DNA of 64,000 bases, from assembly GCA_021776235.1 (NCBI GenBank), contig JAJFGG010000142.1, forward strand, positions 1-64,000, written 5' to 3'. Below, in pieces: positions 1 to 64,000 of this stretch. Position numbers and translations under genes: made by a program. The DNA comes from Alphaproteobacteria bacterium. GTDB taxonomy: Bacteria; Pseudomonadota; Alphaproteobacteria; GCA-2731375. The notes beneath the pieces were generated by a model that worked only from the letters and a program-made list of their open reading frames with translations, made no database searches and was not told where the DNA came from. How positions within the stretch are numbered: position 1 is the first letter of the stretch; each line of letters opens with the position of its first letter.

Positions 1-70
1 GCGTAAATCCCCGGACCGTCATGTCCTCGATCATACGCTGGCGCAAGGGGCTGATAGTTTTGTCGGTCAT
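1..70 (-). CDS. Tyrosine recombinase/integrase, N-terminal fragment (runs off the window)
   Basis: Only 23 codons lie in the window, read leftwards from an ATG at 70: MTDKTISPLRQRMIEDM and then TVRGFT. This N-terminus resembles the tyrosine-type site-specific integrases that accompany IS91-family transposases, which typically open with a 'SPLRQRMIEDM' helix before the SAM-like N-terminal domain. The catalytic domain lies outside the window, so the assignment rests on a short match. A perfect stem-loop sits just upstream at 79-123. If correct, a mobile element abuts the housekeeping block that starts with radC. Confidence 0.6.
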   Translation of the reverse strand, partial: MTDKTISPLRQRMIEDMTVRGFT

Positions 71-78
71 GGTTCTGC

Positions 79-123
79 TCCTGTGTTGAGTGAGGTTCGG
101 AAACCACAAATCTCAACACAGGA
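79..123. repeat. Perfect 12-bp inverted repeat (stem-loop) upstream of the integrase start
   Basis: TCCTGTGTTGAG at 79-90 is the exact reverse complement of CTCAACACAGGA at 112-123, separated by 21 nt. It lies 9 bp upstream of the integrase ATG and could be a recombinase or regulator binding site, or part of the element end. The symmetry is directly visible; the role is inference. Confidence 0.6.
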
Positions 124-627
124 CAGGCCAACCCGTTATCGAGCAGTCCTCACCACACGCTGACAAAAATTATCGCGGGAGCGATTTAGTTCTTTGGCAC
201 TTTTCGAGCGTAAACGGGCTTCAGGCCAGTTTCCGCTGTGCCCCTGTAAGCCGAAACTGACTGCCGTATTAAGGGTAAAACCTTAACACGCCGCCGCTCG
301 TCGCACCCAAATCTCTATCGGTTAAATACGTGGAGGACATCCAACGGTGAGGACGTGCGCGTGCGTGTATGGGAATTTATTACAGAAACTGAAAACGGGC
401 GACCGGCTATCTCGCTCCGCCACGTGAGCGATCTTAAGCACGAGGTCCGAGCACGCGAGGCGTCACTCGCACGGCGAGATCGTTTGGCGAAAATCATGAT
501 TACAGTGACAGTTTACTTTGTTCCAAATCTCCAGCCGCATAGAATGCGGACAACAAAAGCCGGCGGCGGCAAAAACCAGGCCAAGACGGTGATGCACGAC
601 TGCCAGATTTGGCTCCTATGCCGGTCC
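124..627. other. About 500 nt without a recognisable gene
   Basis: Both strands contain only short reading frames with no family resemblance, including one of about 60 codons on the minus strand at 315-497. The plus-strand frame starting at 355 runs antisense through radC and is a shadow. The stretch probably holds the transition between the integrase-bearing element and the radC operon's 3' end. No clear terminator was seen after radC. Confidence 0.5.
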
Positions 628-1338
628 CTACAACAGGCCCAAGGCGCGAAAAGAGGCTTCTTCGCTGCGAGTCATGATCAGGTGATCGTGCAGCACGATA
701 CCCAGGGGGTCGGCGGCGGCGGCGATCTGTTTCGTCATGGCGATATCGGCCTTGCTGGGCGTGGCATCCCCCGAAGGATGGTTATGCACCAGGATCAGCG
801 CCGTGGCGCCGAGTTCCAGAGCGCGTTTGACCACTTCGCGGGGATAGACCGGGGTGTGATCTATGGTGCCCCGCTGCTGCACCTCGTCCGTGATCAGGCG
901 GTTCTTGCGGTCCAGGAAGATGATGCGGAACGCCTCGGTCTTGTCATGGCCCATGGCGGCCCGGCAATAGTCCAGCAGGGCCTGCCAGGAACTGACGATG
1001 GGCTGTTCCATTATGCGCGCCCGGCTTAACTGCAGGGCAGCGGCCTGGGATGCCTTCAGGGTGGCGATTGTGCTCTCGCCCAGGCCGGCGCCCTGCAGGG
1101 CCTCGATCTCGGCCGACAACACGCCCGGCAGACCGTCGAACTGTTCGATCAGGCGTTTCGCCAGCGGCTTGACGTCGCCCTGCCGAATGGCGCCGAACAG
1201 AATCAGTTCAAGCAATTCATACTCCGGCAGGCTATCGGGGCCGCCTTTCAGAAAGCGTTCCCGCAGACGCTGCCGGTGGCCGTGATAGTGGGGTTTGTTC
1301 GCTTTACCGGCCATGACGGAACCCGCACCCTGCGTCAA
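628..1338 (-). CDS. radC: RadC family JAB/MPN-domain protein
   Basis: The 236-residue product matches the RadC (UPF0758) family in length and order: an N-terminal helix-hairpin-helix part (residues about 20-110, with the motif LPEYELLELILF) and a C-terminal JAB/MPN domain. The JAMM metal site is visible as HNHPSGD at 185-191 followed by S195 and D198. RadC proteins are widespread, and their biochemical role is still unsettled despite the old DNA-repair name. The ATG at 1338 overlaps the map stop codon by 4 nt, so it is the last gene of a sfsA-map-radC operon. A second possible start is the Met at residue 9, just before the conserved region. Confidence 0.93.
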   Translation of the reverse strand: MTQGAGSVMAGKANKPHYHGHRQRLRERFLKGGPDSLPEYELLELILFGAIRQGDVKPLAKRLIEQFDGLPGVLSAEIEALQGAGLGESTIATLKASQAAALQLSRARIMEQPIVSSWQALLDYCRAAMGHDKTEAFRIIFLDRKNRLITDEVQQRGTIDHTPVYPREVVKRALELGATALILVHNHPSGDATPSKADIAMTKQIAAAADPLGIVLHDHLIMTRSEEASFRALGLL

Positions 1339-2165
1339 TCATAGGGCGGTTTGTGCAGACCCTTGGGTGAGGTAGTGAAGATCTGTACCCCATCCGCCGT
1401 GACGCCCAGGGAATGTTCGAACTGGGCCGAGAGGGATTTATCCCGGGTCACCGCCGTCCAGCCATCATCCTTCATCTTCACTTCCCAGCCGCCCAGGTTG
1501 ATCATCGGTTCGATGGTGAAGAACATGCCTTCGCGTAACTCCAGGCCTTTTCCCGCGGCGCCGTAGTGCAGCACGTTGGGCGCGTCATGAAAGACCCGCC
1601 CAAGGCCATGGCCGCAGAAATCCCGCACCACCGAACAACGCTCGCCCTCGGCATAGCTTTGAATGGCGTGGCCGATGTCGCCCAATGTCGCGCCCGGTTT
1701 GACCACCGAGATGCCGCGCATCATGGCCTCGTAGGTGATATCGCACAGGCGCCGGGATTTTAGCTTTGGCTTGCCGGCGAAAAACATGCGCGAACTGTCG
1801 CCGTACCAGCCGTCCAGGGTCACGGTGACGTCAATATTCATGATGTCGCCGTCCTTCAGCACCCGATCCCCCGGGATGCCGTGACAGACCACGTGATTGA
1901 TGGAAATACAAACCGATTTGGGGAAGCCGCGATAGTTCAGGGGCGAGGGGTAGGCGTTGTTGTCGACGATGAAATCGTGGCAGATCCTGTCCAGGGCGTC
2001 GGTCGTCACCCCGGGCTTCACATGCGGGCCAATCATATCCAGGCATTCGGCCGCCAGGCGCCCGGCCCGTGCCATGGCGTCGAAATCCTGCCGTGCATAG
2101 ATCTTGATCAGGCCGGTATTTTCATCCGGCGCCTTTTCGGCGGTGACATAATTCATTCTGCCCAA
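1335..2165 (-). CDS. map: Type I methionine aminopeptidase
   Basis: This cytoplasmic metalloprotease removes the initiator methionine from nascent proteins. The 276-residue sequence has the full pita-bread catalytic set: H95 (CHGIPG), metal ligands D112 (NIDVT), D123 (GDSSRMF), H186 (CGHGLG), E219 (FTIEPM) and E250 (AQFEHS). The length fits a standard proteobacterial MetAP with a short N-terminal extension and no zinc-finger tail. Translation may begin at the first Met or at the Met three codons later (2156). It sits 10 nt downstream of sfsA and overlaps radC by 4 nt. Confidence 0.96.
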   Translation of the reverse strand: MGRMNYVTAEKAPDENTGLIKIYARQDFDAMARAGRLAAECLDMIGPHVKPGVTTDALDRICHDFIVDNNAYPSPLNYRGFPKSVCISINHVVCHGIPGDRVLKDGDIMNIDVTVTLDGWYGDSSRMFFAGKPKLKSRRLCDITYEAMMRGISVVKPGATLGDIGHAIQSYAEGERCSVVRDFCGHGLGRVFHDAPNVLHYGAAGKGLELREGMFFTIEPMINLGGWEVKMKDDGWTAVTRDKSLSAQFEHSLGVTADGVQIFTTSPKGLHKPPYD

Positions 2166-2175
2166 TTCCCCAAAG

Positions 2176-2877
2176 CTATAACTCGAGCGTCAGCGGTCCC
2201 CGCACCTGAATTCCCGTGGTTTCGATGTCGCAATCATAACAGATCGCCTCGACCCCACGCCCCATGGCCCGATGCAGTTCCTTGGCATACGTCGGATCAA
2301 TGTCCCCGGCAATGGCAAAGCGGCCGCAGTCGGTCCTTTGTACCAGATAAAACATTACCGCGCGGTGTCCAGCCGCAACCATATCACTAAGCTCGACCAG
2401 ATGCTTGGCGCCCCGTTTGGTGACCGAATCCGGAAACTCGGCCAGGCCCGGCTGCCGCATCAAATGCACATTCTTGACCTCGACATAGCAATCAGGCCGG
2501 CCAGTCTGGCTTAACAACATATCAATACGTGAGTTCTGGCCGTATTTCACCTCGCGGCGCAAATTCTCATAGCCTTGCAAGGGGGCGATCAGGCCGGCCT
2601 CAATCGCTTCGGCGGCCAGGCCATTGGGGTGGGCGGTATTGATACCCACCAGGGTGCCATCCGCGTGCATCAACTCCCAACTATACTGGAGCTTGCGCTT
2701 GGGATTGCGCGAAGGGGACAGCCAGACTTCGGCGCCGGCCTCCTTCAGGCCCAGCATGGCGCCCGGATTGGCGCAGTGGGCCGTGATTTCCCTGCCATCG
2801 TCCAACTTTATGTCGGCCAGAAAACGCTTATAACGGCGCAGCAGGGTACCGCGTATCAGGGGATCAGGAAATTGCAT
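2176..2877 (-). CDS. sfsA: DNA/RNA nuclease SfsA
   Basis: The 233-residue protein matches SfsA ('sugar fermentation stimulation') throughout: an N-terminal OB-like part with RRYKRFLADI, the CANPGAMLGL signature at about 35-44, and a C-terminal restriction-endonuclease-like core with RIDMLL and YVEVKNVHL, whose D/E-x-K pattern is the presumed nuclease site. Family members have been reported to bind and cut nucleic acid; the early link to maltose metabolism is indirect. It is the first gene of the minus-strand sfsA-map-radC operon and is divergent from the cinA-like gene across a 118-nt gap. Confidence 0.94.
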   Translation of the reverse strand: MQFPDPLIRGTLLRRYKRFLADIKLDDGREITAHCANPGAMLGLKEAGAEVWLSPSRNPKRKLQYSWELMHADGTLVGINTAHPNGLAAEAIEAGLIAPLQGYENLRREVKYGQNSRIDMLLSQTGRPDCYVEVKNVHLMRQPGLAEFPDSVTKRGAKHLVELSDMVAAGHRAVMFYLVQRTDCGRFAIAGDIDPTYAKELHRAMGRGVEAICYDCDIETTGIQVRGPLTLEL

Positions 2878-2957
2878 GGCAGCAAATTAGCGGCGCGCCC
2901 GGCGCGGCGCAATCGCCATTCCATTGCGCTGCCACTATAGTTCCGTTTCAAGGGTGT

Positions 2958-2963
2958 TATAAT
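2958..2963 (+). promoter_or_regulatory. Possible -10 box (TATAAT) upstream of the cinA-like gene
   Basis: A consensus TATAAT lies 32 nt before the ATG at 2996, in the short intergenic region shared with divergent sfsA. No good -35 hexamer is present at the expected spacing, so this is only a candidate sigma-70 site. Confidence 0.3.
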
Positions 2964-2995
2964 TCGATACGTGCACACTGGAAAGCCGATAGCCG

Positions 2996-3760
2996 ATGCC
3001 TGATCAGCCAACGACCGTAACCGCCGCCGTTATCATCATTGGTGATGAAATTCTATCCGGCCGGACCAAGGATCAAAATCTGGGCTTTCTGGCCGAAGCC
3101 TTGAACGAGGTCGGCGTGCAGTTGCGTGAATGCCGTGTGGTCGCGGATGTGGAGACCGAGATCGTGGCCGCGGTGAACGAGCTGCGGCGGCGCTTTGACT
3201 ATGTCTTTACGACGGGCGGTATCGGTCCCACCCACGATGATATCACCGCCGACAGCATCGGCGCGGCGTTTGGCCTGAAAGTGGATTACAACCCGGCGGC
3301 CGTGGCGATACTGGAGGGGCATTACGCCCATACCGGCGCCGAGCTCAATCAGTCCCGGATGCGAATGGCCCGGACCCCGGCCGGCGCGGCGCTGGTGGAA
3401 AACCCTGTCAGCAAGGCGCCTGGCTTCCGGGTCGAGAATGTTTATGTCATGGCGGGCATACCGGCCATATGCCAGGCCATGTTTCATAGCCTGAAGCACG
3501 AGCTGGTCGGTGGCGATCCGGTGCATTCGGTTGCCATCGCGGTACATTTGGCGGAAGGGACCCTGGCCAAAGGATTGGGCGCCCTGCAGGATAAGTATCC
3601 GGACGTCAGCATGGGCTCGTACCCATTCTACCGCGATGGCCGCTTCGGCGCCTCCATCGTGGCCCGCAGTCAGGCACCGGACAGACTGGCCGCCGCCGCG
3701 GATGATATTCGCCGGCTCATGCGCGATCTGGATGGCGAACCCATCGAACAGGACGGCTGA
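2996..3760 (+). CDS. CinA-like molybdopterin-binding (MoCF) domain protein
   Basis: The 254-residue product carries the COG1058 MoaB/MogA-like domain of CinA: AAVIIIGDEILSG near the N-terminus (residues 10-22) and the ligand-binding TTGGIGPTHDDIT at about 73-85. It lacks the C-terminal nicotinamide-nucleotide amidase (PncC) domain of full CinA, like the shorter 'competence/damage-inducible protein A' family common in alphaproteobacteria. Some relatives act as ADP-ribose or NMN pyrophosphatases; the substrate here cannot be read from sequence. It is followed after 56 nt by the metC-like gene, possibly in one transcript. Confidence 0.9.
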   Translation: MPDQPTTVTAAVIIIGDEILSGRTKDQNLGFLAEALNEVGVQLRECRVVADVETEIVAAVNELRRRFDYVFTTGGIGPTHDDITADSIGAAFGLKVDYNPAAVAILEGHYAHTGAELNQSRMRMARTPAGAALVENPVSKAPGFRVENVYVMAGIPAICQAMFHSLKHELVGGDPVHSVAIAVHLAEGTLAKGLGALQDKYPDVSMGSYPFYRDGRFGASIVARSQAPDRLAAAADDIRRLMRDLDGEPIEQDG

Positions 3761-3816
3761 GTAGCCGGTCCGAACAAAAGCCTGCCCTGAAACATCTGTG
3801 ATTGGAAACTTGCGTT

Positions 3817-4965
3817 ATGTCGGCAGAGGATAATTGGTCGCCACGCAGCCAGGCGGCGCGGGCGTTGGGCTGGATTGATCAAAACACCCGCGCGGTGACA
3901 CCGCCTATTCATACGGCCTCGACCTTTCTGCGCGATCCCGATAACCAATACCGCAGCGGCTACAGCTATGCCCGCGACAGCAACCCGACCTACGATCAGG
4001 CCGAAGCCCTGCTGTGTGAATTAGAGGGCGGGGCCGGGGCCATGCTGTTCGCATCTGGTATGGCGGCGGCGGGGGCGGTTTTTCTAAACCTGCGCCCCGG
4101 CGATCATGTTCTGGCGCCGCGGGTGATGTATTGGGGCCTGCGCAGATGGCTCGCGGAATTTGCCGTACCGTGGGGTCTACAGGTCGATTTTATCAATATG
4201 GGCGACCTGACGGCGCTTGCCGCCGCCGTACGGCCAGGACAGACCCGCCTGATCTGGCTGGAAACGCCGGCCAATCCGTTATGGGGGATCTCCGATATCG
4301 CGGCCATCGCCGAACTGGCCCATGGCGCCGGCGCCGTGCTGGCGGTGGACAGCACGGTCGCCACGCCGGTCCTGAGCCAGCCCCTGAAACTGGGCGCCGA
4401 CATCGTGATGCATTCGGCGACCAAGTATCTGAACGGCCATTCGGACATGGTCGGAGGGGCCCTGATCACCGCCCGCAAGGACGAGTACTGGCAGGGCGTG
4501 GCCGGAAATCGCCATGATGGCGGCGCTATTCTGGGCGCCTTCGAGGCCTGGCTGTTGCTGCGCGGCATGCGCACCTTGTATCCAAGGGTCGAGGCGGCCT
4601 GCCGCAATGCCCTTGCCGTGGCAGAGCATTTCCAGGGACATGCCGAGGTGGCGCAGGTTTTGTACCCAGGCTTGCCGGACGCGCCCGATCATGCCCTGGC
4701 GGCGCGGCAGATGCGGGGGGGCTTTGGCGGCATGTTGTCGTTGCGCCTGAAGCGGGGCGAGGGGCAAGCCGTCGCGGTCGCGGCCAAGGTCGAATTATGG
4801 TCCCGTGCGACCTCCCTGGGCGGGGTGGAAAGTCTGATCGAACACCGCGCCAGCGCCGAAGGGCCGGGCACGCCGGTGCCGGCGGATCTGCTTCGCCTCT
4901 CCTGCGGTATCGAAGCGGCGGAAGATTTAATCGCCGATCTGGAAAGCGCGCTACGAAGCGGTTAA
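3817..4965 (+). CDS. metC: Cystathionine beta-lyase-like PLP enzyme (Cys/Met metabolism family)
   Basis: This fold-type I PLP enzyme probably cleaves cystathionine or related C-S substrates. Visible signatures are TPPIHTASTF near the N-terminus, YARDSNPTYDQAEALLCELE, LFASGMAA, the cofactor stretch VDSTVATPVL and the Schiff-base lysine in SATKYLNGHSD. The C-terminus ends with LLRLSCGIEAAEDLIADLE, typical of the family. I chose the ATG at 3817 (MSAEDNW), giving 382 residues; a TTG five codons upstream also opens the frame. Family members (MetC, MetB, MetZ, methionine gamma-lyase) are hard to separate without a tree, so the symbol is tentative. Confidence 0.85.
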   Translation: MSAEDNWSPRSQAARALGWIDQNTRAVTPPIHTASTFLRDPDNQYRSGYSYARDSNPTYDQAEALLCELEGGAGAMLFASGMAAAGAVFLNLRPGDHVLAPRVMYWGLRRWLAEFAVPWGLQVDFINMGDLTALAAAVRPGQTRLIWLETPANPLWGISDIAAIAELAHGAGAVLAVDSTVATPVLSQPLKLGADIVMHSATKYLNGHSDMVGGALITARKDEYWQGVAGNRHDGGAILGAFEAWLLLRGMRTLYPRVEAACRNALAVAEHFQGHAEVAQVLYPGLPDAPDHALAARQMRGGFGGMLSLRLKRGEGQAVAVAAKVELWSRATSLGGVESLIEHRASAEGPGTPVPADLLRLSCGIEAAEDLIADLESALRSG

Positions 4966-5015
4966 GTTGCCATGGCGGGGCGGCTCATCAAATTTGCAAG
5001 GATACGATTAGGACC

Positions 5016-5648
5016 ATGATTGATCTCTATACCTTTGGCACACCCAACGGCCGCAAGGCTTCCATCATGCTGGAAGAGGTCGGCCTGCCCTACAACGTAC
5101 ATACGGTGCATATTGGCAAGGACGAACAGTTCGCGCCGGATTTCCTGAAAATTTCGCCGAACAACAAAATTCCCGCCATCGTCGACAATGATGTGCCGGG
5201 GGCGCCGATCTCGGTCTTCGAGACCGGGGCCATTCTGATCTATTTGGCGGAGAAGACCGCCTCGCCCCTGTTGCCGACCGAGGTCCGGGCCCGTGCCGAT
5301 GTGATGCAGTGGCTGATGTGGCAAATGGGCGGGCAGGGACCGATGTTTGGTCAGGCCAACTGGTTCATTGGCAATCAGCCGGACAACGAGCGGGCGATTG
5401 CACGTTATGTGGACGAGTCCGTCCGCCTGCTTGGCGTGCTGGACCGCAATCTGGCTGGACGGGACTATATGGCCGGCGATTATTCCATTGCCGATATTGC
5501 GACCTATGCCTGGTGCGCCGGGCGCATTCAAGGCTGGATGCCGGAACAACGGCCCGGCCAGTTGGAGGAATTCAGCCATGTTACCCGTTGGCAGACGGCC
5601 TGCGCGGCGCGGCCAGCCGTGGCCAAGGGCATGACCGTGCCATCATGA
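5016..5648 (+). CDS. Glutathione S-transferase, YfcG/Ure2p-like (copy 1)
   Basis: The 210-residue protein has an N-terminal thioredoxin-like GST domain (TFGTPNGRKASIMLEE; KISPNNKIPAIVD; VFETGAILIYLAEKT) and an all-alpha C-terminal domain (YSIADIATYAW). The Thr-Pro-Asn-Gly stretch at the active-site loop is typical of the YfcG/YghU (nu-class) group, whose members act as disulfide-bond oxidoreductases rather than classic conjugating GSTs. The ATG at 5016 was chosen because homology begins there; the open frame extends upstream only as a shadow of metC. The next gene is a paralog starting 26 nt after the stop. Confidence 0.92.
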   Translation: MIDLYTFGTPNGRKASIMLEEVGLPYNVHTVHIGKDEQFAPDFLKISPNNKIPAIVDNDVPGAPISVFETGAILIYLAEKTASPLLPTEVRARADVMQWLMWQMGGQGPMFGQANWFIGNQPDNERAIARYVDESVRLLGVLDRNLAGRDYMAGDYSIADIATYAWCAGRIQGWMPEQRPGQLEEFSHVTRWQTACAARPAVAKGMTVPS

Positions 5649-5673
5649 ACAACCGGACAGGGACAAAGAAGCA

Positions 5674-6291
5674 ATGATCGATCTATACAGTTGGAAGACT
5701 TCGAACGGCAAAAAGGCCTCCATCATGCTGGAGGAATGCGCCCTGGAATATAATATCCATCCGATCAATATCGGTAAGGACGATCAGTTCACGGCGGAAT
5801 ATCTGGCCATCAATCCCAACGGCAAAATACCCGCGATCATCGATCAGGACGGCCCCGGCGGCCAGCCTTATACGGTCTTCGAATCCGGCGCCATTCTGAT
5901 GTACCTGGCGGAGAAGACCGGCAAGTTCATGCCGACGGAGGTGGCGGCGCGCTATGAAGTGATCCAATGGCTGATGTTTCAAATGGGAGGTATCGGCCCG
6001 ATCTTTGGCCAGGTGCATCATTTCAAGCGGGCGGCCAAGGAACAGGTGCCCTATGCCATCAACCGGTATTATACCGAATGCCGCCGTCTCTATGGCGTAC
6101 TGGACAAGCGCTTGACGGGACGTGAATATCTGGCCGGTGATTTATCGATTGCCGATTTCGCGACGCTGCCATGGGTCTTCCGCTTTGACTGGCAGGAAGT
6201 CGATCTGTCCGATTTTCCAAACGTCAAGCGCTGGTACGATAACCTGATGGCCCGGCCGGCCCTGGCGCGCGGCATGGATATACCTGCCTGA
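5674..6291 (+). CDS. Glutathione S-transferase, YfcG/Ure2p-like (copy 2)
   Basis: At 205 residues this is a clear paralog of the preceding GST: the same SNGKKASIMLEE, NPNGKIPAIID, VFESGAILMYLAEKTG and LSIADFATLPW blocks occur in the same order. The active-site loop reads TSNGK in place of TPNGR, so the pair has diverged at the catalytic loop and may differ in substrate. SD-like AAAGAAG precedes the ATG. The two genes are close enough to be co-transcribed, and a large nested hairpin follows the stop. Confidence 0.92.
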   Translation: MIDLYSWKTSNGKKASIMLEECALEYNIHPINIGKDDQFTAEYLAINPNGKIPAIIDQDGPGGQPYTVFESGAILMYLAEKTGKFMPTEVAARYEVIQWLMFQMGGIGPIFGQVHHFKRAAKEQVPYAINRYYTECRRLYGVLDKRLTGREYLAGDLSIADFATLPWVFRFDWQEVDLSDFPNVKRWYDNLMARPALARGMDIPA

Positions 6292-6298
6292 GACTCGT

Positions 6299-6361
6299 TT
6301 GCAGACGCTTCGGTGCCCTGGGGGTCCGGCAAGCCCGGGCCCCAAACGCATTTGTCTGCAA
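6299..6361. other. Nested inverted repeats after the GST pair
   Basis: An outer perfect 8-bp stem (TTGCAGAC at 6299-6306 with GTCTGCAA at 6354-6361) encloses a GC-rich inner stem (GGGGTCCGG at 6321-6329 with CCGGGCCCC at 6335-6343, one G-T wobble). There is no T-tract, so it is not a standard intrinsic terminator. It may stabilise the 3' end of the GST mRNA. Confidence 0.5.
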
Positions 6362-6542
6362 CAGCCGCCGTCAAGAACCGTTGGGGTCTGCGCCTGAAAT
6401 CGACGGCCGGCGGACCCGCATCCAGGAAAATAAAATTTTTGCCATAAATGGCATTTACCATATACTTGCCGTTAACTATTTCGCGTCATGATTTTCCCAG
6501 AGACGAACTCGTGTAAACGATGTCCATCGAACGGAGGAAAAG

Positions 6543-6815
6543 ATGGCAAGGTCATTGAGAGTATATAAGGACGCCTATCTGAAACAGGCCGAGGCAGGGG
6601 AAAGTGTCGCCCAATTGCAGCTGGGTCTTTTATATTCAACCGGGCAAAAAGGCATGCCGTTGGATTATGTAACGGCGCACAAATGGTTGAACCTGGCGGC
6701 GGTACGTGGCAACGATGAAGCCAAGCTTCTGCGCAAGGAACTGGCCGGGGTCATGAGCCGGGAGGAAATTTCCGAGGCCCAACGACAAGCCCGCGAGTGG
6801 GTATCGGCGCATTGA
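6543..6815 (+). CDS. Small Sel1-repeat protein
   Basis: This 90-residue product contains one good Sel1-like repeat (AEAGESVAQLQLGLLYSTG, then DYVTAHKWLNLAAVRGN) flanked by a charged C-terminal helix (SREEISEAQRQAREW). Sel1 repeats are TPR-like helical hairpins that mediate protein contacts. Short versions with the AHKWLNLAA signature are common in alphaproteobacteria, with no defined function. A strong Shine-Dalgarno (GGAGGAAAAG) immediately precedes the ATG. No signal peptide or membrane segment is visible. It appears monocistronic and is closed by the terminator at 6968-7003. Confidence 0.88.
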   Translation: MARSLRVYKDAYLKQAEAGESVAQLQLGLLYSTGQKGMPLDYVTAHKWLNLAAVRGNDEAKLLRKELAGVMSREEISEAQRQAREWVSAH

Positions 6816-6967
6816 CCAGGATACTTAAAAATCGCAACCCGGTCACCACTGGCCGGCAGCAAATTTGGCTCTGCTGCGAGTCATCTGAATTCGTCGGATG
6901 CTGATCAGCCTGACATGATACAGATCATATCACCTCAAAAATTGGTTCTCTGCCAGGCATAAAAAAT

Positions 6968-7003
6968 GCCGGCCCAATAGCGCCGGCGTTTTCCTTTTTA
7001 TTT
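6968..7003. terminator. Intrinsic terminator, probably bidirectional
   Basis: GCCGGC at 6968-6973 pairs with GCCGGC at 6982-6987 around an 8-nt loop, followed by a T-rich tract (GTTTTCCTTTTTATTT). A run of A at 6960-6966 supplies the T-tract for the opposite strand. It sits between the convergent Sel1 gene and the small secreted-protein gene. Confidence 0.75.
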
Positions 7004-7167
7004 CCCAATTAGTTTGGCTCAACCTTTACGGACCATGGCAAGAATTCCGGCATGGCCGCGCCGGCCCAATGGACCATGCCTGCTGTATTTTGGCTTGCGG
7101 TGCCTCGAATTGCGGCGCCCTCGTACCGCAGCGAATTGGCATGATGTCGGCGTCGATCACCAGATCT

Positions 7168-7482
7168 TCAGGTGACCGGACCCATGGCGACCTGCTCAAC
7201 GTTTTCCCAGGCCTGACCGGCGGTGACCATGCAGGTCATGCCGTTCGGGTGGGTCATGATGATGGTCCAGGTGCCATCGGACGAGGTCAGAACCTCCAAT
7301 ACCCGGCCGGATGCGGTAACACCCATGGCGGTGGGGGCTTCCTTGTGGTTCTTGCCCAAATGAGCCAGGAACTTTGCCCTTTCCCCACAAACCGTGCCTG
7401 CCGGCGCCTGTTGTGCCTGAGCAACGGCAGAAAACAGCAATCCAGTGGCCAGGGCGGTGACTGCGATCAGGGGGCGAAACAT
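7168..7482 (-). CDS. Small secreted/periplasmic protein of unknown function
   Basis: The 104-residue protein starts with a typical Sec signal peptide (residues 1-23: Arg, hydrophobic core VTALATGLLFSAV, then AQAQQ as a cleavage region). The mature part has two cysteines (TVCGERAK and GMTCMV) that could form a disulfide, and the pattern RVLEVLTSSDGTWTII resembling a small beta-rich domain. I do not recognise a named family. An SD-like AAGGATAAGGAC precedes the ATG. It is a single gene convergent with the Sel1 gene. Function unknown. Confidence 0.75.
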   Translation of the reverse strand: MFRPLIAVTALATGLLFSAVAQAQQAPAGTVCGERAKFLAHLGKNHKEAPTAMGVTASGRVLEVLTSSDGTWTIIMTHPNGMTCMVTAGQAWENVEQVAMGPVT

Positions 7483-7760
7483 GTCCTTATCCTTTCGGCT
7501 ACGAAGATGAGCTTACGCTTCAGTTAGAAAAATAGGTTAACGCCCTTAATAAAAGATGAATTATGGAAAATAAAAATGATCCGGCCTCTGGCGGAGGATC
7601 GAGAGAAAGTTAATACTTCCTTAGTTTTTCTGTATGATTACTAATTGGTTAACGGTCATTTATGAACGGGGATAGTAAAGCGTGAGTACTTGCCACCCCT
7701 ATCGCCGTCGCCATTGACAGGTATCAGAGCGCTGGTTAGAAGAAGCATCCGCGGCATGCT

Positions 7761-7849
7761 GGAGGGATGGCAGAGCGGTAATGCAACGGATTGCTAATCC
7801 GTCAACGTGTAATAGCGTTGCGGGGGTTCGAGTCCCCCTCCCTCCGCCA
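7761..7849 (+). tRNA. tRNA-Ser (anticodon GCT)
   Basis: A complete tRNA is readable: acceptor stem GGAGGGA (7761-7767) pairs with TCCCTCC (7839-7845), discriminator G and encoded CCA (7847-7849). The anticodon stem ACGGA/TCCGT encloses loop TTGCTAA with anticodon GCT at 7793-7795. There is a long class II variable arm (CAACGTGTAATAGCGTTG) and a T-arm (GGGGGTTCGAGTCCCCC). It decodes AGC/AGU. A T-run follows directly at 7851-7856, a likely terminator. tRNA-Ser genes are frequent integration sites, and a lower-GC block begins downstream. Confidence 0.97.
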
Positions 7850-8434
7850 CTTTTTTAGGTCCATCACATCCCCGACCAAATCGCCCCAATCGGGGGTCGG
7901 TGTCGGCCGGGCTTAGCGGGTGTACCGTTTCTCGGATTTTTGATATCGCGCCGAGCGTCACGGCGACCGGTTGCCTTTGGTCATGAATGCCTTAGATCAC
8001 ATCAAGGCCGGGCCACATCAGTAAATCGGCATATACTGACGTGCCGGCAAAGCCTTATCATGGGGGTGCTATCAGATGGCGTTCCGCGAGGCGCGCTATA
8101 GAGGGTCGAACAATCACAGAACGAACTCGACGACTGTATCTATTACGACAATAATGAAGGCCGCCAATCGGGGCGAATGGCTTCGGCGCGGCGCGCCCTG
8201 AAAAAAACGGTGGATGGCATGGCAATCAAAAAGGAAAAAGCTCCGAGCCGAACAAAACCGCACGGACTCCAACAGAAAATTCGGTAACCGTCGGATCAAG
8301 TTTGAACGACAATGGCCAATTAGGATGCGTATCTTTTGTGCGGCATTGGTCATGACACCTTTTGATAATCTGTCCGTCTATCGCCCAACGGCATCATGCG
8401 CGATTCTTGCGTGCAGTAAGGTCGGTAAGAATAC
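7850..8434. other. Gene-free stretch between tRNA-Ser and the Sia-type module
   Basis: Nearly 600 nt contain no frame with recognisable homology; the longest are about 75-80 codons on either strand and look random. A T-run at 7851-7856 probably ends the tRNA transcript. No copy of the tRNA 3' end (an att repeat) was spotted. The region must hold the promoter of the sensor gene at 8435, but no convincing -35/-10 pair was found. Confidence 0.5.
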
Positions 8435-11400
8435 ATGACGCATCGCATATTCCGGTGGCTCCAGACAGCGGGCTTGTTCCTGGTTCTGTTCTGTCATTTC
8501 AGCGTTTGGTCCGCCGACCCGGCATTAAGCCAAGAACAGGTCAGGATTCAGCTGAAATGGTTCCACCAGTTTCAGTTTGCAGGTTACTACGCGGCAAAAG
8601 AAAAAGGTTTCTATGCCAGCGAAGGCCTGGACGTGGAACTGATCGAACGCGATCCTGCGGTCAACAATATTGACGAGGTGACGCAGGGCAAAGCCCAGTA
8701 CGGTGTTGCCGACGCCGGTCTTCTGCTTTCACGGCTGCAAGGAAAACCTGTCGTTATTCTGGCCCAGATTTTCCAGCATTCACCATTGGTGTATGTCACG
8801 CGCCGCGACTCGGGTTTGCGTACCCCGTATGACCTGCGGGGCAAGAATGTCATGACCGAGTCATTGGGGCATGCGGATGCCGCCCTGAACGCCATGCTGC
8901 TGAAATCCCTGGGCAGCCTGTCAAATGTCACCCTACAGAAGCATACCTACCGCTACGAAGACCTGATCGACGGCCGCACCGACGCCATGCTTGCCTATGC
9001 CACCAACGAGCCATTCTGGTTCAAAGAGAAGGGTGTCTTGGTCAACATCATCGATCCTCGGGACTACGGCATCGATTTTTACGGTGACAATCTTTTCACC
9101 ACGGATGCGGAGCTCCGCGAGCATCCGGAAAGGGCAGCGAAGATCGTTCGGGCCACGTTAAAAGGGTGGAAATACGCCCTGGAGCACAAGGCCGAGATCA
9201 TCGAATTGATCCTCAACAAATACAACTCCCAGAAATTGTCACTGCAGCACCTCCGCTTCGAGGCCGAACAAACCGAAACGATGATCAATCCCCGGTTTAT
9301 TGAATTGGGACACTTCGAGCCCAGCCGCTACCAAAAGATTGCCGAAATATACACGCAGCTGGCCCTGGCCGATCGGTTTCTGGTGGATGGGGGATTCTAC
9401 CACAAGGCGAGAAAAGACGACATTGGACTAAGCGCCGAGGAATCGGCCTGGCTCGACTCGAATCCGAGCATCCGAGTCCATAACGAGACAGATTGGCCTC
9501 CATTCAATTTTGCCAAAGATGGCAAGCCGCAGGGATATTCGATCGACTTTATGAATCTTGTCGCCAGCAAGATCGGTCTCAAGGTCGAATACATCACTGG
9601 TCCGACCTGGAATGAGTTTCTAGAGATGATGAAACGCGGCGAACTCGACGTGATGTTGAACATCGTCAAGACGCCAGAACGGCAGAAGTACCTACTCTAT
9701 ACGCCGCCCTACGCAAACAACCCAAATACCATTCTCAGCCGCAACGACAAACAATACCAAAGCCTGGAACAGTTGTTTGGCAAGACCGTTTCCGTTCCCA
9801 AAGGCTTTTTCTACGAAGAAATTCTGAAACGCGATTACCCGAAGATCATTGTCGAGACCGTCGATAATACGCTCGCCAGCATGAAAGTCGTCAGTTTTGG
9901 AACCGCCGACGCGGCCTTCGGCGAACTGGCGGTGTTCAAATATCTGATGAACGAAAACCTTATGACCGACCTGCTGGTGTCGGGTGAGGTAAAACTAGGA
10001 AACCCGGAATATGCTCTGCTGAATATTGCCACCCGCAAAGACTTGCCCATCCTTGCCTCGATCCTTAGCAAAGGCGTGAAGTCCGTCACCATGGCGGAAA
10101 AACGCGCGCTACAGGAGAAATGGTTTCCGTCGAAAAACGCCGGACAATCGGCGAGCCCGGAGGGCGACCTGAAACCGGATGGTTCGACACAGCCAATTCT
10201 GGCCATCATTGCGTTGAGTTTTTCCCTTCTATTGATTTTTGCTTTGATCATATTCTTGCTAAGCCGATCGAAGCGGGGCAAAGACCTGTCTTCCATCTTC
10301 GGTGCAGCGGAATTCAGGATTGCGATACTGGTTGGTCTCAGCGTCCTCGTGGCCATGGTCGCGGTCATGAACTGGCTGGCCATCGCTGATAGTTACAGGC
10401 GGACAGGCGTCAACACCGAGCGGGAGTTGCAAATTATCCTGCACGGCTCCATCGACCGGCTCAATACCTGGATCAATGACCGGCAAGCCTATTTGCGGCA
10501 ATTGGGGCGGGATCCAAAGCTGCTTCAAATTACCGAGAATTTGCTCTCGGTGGAACGCCGGAAAGAGGCGCTGGTGGGCGCCCCGGCTTTGGCCGAAGCG
10601 CGGCAATTTCTGGCCTCTATCGAGCAGTTCGGTCCAGCGGGATTTTTCATTATTGCACCCGACCGTATCAGCATCGGTTCGAGCCGTAACGCCAACGTCG
10701 GCACGCAGAATTTCATCGCCAAGGTTAGGCCGGATTTAGTTGACCGGGTCTTCCTGGGCCAAACAATATTTGTCCCCCCGATCCGATCTGACGTCGATAT
10801 AGGGCTTGAAGGGGGCGGCGAAAAGAAAAAGCCGCTTACCATGTTTTTTGCGGTCCCAATTACAGATGAAACTGGCGCTGTCGTCGCTGTGCTGACCGAG
10901 CGGGTACTGCCAAGCGGTCCTTTGTCAGAAATTCTGCAGCTGGGCAAAATTGGTCGCACGGGGGAATCTTATGCGGTCAACGCAGAAGCGAAAATGGTCA
11001 GTGAAAGCCGATTTGGCGACCAGCTTTTAGAGGCCGGCCTTATTGAGGCGGGCGGCACGAGTTCGGTGGAAATCGATATTCGGGATCCCGGTGGTAACAT
11101 GGTCGAGGGCTTTCGGCCGGCAGTGCCCCGCGACGGCCTCCCCATGACATTGATGATGGCGGACGCATTGCGACTGAAGGCGGACGGAACGGGGTATGTC
11201 AATGTCGACGACAGCCGAAATCTAACAGAGCATCCGTCGAGTGTTGCAGACTATCGGGACTATCGCGGTGTGCCGGTCGTCGGGGCGTGGAGCTGGCTGC
11301 ATAATCTGGATCTCGGCGTGGCAGTTGAAATAGACTACGCTGAGGCCTTTGCCGACTACTTCGAATTCCGCTTCAATCTGGTACTTATTTCCGGGATCAC

Positions 11401-12292
11401 CATGCTGCTTGCGGTTGGTGCGACCTTGTTCACGCTTCTCATGGGCCAGCGCGCCCACCGTTCATTGAGCCTGGCGCGAGATCACCTGGAAGAACGGGTC
11501 GAACAGCGGACCCAGGAATTGTCCGAAGCCTACAACATCATTTCCGGCAGTATAAACTATGCTTCGAATATCCAGCGCTCGATGTTGCCACCAGAAGACA
11601 GTTTCGTGCATGCCTTTAAGGACCATTTTCTGATTTGGGAACCGCGGGACGTTGTCGGTGGTGACATTTACTGGAACACGCCGTGGGGCGGCGGCGTCCT
11701 GGTCGTCCTCGCCGATTGCACGGGGCACGGTGTCCCCGGCGCTTTCATGACACTTATTTCTTCCGGCGCCCTGGATCGGGCGTTAGAGAATGTCCCGGCC
11801 GGAAAAGTCGCCGACCTGGTGCAGTACATGCACCAACTTGTTCAATTAAGCCTGGGACAGGAAGGCGAGAAGGGGGAGTCCGACGATGGCCTCGAACTGG
11901 GCGCGGTCTACCTGAGCTCGGGAATGAAGCATCTCACATTCGTGGGGGCAAGGTTCAGCCTCTTTATCGTTGAAGATGACGAGGTTTCCGAACTTAAAGG
12001 GACAAATCGAGGCATAGGATACCGGGGTATTCCTTTTCGGCAGGCATATAGGGAGAGCACACAACCGCTTCGGGCTGATTGCTCTTACTATTTGAGCACG
12101 GACGGGCTAATCGACCAGGTTGGCGGAGAACGCCGCCGAATGTTTGGGAAAAGGCGCTTCAAAGCCTTGCTGCAAGAGATCGAACAACTGCCTATGTCGG
12201 AACAAAAGCTGCGGATCAAAGCCGCCTTGATGGCGTATCAGGGTGACGAGGTGAGGCGTGATGACGTCTCTCTGATTGGATTCCGAATCTAA
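8435..12292 (+). CDS. SiaA-like sensor phosphatase with NMT1, SBP3, Cache-like and PP2C/SpoIIE domains
   Basis: A 1285-residue membrane sensor ending in a PPM/SpoIIE-type phosphatase. Order: signal peptide (1-33); NMT1/THI5-like periplasmic binding domain (about 35-330, starting VRIQLKWFHQFQFAGYYAAKEKG); SBP_bac_3 amino-acid-type binding domain (about 345-570, IRVHNETDWPPFNF, GYSIDFMNLVA); TM segment at about 587-611; second TM at 626-648; a large extracytoplasmic Cache-like sensor (about 655-970); third TM at 980-1003; coiled coil (DHLEERVEQRTQELSEAY); PP2C core (about 1045-1285) with IQRSMLPP, DVVGGDIYW and LADCTGHGVPGAFMT, the metal-binding aspartates being present. By analogy with Pseudomonas SiaA it should dephosphorylate the SiaC-like protein encoded downstream. 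The stacked sensory domains make it about twice the length of SiaA. Confidence 0.88.
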   Translation: MTHRIFRWLQTAGLFLVLFCHFSVWSADPALSQEQVRIQLKWFHQFQFAGYYAAKEKGFYASEGLDVELIERDPAVNNIDEVTQGKAQYGVADAGLLLSRLQGKPVVILAQIFQHSPLVYVTRRDSGLRTPYDLRGKNVMTESLGHADAALNAMLLKSLGSLSNVTLQKHTYRYEDLIDGRTDAMLAYATNEPFWFKEKGVLVNIIDPRDYGIDFYGDNLFTTDAELREHPERAAKIVRATLKGWKYALEHKAEIIELILNKYNSQKLSLQHLRFEAEQTETMINPRFIELGHFEPSRYQKIAEIYTQLALADRFLVDGGFYHKARKDDIGLSAEESAWLDSNPSIRVHNETDWPPFNFAKDGKPQGYSIDFMNLVASKIGLKVEYITGPTWNEFLEMMKRGELDVMLNIVKTPERQKYLLYTPPYANNPNTILSRNDKQYQSLEQLFGKTVSVPKGFFYEEILKRDYPKIIVETVDNTLASMKVVSFGTADAAFGELAVFKYLMNENLMTDLLVSGEVKLGNPEYALLNIATRKDLPILASILSKGVKSVTMAEKRALQEKWFPSKNAGQSASPEGDLKPDGSTQPILAIIALSFSLLLIFALIIFLLSRSKRGKDLSSIFGAAEFRIAILVGLSVLVAMVAVMNWLAIADSYRRTGVNTERELQIILHGSIDRLNTWINDRQAYLRQLGRDPKLLQITENLLSVERRKEALVGAPALAEARQFLASIEQFGPAGFFIIAPDRISIGSSRNANVGTQNFIAKVRPDLVDRVFLGQTIFVPPIRSDVDIGLEGGGEKKKPLTMFFAVPITDETGAVVAVLTERVLPSGPLSEILQLGKIGRTGESYAVNAEAKMVSESRFGDQLLEAGLIEAGGTSSVEIDIRDPGGNMVEGFRPAVPRDGLPMTLMMADALRLKADGTGYVNVDDSRNLTEHPSSVADYRDYRGVPVVGAWSWLHNLDLGVAVEIDYAEAFADYFEFRFNLVLISGITMLLAVGATLFTLLMGQRAHRSLSLARDHLEERVEQRTQELSEAYNIISGSINYASNIQRSMLPPEDSFVHAFKDHFLIWEPRDVVGGDIYWNTPWGGGVLVVLADCTGHGVPGAFMTLISSGALDRALENVPAGKVADLVQYMHQLVQLSLGQEGEKGESDDGLELGAVYLSSGMKHLTFVGARFSLFIVEDDEVSELKGTNRGIGYRGIPFRQAYRESTQPLRADCSYYLSTDGLIDQVGGERRRMFGKRRFKALLQEIEQLPMSEQKLRIKAALMAYQGDEVRRDDVSLIGFRI

Positions 12293-12425
12293 TCCGGGAT
12301 GGGCTTGATCACTATGCGCTTGCCTGAAGTCGCAAAGTCACTATCTTCGGATCAGCAGTGGTTGCCCCGACCAGTGCGCTGGGGAAAGATGGCAAAATTG
12401 TGCCGGCTATCGTGATCGTCGCATT

Positions 12426-12998
12426 ATGACCGGAGTTGTGTCGATGCTCGCTGAGGAAATGTACGAATTTCGAGGCCAGCTCAAAGAGCGGGGCATCATT
12501 TTCTGTTATAGTGGATATATGACGGAAGATGTGCTTGCGGGCATCGGCAGTGCGATCAGACGCAAGCTCGAGATCGAAGAAGCCGATCGGCGGACCGCCA
12601 AGATTCTGTTTTCAGTCTTTGTTGAACAGGTTCAGAACGTCATTCGCTATTCAGCAGAGGGCGAACCGCCGAATGTTCCGCCGGGAGACTTTGATCTGCG
12701 GTATGGGGTTTTGACTGTTGGAATCCAGGACGATATGTACTTCGTCGCATGCGGCAATCTGGTAAAAAATGCCGACGTGGATCCCCTTGGCGCTGCCTTG
12801 TCGCATATCAAGGCGTTGAGCAAGGAGGAGCTCAAAGTTCTATATAGGGAAAAACTGAAGGATGGCCCGCCGGAGGGCAGCAAGGGTGCAGGAGTTGGAT
12901 TCATCGAAATAGCGCGCCGGGCTGATAACGGCTTCGATTTCGATTTTGCTCCGATGAATGACGAGTTCTCTTACTTTTGTCTCAAGGCGTATATATAG
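12426..12998 (+). CDS. SiaB-like protein kinase (DUF6272, GHKL fold)
   Basis: The 190-residue protein resembles SiaB, the kinase that phosphorylates the STAS-like switch protein SiaC. GHKL-type features are visible: an N-box (FVEQVQNVIRYS, with E67 and N71), a central beta region (GVLTVGIQDDMYFVACGN) and a glycine-rich lid (GSKGAGVGFIEIARR, residues 151-165). There is no transmembrane segment. It lies 133 nt after the phosphatase gene and 15 nt before the SiaC-like gene, in the same direction. The Met at residue 7 (12444) is an alternative start. Expected role: phosphorylating the SiaC-like protein and so turning the output cyclase off; this is inferred from the Pseudomonas system. Confidence 0.85.
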   Translation: MTGVVSMLAEEMYEFRGQLKERGIIFCYSGYMTEDVLAGIGSAIRRKLEIEEADRRTAKILFSVFVEQVQNVIRYSAEGEPPNVPPGDFDLRYGVLTVGIQDDMYFVACGNLVKNADVDPLGAALSHIKALSKEELKVLYREKLKDGPPEGSKGAGVGFIEIARRADNGFDFDFAPMNDEFSYFCLKAYI

Positions 12999-13013
12999 GA
13001 CGGCAGTTAGAGT

Positions 13014-13400
13014 ATGGAAAACCTCAACATCCAGGCCACGCAACGGACGCCCGAAGTAGATTTCAACTTTGAGAAAAGCATCTTTTTTTTGCGTGGCGAA
13101 TCCTACCCCGAGGATGTCACCAGCTTTTATGGGCCGGTAATTAGCCAGCTCCGCGAGCATCTGGCTTCGCGTGAAGGCGTGGAGATTAGCTTCGGGTTCG
13201 AGCTCATATACTTCAACAGCAGCACCGCCAAAATTCTTTTTGGCTTGTTCGAGAATTTGGATGAAGCCGCGAGCGCTGGCAATAAGGTCAATATCACCTG
13301 GGCTTTTGAAGAAGATGACGACAACATGGAAGAGATGGGCGCCGAATTCGCCGAAGACCTTGAACACGCGGATTTTCAACTGAAGCAGTTGAAGGGCTAA
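13014..13400 (+). CDS. SiaC-like switch protein (DUF1987)
   Basis: At 128 residues this matches the SiaC family: an N-terminal STAS-like fold with TPEVDFNFEKSIFFLRGESYPED, and the conserved FELIYFNSSTAKILFGLFE block. In Pseudomonas SiaC the phosphorylated residue is Thr68; the counterpart here is most likely T71, with S69 and S70 adjacent. The acidic stretch EEDDDNMEEMG follows. The unphosphorylated form of SiaC binds and activates the diguanylate cyclase SiaD; here the gene overlaps the start of an adenylate cyclase gene by one base (TAATG), implying translational coupling and a direct partnership. Confidence 0.9.
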   Translation: MENLNIQATQRTPEVDFNFEKSIFFLRGESYPEDVTSFYGPVISQLREHLASREGVEISFGFELIYFNSSTAKILFGLFENLDEAASAGNKVNITWAFEEDDDNMEEMGAEFAEDLEHADFQLKQLKG

Positions 13401-14437
13401 TGGCATTTGAAATTTTTGAAAGAGAGTTGGCTGTTCTCAAGGACGCGACAGCCGTTCTCGAAAAGGGCGAGATCGTTGACGCTTCGGACGCCCAGCGATA
13501 TGCGCAGCTGATCAAGGACTACGAGAAACTCCTGAAATCTTCGCGGCGGTTGGTCCGCCTGAGCGACCGTACTGAAGAAAAACTGAACAAACTCGCCCGT
13601 TCCTTCGACGAGAAAAACCGGATGTTGGAGGGCCTGTCGGTCAAGCTCTCGAAATACCTGTCACCGCAGGTTTACCACTCGATATTTTCCGGAGAACAGG
13701 ATGTCGTCCTCTCGACCAAGCGCAAAAAACTGACCGTCTTCTTTTCCGATATTAAGGATTTCACGGGAACGACCGAACATCTGCAACCCGAAGATCTTGC
13801 CGAGGTGCTGAACAGGTACTTTTCCGAGATGTCCAAAATTGCTTTGCAGTACGGTGCAACCATAGACAAGTTCATCGGCGATGCCATGGTGATGTTCTTC
13901 GGCGACCCCGAAAGCAAGGGTGTTCAGGAAGATGCCCGAATATGCGTACAGATGGCGGTCGCCATGCAACGGCGCATGCGGGAACTTGAGCAAATTTGGC
14001 GAGAAAGTGGCAATGAAAAACCATTCCGCATGCGTATCGGCATCAATACGGGTTACTGCAACGTCGGAAATTTCGGCAGTGATCAGCGGATGGATTATAC
14101 CATCATAGGCAGTGAAGTGAATCTCGCCGCGCGTTTGGAAAGCAAGGCTAAAGCGGGCGGAATTTTGATGTCATATGAAACATATGCCTTGGTCCGGGAT
14201 ATGGTTGACGCCACGGAAAGAGCCCCGGTCAAGGTCAAGGGGATCGACCGCGAAATTCGTTCATTTGCCCTGAATGACATCTATGACGAGAAACTGAGCG
14301 AACGGCGCTTTCTGCGCAATAGCCGCGAGGGTATGATCCTATTGCTCGATAAAGACAAGCTCGACCAGGAAGGCTGCCAGCAAGCGGTCACGGATCTGGA
14401 GGCTGCGTTGCACGAGATCAAGGGTTGGCTCGAATGA
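13400..14437 (+). CDS. Class III adenylate cyclase, predicted output enzyme of the Sia-type module
   Basis: The 345-residue soluble protein has an N-terminal helical stalk (about 30-85; DYEKLLKSSRRLVRLSDRTE) and a class III cyclase catalytic domain (about 108-275). Catalytic residues are intact: metal ligands D117 (FSDIKDF) and D161 (GDAMVMFF), adenine-selecting K157 (TIDKFIG) and T234 (DYTIIG), and transition-state N241 and R245 (NLAARLES). The Lys/Thr pair is typical of class IIIb adenylate cyclases, so ATP to cAMP is the expected reaction. The stalk resembles the segment of SiaD that contacts SiaC. No GGDEF domain exists anywhere in the module. A C-terminal helical tail (about 300-345) follows. 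Confidence 0.88.
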   Translation: MAFEIFERELAVLKDATAVLEKGEIVDASDAQRYAQLIKDYEKLLKSSRRLVRLSDRTEEKLNKLARSFDEKNRMLEGLSVKLSKYLSPQVYHSIFSGEQDVVLSTKRKKLTVFFSDIKDFTGTTEHLQPEDLAEVLNRYFSEMSKIALQYGATIDKFIGDAMVMFFGDPESKGVQEDARICVQMAVAMQRRMRELEQIWRESGNEKPFRMRIGINTGYCNVGNFGSDQRMDYTIIGSEVNLAARLESKAKAGGILMSYETYALVRDMVDATERAPVKVKGIDREIRSFALNDIYDEKLSERRFLRNSREGMILLLDKDKLDQEGCQQAVTDLEAALHEIKGWLE

Positions 14438-14532
14438 ATAGCCGCGACCCGCTCTATACCGAATTCGATTTCGAATTACACAATCCAGGCCGCGACGGCG
14501 GCCCGGCGCTAATGCGCCGCCCTCGCGGAGCG

Positions 14533-14548
14533 GTGCGCTTTGGCGCAC
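14533..14548. other. Small perfect hairpin downstream of the cyclase gene
   Basis: GTGCGC (14533-14538), loop TTTG, GCGCAC (14543-14548). No T-tract follows. Together with the larger hairpin at 14565-14604 it may protect or terminate the module's transcript. Confidence 0.4.
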
Positions 14549-14564
14549 GAGCGTGAGCGACAAT

Positions 14565-14604
14565 AGCTAGACCTAATTCGATGAATATCGAAACTGGTCT
14601 AGCT
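14565..14604. terminator. Two-part hairpin between convergent genes
   Basis: AGCTAGACC (14565-14573) pairs perfectly with GGTCTAGCT (14596-14604), and inside it TTCGAT pairs with ATCGAA around GAAT. The structure ends exactly at the stop codon of the minus-strand dehalogenase gene and follows the cyclase gene. There is no long T-run, so termination would need Rho or the hairpin may act as an mRNA end stabiliser. Confidence 0.5.
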
Positions 14605-16826
14605 CAGCCTTTCGCCGCATTGATGCTGCCGTATACGGCGGGCTTCACATCCCGGCCCTTGGGGCCGCCGGGGTCGGGCGGCGTTGCTATATTGTAGTCA
14701 GGCGCGGCCTTACCCCGGTTGGCGCGGATCGCCGCTGCGACCGGGCTCTCGAGGATCTCGCCAATGGCCATGGCCGCCTTGCGGTCCACCGGCTGGGCGT
14801 CGAGATCGTTGGGCACTGGCATCATGCTGGCGGGATAGTAGGCCATCTTTTGTTTCGCCGGATCTAGCTTGCGGCTCGGGTCCAGGTCGCGCCGGCTGAC
14901 GCCCTTGACGGGTTCCACGCAGATATCTTCCACCACTTCCAGGTCAAACCACCATTTCTTTACGGGGTTGCGTTTGCCCTTGCCCAGATAGTCATCCAGC
15001 CAGACGGCGATCGGCACCAGCAGCGGCTTCAGCCAGCGGGCGTTGATGCCGCACCACGAGGCCAGGCGCTCCAGAATTGGGCCATCGGCGGTGACCACCT
15101 TGTTCAACGGGCAGGTCTTCATGCAGCGGCCACAGGCCGACCCCTTGGCGTTGGTCAGGCGGTAACGGGCGCAGCGCTCGGCATCCGGCTTCCACATCTC
15201 GTAGCCGTTGAACATGATCTTGTCGCCCCAGGAGATTGCGTCGCAGGGGCACTCGCGGGCGCATTTGTGGCAATTGCCGCAGAAGTATTGCAGGCCGAAG
15301 TCCACCGGCCTGTCGACCTCGAGGGGCATATCCGTGGTCAAGACAACGGATTTGAAACGCGGCCCGACGAAGGGATTGAGTACCAGTTCGCCAATCCGGG
15401 ATAATTCGCCCAGGCCGGCCCACAGCACCAGGGGGATATGCAACACATCGCTATCGACATTGGTCTGCGAACGGGCCGGAAAGCCCAATTGACGCAAGGT
15501 ATCGCCCATGACGCCGGCAATCTCGGCGCCGCGCAAATAGGCCCGCATGGACTGGGTGCCGGAAATCCAATCGTCTCCCGCTGCGCCTTCCATGGTATCG
15601 AATTCCTGATCAATCAGCATGACAACGGCATACTTGTGGTAAGGCGTAATCTCTTCCCCCTTGGCGCCGTGGGAGAACCAGGCGTAGTCGGGAACTTTAC
15701 AGATTCCCGTCAGATCGGCGCCCAGTAGATAGGATAGCGACTTCAACGCCCTGCTGTTGGCGGCGGGATCCTGATACTCCGGTGCGGCCGCATCACCATC
15801 GCGCGCAACCTCGCCACCCTGCACGGGCACCATGGCCCGCATGGATGCCATCATGCCCGAGGTATGCGGTTGCTTGAAGGCAAACCGGTGGCGTTCCTTC
15901 TGCGCTTTGGCGCCTAAATCGCCGCGCAGGGCGCGGTCGAAAAAGGCCGCCCGTTTGGAAACCCGCGGCACTTCGTTATCCAGGATCAAGGTGGTCGGAC
16001 GATCCACGCGGGGTACGGTTTCCATTGGGTAGGCGCTGAGATGTGTCGCCCGTCCGGCCCGGCGGTTGCGCTCCCGCCCCGACGTGGCGCCATTCCGGCC
16101 CAGCCAATAGCGCAGTCCCAAGCGGCCCAAGGCCGCTTTGGCCAGGGGCCGGTCGACCTCCAGTTCGTAGGCGGTCGAGACCGCCGCGATCGAGAATCCG
16201 CCTTTGATAAAAGGATTGCGTAGAACCTCGTCCTGCCGCACCACCAGGCCGGCCAGAACCGCCAGGCGATCCAGATCCAGATCGCCGGCGCCCATCACAT
16301 GGGCCTTTGCCTCGTGGCCCATTTTCTGAATATGCCCGGACAGGCAAACGGCGATGCCGCCGACGCGGGCATCCGCCGCCTCGGCCAGTGCCGGCGCGAT
16401 CCAGTGCCGGGCCGGGTTGCCGCTTTCCGGCACGCGGCCATGCTCCAGCAACAGAACCACCGCGTATTCATGCCGCGCCGCCACGCCATCGCTGGTCCAG
16501 GCATTGGCCGGGATACGGCAGATGCCAATCTGCGAGGCATTCATGAAATAGCCGTAGCCTTTCACATCCACCATGCGCCGGTGAGGATCGTCGGGGACCG
16601 GTGCCTTTGCCACGGCCGGCGCGGTCATCGCGGTTTCGACAAAAATATCCAGATAACCACGCAGGGACCGTGCCAAGGGGCCATCCGCGGGCTTGTCATA
16701 CCCAGAGGAAATTACAGGCGGACGAGCGGCCTCAATATCGACAATGCTGTCGTCGCGCGGCAGCGTCTCAAACGGGTAGCTGCCCAGATGATAGGGCCGT
16801 TGATCGCCTTTTGTGGTGAACAGCAT
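14604..16826 (-). CDS. Reductive dehalogenase-like protein, soluble, with duplicated cobalamin-binding module
   Basis: The 740-residue protein belongs to the reductive dehalogenase/epoxyqueuosine reductase-like superfamily, which uses cobalamin and two [4Fe-4S] clusters to reduce organohalides. Residues about 510-575 hold both cluster motifs: CGNCHKCARECP and CARYRL with ACGRCMKTCP. The preceding half contains LSAYPMETVPR, LTGICKVPDYAWFSHG and EVDRPVDFGLQYFC. The first 250 residues repeat this layout (LGSYPFETLPR, IGICRIPANAW, ELEVDRPL) without clusters, so the B12 module is duplicated, as described for soluble NpRdhA-type enzymes. No Tat signal and no membrane-anchor partner are visible, which fits a cytoplasmic catabolic enzyme. 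SD GAGGAGCG precedes the ATG, and a perfect palindrome lies 94 bp upstream. Confidence 0.85.
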   Translation of the reverse strand: MLFTTKGDQRPYHLGSYPFETLPRDDSIVDIEAARPPVISSGYDKPADGPLARSLRGYLDIFVETAMTAPAVAKAPVPDDPHRRMVDVKGYGYFMNASQIGICRIPANAWTSDGVAARHEYAVVLLLEHGRVPESGNPARHWIAPALAEAADARVGGIAVCLSGHIQKMGHEAKAHVMGAGDLDLDRLAVLAGLVVRQDEVLRNPFIKGGFSIAAVSTAYELEVDRPLAKAALGRLGLRYWLGRNGATSGRERNRRAGRATHLSAYPMETVPRVDRPTTLILDNEVPRVSKRAAFFDRALRGDLGAKAQKERHRFAFKQPHTSGMMASMRAMVPVQGGEVARDGDAAAPEYQDPAANSRALKSLSYLLGADLTGICKVPDYAWFSHGAKGEEITPYHKYAVVMLIDQEFDTMEGAAGDDWISGTQSMRAYLRGAEIAGVMGDTLRQLGFPARSQTNVDSDVLHIPLVLWAGLGELSRIGELVLNPFVGPRFKSVVLTTDMPLEVDRPVDFGLQYFCGNCHKCARECPCDAISWGDKIMFNGYEMWKPDAERCARYRLTNAKGSACGRCMKTCPLNKVVTADGPILERLASWCGINARWLKPLLVPIAVWLDDYLGKGKRNPVKKWWFDLEVVEDICVEPVKGVSRRDLDPSRKLDPAKQKMAYYPASMMPVPNDLDAQPVDRKAAMAIGEILESPVAAAIRANRGKAAPDYNIATPPDPGGPKGRDVKPAVYGSINAAKG

Positions 16827-16919
16827 CTATCGCTCCTCTGATCCGGCGTCGACCATCTCGTTGATCGCAACCGGTCCGTCATCCAGCGCAGTCCTAAAAC
16901 GACAATATAGCGGCCAAAG

Positions 16920-16945
16920 CCATGCGTTGATATATCAACGCATGG
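16920..16945. promoter_or_regulatory. Perfect 26-bp palindrome, candidate operator
   Basis: The half-site CCATGCGTTGATA (16920-16932) is followed directly by its exact reverse complement TATCAACGCATGG (16933-16945). Uninterrupted dyads with a TTGATATATCAA core resemble operators bound by dimeric winged-helix regulators such as MarR-family proteins. It lies 94 bp before the dehalogenase start and 267 bp before the DUF1800 start in the divergent intergenic region, so it could control either or both. No regulator gene is adjacent. Confidence 0.65.
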
Positions 16946-17128
16946 ACGCCATGCCGCAAAAGCGTCAAGCGGATAGGCTCCAATCATAGCAACATCGCTA
17001 TTTTGGTGCTGCCTGTATGGGTCGAGAAAGGTCTCTCGAGCGGACGGACGGTCCTCCCAAATCCGCGATGGATTTTCCGCGTGCTTGTTATTAGACTTTG
17101 CCTTGCTCTGTAAGCCGGCAACCCGCAG

Positions 17129-17163
17129 ACCGGTAAGCAATGCCGCTGATGCGGCCGGTTTTT
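17129..17163 (+). terminator. Terminator-like hairpin in the leader of the DUF1800 operon
   Basis: Outer ACCGG (17129-17133) pairs with CCGGT (17155-17159), inner GCCGC (17142-17146) pairs with GCGGC (17151-17155, sharing one base with the outer stem), and TTTTT follows. It ends 50 nt before the DUF1800 ATG with no plus-strand gene upstream, so it may act as a leader attenuator or end a short transcript. Confidence 0.45.
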
Positions 17164-17212
17164 CGGGTGCTGTCGGCAATGGCCAATCGTATCGGCTGCA
17201 AGGTGTTTTAAG

Positions 17213-18550
17213 ATGTCCCGCAACGAAGCTTACATCGCTGCGCATCGCTTTGGACTTGGACCGAAGCCGGACGAAATTAGGCACATCGGCTCCGACCCGA
17301 GAGGCTGGTTGATCGAGCAGCTTCACGCCGCCCCGATAACCCCCAAGGCTATGCTGGAACTGCCCGCTTCGAGGGAAAATGTGCTCGACTGGTGGGATGC
17401 GGTAATGATCAGCGTTGCCGAGTTGGTAAAACGTATCCGCAACGACTACCGTGCGCTCTGGCGTCGCGAGGCGAAAGCCCGCCTGGCAGCCGCGATCACC
17501 ACCGAGCAGCCATTTCGCGAAAGACTGGTCTGGTTCTGGGGCAATCATTTTACGGTTTCCGGACGCAAGGCCGTCGCTATCGGCATGGCCGGTGGCCACG
17601 AGCGCGAGGCGATCCGTCCCCATGTGACGGGACGATTCCAGGATATGCTGTATAATGCGACTTCCCATCCCGGCATGCTGTTCTATCTCGACAATTACGC
17701 CTCTGTCGGGCCGCACTCCTATCGGGGCGGGGTGACGTACTATAACCAGGGTTTGAATGAAAACCTGGCCCGCGAAATCCTCGAACTTCATACCCTTGGG
17801 GTTGATGGCGGCTATAGCCAGCAGGACGTGCGCGAATTCGCCAAGATGTTGACCGGCTGGACGTTTGGCCGGCGCTATAACCCGACGCCCGGCGCCTTTC
17901 ATTTTCGCGAGAAGACTCACGAACCGGGCGACAAGGTCTTGCTTGGCCGCACCTTTCGCCCTGATGGCGTGAATGAAGGCCGTGCGGCCCTGGAATGGCT
18001 TGCCGGACAGGACGCCACCGCCCGGCATCTGGCCTTCAAACTGGCGCGCCACTTCATTGCCGACCAGCCGCCTCCGGCTGCCGTTGATAAACTGGCGCGG
18101 ACCTTTATGGAGACCGAGGGCGACCTGATGGAACTGGCTCAGGCTCTGGTCAATCTGCCCGAGGCCTGGGATCCGATGTTGCGTAAGTTCAAGACGCCAC
18201 AGGAATATGTGGTTGGCGCCATGCGTGCGGTGGGCGGCAATACGGATTATGGTGAGCTGATGTCCGTTCTCACCTCCTTTGGCCAGCTGCCCTTCATGGC
18301 GCTGTCGCCGGCCGGTTGGCCGGATAAGGAGACGGCCTGGTTGAACCCTGACAGCGCTTTGCGCCGGGCGCGGTTTGCGGTTTCAGTCGCGGGCCGGCGA
18401 TCGGCCGACGATCCGGGCGCGGTGCAAATCGCGGCGAACAGCACGGGAGATTTACTGCCGCAGAATGTTTTGCAGCAGATTACCGAGGCCACAAATCCGA
18501 AAGAGGCACTGGCACTGCTTTTGGCAAGCCCCACGATGCAGCGGCGATAA
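17213..18550 (+). CDS. DUF1800 domain-containing protein
   Basis: The 445-residue protein shows the DUF1800 pattern: an N-terminal AAHRFGLGP block, RERLVWFWGNHFTVS, MLFYLDN, GLNENLAREILELHTLGVDGGYSQQDVREFAKMLTGWT in sections, and a C-terminal GWPD motif. The biochemical function of DUF1800 is unknown; the gene is nearly always paired with a DUF1501 gene, as here 16 nt downstream. No signal peptide is evident at the N-terminus, unlike its partner. It leads a plus-strand cluster that continues to 26.56 kb. An AAGG sequence about 10 nt before the ATG is a weak Shine-Dalgarno. Confidence 0.9.
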   Translation: MSRNEAYIAAHRFGLGPKPDEIRHIGSDPRGWLIEQLHAAPITPKAMLELPASRENVLDWWDAVMISVAELVKRIRNDYRALWRREAKARLAAAITTEQPFRERLVWFWGNHFTVSGRKAVAIGMAGGHEREAIRPHVTGRFQDMLYNATSHPGMLFYLDNYASVGPHSYRGGVTYYNQGLNENLAREILELHTLGVDGGYSQQDVREFAKMLTGWTFGRRYNPTPGAFHFREKTHEPGDKVLLGRTFRPDGVNEGRAALEWLAGQDATARHLAFKLARHFIADQPPPAAVDKLARTFMETEGDLMELAQALVNLPEAWDPMLRKFKTPQEYVVGAMRAVGGNTDYGELMSVLTSFGQLPFMALSPAGWPDKETAWLNPDSALRRARFAVSVAGRRSADDPGAVQIAANSTGDLLPQNVLQQITEATNPKEALALLLASPTMQRR

Positions 18551-18566
18551 GGATAGGGCAGGGATC

Positions 18567-19766
18567 ATGATCACACGCCGCCGTATACTGCAGGGCGCCG
18601 CCGGCGCGGCAGGGGCCATCGCAGCGCTTGGCAATAGCCCGCTGACCCTGGCTGCCGCGGCGACGGATCGCCGCCTCGTGGTGGTCATTCTGCGTGGCGG
18701 GACTGATGGTCTGGCCCTGGTCCCGGCACCCGGCGATGCAAACTTCGGGCAACTGCGCCAGCGGCTGGCGGTGCAGGATCCGAATGCCGATAATATCGAC
18801 CTGGATGGATTTTTCGCCTTGCATCCAAAACTCACCGGCTTGGCGTCCCTATGGCGGGAAAAACAATTGGCCGTCGTGCACGCGGCCCAAACCGGTTATC
18901 GCAGCCGCTCCCACTTCGATGCCCAGGATTTACTGGAGACCGGCCATAATACGGTCAGTGCCCTGGCGGATGGCTGGCTGAACCGGGCCTTGGGATATTT
19001 CGCCGCGGCGGAAACCCGCACCGGCCTGGCGGTCGGTTACGGCACGCCGCTGATTTTACAGGGCAAGACGCCCATCGCGACCTGGGCGCCGCGCCGCCTG
19101 GACCGGCCGGAGCCCGAGTTTCTGAACAAGTTGATGATGATCAGCGCCCGGGACCCGGAGATCAGCCGCGCCCTGGGTGAAGGGATCAAGACCGAAGCCG
19201 TCAATCGCCGACGTCTGGGCCACCTGGAATCCAGCGAAATCGCCGGCACCGGCGCGCCCAGGGCCTTGGCCGATCTGGCCGAGGCGGCCGGCCGTCTGCT
19301 GTCGGCCGACACGGGGGCCCGGGTTGCGGCCCTGGACATCGACGGTTGGGATACCCATGGCTATCAAATCACCGCACTGTCTTACCGCATGCCGATCCTG
19401 GACCGCACCCTCATGGCCTTGAAGGCGGGCCTCGGTGCGGCCTGGGCCAACACCATGGTCATGGTGGTGACCGAGTTCGGCCGTACCGCCGTGCCCAACG
19501 GCACCAACGGGACGGATCATGGCACAGGCGGCGCCATGCTGTTGCTGGGCGGTGCGGTGCGCGGCGGCCGGGTTCTGGCGGATTGGCCCGGTTTGGGCAA
19601 GGCCGATTTGTATGAAGGCCGTGATCTGAAACCGACCATGGATCTGCGCGCGGTCTTCAAGGGCGTGCTGATGGCGCATCTGGGCGTCGACGCGGCTTAC
19701 GTTGAGGACACGGTGTTCCCCGCCAGCCGCGCCATACGGCCCCTGGAAAACCTTACGGTGGCCTGA
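18567..19766 (+). CDS. DUF1501 protein with Tat signal
   Basis: Starting at the ATG at 18567 the product has 399 residues. The N-terminus (TRRRILQGAAGAAGAIAA) is a twin-arginine signal peptide. The remainder follows DUF1501: VVVILRGGTDGLALV, FFALHPKL, AAQTGYRSRSHFDAQD, LDIDGWDTHG and VVTEFGRTAVPNGTNGTDHGTGG, an alkaline-phosphatase-like arrangement with likely metal-binding Asp/His residues. Activity is not established for the family. Export by Tat implies folding with cofactor before secretion. It is coupled to DUF1800 (16 nt) and the Tat amidohydrolase (9 nt). Confidence 0.9.
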   Translation: MITRRRILQGAAGAAGAIAALGNSPLTLAAAATDRRLVVVILRGGTDGLALVPAPGDANFGQLRQRLAVQDPNADNIDLDGFFALHPKLTGLASLWREKQLAVVHAAQTGYRSRSHFDAQDLLETGHNTVSALADGWLNRALGYFAAAETRTGLAVGYGTPLILQGKTPIATWAPRRLDRPEPEFLNKLMMISARDPEISRALGEGIKTEAVNRRRLGHLESSEIAGTGAPRALADLAEAAGRLLSADTGARVAALDIDGWDTHGYQITALSYRMPILDRTLMALKAGLGAAWANTMVMVVTEFGRTAVPNGTNGTDHGTGGAMLLLGGAVRGGRVLADWPGLGKADLYEGRDLKPTMDLRAVFKGVLMAHLGVDAAYVEDTVFPASRAIRPLENLTVA

Positions 19767-19775
19767 GACCCGATC

Positions 19776-21230
19776 ATGACCGACGAGCGTTTGCCCATCA
19801 AAATCGACAGCACCTCGAACGGCGAGTACCGGCCGCTTCCGGTTCCGAAATTGTTGCGCCTGGCTAACGAATTGGCGGCCAGGCGTTTGACCGATAATGC
19901 CAGACGAATTGGCGTTAGCCGCCGCAGTTTCGTCAACGGACTGTGCGGTGCCGCGACCACCTTGGCTACATTCAACGGCGCATTTGCAGCCCGTGGCAAT
20001 TTGGGCGGGCGCTTCCAAGTTCCGGCCGAAGCCGCCTTCGATACCGCCGCGGCGCAAGACAGTCTGGCGGGCGAAGAGTTTATTTTCGATGTGCAGACGC
20101 ACATGATTGAACCCAATGGGCTCTGGCGGCAGACCAACCCGCGTTTCGAAAGGATCCTGCGGTGGTGGCCCCAGGGCGCCTGCGGCGAAAGCGATCCGGT
20201 GGACTGTTATTCGGCCGAACATTACATCCGGGAGGTTTTCTACGACAGCGACACTACCATGGCGGTCTTGAGTTTTGTGCCCGCTCCGCCCGATCGTAAT
20301 CCCCTGAGCATGGCCGAGGCGTCCCGAACCCGGGATCTGGTCGCCGCTTTGGGTCAGGGCCGCCGCTTGCTGCTGCATGCCATGATCCTGCCCAATCTCG
20401 CGCCCCTGGAGGTCCAGCTGCGGCGCATGGAGCAGGCGGCGGCGAACTGGAAGATCGCAGCCTGGAAGGTCTACACCCAATGGGGTCCCCGGGGTGTCGG
20501 CTGGGCCCTTGATGACCCCGACGTCGGCATCCCGTTTATAGAGAAGGCACGCTCCCTCGGTATCCGGAATATCTGCATCCACAAGGGCCTGACTTTTCCG
20601 CGCCTCTCACCCAAGTTCACCGATTGTGCCGACGTGGGCCGGGCGGCGCGGCGTTTCCCGGATGTCAATTTCATCATCTATCATTCCGGCCTCGAGACCG
20701 ACACGCGGGAAGGGGCCTACCACCCGGACCGGGCCGGCCGGGGCGTCAATACCTTGATCAAGAGCCTGGCCGACAATGGCATCGCCCCCAACAGCAACGT
20801 CTATGCCGAACTGGGCAGCACCTGGCGTATCCTCATGCGCGATCCGACAGCGGCGGCCCATACCTTGGGCAAGCTGTTGAAGTATGTCGGCGAGGACCGG
20901 GTGCTGTGGGGCACGGATTCGATCTGGTATGGCTCGCCCCAGGATCAGATTCAGGCCTTCCGCACGTTTCATATTTCCGAACGCTTCCAGGAACAACACG
21001 GCTATGCTGCTCTGGGCGCCGCGCAAAAGACCAAGGTATTCGGCCTCAACGGCGCCGCCGTTTATGGCATCGAAGCGGGCGCGATCAAAAAAAAGGCATT
21101 GCTGGATCCTGTCGGTCGCGACAAAGCGGCCTATCTGGAGAAGCCGTCGCCTGGGCATCTTACCTATGGTCCCCGCACCGACTACGAATTTAGCCTGCTG
21201 CAAGACGCCCGCGGCGGCTGGCCGGATTAA
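19776..21230 (+). CDS. Tat-exported amidohydrolase (Amidohydro_2/ACMSD-like)
   Basis: The 484-residue protein has an unusually long N-region before its twin-arginine motif SRRSFV (48-53) and hydrophobic stretch. The catalytic TIM barrel includes the degenerate metal-binding strand FDVQTHMIEP, WKVYTQWG, NICIHKG, FIIYHSGLE and the late Asp in LWGTDSIWYGSPQDQ, as expected for the ACMSD-like group of hydrolases and decarboxylases. The first motif carries Gln rather than His between Val and Thr, so metal binding may differ from classic members. It lies between DUF1501 and hydantoinase genes, suggesting a periplasmic hydrolysis step. Confidence 0.83.
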   Translation: MTDERLPIKIDSTSNGEYRPLPVPKLLRLANELAARRLTDNARRIGVSRRSFVNGLCGAATTLATFNGAFAARGNLGGRFQVPAEAAFDTAAAQDSLAGEEFIFDVQTHMIEPNGLWRQTNPRFERILRWWPQGACGESDPVDCYSAEHYIREVFYDSDTTMAVLSFVPAPPDRNPLSMAEASRTRDLVAALGQGRRLLLHAMILPNLAPLEVQLRRMEQAAANWKIAAWKVYTQWGPRGVGWALDDPDVGIPFIEKARSLGIRNICIHKGLTFPRLSPKFTDCADVGRAARRFPDVNFIIYHSGLETDTREGAYHPDRAGRGVNTLIKSLADNGIAPNSNVYAELGSTWRILMRDPTAAAHTLGKLLKYVGEDRVLWGTDSIWYGSPQDQIQAFRTFHISERFQEQHGYAALGAAQKTKVFGLNGAAVYGIEAGAIKKKALLDPVGRDKAAYLEKPSPGHLTYGPRTDYEFSLLQDARGGWPD

Positions 21231-21311
21231 ACGGGCCGTGGCCGTGCCGTTGATGCCGGAGCCGCGGCAAAAGAAGACCGCGCCCACGCGCATGCTGGAG
21301 GGAGATCGTTC

Positions 21312-23342
21312 ATGAGCTGGCGCGTTGGCGTGGATATTGGCGGGACGTTTACCGATTTCTGTCTCTTTGACGATGAGAGCGGCGCCCTGCACAGCCTCAA
21401 GGTGCTCTCGACGCCGGACCGGCCGGGTGAAGAGGTTCTGACGGGGATCCGGGAAATCGAGCGGCGCTACGGCGTCGCGCCAGGCGCCATCAGCTATTTC
21501 ACCCACGGCACCACGGTCGGGGTCAACACCGTGATCCAGCGCAAAGGCATCGATCTTTGCCTGTTTGCCACCGAGCATTTCGAGGACGTGCTGGAGGTCG
21601 CCCGCCTCAAGATGCCCGACCCCTATGATCTATTCTCTCGCCGGCCCGTGCCCCTGGTGACCCGCGAAAAGGTCTTTTCCATTCCCGGCCGCATGCTGTT
21701 CGACGGCAGCGAGGACACGGCCCTGGACGAGGACGGCGTGCACCGGGCCATCGCCGGCGTGCGCGCCGTCGGCGGCGAAGGGATCGTCGTCGCCCTTCTG
21801 CATGCCTACCGCAACCCCGTCCACGAGCGCCGGGTGGTTGAGATCGTCAGGGCGGAGGCGCCGGATCTGTTTGTGGTCGCGTCATCCGAGGTCTGGCCGA
21901 TCATCCGCGAATATGAACGCACCGTGACGGCCGTGGTCGCGGGTTACGCCCAGCCCAGGGTCAGCCATTACCTTGGCTCTCTGCAAACCGCACTGGTAGA
22001 GGCCGGGGTGGGCGCTGAACCGATGATTACCAAATCCAACGGCGGCGTGATGACGGCCGAGGCGGGCAAGACCCGCTGTGCCCAGATGCTGCTATCGGGG
22101 ACGGCCTCGGGCGTCATTGGCGCCTGCTGGGTGGCGCGCATGGCGGCGGTGGCAAATGCCCTTAGCCTTGATGTCGGCGGCACCTCGGCTGATCTCGCGG
22201 TGGTGCGCGCGGGCGAGCCGCAATACGGCGTCGGCGAGATGATTGGCGAGTTTCCCATTCACATCCCCACAATATCCGTGACCTCCATCGGCGAAGGCGG
22301 CGGCTCCATCGCCTGGGTCGATGCCCACGGCGTCTTGAAGGTGGGGCCGGAAAGCGCCGGCTCGAACCCCGGCCCGGCCTGCTATGGCCTGGGCGGCACG
22401 CGCCCCACCATCACCGATGCCTTCGTCGTCACCGGATTTCTGGGCGAAATGGGCCTTGGCTATGGCGAAGTCAGCATGGACGGCGATTTGGCGGCGGCGG
22501 CCATGGAGACCATTGCTGGGCCGCTGTCTCTGAGTATCAAGGACACGGCCGAGGCCATCATCAAGGTAGCGGTCTCGGGCATGTATCTCGAAGTCTCAAA
22601 AATGGTCTCGCGCTATGGTATCGATCCGCGCGATATGTCCCTGGTCGCCTTCGGCGGCGCCGGGCCCATGCTCGCCTGCCATGTGGCCCGCGAGTTGAGC
22701 ATACGCCGCATCGTGGTGCCGCTCACCCCTGGCGTGCTCAGCGCTTTCGGCGGCCTGATTACCGATATCAAGAACGATTTCATCCGCACTGTTTACCTTG
22801 ATCTGGATGCATCCACCCTGGAAACCATCCACCAGGGCTTTGCTGAATTGCGCCGGGACGCGCTGGCCTGGCTGCGTGAGGAACAGGGTTTTCACGGCGA
22901 GGCCACCCTGTTGTACTCGGCCGATATGCGCTATCGCGGCCAGTCCTTCGAGATCGATACATTGTTGGATGCGGATAGCGGCGTGGCCGCCATGGAGGCG
23001 GCTTTTCATCGGGAGCATGAACGCCTCTATGAGCATGCGGACCGGGCGGCTCCGGTGCAGGTCATCAATCTGCGCCTGGTTGTGGTGGGCGAACCACCCA
23101 AGCCGGCTATTTCGCGCCTTGCCGAGGCGGCCGGCGAAGCGCGGCCCGTCAACACGGTCGAAGTTCATACCGGCGGCCGCCCACACAGTGCTGGTATCTA
23201 CCGCCGTGGTGACCTCAAGGCCGGGCATCGCTTTGCCGGTCCGGCAATCGTAAGCCAGGACGATTGCACCACCTGTGTCCTGGATGGTTTCTCGGTCACC
23301 GTCGATAACCATGGAAACCTTATTCTCGAAGCGGGGGATTGA
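21312..23342 (+). CDS. Hydantoinase/oxoprolinase family protein, subunit A
   Basis: The 676-residue product is HyuA-like: the ATP-binding N-terminus VGVDIGGTFTDF, FTHGTTVGVNTVIQRKG, ALSLDVGGTSADLAVV, the central SIGEGGGSIAWVD and GPACYGLGG, and FGGAGPMLACHVAREL in the actin-like core. Members hydrolyse cyclic amides such as hydantoins or 5-oxoproline with ATP, or act in acetone carboxylase-type complexes. Its partner HyuB follows 3 nt after the stop. SD GGAGGGAGA lies just before the ATG at 21312. The substrate cannot be read directly, but the downstream ring hydrolase favours a cyclic amide or pyrimidine-type compound. Confidence 0.92.
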   Translation: MSWRVGVDIGGTFTDFCLFDDESGALHSLKVLSTPDRPGEEVLTGIREIERRYGVAPGAISYFTHGTTVGVNTVIQRKGIDLCLFATEHFEDVLEVARLKMPDPYDLFSRRPVPLVTREKVFSIPGRMLFDGSEDTALDEDGVHRAIAGVRAVGGEGIVVALLHAYRNPVHERRVVEIVRAEAPDLFVVASSEVWPIIREYERTVTAVVAGYAQPRVSHYLGSLQTALVEAGVGAEPMITKSNGGVMTAEAGKTRCAQMLLSGTASGVIGACWVARMAAVANALSLDVGGTSADLAVVRAGEPQYGVGEMIGEFPIHIPTISVTSIGEGGGSIAWVDAHGVLKVGPESAGSNPGPACYGLGGTRPTITDAFVVTGFLGEMGLGYGEVSMDGDLAAAAMETIAGPLSLSIKDTAEAIIKVAVSGMYLEVSKMVSRYGIDPRDMSLVAFGGAGPMLACHVARELSIRRIVVPLTPGVLSAFGGLITDIKNDFIRTVYLDLDASTLETIHQGFAELRRDALAWLREEQGFHGEATLLYSADMRYRGQSFEIDTLLDADSGVAAMEAAFHREHERLYEHADRAAPVQVINLRLVVVGEPPKPAISRLAEAAGEARPVNTVEVHTGGRPHSAGIYRRGDLKAGHRFAGPAIVSQDDCTTCVLDGFSVTVDNHGNLILEAGD

Positions 23343-23345
23343 ACG

Positions 23346-25352
23346 ATGGCGATTGACAACGTTACTTTGGAAATCCTCAAAAATCATTGCCGGGCCGCGG
23401 CCGAGAGCATGGCCTTTACCCTCTACCGCACGGCGCATTCTACCTTCGTCAAGGAAACCGAAGACTTCACCACGGGTCTGACCACGCCGGGCGGAGAGAC
23501 CTTCGCCACGCCCACGGATCTGGGCGCCACCTGGTTCGTCGGCCTGAACTACAAAAACGTCATTGACCTGATCGGGCATTACGACGAAGGCGATATCTGC
23601 CTGACCAACGATCCCTATTCGGGCTATGTCTGCACCCATTCGCCCGACATGCATATCTGGAAGCCGGTGTTCCATGATGGCGAGATCGTCTGTTTTGTGG
23701 TCGGTCATATCCACAATACGGACGTCGGCGGCGCCGTGCCCGCCAGTCTGTCCCGTACCCTGTCGGAAGTGCATCAGGAAGGCATCCGCATACCGCCTGC
23801 CAAGATCATGGAGCAGGGCGTGATCAATGATGACGTGCTATCCATCCTGCTGGCCAACGTGCGCATGCCAGAACAGAACTGGGGCGATCTGAAGGCCCAG
23901 ATCGCGGCCATGAATACCGGTGAACGCCGGGTGCACGAGATGATCGGAAAATTCGGTGTCGAGACCTTCAAGCAGGGTATCGGCGACCTGCTGGATTACG
24001 CGGAGCGTCAGGCCCGGGCCATCGTGGCCGATCTGCCCGATGGGCGCTATATCTTCAATGACTACATGGACGAAGACGTGGCCGGGGGCTATCCCTGCCG
24101 CATCGCCCTGAGTATGACCATCCATGGCGACGATCTGTTGTTCGATTTTAGCGGCAGCGATCCGCAGATTGAAGGTTCGGTCAATATTCCCACCGGGGGC
24201 GAGGTGCGCCACGTATTGATGATGATCGGCCTGGTCTATGTGCTTTATTCCCTTGATACTTCGCTGTTTCTGAATGCCGGCATCGCCCGCATCTGCCGCT
24301 GTATTCTGCCCTCGGGCAGCATCGTCAATCCTGACTTTCCCGCCGCCGTGGGCCTGCGCACCCTGTCGGTGCAGCGCCTGCAGGCGATTATCTTCGGCGC
24401 CTTTGTTCAGGCCGCGCCCGCGCGCCTGCCCGCCAGCCCGGCCAGCGGCGGTCCAATCATGAACGTGAACGCCATCGACAACCTGACCGGCCGCCGGGTG
24501 GTCGCCTCCATCGATCCCATCACGGGGGGCTCTGGGGGCAACCCGCAGGAGGACGGCACCGAGGGTTCGGGGGCCAATTCATCCTTTCTGAAGAATACGC
24601 CGGTGGAGATCAACGAGGCGGAGGTGCCGATCCGCATCCTCCGCTATGGCCTGGCGCCGGATTCGGGCGGGCCGGGGCAGTTCCGGGGCGGCCTGGCCAC
24701 GGTTCTGAACTTCCGGGCCGAGGCGCCCAACACCCGGGTCACGGCGCGCAACCGGGACCGTACGCGCTTCACCTCATGGGGCGTGCGCGGCGGCCGGGCC
24801 GGCGTGGCCTCGAAATTCCGCCTCAACCCGGGCACGGAGGGGGAAGTGGATCTGGGCAACACCGACATCCTGACGATCGGTCCCGGTGATGAAATCCTCG
24901 TCGCCTCGGGCGGTGCGGGCGGCTGGGGTGATCCTTTGGCGCGGGAGACGGCCGCCGTGCTATTGGATGTGCGGCGGGGTTTTGTCACCGCCGAGGCGGC
25001 GCGCCGTGACTATGGCGTGGTGCTGTCCGATGGCGCCGTGGACGAAGTGGCGACGGCGGCGCTCCGCGCCGGGCGGGGCGGGGAGGCCAGCAGCGGCTTT
25101 TTCGATTACGGCCGCAACCGTGTTGCGTTCGAGCGGGTCTGGACCGATGCGAACTACGCCGCCTTGACCGCTTTACTGGAAAAACTGCCCGTACATTGGC
25201 GGTTTTTCGTCAAGCATCGGGTCTTCGAGGCGGTAGAGGCGCTGGAAGATAATGCGCGCCATGGCGACGGCAGGGAAATCCGTGCAATCGTCGCCGATGT
25301 GCTTGCCCGATACCCGCAATTGCAGCTTTCGGCAGCCGCAAAAGGCCCGTGA
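23346..25352 (+). CDS. Hydantoinase B/oxoprolinase family protein, subunit B
   Basis: The 668-residue protein matches HyuB: an N-terminal EILKNHCRAAAESMAFTLYRTAHS block, DICLTNDPYSG, the VGHIHNTDVGG motif with putative metal-binding His/Asp, LLFDFSGSDPQIEGSVNIP, and the C-terminal DSGGPGQFRGGLAT and ASGGAGGWGDPL. It forms the second subunit with HyuA encoded immediately upstream, and together they probably open a cyclic amide ring. Its C-terminus extends about 100 residues past the GGAGGWGDP motif, slightly longer than many relatives. The next gene encodes a ring-opening amidohydrolase. Confidence 0.92.
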   Translation: MAIDNVTLEILKNHCRAAAESMAFTLYRTAHSTFVKETEDFTTGLTTPGGETFATPTDLGATWFVGLNYKNVIDLIGHYDEGDICLTNDPYSGYVCTHSPDMHIWKPVFHDGEIVCFVVGHIHNTDVGGAVPASLSRTLSEVHQEGIRIPPAKIMEQGVINDDVLSILLANVRMPEQNWGDLKAQIAAMNTGERRVHEMIGKFGVETFKQGIGDLLDYAERQARAIVADLPDGRYIFNDYMDEDVAGGYPCRIALSMTIHGDDLLFDFSGSDPQIEGSVNIPTGGEVRHVLMMIGLVYVLYSLDTSLFLNAGIARICRCILPSGSIVNPDFPAAVGLRTLSVQRLQAIIFGAFVQAAPARLPASPASGGPIMNVNAIDNLTGRRVVASIDPITGGSGGNPQEDGTEGSGANSSFLKNTPVEINEAEVPIRILRYGLAPDSGGPGQFRGGLATVLNFRAEAPNTRVTARNRDRTRFTSWGVRGGRAGVASKFRLNPGTEGEVDLGNTDILTIGPGDEILVASGGAGGWGDPLARETAAVLLDVRRGFVTAEAARRDYGVVLSDGAVDEVATAALRAGRGGEASSGFFDYGRNRVAFERVWTDANYAALTALLEKLPVHWRFFVKHRVFEAVEALEDNARHGDGREIRAIVADVLARYPQLQLSAAAKGP

Positions 25353-25460
25353 TTGCGGTGCCGCCGGCGCCGCCCTGAATGCCGCTTTCACTCCGATCCC
25401 TGACATGTAATGCTTTTGGCGGGATTGCTCCCGACCAGCAAAAGAGGCGGCGCAACGGCC

Positions 25461-26564
25461 ATGATATCAGTGCAGGTTTTTCGTATTCCCATGGCCGCGC
25501 CGGACGACGTGTCCGGTCTCGAGGCGCTTTTGGCGGATGGGCGCCTTGCGGCCGAGGACATCGTGGCGGTTCTCGCCAAGACCGAGGGTAACGGCTGCGT
25601 CAATGATTTCACCCGCGGTTATAGTGCTTTGGCCTATCAGGTGATGCTTTCAGCCGAGCTCGGGATCAGCCGCGAGGAGGTGGCGCGTCGCATCGCATTC
25701 GTGATGTCGGGGGGAACGGAAGGGGTGTTAAGTCCCCACGCCACCGTCTTCGCCCGCAATCAACAGCCGGATGGCAAGCCCGGGGTCAAACGCCTGAGCA
25801 TCGGCGTCGCGCACACCCGCGATTTTGCGCCCGAAGAGCTTGGGCGCATGGCGCAGGTGCGCGAGGTTGCCCGTGCGGTCAAGGCGGCCATCGCAGAGGC
25901 GGAAATCGTTTCCACCGCCGATGTCCATTTCGTCCAGATCAAATGTCCGCTCCTGACTGCCGAGCGGGTGGGGGAGGCGCAGCGCCGCGGCCAGACTGTC
26001 GCCACCATGGACACCTACGAATCCATGGGCTATTCGCGCGGCGCGTCGGCGCTTGGGGTGGCGCTGGCCCAGGGCGAGGTGGCCGAAACGGCGCTGTCGG
26101 ACGGGGTTGTATGCAAGGACTGGGACCTCCACTCCCAGGTCGCCTCCACCTCGGCCGGCGTCGAGATCATGAACTGCGAGATCATCGTCATGGGAAACGC
26201 ACCGACCTCTTTGAGCCCGTTTCTCATCGGTCATGGCGTCATGGCTGACGCCATCGATGGCGATGGCGTGCGCGAGGCCCTGCGGCGGGCGGGGCTCAGC
26301 GTCAACGGCGTCCTCGACGAGGCCCAGCGGGCCCGCCTTGTCAACGTATTCGCCAAGGCCGAGGCCGCGCCCGGCGGCTATGTGCGCCGGCGACGGCACA
26401 CCATGCTCGACGATTCCGATATCAACAATACGCGCCAGGCCCGGGCGGTGGTCGGCGCCGTCGTCGCCTCGATCGTCGGTGATCCGATGGTCTATGTATC
26501 GGGCGGCGCAGAGCATCAGGGCCTGGCCGGCGGCGGCCCCGTCGCGGTGATCGCGCGGGTCTGA
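25461..26564 (+). CDS. Ring-opening amidohydrolase (cyanuric acid amidohydrolase/barbiturase family)
   Basis: The 367-residue product belongs to the small AtzD/barbiturase family, whose three similar sub-domains surround a Ser-Lys active site. Signatures visible are [15 protein letters not shown], the hallmark [21 protein letters not shown], a NAPTSLS stretch, [18 protein letters not shown] and the C-terminal [18 protein letters not shown]. Members open cyanuric acid or barbituric acid, or act on related cyclic imides; which one cannot be settled by eye. The ATG at 25461 is preferred since homology starts there; the frame is open 17 codons further up. It is the last gene of the plus-strand cluster and sits near hydantoinase A/B, pointing to a cyclic amide pathway. 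Confidence 0.9.
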
Positions 26565-26609
26565 CAGATTGGCAGCAGCACGGATTGTCATCCGGGACGA
26601 CCCTGATCG

Positions 26610-26624
26610 ACCCAATACTTGGGT
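26610..26624. other. Short hairpin between convergent genes
   Basis: ACCCAA (26610-26615), loop TAC, TTGGGT (26619-26624). No T-tract follows, so at best it is a weak transcript-end structure after the ring hydrolase gene. Confidence 0.3.
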
Positions 26625-26662
26625 GAGCAGGGTTGACGGCGCTTGGCTGGAAATCTGCTTCG

Positions 26663-27430
26663 TTACGCGGCGTGCTGCATCCGGCAATAACATGACGCCT
26701 TGATCGGCACATCGGCCCGGGCCGAAGCCAAATCCAACCGCTGCTTGATCAGAGCCGCCAATGCCGTCTCTCCGCGCCTGACCAGACATTCATGCAGCCC
26801 GTGCAGACTCCAGACATTGTCCGGGTGCTGGCAGGCCCGGCTCAGCGAGTCATCCAGGCCCAGATCAGCTCGGTAGACGGCTTCGGCTTCCTCCAATTGA
26901 CCCTGCTCCATCAGCAGGGCGCCAAGGGCGTGGCGGGCCGGCTGCATCCAGCCCCAGGGCTCGTCATAGGGCAGGTTGTCATCCAGTTCGACGGAGCGCC
27001 GCAGATGGGCAAAGGCCGCGTCATAGTTTTCGCGCCGGTATTCCACCTCGCCGTTCATCATCTCCTCGGCGATGGCAAGAATGTCCTGGCAGGTGTTGTT
27101 GAACAATGTGCGGCTCTCGGGCACCCGCTTGCGGGCGGCGAGAAACAATTTCTGCTCGGCCTCGGCGCCGGGGATGTCGCCGCTCGCCGCGCGAGCGACG
27201 GTCTTGGCGTAATGCAACATCGCGGTGGTGGCGCAGAACAATGCCGGGTCGTCTGGCAACGGTTGATCGATGATCTCCTGCCACTTGCCGAAGCGGATCA
27301 GCACATGCTGCTTCATGGGTACGAAACCTTCCAGCCAATCCGCCATGGGCGGCGAGCCCATGGTCAGAACTCCGCGCGGCAGGGTCGCAATCATTTTATC
27401 AGACCAAACAAGATCCGGAAAACTGCTTTT
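26663..27430 (-). pseudogene. 3' remnant of a TPR-repeat protein gene
   Basis: The readable part matches the C-terminal half of a family of tetratricopeptide proteins of about 500 residues: DWLEGFVPMKQHVLIRFGKW, SRTLFNNTCQDILAIAEEM, FAHLRRSVELDDNLPYDEPW, GALLMEQGQLEEAEAVYR and VWSLHGLHECLVRRG. The expected N-terminal 200-300 residues are missing, and homology stops near 27.4 kb, where a fragment of an unrelated gene starts on the other strand. The frame stays open to 27517 but that part looks non-homologous. The C-terminus looks complete. I read it as a truncated, probably dead gene; family recognition is from memory of typical members. Confidence 0.6.
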
Positions 27431-27432
27431 CC

Positions 27433-27780
27433 GTGGCCACTGCGGCATTGCAACTGAGTCAGGAGAATGAGTTCCAATATTGGGAAGCCTGGGCGATGAT
27501 CCTGAGGGGATGGGCATCTGCTGCCTTGGACAATCACGACCAGGGCATATCCGAGCTCAAAACCGGCCTGGAGAAATATGTCCAAACCGGTGCAAAGATT
27601 ATGCTGCCCTACGCGAACGCCTTGCTCTCGGAGGCGCTTTATTTCGCAGGCCGTAACTCCGAGGGCCGCGATGTGTTGCAGGTTTTAGAGCGCGTCGAGC
27701 CTCCAAGTGAAGTCCTCTTCTTCGCCGAATACACGAACCGCATAGCCAACCGGTTGAATGTTGCGGCCAGCGTAAGCTAA
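27433..27780 (+). pseudogene. 3' remnant of a cyclase/ATPase-linked TPR domain gene
   Basis: The 115-codon frame resembles the C-terminal TPR region of large bacterial proteins that join an adenylate cyclase domain to an AAA-type ATPase: ALQLSQENEFQYWEAWAMILRGWASA, in two parts, is close to the usual 'WLAWGTILRGWAL' block, followed by GISELKTGLEKYVQTGAKIMLPYANALLSEAL-type repeats. The upstream 700-1000 residues are absent. It begins at the same point where the minus-strand TPR remnant ends, which suggests a rearrangement junction. Start codon (GTG) is arbitrary. Confidence 0.5.
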
Positions 27781-28023
27781 AGCATGTCGGAATTGGCGGA
27801 TGAACTGCCACTGAAGCGGTAACAAGAAACTCTGGCGGCGGCCAATTCCTTCCGGAATAGCCGTCCTGAAAAAGCCGGAATACTCCAACCTCCGGCGGAC
27901 CAACGTTGGGTAACGAATTATCATAAACAAACGGGCAATCCCAATTTTGACCGCTTGCCCGCGCATGGCGCCAATACCTATACTCGACGCCTGCGTCAGA
28001 TGTCTTGAGATATAGGAAACGCC

Positions 28024-29124
28024 ATGACCGAGCTGCCCGTAATATCGGCCGACAGCCATATTCAGGAGCCTCCGGAACTATACAGTGAATGGTTGGACGC
28101 GAAGTTTCGTGACCGTGCTCCCAGGACCGAGACCCGTGACGGCAAGACCTTCGTCATCGTTGACGGCAAAAAGCCGCGCCGGATCGACCTTGCTGACGCG
28201 CGCGCCAACGAAGACGATCAAGACCGGGAATTCCGCAGCGACCCGACGGGTGGCCGCGACGTTGATCGCCGCCTCAGCGACATGGCTCGAGACGGTGTGG
28301 TGGGCGAGGTGATTTACCCCAACAGCTCGCTCTCGCTTTACCTGTCGCCAGACGCCGGGTATCAGTACGCAGTCGCCCATGCCTATAACGATTGGCTGAT
28401 ACAGAACTTCAGCGCCCACAGCCATCAATTCGCGCCGGTCGGGATCGTCCCGGTAATCGATATCCCGGCAGCCGTGGCCGAGGTGCAAAGGCTGGCGAAG
28501 CTGGGCTACCGCGCCATCAAGGTCCCGCTCACCGTCGCCAAACGCCCCTACAACCTACCGGAGTACGAGCCACTCTGGTCGGCCATCGAGGAAACCGGAA
28601 TGGTGTTGAGCCTGCACGCCTTCGCCGATACGGAGGACTATTATCCAGAGGACTGGGGCGAGGAAGAGGGCGTTGGCGGCGCGCTCATCTTCATGGCGAT
28701 GAGCATGGCGCGCGGTCAATACCCGGTGGCGGAACTGATCGCATCGGGTGCGCTGCAACGCCATCCCAAGATGAAATTCGCCGTCGTCGAGTGTGGTGCC
28801 GGTTGGCTCGCCTGGCTCTTGCATGTGTTGGACGAGCAGGCCGACAAGAAGCACATGTGGATTCGCCCGCGCCTCGAGATGAAGCCGAGTGAATTCTTCC
28901 GGCGGCAGGGTGCGATTACCTTCAGCGACGACCCGATCGCGCTACGATGCCTGGACCTGATCGGCGCGGAGACGCTTCTTTGGGGCAGCGATTATCCCCA
29001 CGATGAGGGTACGTTCCCGCACAGCCAGGAGGTCATAACCCGAACATTTGCCGGCGTCGGGGAGGCGGACAAACGCAAGATTGTCTACGACAACGCCCGC
29101 CGGCTCTATGGATTTGGTTCCTGA
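28024..29124 (+). CDS. Amidohydrolase family 2 protein
   Basis: This 366-residue cytoplasmic TIM-barrel hydrolase has the opening motif ISADSHIQEPPELY, VSL-type central strands (YRAIKVPLT; VLSLHAFADT), a glutamate in AVVECGAGWLAWLL, and the late metal-ligand stretch WGSDYPHDEGTFPHS. The first motif is HxQ rather than HxH, as in many members of the group annotated as 'amidohydrolase family protein' that act on aromatic or small carboxylates. No signal peptide. It stands alone after the gene remnants at 27 kb, with the MFS gene 204 nt downstream in the same direction. The substrate is unknown. Confidence 0.85.
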   Translation: MTELPVISADSHIQEPPELYSEWLDAKFRDRAPRTETRDGKTFVIVDGKKPRRIDLADARANEDDQDREFRSDPTGGRDVDRRLSDMARDGVVGEVIYPNSSLSLYLSPDAGYQYAVAHAYNDWLIQNFSAHSHQFAPVGIVPVIDIPAAVAEVQRLAKLGYRAIKVPLTVAKRPYNLPEYEPLWSAIEETGMVLSLHAFADTEDYYPEDWGEEEGVGGALIFMAMSMARGQYPVAELIASGALQRHPKMKFAVVECGAGWLAWLLHVLDEQADKKHMWIRPRLEMKPSEFFRRQGAITFSDDPIALRCLDLIGAETLLWGSDYPHDEGTFPHSQEVITRTFAGVGEADKRKIVYDNARRLYGFGS

Positions 29125-29328
29125 GCACCATAGTTAGATTACAACGGGTTCTATCCTGGAATGACCTTCTCATCTACGGTCTAGGTCTTGATTTGTCCCA
29201 TTGACCAAGCCCCGGGCGCGGTAACCAATGCCCAGAAAAATCCTCCCGACCTATGGATCTATTGCAACTGAATTGAGCTGCCCCAAGATCCCACCAATCC
29301 ATCCGCACGGGTGATGCATCGAGGCTCC

Positions 29329-30528
29329 ATGATCAATATTCCTGCCTTTGGCATCGCGGACTACCGCAATCTATGGGCGGGCGCAGCGTTCAATCAACAA
29401 GGCACAAGTGGCGAACAGGTGGTGTTGGGGCTGCTGGTCTTCCAGTTCACCCAATCGACTGCCTGGGTCGGAGTGATGCTGGCGGTCTATTTTTTGCCAT
29501 TCTTCGTTTTTGGTGTTGTCTCCGGCGCGGTCGCGGACCGCCTCGACCGCCGGTCGTTGCTGCGCCGGGTCGAGGCGCTGATCGCGATAAACATGATCAT
29601 CTTCGCATTTGTCCTGGCGATGGATTTGGCCGCACTTTGGGTGATTATCGTCTTCACGCTGATAACGGGCAGCTTGCGCGCGCTGCATCAACCCGCGCGC
29701 TTGAGCTACGCCTACGACATCGTCGGTGGCGACAAGGTCGTGTCTGGTCTCGGACTGTTGAATTTGGGGTCACGAACCGGACAGTTGCTCGGCGCGCTGG
29801 CCGCCGGCGCCGTGATGGATCGATACGGCGGGTCCGCCGCCTTTCTCGTCCTGGCATCGGGTCATGGGCTCGCGTTCATTTTTTTCTTACGTCTTCGCAC
29901 AGCGGGCAAGGCGGCGGCTGCCGAGCGCGTCCCGATGCGGCAGAACATCCGCGAGTATGTTTTAGAGTTGCGGGCCAATCGCCTGCTGCTGATGTTGGTG
30001 GCGGTGACGGCGTCGGTGGAAATATTCGGCTTTTCCTTCGCGACGGCCCTACCGGAATTGGCGACCACGCGGTTGAACCTTGGCGCCGAAGGGCTCGGCT
30101 TGATGCATGCCGCACGCGCGGTGGGCGGGATGATCGCCGGGCTGGGGTTGACCTTCATGGGCGCGCTGCAGCGTCGTGGCCTCGCTTATATCGGGGTTAT
30201 CTTCGCCCTTGGCGCAAGTCTGATGCTGCTTTCGGCCGACAGTTCCTTGATGGCGACACTGGCCGCCGTCGCCATCGTTGCAGGCGTAACGGCGGCGTCC
30301 GATATTCTGACCCAAAGCATGATGCAATTGGCGGTGCCGAACGCACTGCGCGGCCGCGCCATGGGTGTGTGGGTATTGGCGATCGGCTTCGCGCCGTTGG
30401 GCCACCTCGAAATGGGCGGTCTCGTCGAACTCCTCGGCCTTGGTCCTGCCTTGTTCGCCAATGGCGCGGCGCTGGTCATCGTAGGCGTAATCGTCGCAAT
30501 CGCCGTCCCCCGGTTGCGCCAGTTGTAG
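29329..30528 (+). CDS. MFS transporter (MFS_3/enterobactin-exporter-like)
   Basis: About 400 residues with 10-12 hydrophobic segments. The N-terminus reads ADYRNLWAGAAFNQQGTSGEQVVLGLLVF and the cytoplasmic loop between helices 2 and 3 carries ADRLDRRSLLRR, the motif-A equivalent of the MFS. This arrangement fits the MFS_3 group of exporters such as EntS. The ATG at 29329 is favoured by a GAGG sequence five bases before it; a GTG at 29311 and an ATG at 29314 also open the frame. Substrate unknown. It ends 11 nt before the MITE-like element at 30540. Confidence 0.85.
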   Translation: MINIPAFGIADYRNLWAGAAFNQQGTSGEQVVLGLLVFQFTQSTAWVGVMLAVYFLPFFVFGVVSGAVADRLDRRSLLRRVEALIAINMIIFAFVLAMDLAALWVIIVFTLITGSLRALHQPARLSYAYDIVGGDKVVSGLGLLNLGSRTGQLLGALAAGAVMDRYGGSAAFLVLASGHGLAFIFFLRLRTAGKAAAAERVPMRQNIREYVLELRANRLLLMLVAVTASVEIFGFSFATALPELATTRLNLGAEGLGLMHAARAVGGMIAGLGLTFMGALQRRGLAYIGVIFALGASLMLLSADSSLMATLAAVAIVAGVTAASDILTQSMMQLAVPNALRGRAMGVWVLAIGFAPLGHLEMGGLVELLGLGPALFANGAALVIVGVIVAIAVPRLRQL

Positions 30529-30539
30529 CTAAGTATTGG

Positions 30540-30731
30540 CAGGCTGTTGAAAAACTCATACCAATCAGAAAAATTCGTCTTTCCCGCGAAGGCGGGAAAC
30601 CAGACCTTTGTACGAGCTATGCATAAGTATTTGAAAACAAATAGCTTGTTTCCCACATCTGGATTCCCGCTTTCGCGAGAATGACCGGGAAAAGCGGGTT
30701 TGGGCGTTCCAAGTCGTTTTTCAGCAGCCTG
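30540..30731. mobile_element. 192-bp MITE-like element with 16-bp terminal inverted repeats
   Basis: CAGGCTGTTGAAAAAC (30540-30555) and GTTTTTCAGCAGCCTG (30716-30731) are inverted repeats matching at 15 of 16 positions. The interior carries two copies of the REP-like motif TTCCCGCGAAGGCGGGAA or its degenerate form (near 30581-30598 and 30664-30690), a sequence seen dispersed in many proteobacterial genomes. There is no reading frame. A clear target-site duplication was not seen. Confidence 0.75.
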
Positions 30732-30882
30732 GTAGAGCAATTCCGGGCTTGCGCCGTCGCCGCCCGCCGAAACCTTGACGCGATGGGTGGCAAGCAAAGC
30801 TAGATTCCTTCCAAACATCGAAATCGACGCGGCAATCGGCTACTGTGTGGGCTATGTTTTCTGTTTTCCTATGGGGTCTCGC

Positions 30883-32202
30883 ATGAGTACCAGCCCAATA
30901 TGGCCTGACCGTAATTCGCGGTCCGCCGAACTATACGAACGCGCCAGGAAGGTGCTACCCGGCGGCATCTCGCGGCTTCAGACCCTGGTCGATCCATTCC
31001 CGATCTATGCCGGGCGCGGCGAAGGCGCCACCATCGTCGACGTCGACGGTACCCACCGGCTTGACATGATGAACAACTTCGCTTCGCTGATACATGGCCA
31101 TGCGCGATCAGAGGTAATCGATGCGGCCACCCGGGCGGCCCGCCACGGCAGTTGCTTCGCCATGCCCACCGAGGCCGAGATCGCCCTGGCCGAACTGCTT
31201 TGCGACCGCGTCAAATCGGTCGAAAAGGTGCGCTTCTGCAACAGCGGCACCGAGGCAGTGATGCTTGCCCTCAAGGCGGCCCGGGCTCACACTGGCCGGG
31301 CGCGCATAGCCAAGATCGAGGGCGCCTACCACGGCATGTACGACTATGCCGAGGTGAGCCTGGATTCAAGCCCCGAAAATTGGGGCAACGACCCTAATTC
31401 CGTGCGCTTCACGGCGGGCTCTCCCCGGGCGGTACTTGACGACACCGTGGTCTTTCCCCACAACAACACCGAGGCGGCTGAGCGCATCCTACGCGATGCC
31501 GGCGAGAGCCTCGCCGCCATCCTCATCGACCCGGCGCCCGGGGTCTTTGGCATGATCCCCATGACCCCGGAATTCGTCAGCATGATCCAGCGGGTGGCCC
31601 GTGATATCGGCGCCTCGATCATCATCGACGAAGTCATTGCCCTGCGCCTCGGTTATCACGGCGCCCAGGCTAAATTCGGCATCGAACCCGATTACACCAC
31701 CTTCGCCAAGATCATCGGCGGCGGCTTTCCGGTCGGAGCGGTGGCCGGCAGCGAAACCGCCATGGCCGTATTCAGCCACGCCCAGGGCAAGCCACTCAAC
31801 CCTTCAAGCGGCACCTTCACCGCCAACCCGGTAAGCATGAGTGCCGGCCTGGCGACCATGGAGCTGATGACGCCCGAAGCTTATGCAGCGCTCGACGCCC
31901 TCGGCGAGCATGCCCGCATGGTTGCCGCACGGGCTTTCCAGGCGACCGGCGTAAAGGGGCAGGTTACCGGGGTCGGCGGCATGTTCGCGATCCACCTGCA
32001 CGAGCGCCCAATCACGGACTATCGCAGTGCCTACCCGGTCGGCAATGAAGCGGCTCGGGGCAAGGCCCTGCACCTGGCCCTGCTTGAGGCAGGCTTCATC
32101 ATGTCGCCGAAACTCTCTGCCTTCCTATCGACGGCAATGACCACGAACGACATCGACCGTTTCGGTGCGGCACTGGAGACGATTTTGCGAAGCCAGATGT
32201 AA
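30883..32202 (+). CDS. Class III aminotransferase, glutamate-1-semialdehyde aminomutase-like
   Basis: The 439-residue enzyme resembles HemL: SAELYERARKVLPGGISR, VDVDGTHRLDMMNNFASLIHGH-type substrate region, FCNSGTEAVMLALKAARA, KIEGAYHGMYDYAE, IIIDEVIALRLGYHGAQ and the PLP-binding lysine in TTFAKIIGGGFPVGA. HemL usually reads 'LIFDEVMTGFR' where this has IIDEVIALRLG, so it is more likely one of the HemL-like aminotransferases found in catabolic or secondary-metabolite loci than the true heme enzyme. The ATG at 30883 was chosen because homology begins there; the frame is open 36 codons upstream. It is convergent with the Gfo/Idh/MocA gene. Confidence 0.87.
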   Translation: MSTSPIWPDRNSRSAELYERARKVLPGGISRLQTLVDPFPIYAGRGEGATIVDVDGTHRLDMMNNFASLIHGHARSEVIDAATRAARHGSCFAMPTEAEIALAELLCDRVKSVEKVRFCNSGTEAVMLALKAARAHTGRARIAKIEGAYHGMYDYAEVSLDSSPENWGNDPNSVRFTAGSPRAVLDDTVVFPHNNTEAAERILRDAGESLAAILIDPAPGVFGMIPMTPEFVSMIQRVARDIGASIIIDEVIALRLGYHGAQAKFGIEPDYTTFAKIIGGGFPVGAVAGSETAMAVFSHAQGKPLNPSSGTFTANPVSMSAGLATMELMTPEAYAALDALGEHARMVAARAFQATGVKGQVTGVGGMFAIHLHERPITDYRSAYPVGNEAARGKALHLALLEAGFIMSPKLSAFLSTAMTTNDIDRFGAALETILRSQM

Positions 32203-32286
32203 TCGCCGAACATCGACACGATCGCGATTAGGCTTTTCCGGCATGGCGCGTTGCTGACAATGGGTCTCTATCGGCGTTCGTTGCTA

Positions 32287-33387
32287 TTACACCAACTTGA
32301 TGACCTTGCTTTCCCTATGAGAACGCTCCATGGCGTCAATCAGCGCATGCCGAACAACAGCATCGTTGAAATCAGGCGCGTCTGCCGCCCCCGATTGTAT
32401 GGCATTGGCAAAGCGGGCGTAGGCCTGCCCGACGTTTCTCCCCGGGCCGGCGGCCATATCGGCTGGAATAAGCTGGTAGCTGTCAGGCGGGGTTATCTCC
32501 GCCATTGTCCCGTTACCGATGCCGAGGTGGAGCTGGCTAGGTCCAATGTTGACGGACTTGGAGGTCAGCACCAGGGTCCCCTTGCGGCCATAAATCTCCA
32601 TACGGGTGCCACTCGCATTGTAAGGGACGCTGGCCACTTGGTAGGATACTTCCGCGCCGCTTTTGAGCACGCCCGCGGCGGTGACCGTGTCCGGTGCGTC
32701 CACGGGAAAATCTTCCCCCGTTACGGCGTGCTTCCACATGTCGATGCGCGTTGTTACCCGCGCGCTGACCTCGGCGAACTCTCCCAGGATGTAACACAGG
32801 GCATCTATGGAGTGTCCGCCCGGGATGGTCATGGGGTTGGCGCCATTTACGCGAATCCCCTGCCAGATACGACCATCGCCGCGCTCGGTGATCGCACCGA
32901 CCATCACGCTTAAGTTAACGGTTACAATGTCACCGATTTCGTCGTTGGCAACAAGGTCGCGGGCGTACATCACGGCTGGGTCGCTTTGCGCCTGTAAACC
33001 AACCAGGGTCGGTAAACCGGCCGCTTTGGCGCGGTCAGCCATTCCCGTCGCCTCCGCCAGATGGGCCCCCAGGGGCCACTCGCAGCACACGGGCTTTTTA
33101 GCCTCGATGGCGGCCATTACCAGCTGTTGGTGCAACGGTACGCGGACAACAACAGCGATGAGGTCTACATCGGGATGCGCGACCATCTCATTCATGTCGT
33201 GAAAGGCGAGCTCGGCGCCGAACGTTTCGGCCGAGGCTCTCGCGGTCTCTTCGTGAGCGGTGCAAACGGCCTTTAGTTCATAGCCGGACAACGCTTGTAA
33301 CGCCGGCACATGGGCGTTGGCGCCCCAGCCGCTGCCGCCTGGCGTAACGGTTGCACCGACAATCCCAACCCTGATTTTGTCTGCCAC
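32287..33387 (-). CDS. Gfo/Idh/MocA family oxidoreductase
   Basis: The 366-residue NAD(P)-dependent oxidoreductase has a Rossmann N-terminus (KIRVGIVGATVTPGGSGWG), DVDLIAVVVRVPLHQQLVMAAI and a GGHSIDALCYILGEFAEVSA segment supplying the catalytic His region. The usual E-K-P motif after the second nucleotide-binding segment is replaced by CEWPLG, a variant seen in several members acting on non-sugar substrates, so catalysis through the canonical lysine is doubtful. The start is GTG at 33387 with AAAGGAAAC upstream as SD. It lies 115 nt downstream of the FMO gene and may belong to the same minus-strand transcript. Confidence 0.87.
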   Translation of the reverse strand: MADKIRVGIVGATVTPGGSGWGANAHVPALQALSGYELKAVCTAHEETARASAETFGAELAFHDMNEMVAHPDVDLIAVVVRVPLHQQLVMAAIEAKKPVCCEWPLGAHLAEATGMADRAKAAGLPTLVGLQAQSDPAVMYARDLVANDEIGDIVTVNLSVMVGAITERGDGRIWQGIRVNGANPMTIPGGHSIDALCYILGEFAEVSARVTTRIDMWKHAVTGEDFPVDAPDTVTAAGVLKSGAEVSYQVASVPYNASGTRMEIYGRKGTLVLTSKSVNIGPSQLHLGIGNGTMAEITPPDSYQLIPADMAAGPGRNVGQAYARFANAIQSGAADAPDFNDAVVRHALIDAMERSHRESKVIKLV

Positions 33388-33502
33388 GATAGTTTCCTTT
33401 GCCTCTGATAGCGATCAAGCGCCGCCTGATGGCCGAAAATAGCACGCGTCGGCCTGCTTGACGACCGTGCGATGACCGAACCCTACGGTACCGTTGCTAT
33501 TC

Positions 33503-34780
33503 TTATGGGGCGCCGTCAGCCTTGCCCAGCGCGGACCTGTGGTAGGCCAGATATTTGTGCTGCTTGGCAATATGGTCCGCCAGATACATGGCATCGTGCC
33601 AAACGCCATAGATGAAGGAAGACCCCCGTCGCGACAACCATGGCAATCCCAGGAAGTAGATCCCAGGCTCGGCTGAAACACCGCGCTGGTGCTTTGGCTT
33701 GCCATCTTCGTCAAACGCGTCGACCTGCAACCAACTGAAATCAACAGTATAACCGGTGGCCCAGATGATTGTGGCAACCCCGGCCTCAGCCAGATTTAAC
33801 TCAAGAACAGGTTCGGTCATGCAGGGCGGTTCCGGATCGATCTTGCGGGCATCGGGCTCCTCTGCAAGGTCAAGACCATAGCGCGCCACATAAGCGTCGG
33901 CTTCATCCAACACCGACAGGTAGTTCGCATCCCCTTGCGCAATATTGTCCGCGAGGTCCGGTGCGAACCTAACGACACCGTTTTTGCAATCGTTCGTCAG
34001 ACCAACGAGCCGCATTCCCCGCGCGGCCAGGTGACGGAAGTCGATCGTAAAACCCCCATGGGCACCACTTACCGCGATCGTGACATGTTCCTTGCCCGGC
34101 TGCGCGGTCTCGGCATCCCACTTGCCGAGGACCCCCAGCCACCAGACGTAGTCACGCCCGCGATAGCTCCGGGGGGGGCGGTCGTGCGGGCCGACCGAGA
34201 GGTAAACAGGCTTTCCCGTCCGCAAGAGTTCGTCCGCGATCTGTACCCCCGAAGATCCCGCTCCAATCACCAGAACCGCCCCTTCCGGCAATTGGTCGGG
34301 ATTGCGGTAGGCATTGGAATGGATCTGCATAATTCCGATATCTTCAGGAATAATGGCGGGGACGATCGGGCGCTGGAAAGGACCGGTGGCCGCGACCACA
34401 TTGATGGCTTCGAGCAAACCTTCCGATGTTTCGACGCGGAAGCCGGGCCGGCCAACATTTCTTTGTACATTCGTTACGTCAACGCCACAGCGGACGGGGG
34501 CAGCGATCTTTTCCGCGTAAGCGACCAAATAGTCGGCAACCGTCTCCTTATGGGCAAAGGCGTCAGGATCAATTTCCGAAAACTCCAAGCCCGGAAATCT
34601 GTCATGCCAGGCCGGACCATTGGCCACCAAAGAGTCCCATCTTTCCGAGCGCCAACGTTCGGCAATTTGGTATCGCTCCAGAACCAGGTGAGATACTCCG
34701 CAGTTGCTCAGGTGCTCGCTCATGGCCAGGCCGGCTTGGCCGCCGCCAACAACGAGCGTATCTATTTTTTCAATCGACAT
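33503..34780 (-). CDS. Flavin-containing monooxygenase-like NAD(P)/FAD protein
   Basis: The 425-residue protein has an N-terminal FAD Rossmann motif (TLVVGGGQAGLAMSEHL) and a second, NADP-binding one (VLVIGAGSSGVQIADEL), with the ATGPFQRP link and C-terminal IIWATGYTVDFSWL, the 'ATGY' motif of FMO and YUCCA-like enzymes. Such enzymes oxygenate soft nucleophiles or act as Baeyer-Villiger-type monooxygenases. The Met at 34780 is chosen because an AAGAGGG Shine-Dalgarno sits before it; the frame is open 12 codons upstream. It lies between an NTF2-like gene and an oxidoreductase gene, all minus strand. Confidence 0.88.
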   Translation of the reverse strand: MSIEKIDTLVVGGGQAGLAMSEHLSNCGVSHLVLERYQIAERWRSERWDSLVANGPAWHDRFPGLEFSEIDPDAFAHKETVADYLVAYAEKIAAPVRCGVDVTNVQRNVGRPGFRVETSEGLLEAINVVAATGPFQRPIVPAIIPEDIGIMQIHSNAYRNPDQLPEGAVLVIGAGSSGVQIADELLRTGKPVYLSVGPHDRPPRSYRGRDYVWWLGVLGKWDAETAQPGKEHVTIAVSGAHGGFTIDFRHLAARGMRLVGLTNDCKNGVVRFAPDLADNIAQGDANYLSVLDEADAYVARYGLDLAEEPDARKIDPEPPCMTEPVLELNLAEAGVATIIWATGYTVDFSWLQVDAFDEDGKPKHQRGVSAEPGIYFLGLPWLSRRGSSFIYGVWHDAMYLADHIAKQHKYLAYHRSALGKADGAP

Positions 34781-34994
34781 TTCCAGGCCCTCTTCTGGCA
34801 TTGCAGGATTTATCACGCGTCCAACGGCCAGCTTGCCTGTATTTCAGCAATACCTATGGTGCGTGCCTGTAGAACATCCAAACCCGGACCGGTTCGCCGC
34901 CCCCCGATTGTGGGAGCCACACCGCTGAGATTCAAGCGGCTACGCGCGCTTTGCCCGGCTGGCCCCGAAAAACGCCGGCACCCAATCGGTTGCG

Positions 34995-35384
34995 TCATTC
35001 CGCGTCCACCGCTGATTGATGCTGGGAAATCATCAGCCAATCGCCATTGCGCATCTCGTACACGGTGGTCGACCGGGTAATACCTTCGACAATGTCGTTG
35101 CCGTTCATCATTTTCGTGTCTGCCTGATAAATCAGAATTCCAATGTTGCCATATATTCGCGTGGAAATGTCGTACGACTCCATGCGTTCTATTTTCATGG
35201 TGCCGGATCGGAAGGCGGCGAACACGTCCGCCCGCGTATGAGCTTTTCCGAACGACGAAACATAGATCATGTCCTCGCCGACGACCTTGGCAAGGGCATC
35301 CAGATCGCCTTCCAGCACTGCATTTAACCGGTCGTGATGAGCGGCGGTGAGAGAGACGTGCAGCTCGGGGGAATAGCTGTTCAT
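34995..35384 (-). CDS. NTF2-like (SnoaL/DUF4440) small protein
   Basis: The 129-residue product fits the DUF4440/NTF2-like cone fold: AAHHDRLNAVLEGDLDALAKVVGEDMIYV at the N-terminal helix, TRADVFAAFRSG, and the C-terminal beta strands TRSTTVYEMRNGDWLMISQHQS. These proteins are either small enzymes (isomerases, dehydratases, cyclases) or ligand-binding subunits. A clear AGGAGATATT Shine-Dalgarno precedes the ATG. It lies 214 nt upstream of the FMO gene, and together they may form a small oxidative pathway. No signal peptide. Confidence 0.82.
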   Translation of the reverse strand: MNSYSPELHVSLTAAHHDRLNAVLEGDLDALAKVVGEDMIYVSSFGKAHTRADVFAAFRSGTMKIERMESYDISTRIYGNIGILIYQADTKMMNGNDIVEGITRSTTVYEMRNGDWLMISQHQSAVDAE

Positions 35385-35773
35385 AATATCTCCTGTAACA
35401 TGTTCTCAAACGGAAATTTGTTTGAACCGGGCCGTTTTGATTTCAGGTTTGAATTCATCGTTTTAGAAGTATCCATCCAACGCCTCTGCCGCAACGCATA
35501 GGTGCGGTGAATTTGCCATCAATTCAAATTTTCCGGCACAGTGGCGCATGGCATGTCCGCCATGGCCACGGCTTCGAGCGCAATATTGGAAAATTTCAAA
35601 AAATCTCTTCGCGACCCATATCAAGCATCGCACCCCTACCTCTCAAATAGAAACGATTGGCCGATAACCGCCGCTGCCATCAGGTTCGCATCATTGCGAA
35701 TATGGCTCCGATTTAATGCTTCGGTGACCTATGCTGCCGTCACGCTCGACGTCATCTAGCTGAGAAAGAAGCA
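35385..35773. other. Gene-free intergenic region
   Basis: About 390 nt between the divergent NTF2-like gene and the decayed hydrolase gene. The longest frame (72 codons at 35541-35759) has no recognisable homology. The stretch is visibly lower in GC than the flanks. No promoter was identified. Confidence 0.45.
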
Positions 35774-37359
35774 ATGTTCTTCATCCGGCACACCATCGCT
35801 TCGTTTTCGAAATTAGGCATGATCCTGGGTCTGGCGTTGTTTTTGCCGCGGCTTACGGTATTGGCGTTTGCGGATACCGGATATGGAAATTTTTGGAAAT
35901 AAGGGAAGCGACGGGACGCTTCGCCCGGGTGCTAACCTGGTCATCTACGGGGATCCTGATCGTAACAGCCATCTACACATTGAATCGGGCCATGATCTGG
36001 CAGAATTCAATTCGGCTGCGGATGGAAATGGTGTCAATCGACAGCGCTTATCCGCTAAGTGGGGTTTTCGTCGCGATCGCCACGGCATTGATTGTTATCT
36101 TGCTGTTCCGCCTGCTCCTGTTTGCCGCGGGCAAAGTCGTAGACTTGGTGGACCGATACCTGCCGCGCCGGGTTTCGATTGTACTCGGTGGCGGTTTCTT
36201 CGCACTGATGCTCATAGCAATTGTTGAAGGCGTTATTGTCAGAGCTGCTCTACACGCATTGGACGAGGCTTTCGCAGTGGCGGACGGGCTGCTGGACGAC
36301 ACCTATGAACCGCCGCGGGACGACAGGGCAACAGGCAGCGCGCAGTCATTTATTGCCTGGAACTAAATTGGTCGAAACGGAAAACGATATGTTACCGACG
36401 GGCCGACGAAAGAGGATATTGCTGCTTTCCTCGGGCGCCCTGCAATGCGGCCTCTGCGCGTCTATGCCGGCTACGAAACTGGGAAAACCCTAGAGGACCG
36501 GGCGCGGATCGCCCTTGCGGAGCTGAATCGCGTTGGCGGCTTCGAGCGCTCGATACTGGTCATCGCCAGCGCGACCGGCACTGGCTGGCTGGACCCTTCC
36601 GCGGTGGATACTGTCGAGTTTCTGCATGCTGGCGATATCGCCACCGTAACCCTGCAATATTCCTATCTGCCAAGCTGGCTTAGCTTGATGGTCGCGCCGG
36701 AACTGTCAAAGGAGGCTGCTTCCGCGCTGTTCAAGGCGGTCTATGGATACTGGACCAAACTGCCAAAGAACCGGCGTCCGGCGATTTATCTGCATGGTCT
36801 CAGCCTGGGAGCGCTCGGGTCTGAAAGCTCGAATGATCTCATTACTATGATCGCCGATCCGGTCAACGGAGCTTTGTGGAGCGGCCCGCCCTTCCTGAGC
36901 GCCGACTGGCAGACGCTGACCCGGGATCGCCAGCCCGGTTCACCGCAATGGCGTCCAGTCTTCCGTGACAGCGCTTCAATCCGTTTCATGACACAGGACG
37001 GCTTCGCGGATCTGGCAAACGCCCCTTGGGGACCGATGCGGATTGTCTATCTCCAACATGCCAGTGATCCCATGAGCTTCTTCTCCGTCGACTTGGCCTA
37101 TCGGCGGCCGGACTGGCTCGGCCGCGACCGCGGGCGCGATGTATCACCCTATCTCAGATGGTTCCCGCTTGTGACCTTTTTCCAATTGGGCTTTGATCTT
37201 CCGATGGCGACCAGCGTCTCACTCGGCTACGGGCACAATTTCGCTCCCGCCAGCTATATCGACGGCTGGCTCGAAGTCACCCAGCCGCAAAACTGGAACA
37301 CAGCTTATACCGCGAGACTGAAGGCCCGTTTCATTGACTTCAACCCGACACCGCTTTGA
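35774..37359 (+). pseudogene. Decayed membrane-anchored alpha/beta-hydrolase gene (DUF2319/Abhydrolase_9-like)
   Basis: Three pieces form one interrupted gene. From the ATG at 35774 the frame reads MFFIRHTIASFSKLGMILGLALF, split here by a loss of frame and apparently of about 20 codons near 35840. The +1 frame resumes with VVFAAAYGIGVCGYRIWKFLEI and runs through two or three TM helices. At 36364 an in-frame TAA replaces the sense codon of the family's 'IPWDxIG' region, after which homology continues without a gap (IGRNGKRYVTDGPTKEDIAAF) into the hydrolase domain with nucleophile motif YLHGLSLGALGSE and a complete C-terminus (GYGHNFAPASYIDGW). Two independent lesions argue for true decay, though sequencing error at either cannot be excluded. 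The downstream 304-codon part could be translated alone from 36445. Confidence 0.75.
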
Positions 37360-37375
37360 GCGATCATAATCCGTT

Positions 37376-37407
37376 AGCCGTCAGGTGACGGCTCTACCGG
37401 CTTTTTT
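37376..37407 (+). terminator. Intrinsic terminator after the decayed hydrolase gene
   Basis: AGCCGTCA (37376-37383) pairs perfectly with TGACGGCT (37386-37393), and a T6 run ends at 37407. An alternative pairing of AGCCG with CGGCT at 37398-37402 would place the T-run directly at the stem base. Confidence 0.65.
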
Positions 37408-37584
37408 CCTCCTGTCCCGCGCGCATGAGCGTCACACAGGCGAAAATCAATGTTCGCTTAGGCCGAGGTGCTCCAAAGGCCGAGAATGCCACCGGCTTGT
37501 CAGCGAAGGGTTAGTACCGGTGCATTGGTTGGTTTATCAAAGGAAGCGAAGAACTTGGGCACGACCGTCGCATCCCCACTGACT

Positions 37585-38418
37585 TTACTTTGGAAACAGA
37601 AACTGCAGTTGTAGCCGTAGTTGCCATTCGGCCCCGATGTCTGGAGTTTCGACATTGTAATATGCCGAAGCTTGGGCGTTCAGCGGCTGTTTCCCGATCT
37701 TGAAAATCTTACCAACGCCGCCGCCCAGGGGCACCGTCCACCTGTCGTCGCTGTTCGCTTCCCAATTAGCGGTGATGATCGGCGCGCTGGTCAGGTACCA
37801 GCCGCCGGTAAAATTGTAGTTCACGAAATATTGCCAGGTGAACAGGTTCACCTCTTCATCCCCCGTGAACGACCAGATATTACTCAACAGAGAGCCCACG
37901 ACCCACGGCCCGCGTATGGTCAAGAGTACACCGCTTGGCCCGGCGCCCCATTCGCCGGAGCCCAGCCGGTCATCGGTGGACGTGGGCAGCAATACCGCCG
38001 GCCCGACCCCCCAGATCCACGCGCCGCTGTTCTTTGGTGAAGCGAAGCCGGTGAATACTGTATCGCCAAGGCCAAACTCCCGATCCTGGCTGGGTGTCGA
38101 TGCGGGTTGCGAAATCACCGGTATGATGGTCCGGGTAATCAAGTTCCAGTCATCGTTTAACTCAAACGGCCAGACCGGCTGAATATTCATGATATTCTGG
38201 GTCTTTTCCCGGGGGCCAAAATCAAAATTCGTGTTGTTTTGAAACGGCAAACTAATCATGCTCGCCACAGGGTTTTGCGCGGCTCTGGCGAGCTCCGCGG
38301 TCGCATCTTCTCCTGGCTTGATTTTCCCATCGCCAAGTTTACTGTCCGCCTGCGCCGACAAGGCAAAAAACGTAGTCACCAAGGAGAATATAATTACTCC
38401 AGCGTAGGTGCGTGACAC
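37585..38418 (-). CDS. Outer-membrane-type beta-barrel protein ('neuromedin U'-like)
   Basis: The 277-residue protein begins with a Sec signal peptide (GVIIFSLVTTFFALSAQA) and continues as a beta-rich chain matching proteins annotated 'neuromedin U' or MetA-pathway-like outer membrane proteins: NPVASMISLPFQNNTNFDFG, ITRTIIPVISQP, FGLGDTVFTGFASPK, WIWGVGPAVLLPTST, and a C-terminal LQLQFLFPK ending in an alternating hydrophobic pattern typical of barrels. The eukaryotic name is a database artefact; the bacterial function is unknown, possibly hydrophobic compound uptake. Start is GTG at 38418 with GAGGATAG as SD. Confidence 0.82.
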   Translation of the reverse strand: MSRTYAGVIIFSLVTTFFALSAQADSKLGDGKIKPGEDATAELARAAQNPVASMISLPFQNNTNFDFGPREKTQNIMNIQPVWPFELNDDWNLITRTIIPVISQPASTPSQDREFGLGDTVFTGFASPKNSGAWIWGVGPAVLLPTSTDDRLGSGEWGAGPSGVLLTIRGPWVVGSLLSNIWSFTGDEEVNLFTWQYFVNYNFTGGWYLTSAPIITANWEANSDDRWTVPLGGGVGKIFKIGKQPLNAQASAYYNVETPDIGAEWQLRLQLQFLFPK

Positions 38419-38833
38419 GCTTCTATCCTCTTACCGATTTGCAAGAAAGTTTGAATGGCGATCCGTTGCATACTCTTCGTATTGGCCCTAGCGGTGTACC
38501 GCGTTCGAGGATACTGCCGTAGCAGCAACGGCCGTGACGAAAACAGTCGCCATTGCCCGCATTTTATACCGTGAACTGAATTTTGGAAACATCACAGGCT
38601 CATTTCCGGTCTATCCAGGATATAGAGCATTCACAGCTAAATTGGGCACGGTCGAAGATGACCAACAGCCGTCAATTGCGTCCGGGTCGCTATCTTGCAT
38701 GGCCGTATGCAGTCGGTGCGTGCCATCCCGTAACGCCCTCAACGTTGCCTCGGCAGGCGATCTTAATTACTGTCTGCCTAGAAACCGGGGCTCATCTGGG
38801 GATTGCCGGCTTATATTCCTTGAGGCATTTTTG
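38419..38833. other. Intergenic region before the agmatinase-family gene
   Basis: Divergent promoter region for the barrel protein and the agmatinase-like gene. The agmatinase frame is open from 38534, but those 100 codons have no family resemblance and I treat them as untranslated. No regulator site was recognised. Confidence 0.45.
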
Positions 38834-39856
38834 ATGGACGAGAAAAAGCTCAACGCACTGCGGGAAAAATACGGCAATGCCGCCGGCAGCGATGTCTTTG
38901 ATCGCAAGTTCAAATTGGTCGCCGACAAGTTGTTTAAGGCCGACGGCAGCCGATCCCTGCCTTATGGGGGTATGCCAACACTACTGGACTTAAAGCATCA
39001 GGAAGATTTCTCTGGCCTGGATATTGCCGTGGTCGGGGTGCCAATGGATCTGGGCGTCACGAACCGGACCGGCGCCCGCTTCGGGCCCCGTGCGATCCGG
39101 GGGATGGAACGCATTGGGCCCTATAACCATGCCCTGGAAATCGCCCCCGATACGGTCTGCAGGATTGCCGATATTGGCGATGTACCGTTCCGCAGCCGCT
39201 ATAGCCTGGAGAAAAGTGTCGAGGATATTGAGGCGCATTTCCGGCGCATTATCGAGGCCGGCGCCCGGCCCCTGGCCATCGGCGGCGATCATTCCATTTC
39301 CTACCCTGTGCTCAAGGCAATCGCGGCCAGGCATGGTCCTGTCGCCATGGTGCATGTGGACGCTCATTGCGATACCTCCGGGGAATATGACGGCTCCAAA
39401 TTCCATCATGGGGCGCCGTTCCGCATGGCGCTGCTCGATGGTCTGATCGACCCGGACAAATGTATCCAGGTCGGCATTCGCGGCTCGGCCGAATTTCTCT
39501 GGGAGTTGTCATACGAAGCCGGCATGACCGTCATCCATGCCGAGGAATTCGCCGAAATGGGCGTGGCCGCCGTGATCGGGAAGGCGCGCAATGTGGTTGG
39601 CGACGGTCCGGTCTATGTGACCTTTGATGTGGATGGTTTGGACCCGGCATTTGCGCCCGGTACCGGCACGCCCGAGGTTGGCGGCTTGACGCCCAGGGAG
39701 GCCCAGGCATTGTTGCGCGGCCTTGCCGGCCTGAACGTGATCGGCGGTGATCTGGTCGAGGTGGCGCCGCAATATGATACGACCACCAACACCGTCCAGG
39801 TCGGCGCCCAAATGGCGTTTGAGATTATGTGCCTGATGGCGCTGGACCTGTCATAG
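38834..39856 (+). CDS. Agmatinase/ureohydrolase family protein
   Basis: The 340-residue enzyme is a binuclear manganese ureohydrolase. Metal-binding motifs are complete: GGDHSISYP, VHVDAHCDTSGEY and FDVDGLDPAFAPGTGTPEVGG, with GARFGPRAIRG near the substrate pocket. Canonical agmatinase releases putrescine and urea; related guanidinobutyrase and guanidinopropionase enzymes share these motifs, so the exact guanidino substrate is uncertain. The ATG at 38834 follows a GAGG Shine-Dalgarno and homology starts nearby. It is convergent with the TRAP transporter operon. Confidence 0.88.
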   Translation: MDEKKLNALREKYGNAAGSDVFDRKFKLVADKLFKADGSRSLPYGGMPTLLDLKHQEDFSGLDIAVVGVPMDLGVTNRTGARFGPRAIRGMERIGPYNHALEIAPDTVCRIADIGDVPFRSRYSLEKSVEDIEAHFRRIIEAGARPLAIGGDHSISYPVLKAIAARHGPVAMVHVDAHCDTSGEYDGSKFHHGAPFRMALLDGLIDPDKCIQVGIRGSAEFLWELSYEAGMTVIHAEEFAEMGVAAVIGKARNVVGDGPVYVTFDVDGLDPAFAPGTGTPEVGGLTPREAQALLRGLAGLNVIGGDLVEVAPQYDTTTNTVQVGAQMAFEIMCLMALDLS

Positions 39857-39966
39857 GTTCCGGAGCGAAAGGCAATCGTCAAACTTGCGCCGCGACGATC
39901 CAAAGAGAGCGGACAAGACCCTAAAACACCCGAAAACACATACCTGTGCCGTAGGCCGCAGCCTAG

Positions 39967-41265
39967 CTAATTTATCATGGTATTGGGGATCAGCAGGATG
40001 ATCGAGGGGAAGGCGATCAGGATTGCCACGTTGATCAGATCCACAAACACGAACCAGCCGCAGCCCTTGAACATGTCACCCATGGAGACGCCTGGGGCGA
40101 CGCCTTTCAGGATATAGACGTTCAGGCCAACCGGGGGCGTGATCAGGCCGATTTCCACCATGCGGACCACCAGGACGCCAAAGACGATGGGATCAATGCC
40201 CAGTTCCTTGATGGTCGGCAGGATAATCGGCACGGTCAACAGAAGCATGCCGATGCCGTCCAGGAACATGCCCAGAACCAGATACAGGGCGAGAATGCAA
40301 ATCAGGATGACGGTCGGATGTGCGTCGATACTGACAATGCTTTCCGATACGGCAGCCGGCATGCCGGTAAAGCCCAGGAAATGCACAAAGATCAGGACGC
40401 CGGCGACAATGGCGAAGATCATCGCGGTGGATCGGGCGGTTTCGACCATGGCATCGCGGAATCTTTTGAAATTCAGTCCCGGCAGGGCCAGCAGCAAGGC
40501 GCCCATGGCGCCCACCGCCGCCGCCTCGGTCGGGGTCGCGATACCGGTGTAGATCGTGCCCATGACCAGGATAACCAAAACCACCATGCCCCAGACACCC
40601 TTGATGGATTTAAAGCGGTCAGGCCATGTGATACCCTTGATCGGCGGGCCCAGTTCCGGGTTGACCTTGAAGCGAATGATCAGCATCAGGGAATAGGAGA
40701 ACGCTTCCAACAGGCCGGGCAGAATGCCGGCCAGCAGCAGGGCGCCTATGGACTCTTCGGCGATGAAGCCATAGATCACCATCAATACCGATGGCGGGAT
40801 CATCGTGGCCAAGGTACCGCCGGCGGCGACGCAACCGGTGGAGACTTTGTCGTCATAACCGTATTTTTTTAATTCCGGCAGGGCAATCCGTCCCATCACC
40901 GCGGCCGAGGCTGTGGAGGCGCCCGAAGCGGCGGCAAAACCAGCGGAGCCGAAAATCGTGGCGATGGCCAGGCCGCCCGGCAAATGGCCGACCCATTGCC
41001 GTGCCGCCCAATACAGATCCCGCGTAATGCCGGCATAAAAGGCGAAAAAGCCCATCATGATAAACAGTGGCAGAACCAAAAGCGTGTAGGCCGACAGGTG
41101 GCCCTGGGGAATGGTCGAGGCCAGGCTGGCGGCGGGGACATAGCCACGCAAAACCCACAAGCCGATAAAACCGGTGATCGCCGTGGCAAAGGCGATGCGA
41201 ATGCCCGACATCAGCATCACGGTAAGGGCAAGAAGAGCTAGTATGCCAAGGGAGATCGGATCCAT
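39967..41265 (-). CDS. dctM: TRAP transporter large permease (DctM)
   Basis: A 432-residue polytopic protein with about 12 TM segments, matching DctM: GFAAASGASTASAAVMGRIALPEL (in two parts), GGTLATMIPPSVLMVIYG, LAGILPGLLEA, the IATPTEAAAVGAMGALLL motif and IGLITPPVGLNVYILKG. It forms the membrane channel that uses a sodium gradient to move the ligand delivered by DctP. It is the last gene of a DctP-DctQ-DctM set read on the minus strand, 48 nt after DctQ. Confidence 0.95.
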   Translation of the reverse strand: MDPISLGILALLALTVMLMSGIRIAFATAITGFIGLWVLRGYVPAASLASTIPQGHLSAYTLLVLPLFIMMGFFAFYAGITRDLYWAARQWVGHLPGGLAIATIFGSAGFAAASGASTASAAVMGRIALPELKKYGYDDKVSTGCVAAGGTLATMIPPSVLMVIYGFIAEESIGALLLAGILPGLLEAFSYSLMLIIRFKVNPELGPPIKGITWPDRFKSIKGVWGMVVLVILVMGTIYTGIATPTEAAAVGAMGALLLALPGLNFKRFRDAMVETARSTAMIFAIVAGVLIFVHFLGFTGMPAAVSESIVSIDAHPTVILICILALYLVLGMFLDGIGMLLLTVPIILPTIKELGIDPIVFGVLVVRMVEIGLITPPVGLNVYILKGVAPGVSMGDMFKGCGWFVFVDLINVAILIAFPSIILLIPNTMIN

Positions 41266-41313
41266 GACGCCTTAATTATCCTACTCGGTAATCGCATGGA
41301 ATTCGCAGGGCAA

Positions 41314-41907
41314 CTATTCCGCCACGTGCAAATCTGAATGTTCAACAATATGGGCCGGGAATCGGCTTGGCATTAACTTTTGCAGGATTTGCAGAAGCAT
41401 GCGAACCGCAAGCATGCCGTAACCCAACGGAATTACCGCCGCCGAGGGCCAGACCGGCCAATAGGGCGGCGACATGGTAACGTCATCGTAATCCCAGGCC
41501 AGCCAGGCGTTTTTCGAACTGAAATAAGCCAGAGCCGCACAGGTCAGCGCCGAAACCACCAGCGAGAGGATATCCGTGACGCGGCGGACTTTTTTCGGCA
41601 AGGCATCGACCACGAAGGTCATGCCAACATGCCCGTCCCGTGCCTGGACATACGAAACACCGAAAAACACGATCATCGGCAGCAATAACTCGGCGCCTTC
41701 CAGATGTCCCGGCAAGGGCGCATTGAAGACGTAACGGGCGATCACTTCGGCTACCACCCAGACCATGACGCACAGGATCAAGGCGACCGAACAATAGGTC
41801 AGAATATCCTCGAACAAGCGCATAAAGAATTCCGCCCTGGCCGTGATCAGCGCCAATGCGCCAAACACGACCAGGGCAGTAACTATAACGGACAGAAGTT
41901 CCGTCAT
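41314..41907 (-). CDS. dctQ: TRAP transporter small permease (DctQ)
   Basis: The 197-residue protein has four hydrophobic segments and the DctQ pattern: LILCVMVWVVAEVIARYVFNAPLPG, followed by LEGAELLLPMIVFFGVSYVQARDGHVGMTFV, in the usual order. It scaffolds DctM and contacts the binding protein. It lies 27 nt downstream of dctP. Confidence 0.93.
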   Translation of the reverse strand: MTELLSVIVTALVVFGALALITARAEFFMRLFEDILTYCSVALILCVMVWVVAEVIARYVFNAPLPGHLEGAELLLPMIVFFGVSYVQARDGHVGMTFVVDALPKKVRRVTDILSLVVSALTCAALAYFSSKNAWLAWDYDDVTMSPPYWPVWPSAAVIPLGYGMLAVRMLLQILQKLMPSRFPAHIVEHSDLHVAE

Positions 41908-41934
41908 CAGGTTAACCCTGGTGCCAAGTGTGTC

Positions 41935-42972
41935 CTACTTCTTATGCTTGGCGACGACGGACTTGACGTAGTTCAACAGCTCCGTGCCGGGGCGTCCCTT
42001 GCCGTCCTGCTCCTTGGCCCATTCCATGTAGATCTTGCCGGCGCCAGAGGCCAATTCCGCCCGAACCGATGGGTCCACTTTCACCACTTCCAATTTCTCA
42101 TGGAACAGCGGGATCCATTTCTTGTCCGCCGTGGTGTAGGCCGTGATCATTTTCTTGATTGCGCTCATCTGGGCCCCTGGCACGGCGTCCCGGACCGCTT
42201 TCGGGGTCTTGTTCCAGGCATCGATGTTGACCGTTTGCAGGCACATGAAACCGCTCATACCCAGGCCTTCGGTCACATATTTGGAAACCTCGTAAAGCTT
42301 ATAGGCGCCAAAGGCATAGCTGTAGGGGAAGCCGAAGCTGTCGATGGTGCCACGGTCCAGGGCATTGTAGCCATCGGGCGCGGTGACCATGGTCGGCACG
42401 GCGCCAAATACCTGCAGCGCTTTGGCGTTCAGGCCGGAAATGCGCATCTTCACGCCTTTCATATCGGCCGTGGTTTCGATCCGCTTGTTGCCCATGAACT
42501 CGTAAGCGGGCAGGAAAGCCGGGCCAAAGAACCTCATGTTCCAGCGCTTGGCCATTTCCTCGACAATGGCGGGATGCTGCAATACTTCCATTTCCACGTT
42601 GGCCCGTTGCTGCAGGTCGCGGGGCAGCAGGAAGGGCAGCTCCATCACGGACAGCAACGGCAACTTGCCCGGATAATAGCCGACACAGAGTTGCCCGGCC
42701 TCGAACGCCCCAACGCGGATGTTCTCGGGATTTTGCCGGCGCGGGCCAAGGGCATCGCCATAGTTGATTTTCAGTTCGAAATCGCCGCCGCCGGCTTTCT
42801 CCAAATCCGTTTTCAGGGATTCGATTCCCGCGGTAAAAGCGCGCTTGCCGCCCCAGATATTAAAATTCCAGACGGATTTTTCAGCCTGGGCCGAGGACAC
42901 GGCGCCGAAACTAAAGGCGACAAACGCGGCGGTTGCCACGGTCGCGGTCGTTTTAAGGATGGAATTAGCCAC
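41935..42972 (-). CDS. dctP: TRAP transporter solute-binding protein (DctP)
   Basis: The 345-residue protein starts with a signal peptide (ILKTTATVATAAFVAFSFGAVSSAQA) and has the DctP fold, including GAFEAGQLCVGYYPGKLPLLSVMELPFLL, FGPAFLPAYEFMGNKRIETTADMKGVKMRISG and the arginine of KMRISG that usually clamps the substrate carboxylate. The ligand is probably an organic acid. The start is GTG with a GGGAG Shine-Dalgarno. The AtuA-like genes immediately upstream on the same strand suggest the imported acid feeds acyl-CoA metabolism. Confidence 0.93.
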   Translation of the reverse strand: MANSILKTTATVATAAFVAFSFGAVSSAQAEKSVWNFNIWGGKRAFTAGIESLKTDLEKAGGGDFELKINYGDALGPRRQNPENIRVGAFEAGQLCVGYYPGKLPLLSVMELPFLLPRDLQQRANVEMEVLQHPAIVEEMAKRWNMRFFGPAFLPAYEFMGNKRIETTADMKGVKMRISGLNAKALQVFGAVPTMVTAPDGYNALDRGTIDSFGFPYSYAFGAYKLYEVSKYVTEGLGMSGFMCLQTVNIDAWNKTPKAVRDAVPGAQMSAIKKMITAYTTADKKWIPLFHEKLEVVKVDPSVRAELASGAGKIYMEWAKEQDGKGRPGTELLNYVKSVVAKHKK

Positions 42973-43065
42973 TTAATCATACTCCCTGTTAGGATGAACT
43001 TTGGTATTTGCTTTGTTTTCTCTTAGCACAGGCACCGGAGGCGGTCAAAGCAAAGGCGTTGCCCC

Positions 43066-43395
43066 TTATTCTGTTCCATCCAGAACGACTTCCAAAGCCA
43101 GGACCATGGCGCTCCACGACTTGCCATGGCCATCCAGATTGAGAGACTCGTTGACACCGCCTTCCAGGGCCTGGTCCATGACAAAGTTCAGGCCGTGCAG
43201 GTTGGGCAATTCATAGCGCTTGATTGGTCCGCGCAGTACGCCGCCAAAATTCTCCTGTAATCGCTCCGGCGTCACCTGTTGCCGCAGAACTTCATAGTGT
43301 TCCGGGTCGTAGACGAAGATCGCCAGATTGGAACGGTTGCCCTTGTCGCCGGATCTGGCATGCGCAATTTGCCGCAGCGGCACCGATGATTTCAT
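43066..43395 (-). CDS. AtuA C-terminal-domain-like protein
   Basis: The 109-residue product corresponds to the small domain found at the C-terminus of AtuA-type proteins, here on a separate gene: LRQIAHARSGDKGNRSNLAIFVYDPEHY and LPNLHGLNFVMDQALEGGVNESLNLDGHGKSW in two conserved blocks. Its ATG overlaps the stop of the large AtuA gene by 4 nt, so the two are translationally coupled subunits. AtuA is needed for acyclic terpene degradation in Pseudomonas, but many homologs serve other acid catabolic pathways. Confidence 0.85.
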   Translation of the reverse strand: MKSSVPLRQIAHARSGDKGNRSNLAIFVYDPEHYEVLRQQVTPERLQENFGGVLRGPIKRYELPNLHGLNFVMDQALEGGVNESLNLDGHGKSWSAMVLALEVVLDGTE

Positions 43396-44735
43396 GCCGG
43401 CAGTATCTCCAACCGGGGCTTTACATCGCCGCGCTCAACGAAAGCGGAATAGGTCATAACGGAAGGCGTGATATGGCCGCGATAGCCGCCGCCCGCCGCG
43501 GGCCCGCAGCACAACAGGGCTTCTACCTCCCACAGCAACAGCTCTGCCTCGTCTTCTGACGAGGCCCGCATGGCGCAACGCAGACGCACATCCTGGGCGT
43601 CGTCCGGATAGTCCACCGCCGAGGCATGCAGGGCGGAGACACCGATCAGGTCGATCCGGATCGGCCCATTGCTGCCATGCAGCCGGTCCATGCGTTCGGC
43701 AACGATGTCGCCAGCCATACGGGCCCGGCCGGCGGCGCCGGGTCCGGCGTAAGAGATCTCCGCCTCGGCCAGGAAACCGCCGTCGAAGGCGACGGTGACC
43801 TTCAATTGCTCCGGCCGCTGCGCGCCGCCGGCCTGTTCGATCCGGACCCGGTCCCGGCCCGCGTCGGCCAATTGGACGCGGGAGAAATCAGCGCTGACAT
43901 CCGGGGTCAGATAAGCGCTGGGATCATGCACTTCATACAGCAATTGTTCCTTCACGGTGCGTTGGCTGACCAGGCCGCCGCTGCTCTCCAACTTGGTAAT
44001 GACGGCGCCACCATCGGCCGTCACTTCAGCCAGGGGAAAACCGACATTGGCCAGGCCGGGGACGTCCTTGTGCCCGGGATCGGCGAAGTAGCCGCCCGTG
44101 ACCTGGGCCGCGCATTCCAGCAGATGGCCAATGGCGGTGCCGGCGCCCAAGGTCCCCCAGTCATCCGGCTGCCAGGCAAAATGATGCGCCATGGGGGCCA
44201 GGAACAGGGATGGATCGGCGACCCGGCCGGTGATGATGACGTCGGCCCCGGCCTCGATGGCCGGCAGGATGGCATCGATGCCCAGATAGGCATTGGCGGC
44301 CAGCATTTCCCGGCCGGTCTCAGACAGACGGCAGCCCGGTTCCAGCAGCGGCGTATCGGGGCCGATCAGGTGGCTGACCTCGTCCCCGGTGACAGCCGCC
44401 ACTTTCAGGCCCGTCAAGCCTAACTCTGTCGCGATTTCGGCCGTGCGCTGGGCCGCCGCGCGGGGATTGGCCACGCCCATGTTGGTGATAATTCTGGTGC
44501 CGGCGGCCTGGCAAAGTGGCAGCACGGCCCGCATCCGCCGCTCGAGCAACGGGTTGTAGCCCCGCGCTGGATTGGTCCGGCGGTCGCGGTGGCCAAAGGC
44601 CAGGGTGCGCTCACCGACGCATTCAAAGACGATGGCGTCCAGACGGCCATGGCGGATCAAATCCAGGGCCGGTTCAAGCCGATCCGAGGAAAAGCCCGCA
44701 CCGGTCCCGATGCGGTAGGCGTTTTGCGTGTCCAT
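43392..44735 (-). CDS. Acyclic terpene utilisation AtuA-family protein (DUF1446)
   Basis: The 447-residue protein matches DUF1446: RIGTGAGFSSDRLEPALDLI, FECVGERTLAFGHRDRR, RIITNMGVANPRAA, VIITGRVADPSLFLAPMAHHF, GHLLECAAQVTGGYFADPGH and a C-terminal GYRGHITPSVMTYSAFVERGD. The biochemical step is unknown. It heads a minus-strand operon with its small partner and a complete TRAP transporter, and is divergent from a CoA-transferase gene across 85 nt. The grouping suggests import of a branched or hydroxy-acid and its processing as a CoA ester. Confidence 0.88.
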   Translation of the reverse strand: MDTQNAYRIGTGAGFSSDRLEPALDLIRHGRLDAIVFECVGERTLAFGHRDRRTNPARGYNPLLERRMRAVLPLCQAAGTRIITNMGVANPRAAAQRTAEIATELGLTGLKVAAVTGDEVSHLIGPDTPLLEPGCRLSETGREMLAANAYLGIDAILPAIEAGADVIITGRVADPSLFLAPMAHHFAWQPDDWGTLGAGTAIGHLLECAAQVTGGYFADPGHKDVPGLANVGFPLAEVTADGGAVITKLESSGGLVSQRTVKEQLLYEVHDPSAYLTPDVSADFSRVQLADAGRDRVRIEQAGGAQRPEQLKVTVAFDGGFLAEAEISYAGPGAAGRARMAGDIVAERMDRLHGSNGPIRIDLIGVSALHASAVDYPDDAQDVRLRCAMRASSEDEAELLLWEVEALLCCGPAAGGGYRGHITPSVMTYSAFVERGDVKPRLEILPA

Positions 44736-44820
44736 GGCAGTAGTTTACACGTCCTGCCGCGAAAAACTCCATGCCATGTGCTAAGCTGGACGCCGGTATA
44801 TTTTCTCGACGGATTTTCCC

Positions 44821-46035
44821 ATGACAGACAAACAGACAGGCGGTGCCCTGGCCGGATATCGTGTGATCGATCTGACCCGGGTGCTGGGCGGGCCGTTTTG
44901 CACCCAGTTGCTTTCCGATCATGGCGCCGAAGTGATCAAGGTGGAGCCACCCCAGGGCGATGAAGTGCGTGATTGGGGCCCGCCATTCAAGGACGGCCTG
45001 TCGGCCTATTTCTCCGGCGTCAACCGGAACAAACGCTCCATTGGCCTGGATCTGCGCACAGAGCGCGGCCAGGCCGTGCTGTTTCAGCTGTTGGAAGGGG
45101 CGGATGTGATGATCGACAATTTCAAGTCCGGCAGCCTCGAGAGGTGGGGCATCGGCTATGAAGATGTTTTGGCAAAACGCTTCCCGCGGCTGATTTATTG
45201 CTCCATCACCGGCTTTGGCGCCGACGGCCCTTTCGGCGGCTTTCCCGGCTATGACGCCGTGGCACAGGCATTGTCCGGGCAGATTTCCGTCAACGGCTCG
45301 CCCGAGACCGGGCCCACCCGCATCGGTGTGCCGATCATTGATCTTGCCACCGGGCTATATGCCTCGATCGGCATTTTGATGGCGGTGGAGGAGCGCCACC
45401 GTTCGGGGCAGGGGCAGCGGGTTGACGCCAGCCTGTTCGATACCGGTGTGGCGCTGTTGCATCCCCAGGCGGCGAACTATTTCATGTCCGGGAAAACACC
45501 TGTCCTGACGGGCAATTCCCACCCGAACATCTCACCCTATGAACAATATCCGACCAAGCAGGGACGGCTGTTTCTGGCCATTGGCAACGACCGGCAGTTC
45601 CGCTTGCTGGCCGAGGTTCTGGGCCAGCCGGAATGGGCCACCGATCCACGATTTCTGCATAATCCTGAACGGGTGGAGCATCGCGACGCCTTGAGCGCAT
45701 TGATCATTGAGGCCTTGCGAGAACATACGGCGGAGGCGGTTTCCTCTGCCCTGTTGTCCAAGGGCGCCCCGGCGGGCGCGGTTCTGACCATCCCCGAAGT
45801 GGCCGAACATCCTCATACCCGCCATCGCGGGATGGTGGTCGAAATGGACGGTTACCGCGGCACCGGTATTCCCATCAAGATGGGCCGAACGCCCGGCTCC
45901 GTCCGTAGCACGCCGCCGCATTATGGCAGCGCCACCCGGGATGTCCTGGCCGGCCTCGGTTATGACCGGCGCCAGGTCGATGAACTGATTAACGACGGGG
46001 TCGCTTTCACGGAACGGGCCAAACCACCGGTATAA
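44821..46035 (+). CDS. CaiB/BaiF family CoA-transferase (class III)
   Basis: The 404-residue enzyme transfers CoA between carboxylic acids through an aspartyl-CoA thioester. Signatures include YRVIDLTRVLGGPFCTQLLSDHGAEVIKVEPP, NRNKRSIGLDLR, GFGADGPFGGFPGYDAVAQALSG with the presumed nucleophile Asp, and GQRVDASLFDTGVALL. It is divergent from the AtuA/TRAP operon and lies 89 nt before the alcohol dehydrogenase, so all may handle one imported acid. The substrate is not deducible. Confidence 0.92.
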   Translation: MTDKQTGGALAGYRVIDLTRVLGGPFCTQLLSDHGAEVIKVEPPQGDEVRDWGPPFKDGLSAYFSGVNRNKRSIGLDLRTERGQAVLFQLLEGADVMIDNFKSGSLERWGIGYEDVLAKRFPRLIYCSITGFGADGPFGGFPGYDAVAQALSGQISVNGSPETGPTRIGVPIIDLATGLYASIGILMAVEERHRSGQGQRVDASLFDTGVALLHPQAANYFMSGKTPVLTGNSHPNISPYEQYPTKQGRLFLAIGNDRQFRLLAEVLGQPEWATDPRFLHNPERVEHRDALSALIIEALREHTAEAVSSALLSKGAPAGAVLTIPEVAEHPHTRHRGMVVEMDGYRGTGIPIKMGRTPGSVRSTPPHYGSATRDVLAGLGYDRRQVDELINDGVAFTERAKPPV

Positions 46036-46124
46036 GCGCATTAAGCGTCGGGCACTGGACCCCATGGGACGGCTGCCCTAGGTTGACGGCAATTCTGTAG
46101 TCGAAAGAACCGGGAGGTTGGGAA

Positions 46125-47177
46125 ATGCGTGCATATCAGATCGTGAAATGGGGCGAGCCGCTGGAAGAGCGCGAAGTACCGACACCGGAACCAAAAGGGA
46201 CCGAGGTTTTGGTCCGGGTCACGGCATCCGGCATCTGCCACAGTGACATTCACATCTGGGACGGTTATTTCGACATGGGCGGCGACAACAAGCTAAGCCT
46301 GGAAGACCGCGGCCTGAAACTGCCCTTCACCATGGGGCATGAAGTATTGGGCGAGGTTGCCGCCCTGGGTCCGGAGGCTGAGGGCATTGAAGTCGGCGAT
46401 CGCCGCATCGTCTTTCCCTGGATCGGCTGTGGCGCCTGCGAGGTCTGTGCCCGCGGCGACGAGCTGCTGTGTCTGGCGCCCCGCACCGTGGGGACCCGTT
46501 ATGCCGGCGGTTATGCGGAATACTGCATCGCCCCGCATGCAAAATATCTGGTGCCCTTCGAAGGCACCGATGAACCCCATGCCGCGACCTGCGCCTGTTC
46601 CGGCGTGACCGCATACAGCGCCTTGAAAAAGGTCAACTACCTGACCGACAAAGAACATTTGATGATCATCGGGGCCGGTGGCGTTGGCCTGGCGGGTATT
46701 GGCATGGCCAAGGCGGTATGTGCGGCCAAATTGATTGTCGCCGATATCGATCCGGCCAAACGGGCCGCGGCCATTGCTGCCGGAGCGGACATTGTCGTCG
46801 ATAACAGCGATGCCGGGGCAGTCGCACAATTGTTGGAGAGCACGGGCGGCGGTGTCGCCGCGGCCATCGATTTCGTTGGCGCGCCGGCCACCACCGGTTT
46901 TGCCATGCAGGCCCTGGCCCGTGGCGGCACGATTGTCGTGGTTGGCCTGTTCGGCGGCGCCTTGCCTCTGCCGGTGGCCAGCCTGCCACTGAAGATGATG
47001 CGCCTGATTGGCAGTTATGTCGGCAGTCTGGAAGAGATGCGCGAGTTGATGGCCTTGGTTAAGGCAGGCAAGGTAAAGCCGGTGCCGACCACGCCGCGGC
47101 CGCTGCGCGAAGCCGGCCAAGCCATTGCCGATCTGCGCGATGGCAAAGCCGTTGGGCGCTACGTCCTGGTCAATTAG
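46125..47177 (+). CDS. Zinc-dependent medium-chain alcohol dehydrogenase
   Basis: The 350-residue protein has both zinc sites: catalytic Cys in GICHSDIHIWDGY, His in TMGHEVLGEVAALG, and the structural four-cysteine lobe CGACEVCARGDELLC. The NAD(P)-binding motif is IIGAGGVGLAGIGMAKAV. A strong GGGAGG Shine-Dalgarno lies before the ATG. It probably oxidises an alcohol or interconverts an aldehyde. Its stop codon overlaps that of convergent dusA by 4 nt. Confidence 0.92.
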   Translation: MRAYQIVKWGEPLEEREVPTPEPKGTEVLVRVTASGICHSDIHIWDGYFDMGGDNKLSLEDRGLKLPFTMGHEVLGEVAALGPEAEGIEVGDRRIVFPWIGCGACEVCARGDELLCLAPRTVGTRYAGGYAEYCIAPHAKYLVPFEGTDEPHAATCACSGVTAYSALKKVNYLTDKEHLMIIGAGGVGLAGIGMAKAVCAAKLIVADIDPAKRAAAIAAGADIVVDNSDAGAVAQLLESTGGGVAAAIDFVGAPATTGFAMQALARGGTIVVVGLFGGALPLPVASLPLKMMRLIGSYVGSLEEMRELMALVKAGKVKPVPTTPRPLREAGQAIADLRDGKAVGRYVLVN

Positions 47178-48175
47178 TGCTGCAGTTCCAATTGGCCGGG
47201 CATTTGCGCCATGGCGGTCTCCAGCAGAGCGCCATCGGCCTCCGGCCGGTAGCTTCGTTCCGAGATATGCCGGCGCCAGGCCCGGGCGCCCGGCTGACCA
47301 TAGTAAAGACCCAGCATATGCCGTGTTATGGCGTTTAGGCGCACGCCCCGGTCCATTTGCTCGGCAATATAGGGCTGTATGGCCCGGATCAGGTCTTCCC
47401 GGCTGGGCGGGGCCGCGGTGTCCGCGAACAACGTCCGATCGACTTCGGCCAGCAGATAAGGCGCCTGATAGACGGCGCGGCCCAACATGACGCCGTCCAC
47501 ATGTTGCAGATGCAGCTGGCATTGTTCCAGGCTGTCGATGCCGCCGTTGACGATAATCTCCAGTTCCGGAAAATCCGCCTTTACGCGATAGGCCCGGTCA
47601 TAATGCAATGGCGGCACTTCGCGGTTCTGCTTCGGGCTCAAGCCCGACAGAATGGCTTTGCGGGCATGGATAATGAAACTGCGGCAGCCCGCCGCCGCCA
47701 CGGTCTCGATAAAATGGTGCAGAAACTCATAGCTGTCATGGTCATCGATGCCGATCCGCGATTTGACTGTGATGGGAACGTTCGTGGCCGACCCCATCGC
47801 CGTAACACAGGCCGCGACCAGATCGGGTTCAGCCATCAGACAGGCGCCAAAACGCCCCGACTGCACCCGGTCGCTGGGACAACCTACGTTGATATTGATC
47901 TCGTCATAGCCATAGTCCTGGCCGATGGCGGCGGCTCTGGCCATGCGGTCGGGGTCCGAGCCGCCCAATTGCAGAGCGATGGGGTGCTCCGCCGGCGAAA
48001 AAGCCAAAAGACGCTGCCTATCGCCATGGATGACCGCATCGGCGGTGATCATCTCGGTGTACAGCAAGGCCCGGCGGCTGATCAGGCGCAGGAAATAGCG
48101 CTCGTGCCGGTCGGTATATTCCATCATCGGCGCCACGCTGAAACGCCTATCAAGGATCATCGGCACTACCCCCAA
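47174..48175 (-). CDS. dusA: tRNA dihydrouridine(20/20a) synthase DusA
   Basis: The 333-residue FMN enzyme reduces uridine in the tRNA D-loop. The DusA signature is clear: [49 protein letters not shown], and the catalytic cysteine in [21 protein letters not shown]. The Met at residue 6 (48160) is an alternative start with better match to the family N-terminus. The gene overlaps the 3' end of the upstream esterase by 26 nt (11 nt from the second Met). Confidence 0.95.
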
Positions 48176-49109
48176 AAGCCGAACGCAGGGCGCCGGCTAC
48201 ATGATCAAGTGCGGCCACGCCCTGATCGACCTTGGCCCCCATGCGGGCAAAGCCATGCACCATGCCGGCGTAGCATTTGTATTCGACCGGCACGCCTGCC
48301 TTGGCCAATGTTTCGGCATAAACCCGCCCCTCGTCGCGCAGGGGATCATATTCGGCGGTCTGGATCCAGGCGCGCGGCAAATCGGTGTGATACTTGGCCA
48401 GCTGCGGCGAGGCACGCGGGTCCGATCTCGCCGCCCGGTCCGGCAAATAAAGGTCGGCAAAATGTTCCGTCGCCTGCCGTGTCAACAGATAGCCTTCACC
48501 ATTGTCCTCTTTGGACGGGGTGTCGGCGGTGAAATCCAGTGCCGGATAAATCAGCGCCTGCAGGCATAGCTGAATCCGTTTGGACTCATCGCGCAGGATC
48601 AGCGCGGTGGATGCCGCCAGATTGCCGCCGGCGGAATCGCCAACCACCGCCAGGCGGGCCGGATCGGCGCCGATCGCCTCTGCGTTTGCCGCTACCCAGC
48701 GGGTCGCGGCAACACAGTCATTCAGACCGGCGGGAAATTTATGCTCCGGCGCCAGACGGTAATCGACCGCCACCACGATACAACCGGCCCCATGGGCCAG
48801 ATGGCGGCAGACATGATCGTGGCTCTCCAACGAGCCGATGACCCAACCGCCGCCATGAAAGAATAGCGCCGCCGCCATGGCATTATTCGTGGATACCGGC
48901 GTGTATATGCGGATGGCGAGGCCGTTGCCGTCCGGACCGGGGATAATACGGTCCTCCACGCTATGAAGATCGCCGGTCGGGTGGCGATAGGCCGCCGTCG
49001 CCGCCTCGTAGGCATCCCGCGCCAGGCGATAGTCGTCTGCCTCCAGTGGCGAGCCACCCGCCGCCGCGGCGGCCTCGACAATTGCACTACATTGGGGATC
49101 CAAGCTCAT
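48150..49109 (-). CDS. Alpha/beta hydrolase, hormone-sensitive lipase family
   Basis: The 319-residue esterase has the HSL/GDSAG hallmarks: oxyanion-hole [16 protein letters not shown], the nucleophile in [15 protein letters not shown], the acid residue near [17 protein letters not shown] and the His in [12 protein letters not shown]. No signal peptide. It likely hydrolyses short-chain esters. The ATG overlaps the stop of the upstream cyclase gene by 4 nt, so translation is coupled. Confidence 0.92.
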
Positions 49110-50446
49110 TTCGTTTCCTTCCCGGCAACGGCCTCGGTACGCCCCAGCAGATACCAGGTCGACATCTTTCCCTTACCCTTGACCGCAATTTCGCCACGGG
49201 GGGCCAGTTGATAGCGGATATCCAGCCGTTGCCGCAACTGATCGGAAACCTGAATACGGTCCGGCTCGCCCAGGGTCTGCATCCGCGAGGCTATATTTAC
49301 CGTATCGCCCCATAAATCATACATGAAGCGCCGTTGACCAATAACCCCCGCCGTCAACCCGCCCACGTGAATGCCAATGCGCACTCGTACGGGGTTGCCA
49401 TCGGGATCGCGTACCTGGCCGGCCGCTTTTTGCATCGCCAGGGCCAAATCCGCCATGGCCGGCAAATGCTCCGTACGGTCACCGGACACCCCGCCCGCCA
49501 CCATGTAGGAATCGCCGATGGTCTTGATTTTTTCCAGGCCGTGCTCCGCCGTCAAGGCATCGAAACTGGCGAACAGTTGGTTCAATAGGGCCAGGGTCTG
49601 ATCTGGGCGGCAGCGGGCGGCCAGGGCCGTAAAGCCCACGATGTCGGCGAACAGAACTGTGGCGTCGGTATATTCATCCACTACCGTCTCGCCCCGTTGC
49701 AGGCGCTCGGCCACCGGGGCGGGCAGAATGGAGGTCAAAAGCTCATGATAACGGGCGCGCTGGTCCTCCAGCCGGCGGGCGTTCAGGTGGTCCAGCCGGC
49801 GCAACCGTTCGGCCCGGTGCAGGGCGGCAATGCCGACCACGTTCGCCGCCGCCAGTTGTGCCGCCAGCATGCCCAGCAATTGGCCGTTCGCCACCCCGGC
49901 AAAGGCGGTGAAGACCAGATAGACCAGGCTGGCGGTCAGCACCGTGCCGATGCAGTACGCGAATATCAACGGCACCACCAGATAGCTGGCCAGCACCAAC
50001 AGCATGATGCCGGACAGATACAGCACCGGCACCTCTACCATGGCGTTGGTCAGGCCGGCCGCCAGGGTCATGGCATGCACGGCAAGGAGCATCAGCAGTG
50101 GCCAGCGGGTGCGGAAAAAGGGCAGATATGTCAGGGCCAGCAGTAAAAACAGACACAGGGTCAAAACAATTGTGCGCGCCAGAACGAAAGTCATTCCGCC
50201 GGCCGGCAGCACCCAGGGGTCAATGGCCGCGAAAGCGAGCTCAATCGCCAAAGCCAGCCATAGGACAAAGCGCGCCTGGCCCAGATTTCTGTTGCGTTCA
50301 GCGGCGCGAAATTCCGTTTCCAGGTTACGATCCACGAAGACCAGGCGGCGGCCCATCTGGCCCCACTCGGCATCATCCGAGGGCCGGCTCGTGGCCGCGC
50401 CCGCCGACACTGCCGGCGTCATCGCCGCGGCGTCACTGCCTGCCAT
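49106..50446 (-). CDS. Membrane-bound class III adenylate/guanylate cyclase
   Basis: From the ATG at 50446 the product has about 446 residues: a cytoplasmic N-terminus, five or six TM helices (about residues 60-215), a linker with [17 protein letters not shown], then the class III catalytic domain. Metal and substrate residues are visible in [16 protein letters not shown], the adenine-type Lys in [16 protein letters not shown], Asp in [14 protein letters not shown] with the transition-state Asn and Arg. The Lys-Asp pair fits class IIIa adenylate cyclase. The frame is open to a TTG at 50503, but an AAGGGG Shine-Dalgarno supports the ATG. It is divergent from another cyclase gene. Confidence 0.9.
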
Positions 50447-50629
50447 TCCGTCTATATCCCCTTGTTCTCTTTCGCATGCATCCGGCCAGCCGTCGTGCCG
50501 CAAACGTCATGATCGCCCTATCTGCAAGTAGGCTTGATGCTGCGGGTTTTCCAGGGCACCTGCCAATAACATTCCCGGCCAGGATATTTGCCAGGCAATT
50601 CACTTGAATACGATGGCGCCCGTTCATAG

Positions 50630-52156
50630 ATGATATCGAGCATGACCGCCGCGCAAGCCTACCGGATAACCGTCGAGACCGCCGCAAAACCCGTTCGGGC
50701 CCTGCATGGCGGATTGCTTTTGGCGGCAAGCGACAAGACCTTGGTGATGCACGAGACCGGTTTGCAGTCGTATCACTATTTTCCCCGTGAGGCTGTCGCG
50801 GAAGGCTTGTTGCAGGCATCTACCCGGCGCACCTTTTGCCCCTTCAAGGGCACGGCCAGTTATTGGCACCTGGATTTGCCTAACGGCTTGGTGGAGAATG
50901 CCGCTTTCAGTTACGAGACGCCGTTTCCCGAAGCCGCCGCCATAGCCGGGCATATCGCCTTTATGGATGCTGCCCTGGATCAGCCGTTAAGCCTTGTCGC
51001 CCCTGATGTGAATGTCTCCGGGCCCTTGGTGGACTGGCTGTTGCGGGACGCCTGGCTATGTAAGAGCCCGGAGGAATTGACGGAACAGTTCGGGAAAAAA
51101 CTGGTCGACAGTGGTGTTCCCCTGTGGCGGTTGAACGTGGGCATCAGGACCCTGCATCCGCAGTTGGCCAGCCACAACTACAGATGGCTGCGCGGCGTCG
51201 ATGGCGTGATGGCGTTCGGCATGCCCCAGGGCATGCTGTTACAACCGGCCTATCTGAACAGCCCCGTGCGCCATGTCAGCGAAGGCCTGGGCGGCGTGCG
51301 CCAGCGCCTGGACCGGGCCGGCGAGACAGAGTTCCGCTTTCCGGTAATGGATGAATTGCGGGCCCAGGGCGGCACCGACTATGTTGCCATGCCCCTGCCT
51401 TTTTCCGATGGCCAGATCAATACCATAACGTTTACGTCCGACCATCCGGACGGATTCTCCACGGCCGACCTGGGCGCGGTGTTTCAATGCGTCTTCGGCC
51501 TCAGCCGGTTTTATGAAACCATGACCCTGCGGCAGAATACCCGGACTTTGCTGACCACCTATCTTGGCCAGCGCTCGGGAACCAGGGTCCTGAATGGCGA
51601 AACCCAACGCGGCTCGGGGGAAGAAATCCGCGCCGCCATTTTGTATTGCGATCTGCGCAATTCCACACAGCTGGCGGCCTCTTTGCCGCGCGGCGCCTAC
51701 CTGGATTTGCTGAACAATTATTTTGAAGCGGTGTCCGAGCCAATCCTGTCCCGTTGGGGAGAGGTTCTGAAGTTCATTGGCGACGCTGTCCTGGCTATTT
51801 TTCCCGTTGAGGGCGACCCGGCCAAGGCCTGCGGCCTGGCCCATGAGGCGGCGGAGGAGATTATCGCGCGCCTGGCGGAGACGGATGATCCTCCGCTGCG
51901 TTGCGCCATTGGCCTGCATCTGGGCGAGGTTACCTTTGGCAATGTCGGCGCGCCGGAACGGCTCGACTTCACGGTCATCGGCAGCGCCGCCAATCTGGCC
52001 GCCCGCCTGTCGGAGCAGTGCAAGGTGCTGGATCGGTCCTTGCTGTTCTCCGGTGCCGTGCAACAGGCCCTACCCGAGGGCATGCTGCCCCTGGGCCGGC
52101 ATGACCTGCATAATATTCCAGGCGCGACGGAAATCTACACCAGCCAGCCCCAATAG
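50630..52156 (+). CDS. DUF427-class III cyclase fusion protein
   Basis: A 508-residue soluble protein in three parts. Residues about 23-112 are a DUF427 domain (LVMHETGLQSYHYFPREAV, TFCPFKGTASYWHL, ENAAFSYETPFPEAAAIAGHIAF). Residues about 135-325 form a possible GAF-like regulatory region. About 332-500 is a class III cyclase domain: AAILYCDLRNSTQLA (metal Asp), VLKFIGDAVLAIF (Lys and Asp), LDFTVIGSAANLAARL (Thr, Asn, Arg), all consistent with adenylate cyclase of class IIIb type. The Met at 50642 (MTAAQAYR) is an equally good start. It is transcribed away from the membrane cyclase gene across about 180 nt. Confidence 0.87.
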   Translation: MISSMTAAQAYRITVETAAKPVRALHGGLLLAASDKTLVMHETGLQSYHYFPREAVAEGLLQASTRRTFCPFKGTASYWHLDLPNGLVENAAFSYETPFPEAAAIAGHIAFMDAALDQPLSLVAPDVNVSGPLVDWLLRDAWLCKSPEELTEQFGKKLVDSGVPLWRLNVGIRTLHPQLASHNYRWLRGVDGVMAFGMPQGMLLQPAYLNSPVRHVSEGLGGVRQRLDRAGETEFRFPVMDELRAQGGTDYVAMPLPFSDGQINTITFTSDHPDGFSTADLGAVFQCVFGLSRFYETMTLRQNTRTLLTTYLGQRSGTRVLNGETQRGSGEEIRAAILYCDLRNSTQLAASLPRGAYLDLLNNYFEAVSEPILSRWGEVLKFIGDAVLAIFPVEGDPAKACGLAHEAAEEIIARLAETDDPPLRCAIGLHLGEVTFGNVGAPERLDFTVIGSAANLAARLSEQCKVLDRSLLFSGAVQQALPEGMLPLGRHDLHNIPGATEIYTSQPQ

Positions 52157-52244
52157 TCCGGCCTGCTACAACGAGACTGGACGTAGAGGCGACAAGAAGA
52201 CACACTTGGGGCCGGAAAATTCTAAGGCCATCAAGGATCTTACG

Positions 52245-53630
52245 ATGAGCAGCCCCGCGCTTGAGGAAGCTACGCCCGCCATCACCGAAACTCTGGCTCA
52301 AAACGCCGCCGGTCTGCGCTTCGAAAATATCGATGCGGACAGCCTGGAGGTGGCGAAACAATGCCTGATTGACTGGTTTGCCGTCAGCCTGGCGGGTGCG
52401 GTCGAGCCATTGACCTTGCTTTTGGCGGCGGAGGCGGCAGAGGAAGGCGGGCAGCCGCGCGCAACTTTGATTGGCATGGGTACAAAGGGTACTTTGGCCC
52501 AGGCCTGTCTGGTCAACGGCAGCGCTTCGCACGCCCTGGACTACGATGATGTCAACCTTGCCATGGGCGGCCACCCCACGGCCCAGGTGGCCGCGGCTGT
52601 TCTGGCCGTGGCCGAGGACCTGGGCGCCACGGGCCGGGATTTGCTGACGGCGTTCGTGGCCGGTTACGAAACCGAATGCCGCATCGGCAACCTGGTCGCG
52701 CCCAGCCATTACCAGAAAGGTTTTCACGTCACCGCTACCGTCGGCAGCTTTGGCGCGGCGGCGGGGGTCGGCCATTTGCTGGGATTGGAGGGGGATGTCA
52801 TGGCCCGCGCCTTGGGCATCGCCGGCACCCAGGCCGCGGGTTTGAAGGCGCAGTTTGGTACCATGTGCAAGCCATTGCACGCTGGAAAGGCCGCCGGCAA
52901 CGGCCTGTTGGCGGCCCGTCTGGCGCGGCGCGGTTTCACCTCTCGCGCAGATATCCTGGAGGCGCCCCAAGGTTTCGCCGACAGCCAAAGCGATCACTTT
53001 CGCGACCAGCGCGCCCTGCAAACGCCCCGGCGCGGCTTCCACGTGCGGGAGAATTTGTTCAAGTATCACGCCGCCTGTTACCTGACCCATTCGACGATCG
53101 AAATACTCGGCGATCTGCAGGAAGAAAGGCGGCTGGTACCAGACCAGATCGACAGCGTTGTCTTGTCGGTCGATCCCGGCCATTTGAAGGTCTGCAATAT
53201 TCAGGAGCCTGCGACCGGGCTCGAGGCCAAGTTCAGCCTGCGCCATACCGCCGCCTTTGCCCTGGCGGGAATAGACACCGCCAGCATCCACAGCTATTCC
53301 GACGCCAACGCCCAGGTGTCTGAACTTGTCGCCTTGCGGCGCAAGGTATCGGTGCTTGACGACGGTGGTCCCAGCACCCTGGCCACGGCGCGCGTTACCC
53401 TGCGTGACGGCGAGACCCTGGAACGCAGTTTCGATGTCGGCATTCCCGCCGATGACGTCGCGGCCCAGGGCCTGAAGATCGACGCCAAATTCCGCAGTCT
53501 GGCCGTGCCCCTGTTGGGGGAGACGACAGCGGCGGCGCTGCTGGCTGATTTGCACAAATTGGAAACATTGGACGATGCGGGCCGGTTGCTGGCCCATGTC
53601 GCGGCCTGGCGGGCCGGCTCGGACATATAA
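52245..53630 (+). CDS. MmgE/PrpD family protein
   Basis: The 461-residue protein belongs to the MmgE/PrpD family, which includes 2-methylcitrate dehydratase and cis-aconitate decarboxylase. Motifs: CLIDWFAVSLAG, NGSASHALDYDDVNLAMGGHPTAQV (in parts), FVAGYETECRIG, GFHVTATVGSFGAAAGVG, GTMCKPLHAGKAAGNGLLAA and YHAACYLTHSTIE. The ATG at 52245 is chosen as the start, where homology begins. It is the first gene of a three-gene operon with the MBL hydrolase and a CoA-transferase. Confidence 0.9.
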   Translation: MSSPALEEATPAITETLAQNAAGLRFENIDADSLEVAKQCLIDWFAVSLAGAVEPLTLLLAAEAAEEGGQPRATLIGMGTKGTLAQACLVNGSASHALDYDDVNLAMGGHPTAQVAAAVLAVAEDLGATGRDLLTAFVAGYETECRIGNLVAPSHYQKGFHVTATVGSFGAAAGVGHLLGLEGDVMARALGIAGTQAAGLKAQFGTMCKPLHAGKAAGNGLLAARLARRGFTSRADILEAPQGFADSQSDHFRDQRALQTPRRGFHVRENLFKYHAACYLTHSTIEILGDLQEERRLVPDQIDSVVLSVDPGHLKVCNIQEPATGLEAKFSLRHTAAFALAGIDTASIHSYSDANAQVSELVALRRKVSVLDDGGPSTLATARVTLRDGETLERSFDVGIPADDVAAQGLKIDAKFRSLAVPLLGETTAAALLADLHKLETLDDAGRLLAHVAAWRAGSDI

Positions 53631-53670
53631 CACAGTACCAAGAACACTGATCAATAGGGGATAAAGATAG

Positions 53671-54525
53671 ATGAACCAGGGCAAGTGGCGTATTGGCGAG
53701 GTCACCGTCACAAGGGTGGTAGAGATCGAGGCGACCGGTGGCATGAGCCCTATTCTGCCGGACGCTACCAGGGAAAAGCTGCGGGAGATCCCTTGGCTCT
53801 ATCCCCACTTCGCGGACGAGAATGGGCGTATGCGCGGCTCCATCCACGCCCTGATCATCGAGACCCCGGATCGGACCATTGTGGTCGATACCTGTGTCGG
53901 CAACGACAAGGAACGGGGCAATCCGCCTTGGAACCAGTTGCAGACCAGCTTTTTGCAGGATCTGGCGGCGGCGGGTTTCGCCACCGATCAGGTCGATTGC
54001 GTCCTGTGTACTCATTTGCATGTGGATCACGTGGGCTGGAACACCATGCTGGTGGACGGCAAATGGCAGCCCACTTTCCCCCAGGCCCGTTACTTGATGG
54101 GCCAGGTGGAGTTCGATCATTGGCGTGGCTTCGAAAACCCGGATACCGAACAGATCATGGCCGATTCCGTGCTGCCGGTGTTTGACGCCGGTCTGGTCGA
54201 TCTGGTCGAGACCAATCACATGATATGCCCCGAGATTTCTCTGATCCCGACGGTTGGCCATACCCCTGGGCATGTCTCGGTCTTGATCCAAAGCCATGGT
54301 GAAGAGGCCCTGATCACCGGCGATTTTATCCATCATCCCTGTCAGATGGCGCATCCGGAATGGTCCGCCTCGGTGGATACGGATCAGGAGCAGGCCCGGC
54401 GCACCCGGCACGAAATGTTCGCCCGCTATGCCGATACCCCGACCCTGATTATCGGCACCCATTTCGCCACACCTACCGCCGGCCATCTGGTCCGCGATGG
54501 TGATGCCTACCGCCTCGACGTATAG
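53671..54525 (+). CDS. Metallo-beta-lactamase fold hydrolase
   Basis: The 284-residue protein shows the full MBL zinc set: CTHLHVDHVGWN (HxHxDH), PTVGHTPGHVSVLI, ALITGDFIHHPCQ and the late IIGTHFATPTAGH. The closest general type is lactonase- or esterase-like MBL hydrolases. Located 40 nt after the MmgE/PrpD gene and 10 nt before the CoA-transferase gene, it is likely a hydrolytic step in the same pathway. No signal peptide. Confidence 0.9.
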   Translation: MNQGKWRIGEVTVTRVVEIEATGGMSPILPDATREKLREIPWLYPHFADENGRMRGSIHALIIETPDRTIVVDTCVGNDKERGNPPWNQLQTSFLQDLAAAGFATDQVDCVLCTHLHVDHVGWNTMLVDGKWQPTFPQARYLMGQVEFDHWRGFENPDTEQIMADSVLPVFDAGLVDLVETNHMICPEISLIPTVGHTPGHVSVLIQSHGEEALITGDFIHHPCQMAHPEWSASVDTDQEQARRTRHEMFARYADTPTLIIGTHFATPTAGHLVRDGDAYRLDV

Positions 54526-54535
54526 GGACTGGCCC

Positions 54536-55723
54536 ATGAGTTTCGAGCGGCCCTACGAGGGCGTCAAGGTGGTTGATTTGAGCCAGGGTATCGCCGGCCC
54601 CTATTGCGGCATGTTGCTGGCCCAGCACGGCGCCGATGTGATCAAGGTGGAACCGCTGCAGGGCGATTGGGCCCGGGTTCTGGGTACGGCGACCTCCAAT
54701 CACACCGAGTTTTCCTTTCTGGGCAGTTTGGGCAAGCGCAGCCTGGCCATCGATCTGAAAAGCAACGAGGCCCCTGCGATTATCGACGCTCTGGTAGCAG
54801 AGGCGGATATATTTCTGGAAGGCTTCCGTCCCGGCGTCATCGACCGCCTGGGTTTTGGCCACGAGCGCCTGATGGCGCTTAATCCGGGCCTGATCTATAC
54901 CTCCATTTCCGGCTTTGGCCAGACCGGCCCCTTGCGCGGCAAACCGGCCATGGATCCCGTGTTGCAGGCCTTCACCGGCTTCATGATGGACAACAAGGGG
55001 CATGACGGTATCCCGCACCGTGCCAATACCATCATCAATGATATGTCGACGGCGCTGTATGCCTTTCAGGCCGTGGCGCCGGCGCTGTACGCCAAGCGCG
55101 GCGATGGCCGCGGCCGCTATATCGATGTCTCGCTGATGCGCGGCGCCGCCAATCTAAGTGCCATACGCATCATGGCCGCCTCCCGGGGCAGCCTGCATAA
55201 CGCCCCGCGCACGGCGCCGTCCGGGACCTTTCAAACCAGCGATGGCTGGTTGCAGCTGGTCATTCTACAGGACAAGGATTTTCATATCCTGTGCGACGTG
55301 CTGGGGATGGATGATTGGAAGTCGGACGCCAGCCTGCAGGGCAATGTAGGACGTTTGGCCCAGGTCGATATGTTGCTGGAACGGCTGGGCGAGATCCTGT
55401 TGAGCCAACCGGCCAGCCATTGGCGCGAACTGTTCACGGAAGCCGGGTTGCAAAACGAGGTGCTGCAGGATTTCCAGCAGTTCCTGGATCATCCGCAGGT
55501 GACAGAGACGGAGTTGTTTTCCTGGCTCGATCTGGCCGGCCTGGAAGGCCCGCTGCCCATTCCCAATCCGCCGGGCATTCCCAAGATCAAGGGCGGCACG
55601 CCCACGGGCACCTCACCGGTCACGGGGCAGCACAATGACGAAGTGCTGCGCGAACTGGGCCACGACCCAGCGGCCATCGCCGATTTACGGCAACGGGGCG
55701 TGATCACGACCTGGTCGGATTAG
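54536..55723 (+). CDS. CaiB/BaiF family CoA-transferase (class III)
   Basis: From the ATG at 54536 the product has 395 residues with the family blocks VKVVDLSQGIAGPYCGMLLAQHGADVIKVEP, KRSLAIDLKSNEAP, GFGQTGPLRGKPAMDPVLQAFTG (putative nucleophile Asp) and GRYIDVSLMRGAANL. It closes the MmgE/PrpD, MBL, CoA-transferase operon. Its 3' end overlaps the convergent MFS gene by 20 nt. It differs clearly from the CoA-transferase at 44.8 kb, so the two are not recent duplicates. Confidence 0.92.
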   Translation: MSFERPYEGVKVVDLSQGIAGPYCGMLLAQHGADVIKVEPLQGDWARVLGTATSNHTEFSFLGSLGKRSLAIDLKSNEAPAIIDALVAEADIFLEGFRPGVIDRLGFGHERLMALNPGLIYTSISGFGQTGPLRGKPAMDPVLQAFTGFMMDNKGHDGIPHRANTIINDMSTALYAFQAVAPALYAKRGDGRGRYIDVSLMRGAANLSAIRIMAASRGSLHNAPRTAPSGTFQTSDGWLQLVILQDKDFHILCDVLGMDDWKSDASLQGNVGRLAQVDMLLERLGEILLSQPASHWRELFTEAGLQNEVLQDFQQFLDHPQVTETELFSWLDLAGLEGPLPIPNPPGIPKIKGGTPTGTSPVTGQHNDEVLRELGHDPAAIADLRQRGVITTWSD

Positions 55724-57182
55724 GATTTCGCCGCATCAACCAGACCAGACGCAGGGAGACCAGCAGGGTCAAACTTGCCGGGATCAGCGCGAAACCGTAG
55801 ATCCAGTCGGTTACCGCGGTCAGGGTGGCGACGGTAATGCCGCCTGACAGGCCGGCGATATTGGCCAGCAGGCCGGCCGTGGCGGCGCCGAAGGCGATAC
55901 CAAGAGACTGCATGGTTGGTATGGCGCCGGCGGTCAGGGCTTCCTCGCCCCGTCTGGCACTGTTCATGGTGCGGTTGGTTATATGGGCATGGCATTGGCC
56001 GACGCCAAGGCCGGTCAGAAAGACCACGGCCACCAGCGCCCAAATCGGTCCGCTGATCACGAAAATGCTTTGCCCGACGATGCCGGCCAGCAGGCACAAG
56101 GGGCCGGTTATCATCAATATGCGCTGCAGCGGCGGCGGGGCGCCGGCCACGGCAAAGGCGGCGGCGGACCAGCCAAGTGACATGGCAGCCGAGACGTATC
56201 CGGCCATTGCCGGCGGTACATCGTGCAGACGCTGGGCCAGCAGGGGCAGAAAGATACCCAGCGGGGCGAAGCTGAAGGACATCAGAAAAAAGACCCAATA
56301 AGCAGTACCGACGATCCGGCGCAGCGAAGCGGGGCGGCTGGGAAGCAGTGGATTGTCGGCAACGTGGTCAAGCCAAAGCATGCCGGCGATGCCGATGACA
56401 GCGCTCAGAAGCAATGCCAGACGAAGCCCGGGATGCTCGGTCTGTCCGCTGACGGTGACGCAAAGCACGGCAGCGCCAAGCAGCAACAGCCGCTCCCAGG
56501 GCAACTTGCTGGCTGTGGCCGCGGCTGCCGAGGTGGGCAAGGCACGCCGGGCCAGGGCAAGAATAATAAGGAAAACCGGCACGGTCAGCCAATATACCCC
56601 GCGCCAAAAGCCCAGTTGCGCGAAAACACCCGCCATTATGGGCCCGACCAGCGCCCCGACGCCCCAAATCACCGACATCAGGGCGAAGACCCGGGGGCGA
56701 AGGCTTTCAGGAAATAATTGCCGGGTCATTGTGTAGGCGAGGGAAACCATCAGGCCGCCGCCCAGGCCCTGGGCCGTGCGGCCGGCCAGGAATACCGCCA
56801 TATGAGGCGCGCTGGCGCAGATCAGGGCGCCCAGCAGGTAAACCGAGGCGGCAATCGTCAGGGCCCGGCGCAGGCCCAGGTTCTGGCCCAGAATGCCGCC
56901 GCTGGCGGCGCCCATGATCGAGGCCACGATATACAGCGCCGAGGGCCAGGCATAAAAAGCCACACCCTGGATATCCGCCACCACGCTGGGCAGGATTGTG
57001 GCGATGACAAAGACGTCCATGGCATGCAGGGACACGCAGCTCAAAGTCAGGGCCAGGCGGACCAGACCGGGCCCCCTGGTTACCTCGCGCCAACCACTCG
57101 CCGCAGGGTCCTGATGATCGGGCAAGGCTGTTGCCTTATTCGGCGGCGCGGAAGCGCCGCAGGTCGCCCCGTGCCGCGGCAT
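55704..57182 (-). CDS. MFS transporter, DHA2-like (14-TM drug-efflux type)
   Basis: About 490 residues with 12-14 hydrophobic helices: DVFVIATILPSVVADIQG at the first helix, ASGGILGQNLGLRRAL, GLGGGLMVSLAYTMTRQLFP and GVGALVGPIMAGVFAQL, matching drug-resistance MFS motifs. The ATG at 57182 overlaps the upstream gene by 47 nt; a TTG at 57119 would give a start closer to normal spacing. It is the last gene of a long minus-strand operon and could export a pathway intermediate. Substrate unknown. Confidence 0.87.
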   Translation of the reverse strand: MPRHGATCGASAPPNKATALPDHQDPAASGWREVTRGPGLVRLALTLSCVSLHAMDVFVIATILPSVVADIQGVAFYAWPSALYIVASIMGAASGGILGQNLGLRRALTIAASVYLLGALICASAPHMAVFLAGRTAQGLGGGLMVSLAYTMTRQLFPESLRPRVFALMSVIWGVGALVGPIMAGVFAQLGFWRGVYWLTVPVFLIILALARRALPTSAAAATASKLPWERLLLLGAAVLCVTVSGQTEHPGLRLALLLSAVIGIAGMLWLDHVADNPLLPSRPASLRRIVGTAYWVFFLMSFSFAPLGIFLPLLAQRLHDVPPAMAGYVSAAMSLGWSAAAFAVAGAPPPLQRILMITGPLCLLAGIVGQSIFVISGPIWALVAVVFLTGLGVGQCHAHITNRTMNSARRGEEALTAGAIPTMQSLGIAFGAATAGLLANIAGLSGGITVATLTAVTDWIYGFALIPASLTLLVSLRLVWLMRRNPNPTRS

Positions 57183-58101
57183 ATTCAGACTTCAGGCGAT
57201 CGCACAGGGTGTGTACGGAGAGCACGTCGTGAATGGCGCCGACCCCGTGGCCGGCGGACCAGACGTCCTTCCAGCGCTTTTTCCGTTCCGCCACCGCGCC
57301 GATGGCGCCGGGGTCTTGCCGGCGCAGATCGTCCAGATCCACCCCGGCTCGCAGCAGGCTAGGCGCCAGCAGGTTGGCCGGCGCGCCATCCATCACGCCG
57401 GTGAAGAATATATCCGTGGCGTTGGCGTCCACGATCATCTGACGGTAGCCGTCGGCGGCGCCGGACTCCTCCGTATTGATGAAACGGGTGCCCATATAGA
57501 CCAGGTCGGCGCCCATCACCTGGGCTGCCAATACATCCCGGCCGGTGGATATGGCCCCGGCCAGGATCACCGCGCCATCGGTCATTTGCCGCACTTCATT
57601 GACCAGGGCAAAGGGGTTGATGGTGCCGCAATGGCCGCCCGCGCCGGCGCAGACGGCGATCAGGCCGTCGGCGCCCGCCGTCAGGGCCTTCTCGGCGTGC
57701 CGGGCCGAGGCAATGTCGTGAAAGACCAGCCCGCCATAGTCATGCACCGCATCGAACACTTCTCCCGGCGCGCCCTTGGAGGTCAGGATGACCGGGACCT
57801 TGTGCTTGATGCACAGGGCCAGATCTCCTTCCAGGCGCTTATTGGTCGAATGCACGACCAGATTGACGCCATAGGGTCCGACCTTATCCATGCCCTGGTC
57901 TGTCATCCGGGTCAGGCTATGGGACATGTTGCTCAGCCAGTCATCCAGCATCCCGGCGCTGCGGGTGGTATGGGCCGGGAACGTGCCCATGAGGCCCTGG
58001 GCGCAGGTGGCGAGTGCCATTTCCGGGTTGGAGACCGTAAACATGGGCGCGGCAATTACCGGCAGCGACATCCCCGCGATCAGGTCGGTTACGTTGGTCA
58101 T
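57136..58101 (-). CDS. Nitronate monooxygenase/2-nitropropane dioxygenase-like FMN protein
   Basis: The 321-residue TIM-barrel protein resembles the NPD/enoyl-ACP reductase II family: LPVIAAPMFTVSNPEMALA at the N-terminus, GLVFHDIASARHAEKALTAGADGLIAVCAGAGGHCG for FMN phosphate binding, and VILAGAISTGRDVLAAQVMGADLVYMGTRF. The AGGHCG replaces the usual AGGHAG motif. The ATG at 58101 was chosen because the family starts there; the frame runs 28 codons further up. It lies 7 nt after leuD in the operon. Substrate uncertain: nitronates or a CoA-linked enoyl group. Confidence 0.87.
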   Translation of the reverse strand: MTNVTDLIAGMSLPVIAAPMFTVSNPEMALATCAQGLMGTFPAHTTRSAGMLDDWLSNMSHSLTRMTDQGMDKVGPYGVNLVVHSTNKRLEGDLALCIKHKVPVILTSKGAPGEVFDAVHDYGGLVFHDIASARHAEKALTAGADGLIAVCAGAGGHCGTINPFALVNEVRQMTDGAVILAGAISTGRDVLAAQVMGADLVYMGTRFINTEESGAADGYRQMIVDANATDIFFTGVMDGAPANLLAPSLLRAGVDLDDLRRQDPGAIGAVAERKKRWKDVWSAGHGVGAIHDVLSVHTLCDRLKSEYAAARGDLRRFRAAE

Positions 58102-58108
58102 GGCTCTG

Positions 58109-58738
58109 TCAATCGACGCTGCCCAGGTTATAGATCCAGGGCCGCGCCACCCGGTCCTCAAGCTGAAAGGCGGCGGTGGCGGCATCTTCCTTCATGGTCT
58201 GGCCAACCTCGTCAAGACCTTCCAGCAAGGCGGTTTGCCGATCGGGAGTCAAATCAAAGGTAATGCTGCGCCCCGATGGGGTCGTCAATGTGCGGGCCGC
58301 GACATCGACCTGGAATTGCATGTTACCCTGGTCGTCGCCGGCCTCCGTCAGCAGTTCGGCGATGGTCTCACCCGGCAGGCGGATCGGCAGTACGCTGTTT
58401 TGGAAACAGTTGTTGAAGAAGATATCGCCAAAACTTTCTGCGATGACACAACGGATCCCCAGGCCGCGCAGGCCCCATACTGCGGTTTCCCGGGAACTGC
58501 CGCAGCCGAAATTCCGCCCGGTAATCAGGATCACCGCGTCGCGGTAGCCAGGCTTGTTCAAAATGAACTCCGGGTTCTCGCTGCCGTCGGCCAGAAAACG
58601 CAGTGGTTCAAATGTATGCTGGTGCATGGTTTCCCGGTTGGCATCCAACAGGCGCTTGGCCGGCGTGATGATGTCGGTGTCGATATTGGCGCGGGGCAGG
58701 GGCGCCGCCACGCCCTGCAATTGCTGTAGCTTTTCCAT
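58109..58738 (-). CDS. leuD: 3-isopropylmalate dehydratase small subunit-like (LeuD)
   Basis: The 209-residue protein matches LeuD: PLPRANIDTDIITPAKRL, VILITGRNFGCGSSRETAVWGLRGLGIRCVIAESFGDIFFNNCFQNSVLPIRL in successive blocks, and DLTPDRQTALLEGLDEV at the end. It completes the active site of the large subunit. Its ATG overlaps the leuC stop by one base. The neighbours are catabolic (acyl-CoA ligase, acyl-CoA dehydrogenase, nitronate monooxygenase), and leuA/leuB are absent, so a non-leucine hydro-lyase role is plausible. Confidence 0.88.
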   Translation of the reverse strand: MEKLQQLQGVAAPLPRANIDTDIITPAKRLLDANRETMHQHTFEPLRFLADGSENPEFILNKPGYRDAVILITGRNFGCGSSRETAVWGLRGLGIRCVIAESFGDIFFNNCFQNSVLPIRLPGETIAELLTEAGDDQGNMQFQVDVAARTLTTPSGRSITFDLTPDRQTALLEGLDEVGQTMKEDAATAAFQLEDRVARPWIYNLGSVD

Positions 58739-60183
58739 CAGCTCTCCTCTCCGACGGCCGCCAACTGCCGGACATCGGTTATTTCACCGGCGATCGCCGC
58801 CGCTGCCGCCATGGCCGGGCCGGCCAGATGGGTTCGGGCCTTTGGCCCCTGGCGGCCCACGAAATTGCGGTTGGAGGTTGAAACACAACGTTCTCCCGGC
58901 GCCACCGTCTCGCCATTCGTTGCAACGCATTGGGCGCAACCCGGCTCGCGCCATTCGAAGCCGGCCGCCAGGAATATTTGGTCCAGTCCCTCGTTTTCCG
59001 CGGCTTCCTTGACCGGAACCGATCCCGGAACAACCCAGGCGGTGACGTGGCTGGCGACGGTGCGCCCCTGGGCCACGGCCGCGGCGCGGCGCAGGTCTGA
59101 CAGGCGGCTGTTGGTGCAGGAACCGATGAACACCCGATCCACTTTGGTGCCGGCAATGGGTTGTCCGCCGCTCAGGCCCATGTATTCCAGGGCCACTTCC
59201 GTGTTGTTCCGTTCTTCCGCCTCGACGAAGCTATCAGGCCTGGGAATGCTGCCGGTTACGGCCAGGGTCTGGCCGGGCGAGGTGCCCCAGGTGACCTGGG
59301 GCGCGATGTCCGCCGCGTCGATGCTGACCTCGCGGTCAAACACCGCATCGTCATCGGAACGCAGTCCGCGCCAATAGGCCAGGGCCCTGTCCCAGGTCGG
59401 ATCCCCGGGCATATTCCTGGGCACCAGCGGCCGGTCCTGCAGATAGGCGAAGGTGGTCTCGTCCGGCGCGATCATGCCCATGCGGGCGCCGAACTCAATG
59501 GACAGATTGCAGATCGTCATGCGCGCCTCGATGCCAAGGGCGGCGATGGTGGAGCCGGCGTATTCCACCGCATGGCCGGTTCCGGCGGCAACTCCCAGAT
59601 GGCCGATGATATGCAGGATTACATCCTTTGCCTCGACACCCTCGCCCAGCTCGCCATCGACGGTAATGCGCATGGTCCGGGGACGGCGCTGGCGCACGGT
59701 CTGGGTGGCCAGGACGTGTACCACTTCCGATGAACCGATGCCCCAGGCCAGGGCGCCCAGGGCGCCGTGGGTCGAGGTATGGCTGTCGCCGCAAACCAGC
59801 AGGCTGCCGGGCAGGGTGAAGCCGGTTTCCGGGCCGACCACATGGACAATACCCTGGTTGCGGTGGTCCAGACCGAAAAACGGTATTCCCGCGGCCTCGG
59901 CCATTTTTTGCAGGCCGCCGCCCAGGCGCTCGCCGAACGGACTGGAAGCCAGGGTCCGGCCCGGCTGGCTGGAGATGCTATGATCCGGTGTGGCGATACA
60001 AAGTTCCGGGTTTCGGACGGCAAGGCCGCGCTCCTGCAAATCGGTGAGGGCCCGCGCGCCGCTCAAATCGTGGATCAGGTGGCGGTCCACATGCAGCAGA
60101 TCCAGATCCTCGCCCAGGGAGCGCACCACATGGGATTGCCACAGCTTATGGAATAGGGTTGTAGGCTGGCTCATCTCTGTCAT
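58738..60183 (-). CDS. leuC: 3-isopropylmalate dehydratase large subunit-like (LeuC)
   Basis: The 481-residue protein is an aconitase-superfamily large subunit. The [4Fe-4S] cysteines are in VDRVFIGSCTNSR and REPGCAQCVATN, followed by GERCVSTSNRNFVGRQG. HLIHDLSGARAL and LLVCGDSHTSTHGALGALAWGIG support the family. Canonical LeuC has GSCTNGR and CSMCLAMN in these positions, so the substitutions fit a paralog as well as the biosynthetic enzyme. The Met at residue 4 (60174) is an alternative start. It overlaps the upstream hydrolase gene by 4 nt. Confidence 0.88.
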   Translation of the reverse strand: MTEMSQPTTLFHKLWQSHVVRSLGEDLDLLHVDRHLIHDLSGARALTDLQERGLAVRNPELCIATPDHSISSQPGRTLASSPFGERLGGGLQKMAEAAGIPFFGLDHRNQGIVHVVGPETGFTLPGSLLVCGDSHTSTHGALGALAWGIGSSEVVHVLATQTVRQRRPRTMRITVDGELGEGVEAKDVILHIIGHLGVAAGTGHAVEYAGSTIAALGIEARMTICNLSIEFGARMGMIAPDETTFAYLQDRPLVPRNMPGDPTWDRALAYWRGLRSDDDAVFDREVSIDAADIAPQVTWGTSPGQTLAVTGSIPRPDSFVEAEERNNTEVALEYMGLSGGQPIAGTKVDRVFIGSCTNSRLSDLRRAAAVAQGRTVASHVTAWVVPGSVPVKEAAENEGLDQIFLAAGFEWREPGCAQCVATNGETVAPGERCVSTSNRNFVGRQGPKARTHLAGPAMAAAAAIAGEITDVRQLAAVGEES

Positions 60184-60974
60184 CCATCATGCTGTTCGAT
60201 CCAGGCCGTCACGGCGTCGTTGAAGATATCCGCCGCTTCGATATTCACCGCATGACCCGCTTCCGCCTCGACCACCTTCAGGCCGGGAATATTGGCGACG
60301 GCGAACTCATAATTCGATTGAAATCTTTTCTCGGCAGCACCGCAGACCAGCAAAGTTGGCACTTTGGTGTTCGATACCTCGTCCCGAACTGAAAGATAGG
60401 GCGAGGAATGGCGAAAGGATTGCGCCAAGCCTTTAGGTTGCAACAAATCGGCGTCCTTGACCAGCGCCTCGCGCGCCGCTTCGGGCAGACGCCGGGCCTT
60501 GCCGGGATAGATTGGCAGCTCCCGAATGCCCTCGTGGCCGCCCAGTTCCATGGCCTGGGCCCGGGCTTCCGAAGTTTTGCGGTATGTCGCTATGGTCTCG
60601 CCCCCAGCCAGGGCGGAGGATGAGTTGGTAAAAACCTGGGCCATGATGCGTTCGGGGTGGCGCAGGGCGTAACGCAGGGTCAGGCTGGCGCCAAAGGACT
60701 GACCGCAAATGAACCAGCGGTCTATTCCCAGGTTCCGGCGGATCGCTTCGAAACTGCGCACATAGGCGTCCGGGTGATAGTGCTCGGGCTCTTCCGGCGC
60801 GGCGGAGCGGCCATGGGCCAGCAGCTCGACCAGCACGGGCCGGGCCACTTTCTGCAGGGCCGGCACGTTCAACGACCATTGCGCGCGCGAGGACAGCATG
60901 CCGTGCAGCATCAGTATGTAGGGGCCGTTGCCCTCGTGAACTTCGTAATGCAGATGGATATCCGGATCGCTCAT
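60180..60974 (-). CDS. Alpha/beta hydrolase (BioH/MenH-like fold)
   Basis: The 264-residue protein has the alpha/beta-hydrolase pattern: ILMLHGMLSSRAQWSLN (oxyanion turn), the nucleophile in FICGQSFGASLTLRYAL, LLVCGAAEKRF near the acid, and the His in AEAGHAVNIEA. Nothing shows which bond is cut; esters, lactones or thioesters are possible. It overlaps leuC by 4 nt and the acyl-CoA synthetase by 4 nt, so the three are translationally coupled. Confidence 0.88.
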   Translation of the reverse strand: MSDPDIHLHYEVHEGNGPYILMLHGMLSSRAQWSLNVPALQKVARPVLVELLAHGRSAAPEEPEHYHPDAYVRSFEAIRRNLGIDRWFICGQSFGASLTLRYALRHPERIMAQVFTNSSSALAGGETIATYRKTSEARAQAMELGGHEGIRELPIYPGKARRLPEAAREALVKDADLLQPKGLAQSFRHSSPYLSVRDEVSNTKVPTLLVCGAAEKRFQSNYEFAVANIPGLKVVEAEAGHAVNIEAADIFNDAVTAWIEQHDG

Positions 60975-63100
60975 GAACGTTTCACCAACAATGCGTCGAC
61001 CACGCTGATCCCCTGGCCGGCGGGGTGGACAAGCACGGGATTAAGATCCAGCTCGCCAATCATCGCGCCATGATCCGCTGCGAACCGGGATAGCTTTACA
61101 ACCAGATCCAGCAGGGCGTCTATATCTGCCGGGCCTTCGCCGCGCACGCCATCCAACAGAGGGCGTCCCGCCAGGCGGTCCAGCAAAGCCACGGCAGCGC
61201 CCCGGTCAAGGGGCACTGGCGTCAGGGCCACATCCGGATTGACTTCCACGTATATGCCGCCAAAGCCAAGCATCAGCATGGGACCAAAAGTGGCATCGTG
61301 ATTTATCCCAAGGATCATTTCATGGCCCTTGGGCGCCATGGCCTGAACCAGGACGCCGCGGGTCTGTGCCGTGGCCGCCGCCATGACCTGATCATAGGCC
61401 GTGCGCACGGCCGCGTCCGTTGCCAAACTCAAGGCCAGGCCGCCAGCCTCGGTTTTGTGCAGAATATCGGGAGATTGGATTTTCAACGCGACCGGGCCGC
61501 TGAAGGTCTTTGCCAGGGCGACGGCGTCATTGGCGCTGGTGGCCAGGGCTTCTTCCGCCGTGGCAATTCCATAGGCCGCCAGCAGGGGTTTGACCTCGTA
61601 TTCACACAGAACCGCTCCCGCTGCCGCCAATTGCGCGGCGACCTTGTCGCGGCTGCCGGCGTCGCTGCTTTCGATCCTGGGGGCGGCCAGGGCGCGTTGC
61701 CGCAGCTGGTGATAGTCGGCCATCTCGGCCATGGCGCGGGCGCAGTTGGCCATGTTGCCAAACAGGGGAAAGCCGGCCTGGCTCAATATCGCCGTCGAGT
61801 CTTGATGGGGCTGGGTGTAAGAGCAAAACAGGATGGGTTTGTCCACCTCTTTCGCCAGTTCGATCAGGTCCTCCCGCTCGCGCTGCAGGACGCCGGGGTG
61901 GCGGCAGGATGCTACGGTGATGATACCGTCCAATATGTCCGAGCCTGCCGCCATGCGCGCCAGGCCGCCATATCCCGTGACGCGAACGGCCTGGGCCGTG
62001 GCGTCGATCGGGTTTTGCGAGGTGCCGTAGGCAGGCAGATAGGCATCAATGGTGGCACGGGTCTTGGCATCCAACTCGGGAATTTCCAGCCCGGCCGAGA
62101 CGCAGAGATCGGCCATCCAACCGCCGCCGCCGCCCGAGGCGGTGCAGATGCCGACCCGTTTCCCCTTGGGCAGGTTGCGCCCGTGGTAGGAAAAGGCAGC
62201 GGCAATATCGACAATTTCCTCCGTATTGCCGCCCTCGATAATGCCATAGCGCTGAAAGATACCCTGGTAGGCCTGATAGGAACCGGCCAGGGACGCCGTA
62301 TGTGATGCCGCGGCCCGGGCGCCGGCATCGGAGGTGCCGATCTTGGTCAGAATTATCGGCTTGCCGGCTTTCAAGGCTTTCTCCGCGACCCGGCACAGCT
62401 GCTCACCGCGTTTCACATCCTCCATGAACAGGATAAAGGCATCGGTTTTGCCCTCGTCCAGCAGATGGTCGACCACGTCCAGAATGCCCAGACAGGCTTC
62501 GTTGCCGGTGGTCACGATATAATTGAAGGGCAGCTCTTTCGGCCGGCCATGGTCGTAGAAGGCAAAGCCCATGCCGCCGCTTTGTGCCACCACGGTAATG
62601 TGGCCGTTCTGGCGCCAGGGCGGCAGCAGGGGCCGCTCGGTCTTGTCCACGGCCGGGCTGAAGGTGGGGCACAGGGCATTGAGGGCGTTGGCAAAGCCTT
62701 CGGAATTGGGGCCGAATACAGCCATGTCGTAGCGTTTGGCGATGGCGCGGATTTCATCCTCCATGGCCGCGCCACCTTCGCCGGGTTCTTCGGCGAAGCC
62801 GGAAGTGAGAATCTGCGCCGCCCGCACGCCCGCTTCACCGCAGGCCGCCAGGGTGGCCGGGACAAACTGAGCCGGAATGATCAGGATCGCCAGATCGACC
62901 TTTTCGGGTACCTTGTCGATGGAAGCATAACAGCGCCGGCCAAGGATTTCGTCATGGCTGCGGCTGATAGGATAGACCGTGCCCTTGTAGGCGTGGCCGT
63001 TCATGACCTGCATGATCCGGCCACGCAGGATATCCGGTTCGGGCGAAGCCCCGATGACGGCAACGACGTTCGGCCACAGCAAGGCGGACAGATCAGGCAT
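60971..63100 (-). CDS. Acyl-CoA synthetase, NDP-forming (acetate-CoA ligase family)
   Basis: The 709-residue protein joins a CoA-binding N-terminal domain (NVVAVIGASPEP), a succinyl-CoA ligase-like domain (VVAQSGGMGFAF; the phospho-histidine loop ASHTASLAGS) and a C-terminal ATP-grasp domain (PVALKIQSPDILHKTEAGG; MLGFGGIYVEV). This single-chain form makes acyl-CoA from an acid and ATP/ADP. The conserved GPNCLG motif is GPNSEG here, a change in the CoA-binding domain. It lies between the acyl-CoA dehydrogenase and hydrolase genes and likely activates the pathway's acid. Confidence 0.9.
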   Translation of the reverse strand: MPDLSALLWPNVVAVIGASPEPDILRGRIMQVMNGHAYKGTVYPISRSHDEILGRRCYASIDKVPEKVDLAILIIPAQFVPATLAACGEAGVRAAQILTSGFAEEPGEGGAAMEDEIRAIAKRYDMAVFGPNSEGFANALNALCPTFSPAVDKTERPLLPPWRQNGHITVVAQSGGMGFAFYDHGRPKELPFNYIVTTGNEACLGILDVVDHLLDEGKTDAFILFMEDVKRGEQLCRVAEKALKAGKPIILTKIGTSDAGARAAASHTASLAGSYQAYQGIFQRYGIIEGGNTEEIVDIAAAFSYHGRNLPKGKRVGICTASGGGGGWMADLCVSAGLEIPELDAKTRATIDAYLPAYGTSQNPIDATAQAVRVTGYGGLARMAAGSDILDGIITVASCRHPGVLQREREDLIELAKEVDKPILFCSYTQPHQDSTAILSQAGFPLFGNMANCARAMAEMADYHQLRQRALAAPRIESSDAGSRDKVAAQLAAAGAVLCEYEVKPLLAAYGIATAEEALATSANDAVALAKTFSGPVALKIQSPDILHKTEAGGLALSLATDAAVRTAYDQVMAAATAQTRGVLVQAMAPKGHEMILGINHDATFGPMLMLGFGGIYVEVNPDVALTPVPLDRGAAVALLDRLAGRPLLDGVRGEGPADIDALLDLVVKLSRFAADHGAMIGELDLNPVLVHPAGQGISVVDALLVKRS

Positions 63101-63127
63101 GCTTGAATGTTCCTCGGTGAAACGTCG

Positions 63128-64000
63128 CTAACGCAATCCCAGGCCGCGGGCGACGATGCCGCGCAAGACCTCGGTGGTGCCGCCCTGGATGGTCAGCTTC
63201 GGCGCAATGGAGATATTGTGGGCCAGGATTTCCTCGAAACGCATGCGGTTGCCGGGGTCGCGGTCCACGAAGGCCGACAGCTCGCGGGCAACTGACGGCA
63301 GGGCCTGCTCCCAAACCGTGCCCAGATCCTTGACGACCGAGGCTTCCAGCACCGGTTCCTTGCCGGCATGCAGCATGCCGGCGACGGAAATCGACATGCG
63401 CCGCAGGGTATGCAACTGAGCCACCAGACGGCCCAGGCCTTCGGCCTCGCGCAGGTCGGGATTTTCGCCGATGAAATCCACCAGTTCGAACAGGACCTGG
63501 CCGGTTTCCAGAAATCGTTCCGAGCCGCTGCGTTCGTAGGCCAGTTCCGAGGTCGCCTGTTTCCACGCCATGTCGGCTTCGCCCAGTAAATGGTCATGGG
63601 GCAACAGGGCATTGTCAAAGATGACCTCGTTGAACTCGTGATTTCCGCTTGGGTGGAGCACCGGACGGGTAGAAATGCCGGGGGTCTTCAGATCGACCAG
63701 AAATTGCGACAGGCCGTGGCGCCGGTTTTCCTGGGTCGGGGCAGAGGTGCGAAACAAGCCAATCATGTAATCGGATTCGTGGGCCAGCGAGGTCCACAAC
63801 TTGCGGCCATTGATCAACCAGCCGTCGTCTGTGCGCTCTGCCTTGGTTTTCGCGGCAAACAGATCCGAGCCCGAATCCGGTTCGCTCATGCCGATGCAGA
63901 ATGAAACCTCGCCACGGGTAATGCGCGGCAGGATATCCTGCTTGATCTCTTCCGATGCATATTTCAAAAGCACCGGTCCGCTTTGCCGGTCGGCGGTGAA
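63128..64000 (-). CDS. Acyl-CoA dehydrogenase, C-terminal part (5' end outside the window)
   Basis: The frame is open from the window edge (it begins FTADRQSGPVLLKYASEE on the minus strand) to the stop at 63128, so the gene starts outside. The visible 290 residues contain the central and C-terminal domains: FCIGMSEPDSGSDLFAAKTKAER for the FAD/substrate region, GWLINGRKLWTS, and SIAPKLTIQGGTTEVLRGIVARGLGLR at the end. It introduces a double bond into an acyl-CoA. It is the most upstream visible gene of the minus-strand operon. Confidence 0.92.
   Translation of the reverse strand, partial: FTADRQSGPVLLKYASEEIKQDILPRITRGEVSFCIGMSEPDSGSDLFAAKTKAERTDDGWLINGRKLWTSLAHESDYMIGLFRTSAPTQENRRHGLSQFLVDLKTPGISTRPVLHPSGNHEFNEVIFDNALLPHDHLLGEADMAWKQATSELAYERSGSERFLETGQVLFELVDFIGENPDLREAEGLGRLVAQLHTLRRMSISVAGMLHAGKEPVLEASVVKDLGTVWEQALPSVARELSAFVDRDPGNRMRFEEILAHNISIAPKLTIQGGTTEVLRGIVARGLGLR

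Follow-up and report, generated by a model that had tools for sequence, protein, structure and literature searches.

Does a SiaABC-type partner switch govern cAMP when the gene that follows siaC encodes a class III cyclase and not a GGDEF enzyme? The question is raised by positions 8435–14437 of a 64,000-nucleotide stretch of alphaproteobacterial DNA (contig JAJFGG010000142.1; hereafter, the window). A first-pass annotation, made from the letters alone, had read four consecutive genes there as a Sia switch wired to an adenylate cyclase. Its families, gene order, and gene overlap were confirmed by our analysis, and its inferred wiring was supported; it had not recognized the serine acceptor, the further kinds of output, or the docking motif described below. 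We propose, with a probability of roughly 0.8, that the locus is a SiaABC partner-switching module with an adenylate cyclase output, in which dephosphorylated SiaC would grip the cyclase stalk and raise cAMP.

Organization and recurrence of the locus

The features of the locus are as follows.

8435–12292, plus strand: siaA-like phosphatase gene (1285 aa)
aa 45–254 of the SiaA-like protein, plus strand: NMT1 solute-binding domain (domain match)
aa 346–565 of the SiaA-like protein, plus strand: SBP_bac_3 solute-binding domain (domain match)
near aa 591–609, 627–645, and 982–1000 of the SiaA-like protein, plus strand: hydrophobic segments (from the sequence)
11690–12286, plus strand: C-terminal PP2C/SpoIIE catalytic domain, aa 1086–1284 (SpoIIE PF07228)
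12426–12998, plus strand: siaB-family kinase gene (190 aa)
13014–13400, plus strand: siaC-family switch gene (128 aa)
13218–13220, plus strand: Ser69 codon of SiaC, at the aligned position of Pseudomonas SiaC Thr68
13400–14437, plus strand: class III adenylate cyclase gene (345 aa)
13400–13618, plus strand: putative N-terminal SiaC-docking module, aa 1–73 (profile shared with other output types)
13547–13576, plus strand: predicted core docking motif RLVRLSDRTE, aa 50–59 (alignment with SiaD)
13718–14272, plus strand: class III cyclase catalytic domain (PF00211)

As first annotated, the four ORFs lie at these positions on one strand, siaC and the cyclase gene share one base (TAATG), and no GGDEF gene is present within 8435–14437. 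siaB is located directly upstream of siaC with a spacing of 15 bp. Because the gap between siaA and siaB is 133 bp, co-transcription of these two genes is not certain. Promoter and terminator scans at the locus gave signals at about the level of shuffled sequence. The G+C content of the operon is 0.50–0.54 compared with 0.60 for the window, and SiaC was found in 1 of 15 genomes of the source organism's family, so the operon was probably acquired, or lost widely in relatives.

A search for DUF1987 genes followed by a class III cyclase, which the first-pass annotation had suggested, was carried out on related SiaC genes taken from 80 contigs and sampled genomes. The order SiaB-SiaC-cyclase was found in ~38 distinct loci spanning alphaproteobacteria, gammaproteobacteria, Magnetococcales, and desulfovibrios, and such recurrence means that the arrangement is not due to chance. 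In most of these loci, the cyclase start lies between −4 and +3 bp relative to the siaC stop, and a 1- or 4-base start/stop overlap, or near contact, was seen in most siaC-cyclase pairs. Other SiaC genes were followed by GGDEF, PAS-GGDEF-EAL, GAF-HD-GYP, or histidine-kinase genes.

Phosphatase, kinase, and switch protein

The proposed identity of the first gene product, a membrane PP2C/SpoIIE phosphatase, was supported by the match to SpoIIE PF07228 together with the hydrophobic segments. Motifs near the PP2C domain are VVGGD (aa 1073), LADCTGHGVPGA (aa 1092), STDG (aa 1221), and RRDD (aa 1274), and the closest solved relative of the domain is P. aeruginosa SiaA (6k4e, 5e-54). Two different solute-binding domains are arranged in tandem, and the region between the hydrophobic segments has no domain assignment. 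The protein scores below the SiaA equivalog cut-off, and its sensor part differs. Judged by these features, it meets the description of a membrane PP2C phosphatase of the SiaA type.

The kinase, annotated as SiaB-like GHKL, matched DUF6272 and NF038262 (SiaB_fam_kinase; 1e-55, 187.9 bits, cut-off 85) and, at 7e-17, the solved Pseudomonas SiaB (6kko). The SiaC-like DUF1987 protein was likewise recovered by PF09345 (SiaC, formerly DUF1987; 1e-39, 134.9 bits, cut-off 24.5) and matched the solved SiaC (6kko/7e6g) at 1e-14. Both genes are single copy in the source genome. The SiaC of the window keeps the SiaD-contact residues Y66, N68, S69, S70, E111, and D115. Threonine phosphorylation, which the first-pass annotation had carried over from Pseudomonas, does not apply as such: the residue at the SiaC T68 position is Ser69. 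A hydroxyl acceptor is thus present, serine is the usual residue across the loci collected, and Ser69 is the predicted phospho-acceptor. Across output classes, the SiaC contact residues Y31, Y65, N67, T/S68, E/D110, and D/E114 were kept whichever output followed, and only T/S and E/D exchanges were seen among them.

The class III cyclase

The fourth gene product matched PF00211 (5e-29), in agreement with its annotation, and the catalytic residues said to be intact (K157, T234, N241, and R245, with the metal-binding D117 and D161) are all present. Against P. aeruginosa CyaB (3r5g), the match was 4e-68, with ~54% identity in the catalytic domain and rank 1 in Foldseek. The protein therefore meets the description of a CyaB-like class III adenylate cyclase; conversion of ATP to cAMP is inferred. 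CyaB is a membrane enzyme, whereas the window cyclase lacks hydrophobic segments and bears the putative SiaC-docking module. CyaB is not known to be a SiaC target.

An AlphaFold2 prediction with 29 SiaC-linked cyclases (mean pLDDT 84.3, pTM 0.64) gave a short helix at residues 7–21, then a continuous long helix at 28–84 joined to the class III fold, with a further helix at the C terminus. The motif at residues 50–59 sits on the 28–84 helix.

The source genome contains 49 class III cyclase domains in total, a large number for one genome, and the contribution of the window cyclase to total cAMP may for this reason be small. Catalytic domains 62–64% identical to that of the window cyclase are found in two other cyclases of the genome (L104 and L108), which have PAS sensors where the window cyclase has the docking module and which do not lie beside SiaC. 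The genome also has ten PF00027 (cyclic-nucleotide-binding domain) matches, which make it likely that the organism has cAMP receptors. Two further class III cyclase domains are located in the window itself, at 49145–49678 (minus strand) and 51632–52021 (plus strand).

A predicted SiaC-docking module in the cyclase stalk

No domain was found by Pfam search in the N-terminal region of the cyclase or of the other outputs that share it. A profile of this region across output proteins defined a module of ~70 aa with the consensus M-x-F-x-L-F-x-x-E-E ... L-L-x-x-Y-x-K-L-x-K-x-x-R-R-L-x-R-x-S-D-R-x-E/Q. When the module profile, which contained no SiaD, was run against 177,635 PDB sequences, the top match was SiaD (7e6g) at its SiaC-binding stalk, with an E value of 0.0012. 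The match is short, and the E value taken alone is modest. PDB searches with single SiaD-like stalk sequences, unlike the profile searches, returned nothing useful.

In the SiaC-SiaD crystal, SiaC touches SiaD residues R74, K77, V78, R80, I81, S82, D83, R84, Y85, Q86, M88, R90, and D91, and SiaC T68 phosphorylation or the N67A/T68A/S69A mutant abolishes SiaD binding (PMC8457831). The SiaD stalk sequence LRRLEKVARISDRYQQMMRDLN can be aligned with LLKSSRRLVRLSDRTEEKLNKL of the window cyclase. In this alignment, RLVRLSDRTE is equivalent to SiaD K77-V78-x-R80-I81-S82-D83-R84-Y85-Q86, and cyclase R50, R53, S55, D56, and R57 align with the SiaC-contacting K77, R80, S82, D83, and R84 (7e6g). Among 110 distinct module sequences, S55 was kept in 103, D56 in 108, R57 in 101, and R53 in 96. 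The window cyclase thus meets the description of an output stalk with a predicted SiaC-binding motif; physical binding is inferred. SiaD has two SiaC sites compared with one predicted in the cyclase, in which E59 stands at the Q86 position and S47 at the R74 position, and the affinity for SiaC may differ between the two proteins for these reasons.

The last residue of the motif was mostly Q with GGDEF and kinase outputs and E with cyclase and HD-GYP outputs. The idea that this residue tracks the SiaC acceptor was dropped, since nearly all of the acceptors are Ser.

Co-occurrence of the module with SiaC

A control profile trained solely on non-cyclase outputs detected the window cyclase at 1.1e-17. 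With this profile, the module was found in 37 of 38 SiaC-adjacent cyclases and in 0 of 29 others (Fisher 4e-18); the one missed (L088) has a frame split into two ORFs, and the module is on the first of these. In the class sample (385 genomes), in which SiaC-positive means above the cut-off and 5 of the 13 SiaC-positive genomes supplied rows to the profile, the module was present in 13/13 SiaC-positive and 1/372 SiaC-negative genomes. The corresponding numbers in the Pseudomonadota sample (398 genomes, partly overlapping with the class sample) were 55/66 and 3/332 (Fisher 2e-52).

Eleven SiaC-positive genomes of the phylum sample gave no module match. Two of these, G412 and G663, have a weak module that adjoins SiaC (L151 and L157). 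Seven others comprised two with SiaD-type GGDEF proteins that carry the motif, one with a shortened HD-GYP stalk, and four without a recognizable docking gene in the stretch examined. No docking neighbor was found at some SiaC loci either. SiaC can therefore have other targets.

In the source genome, the module occurred once, in the window cyclase, when all candidates to E 10 were scored. With a class III cyclase downstream of siaC where SiaD would stand, and no docking GGDEF protein found in this genome, the locus falls short of a strict SiaABCD c-di-GMP pathway. A SiaD-like GGDEF partner beside the block in relatives would have counted against the annotation; no docking GGDEF was found near the cyclase loci, and the extra docking outputs there were histidine kinases or HD-GYP proteins.

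One module match remains unexplained: a small histidine kinase whose stalk is docking-like (L137:1486–2448) in a genome in which no SiaC was detected (G074). Docking HD-GYP proteins without SiaC in the fetched stretch were also seen (L168–L170, L172–L174, L180, and L187); their genomes do have SiaC, and these proteins are possible SiaC targets in trans.

Exchange of outputs on the switch

The module is fused to class III cyclase, GGDEF, GGDEF-EAL, GAF-HD-GYP, and histidine-kinase outputs. On a SiaB+SiaC tree (a quick tree, without bootstrap), no fewer than 14 changes of output type are required, against a shuffled mean of 42.7, and the starred branches alone force 5 changes for the cyclase label. 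The SiaB/SiaC pairs of Roseospirillum (L030:8387–9460, adenylate cyclase) and Rhodospira (L037:8475–10388, GGDEF-EAL) are sisters with an SH-aLRT of 100, a placement that reads as a recent output swap. At L069, L082, and L094, the catalytic domain of the module-bearing cyclase belongs to a separate class III clade (SH-aLRT 100; catalytic domain 36–37% identical), so the module was probably joined to such cyclases on two or more occasions.

Neighborhoods with a docking histidine kinase alongside a docking cyclase were found at L015, L018, L021, L030, L032, L054, and L066. We consider it likely that the ~70-residue docking module defines an exchangeable plug-in family through which a single Ser/Thr phospho-switch would control five or more kinds of output. 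By this reading, exchange of outputs has taken place many times, and in some bacteria one SiaC would drive both the cyclase and the histidine kinase of the same operon.

Docking histidine kinases lie just 3′ of the SiaC-linked cyclase at L021:3170–5329, L030:9457–10356, and L032:9436–11607. These downstream kinases are of the HisKA-HATPase type, some with REC-Hpt, and present one switch with two possible outputs. At L042:3404–4190, two tandem SiaC genes are followed by a single docking GGDEF gene.

Proposed mechanism and alternatives

The proposed control of cAMP by the SiaC switch, by way of the cyclase, is supported by the SiaD-like motif, the co-occurrence of module and SiaC, and the single carrier in the genome, although the regulation itself is unproven. 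By our reading, the SiaA-like protein would sense an external signal, itself inferred, through its solute-binding domains and, on that signal, strip the phosphate from SiaC Ser69; the SiaB kinase would re-phosphorylate this residue. Unphosphorylated SiaC would bind the cyclase at the S-D-R motif of its long helical stalk and most likely pin two stalks as a parallel dimer (the complex was not modeled), upon which the paired class III domains would form the shared active site and produce cAMP. Phosphorylation of Ser69 would break the contact between SiaC and the stalk, and cAMP would fall.

The docking evidence leaves the sign of this control undetermined. SiaC might dock on the stalk and inhibit the cyclase, or phospho-SiaC might be the active partner, opposite to the situation in SiaD. 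Class III dimers can be kept inactive by their stalk, the cyclase has one site and not two, and the residue next to the phosphosite is E59 where SiaD has Q86. The same SiaC contact surface is nevertheless conserved, and in SiaD it is unphosphorylated SiaC that activates, while the phosphorylated form fails to bind (PMC8457831). We consider the opposite sign unlikely, though it deserves to be kept in mind; activation by unphosphorylated SiaC, like the cAMP product, is an inference drawn from SiaD and CyaB.

Much harder to sustain is a scheme in which the cyclase is merely co-transcribed with siaABC, its stalk is a generic coiled coil, and the switch targets some other protein, e.g., a sigma-factor regulator or an unlinked c-di-GMP enzyme. 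It could draw on the SiaC loci without a docking neighbor and on the long stalks common in cyclases. However, all 29 cyclases not adjoining SiaC lack the module, the association of the module with SiaC holds across genomes and kinds of output, and no second carrier was found in the source genome down to E 10. The cyclase as an accidental neighbor of siaC was rejected on the recurrence of the gene order and the coupling of module and SiaC. We attach equally little weight to cGMP or another cyclic nucleotide as the product. Some bacterial class III enzymes are promiscuous, and PF00211 also takes in guanylate cyclases, but the window enzyme has the ATP-type pair of CyaB-like cyclases (K157/T234), and the solved structure nearest to it is that of an adenylyl cyclase.

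Relation to known systems

The locus shares with P. aeruginosa SiaABCD (PMC8457831, PMC7647112) the three switch proteins and their order, an output gene straight after siaC, and an N-terminal helical stalk with an S-D-R motif. It differs in its output (a class III adenylate cyclase in place of the GGDEF diguanylate cyclase SiaD), in having one docking motif and Ser69 compared with two motifs and Thr68, and in a SiaA-like sensor that carries solute-binding domains. HsbA-HsbD and BgrV-BgrR (named in PMC8457831) likewise place a PP2C/kinase/STAS-like switch on a nucleotide cyclase, but their STAS-protein switch family is different and their outputs are GGDEF only. DUF1987 proteins have been suggested to modulate adjacent proteins (PMC8457831), in which a text search found no mention of adenylate cyclase. 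No link between SiaC and adenylate cyclase was found in the literature searched, with many subscription papers outside its coverage. The switch itself is already known; to the extent that this could be checked, neither the cAMP output nor the docking module common to the outputs has been described before.

If the proposal is true, a Ser/Thr partner switch would be a direct regulator of cAMP, and SiaC would be a general adaptor, not a regulator of c-di-GMP alone, with targets predictable by a short motif. The adjacency suggestion of PMC8457831 is thereby taken up at the sequence level, with both the targets and the contact named.

Elsewhere in the window, 14604–16826 (minus strand) encodes a protein of 740 aa that has a 4Fe-4S double-cluster region and seemingly repeated halves, and that resembles the reductive-dehalogenase type by weak Pfam matches only. 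A DUF1800 protein is encoded directly past this gene, at 17213–18550 (plus strand).
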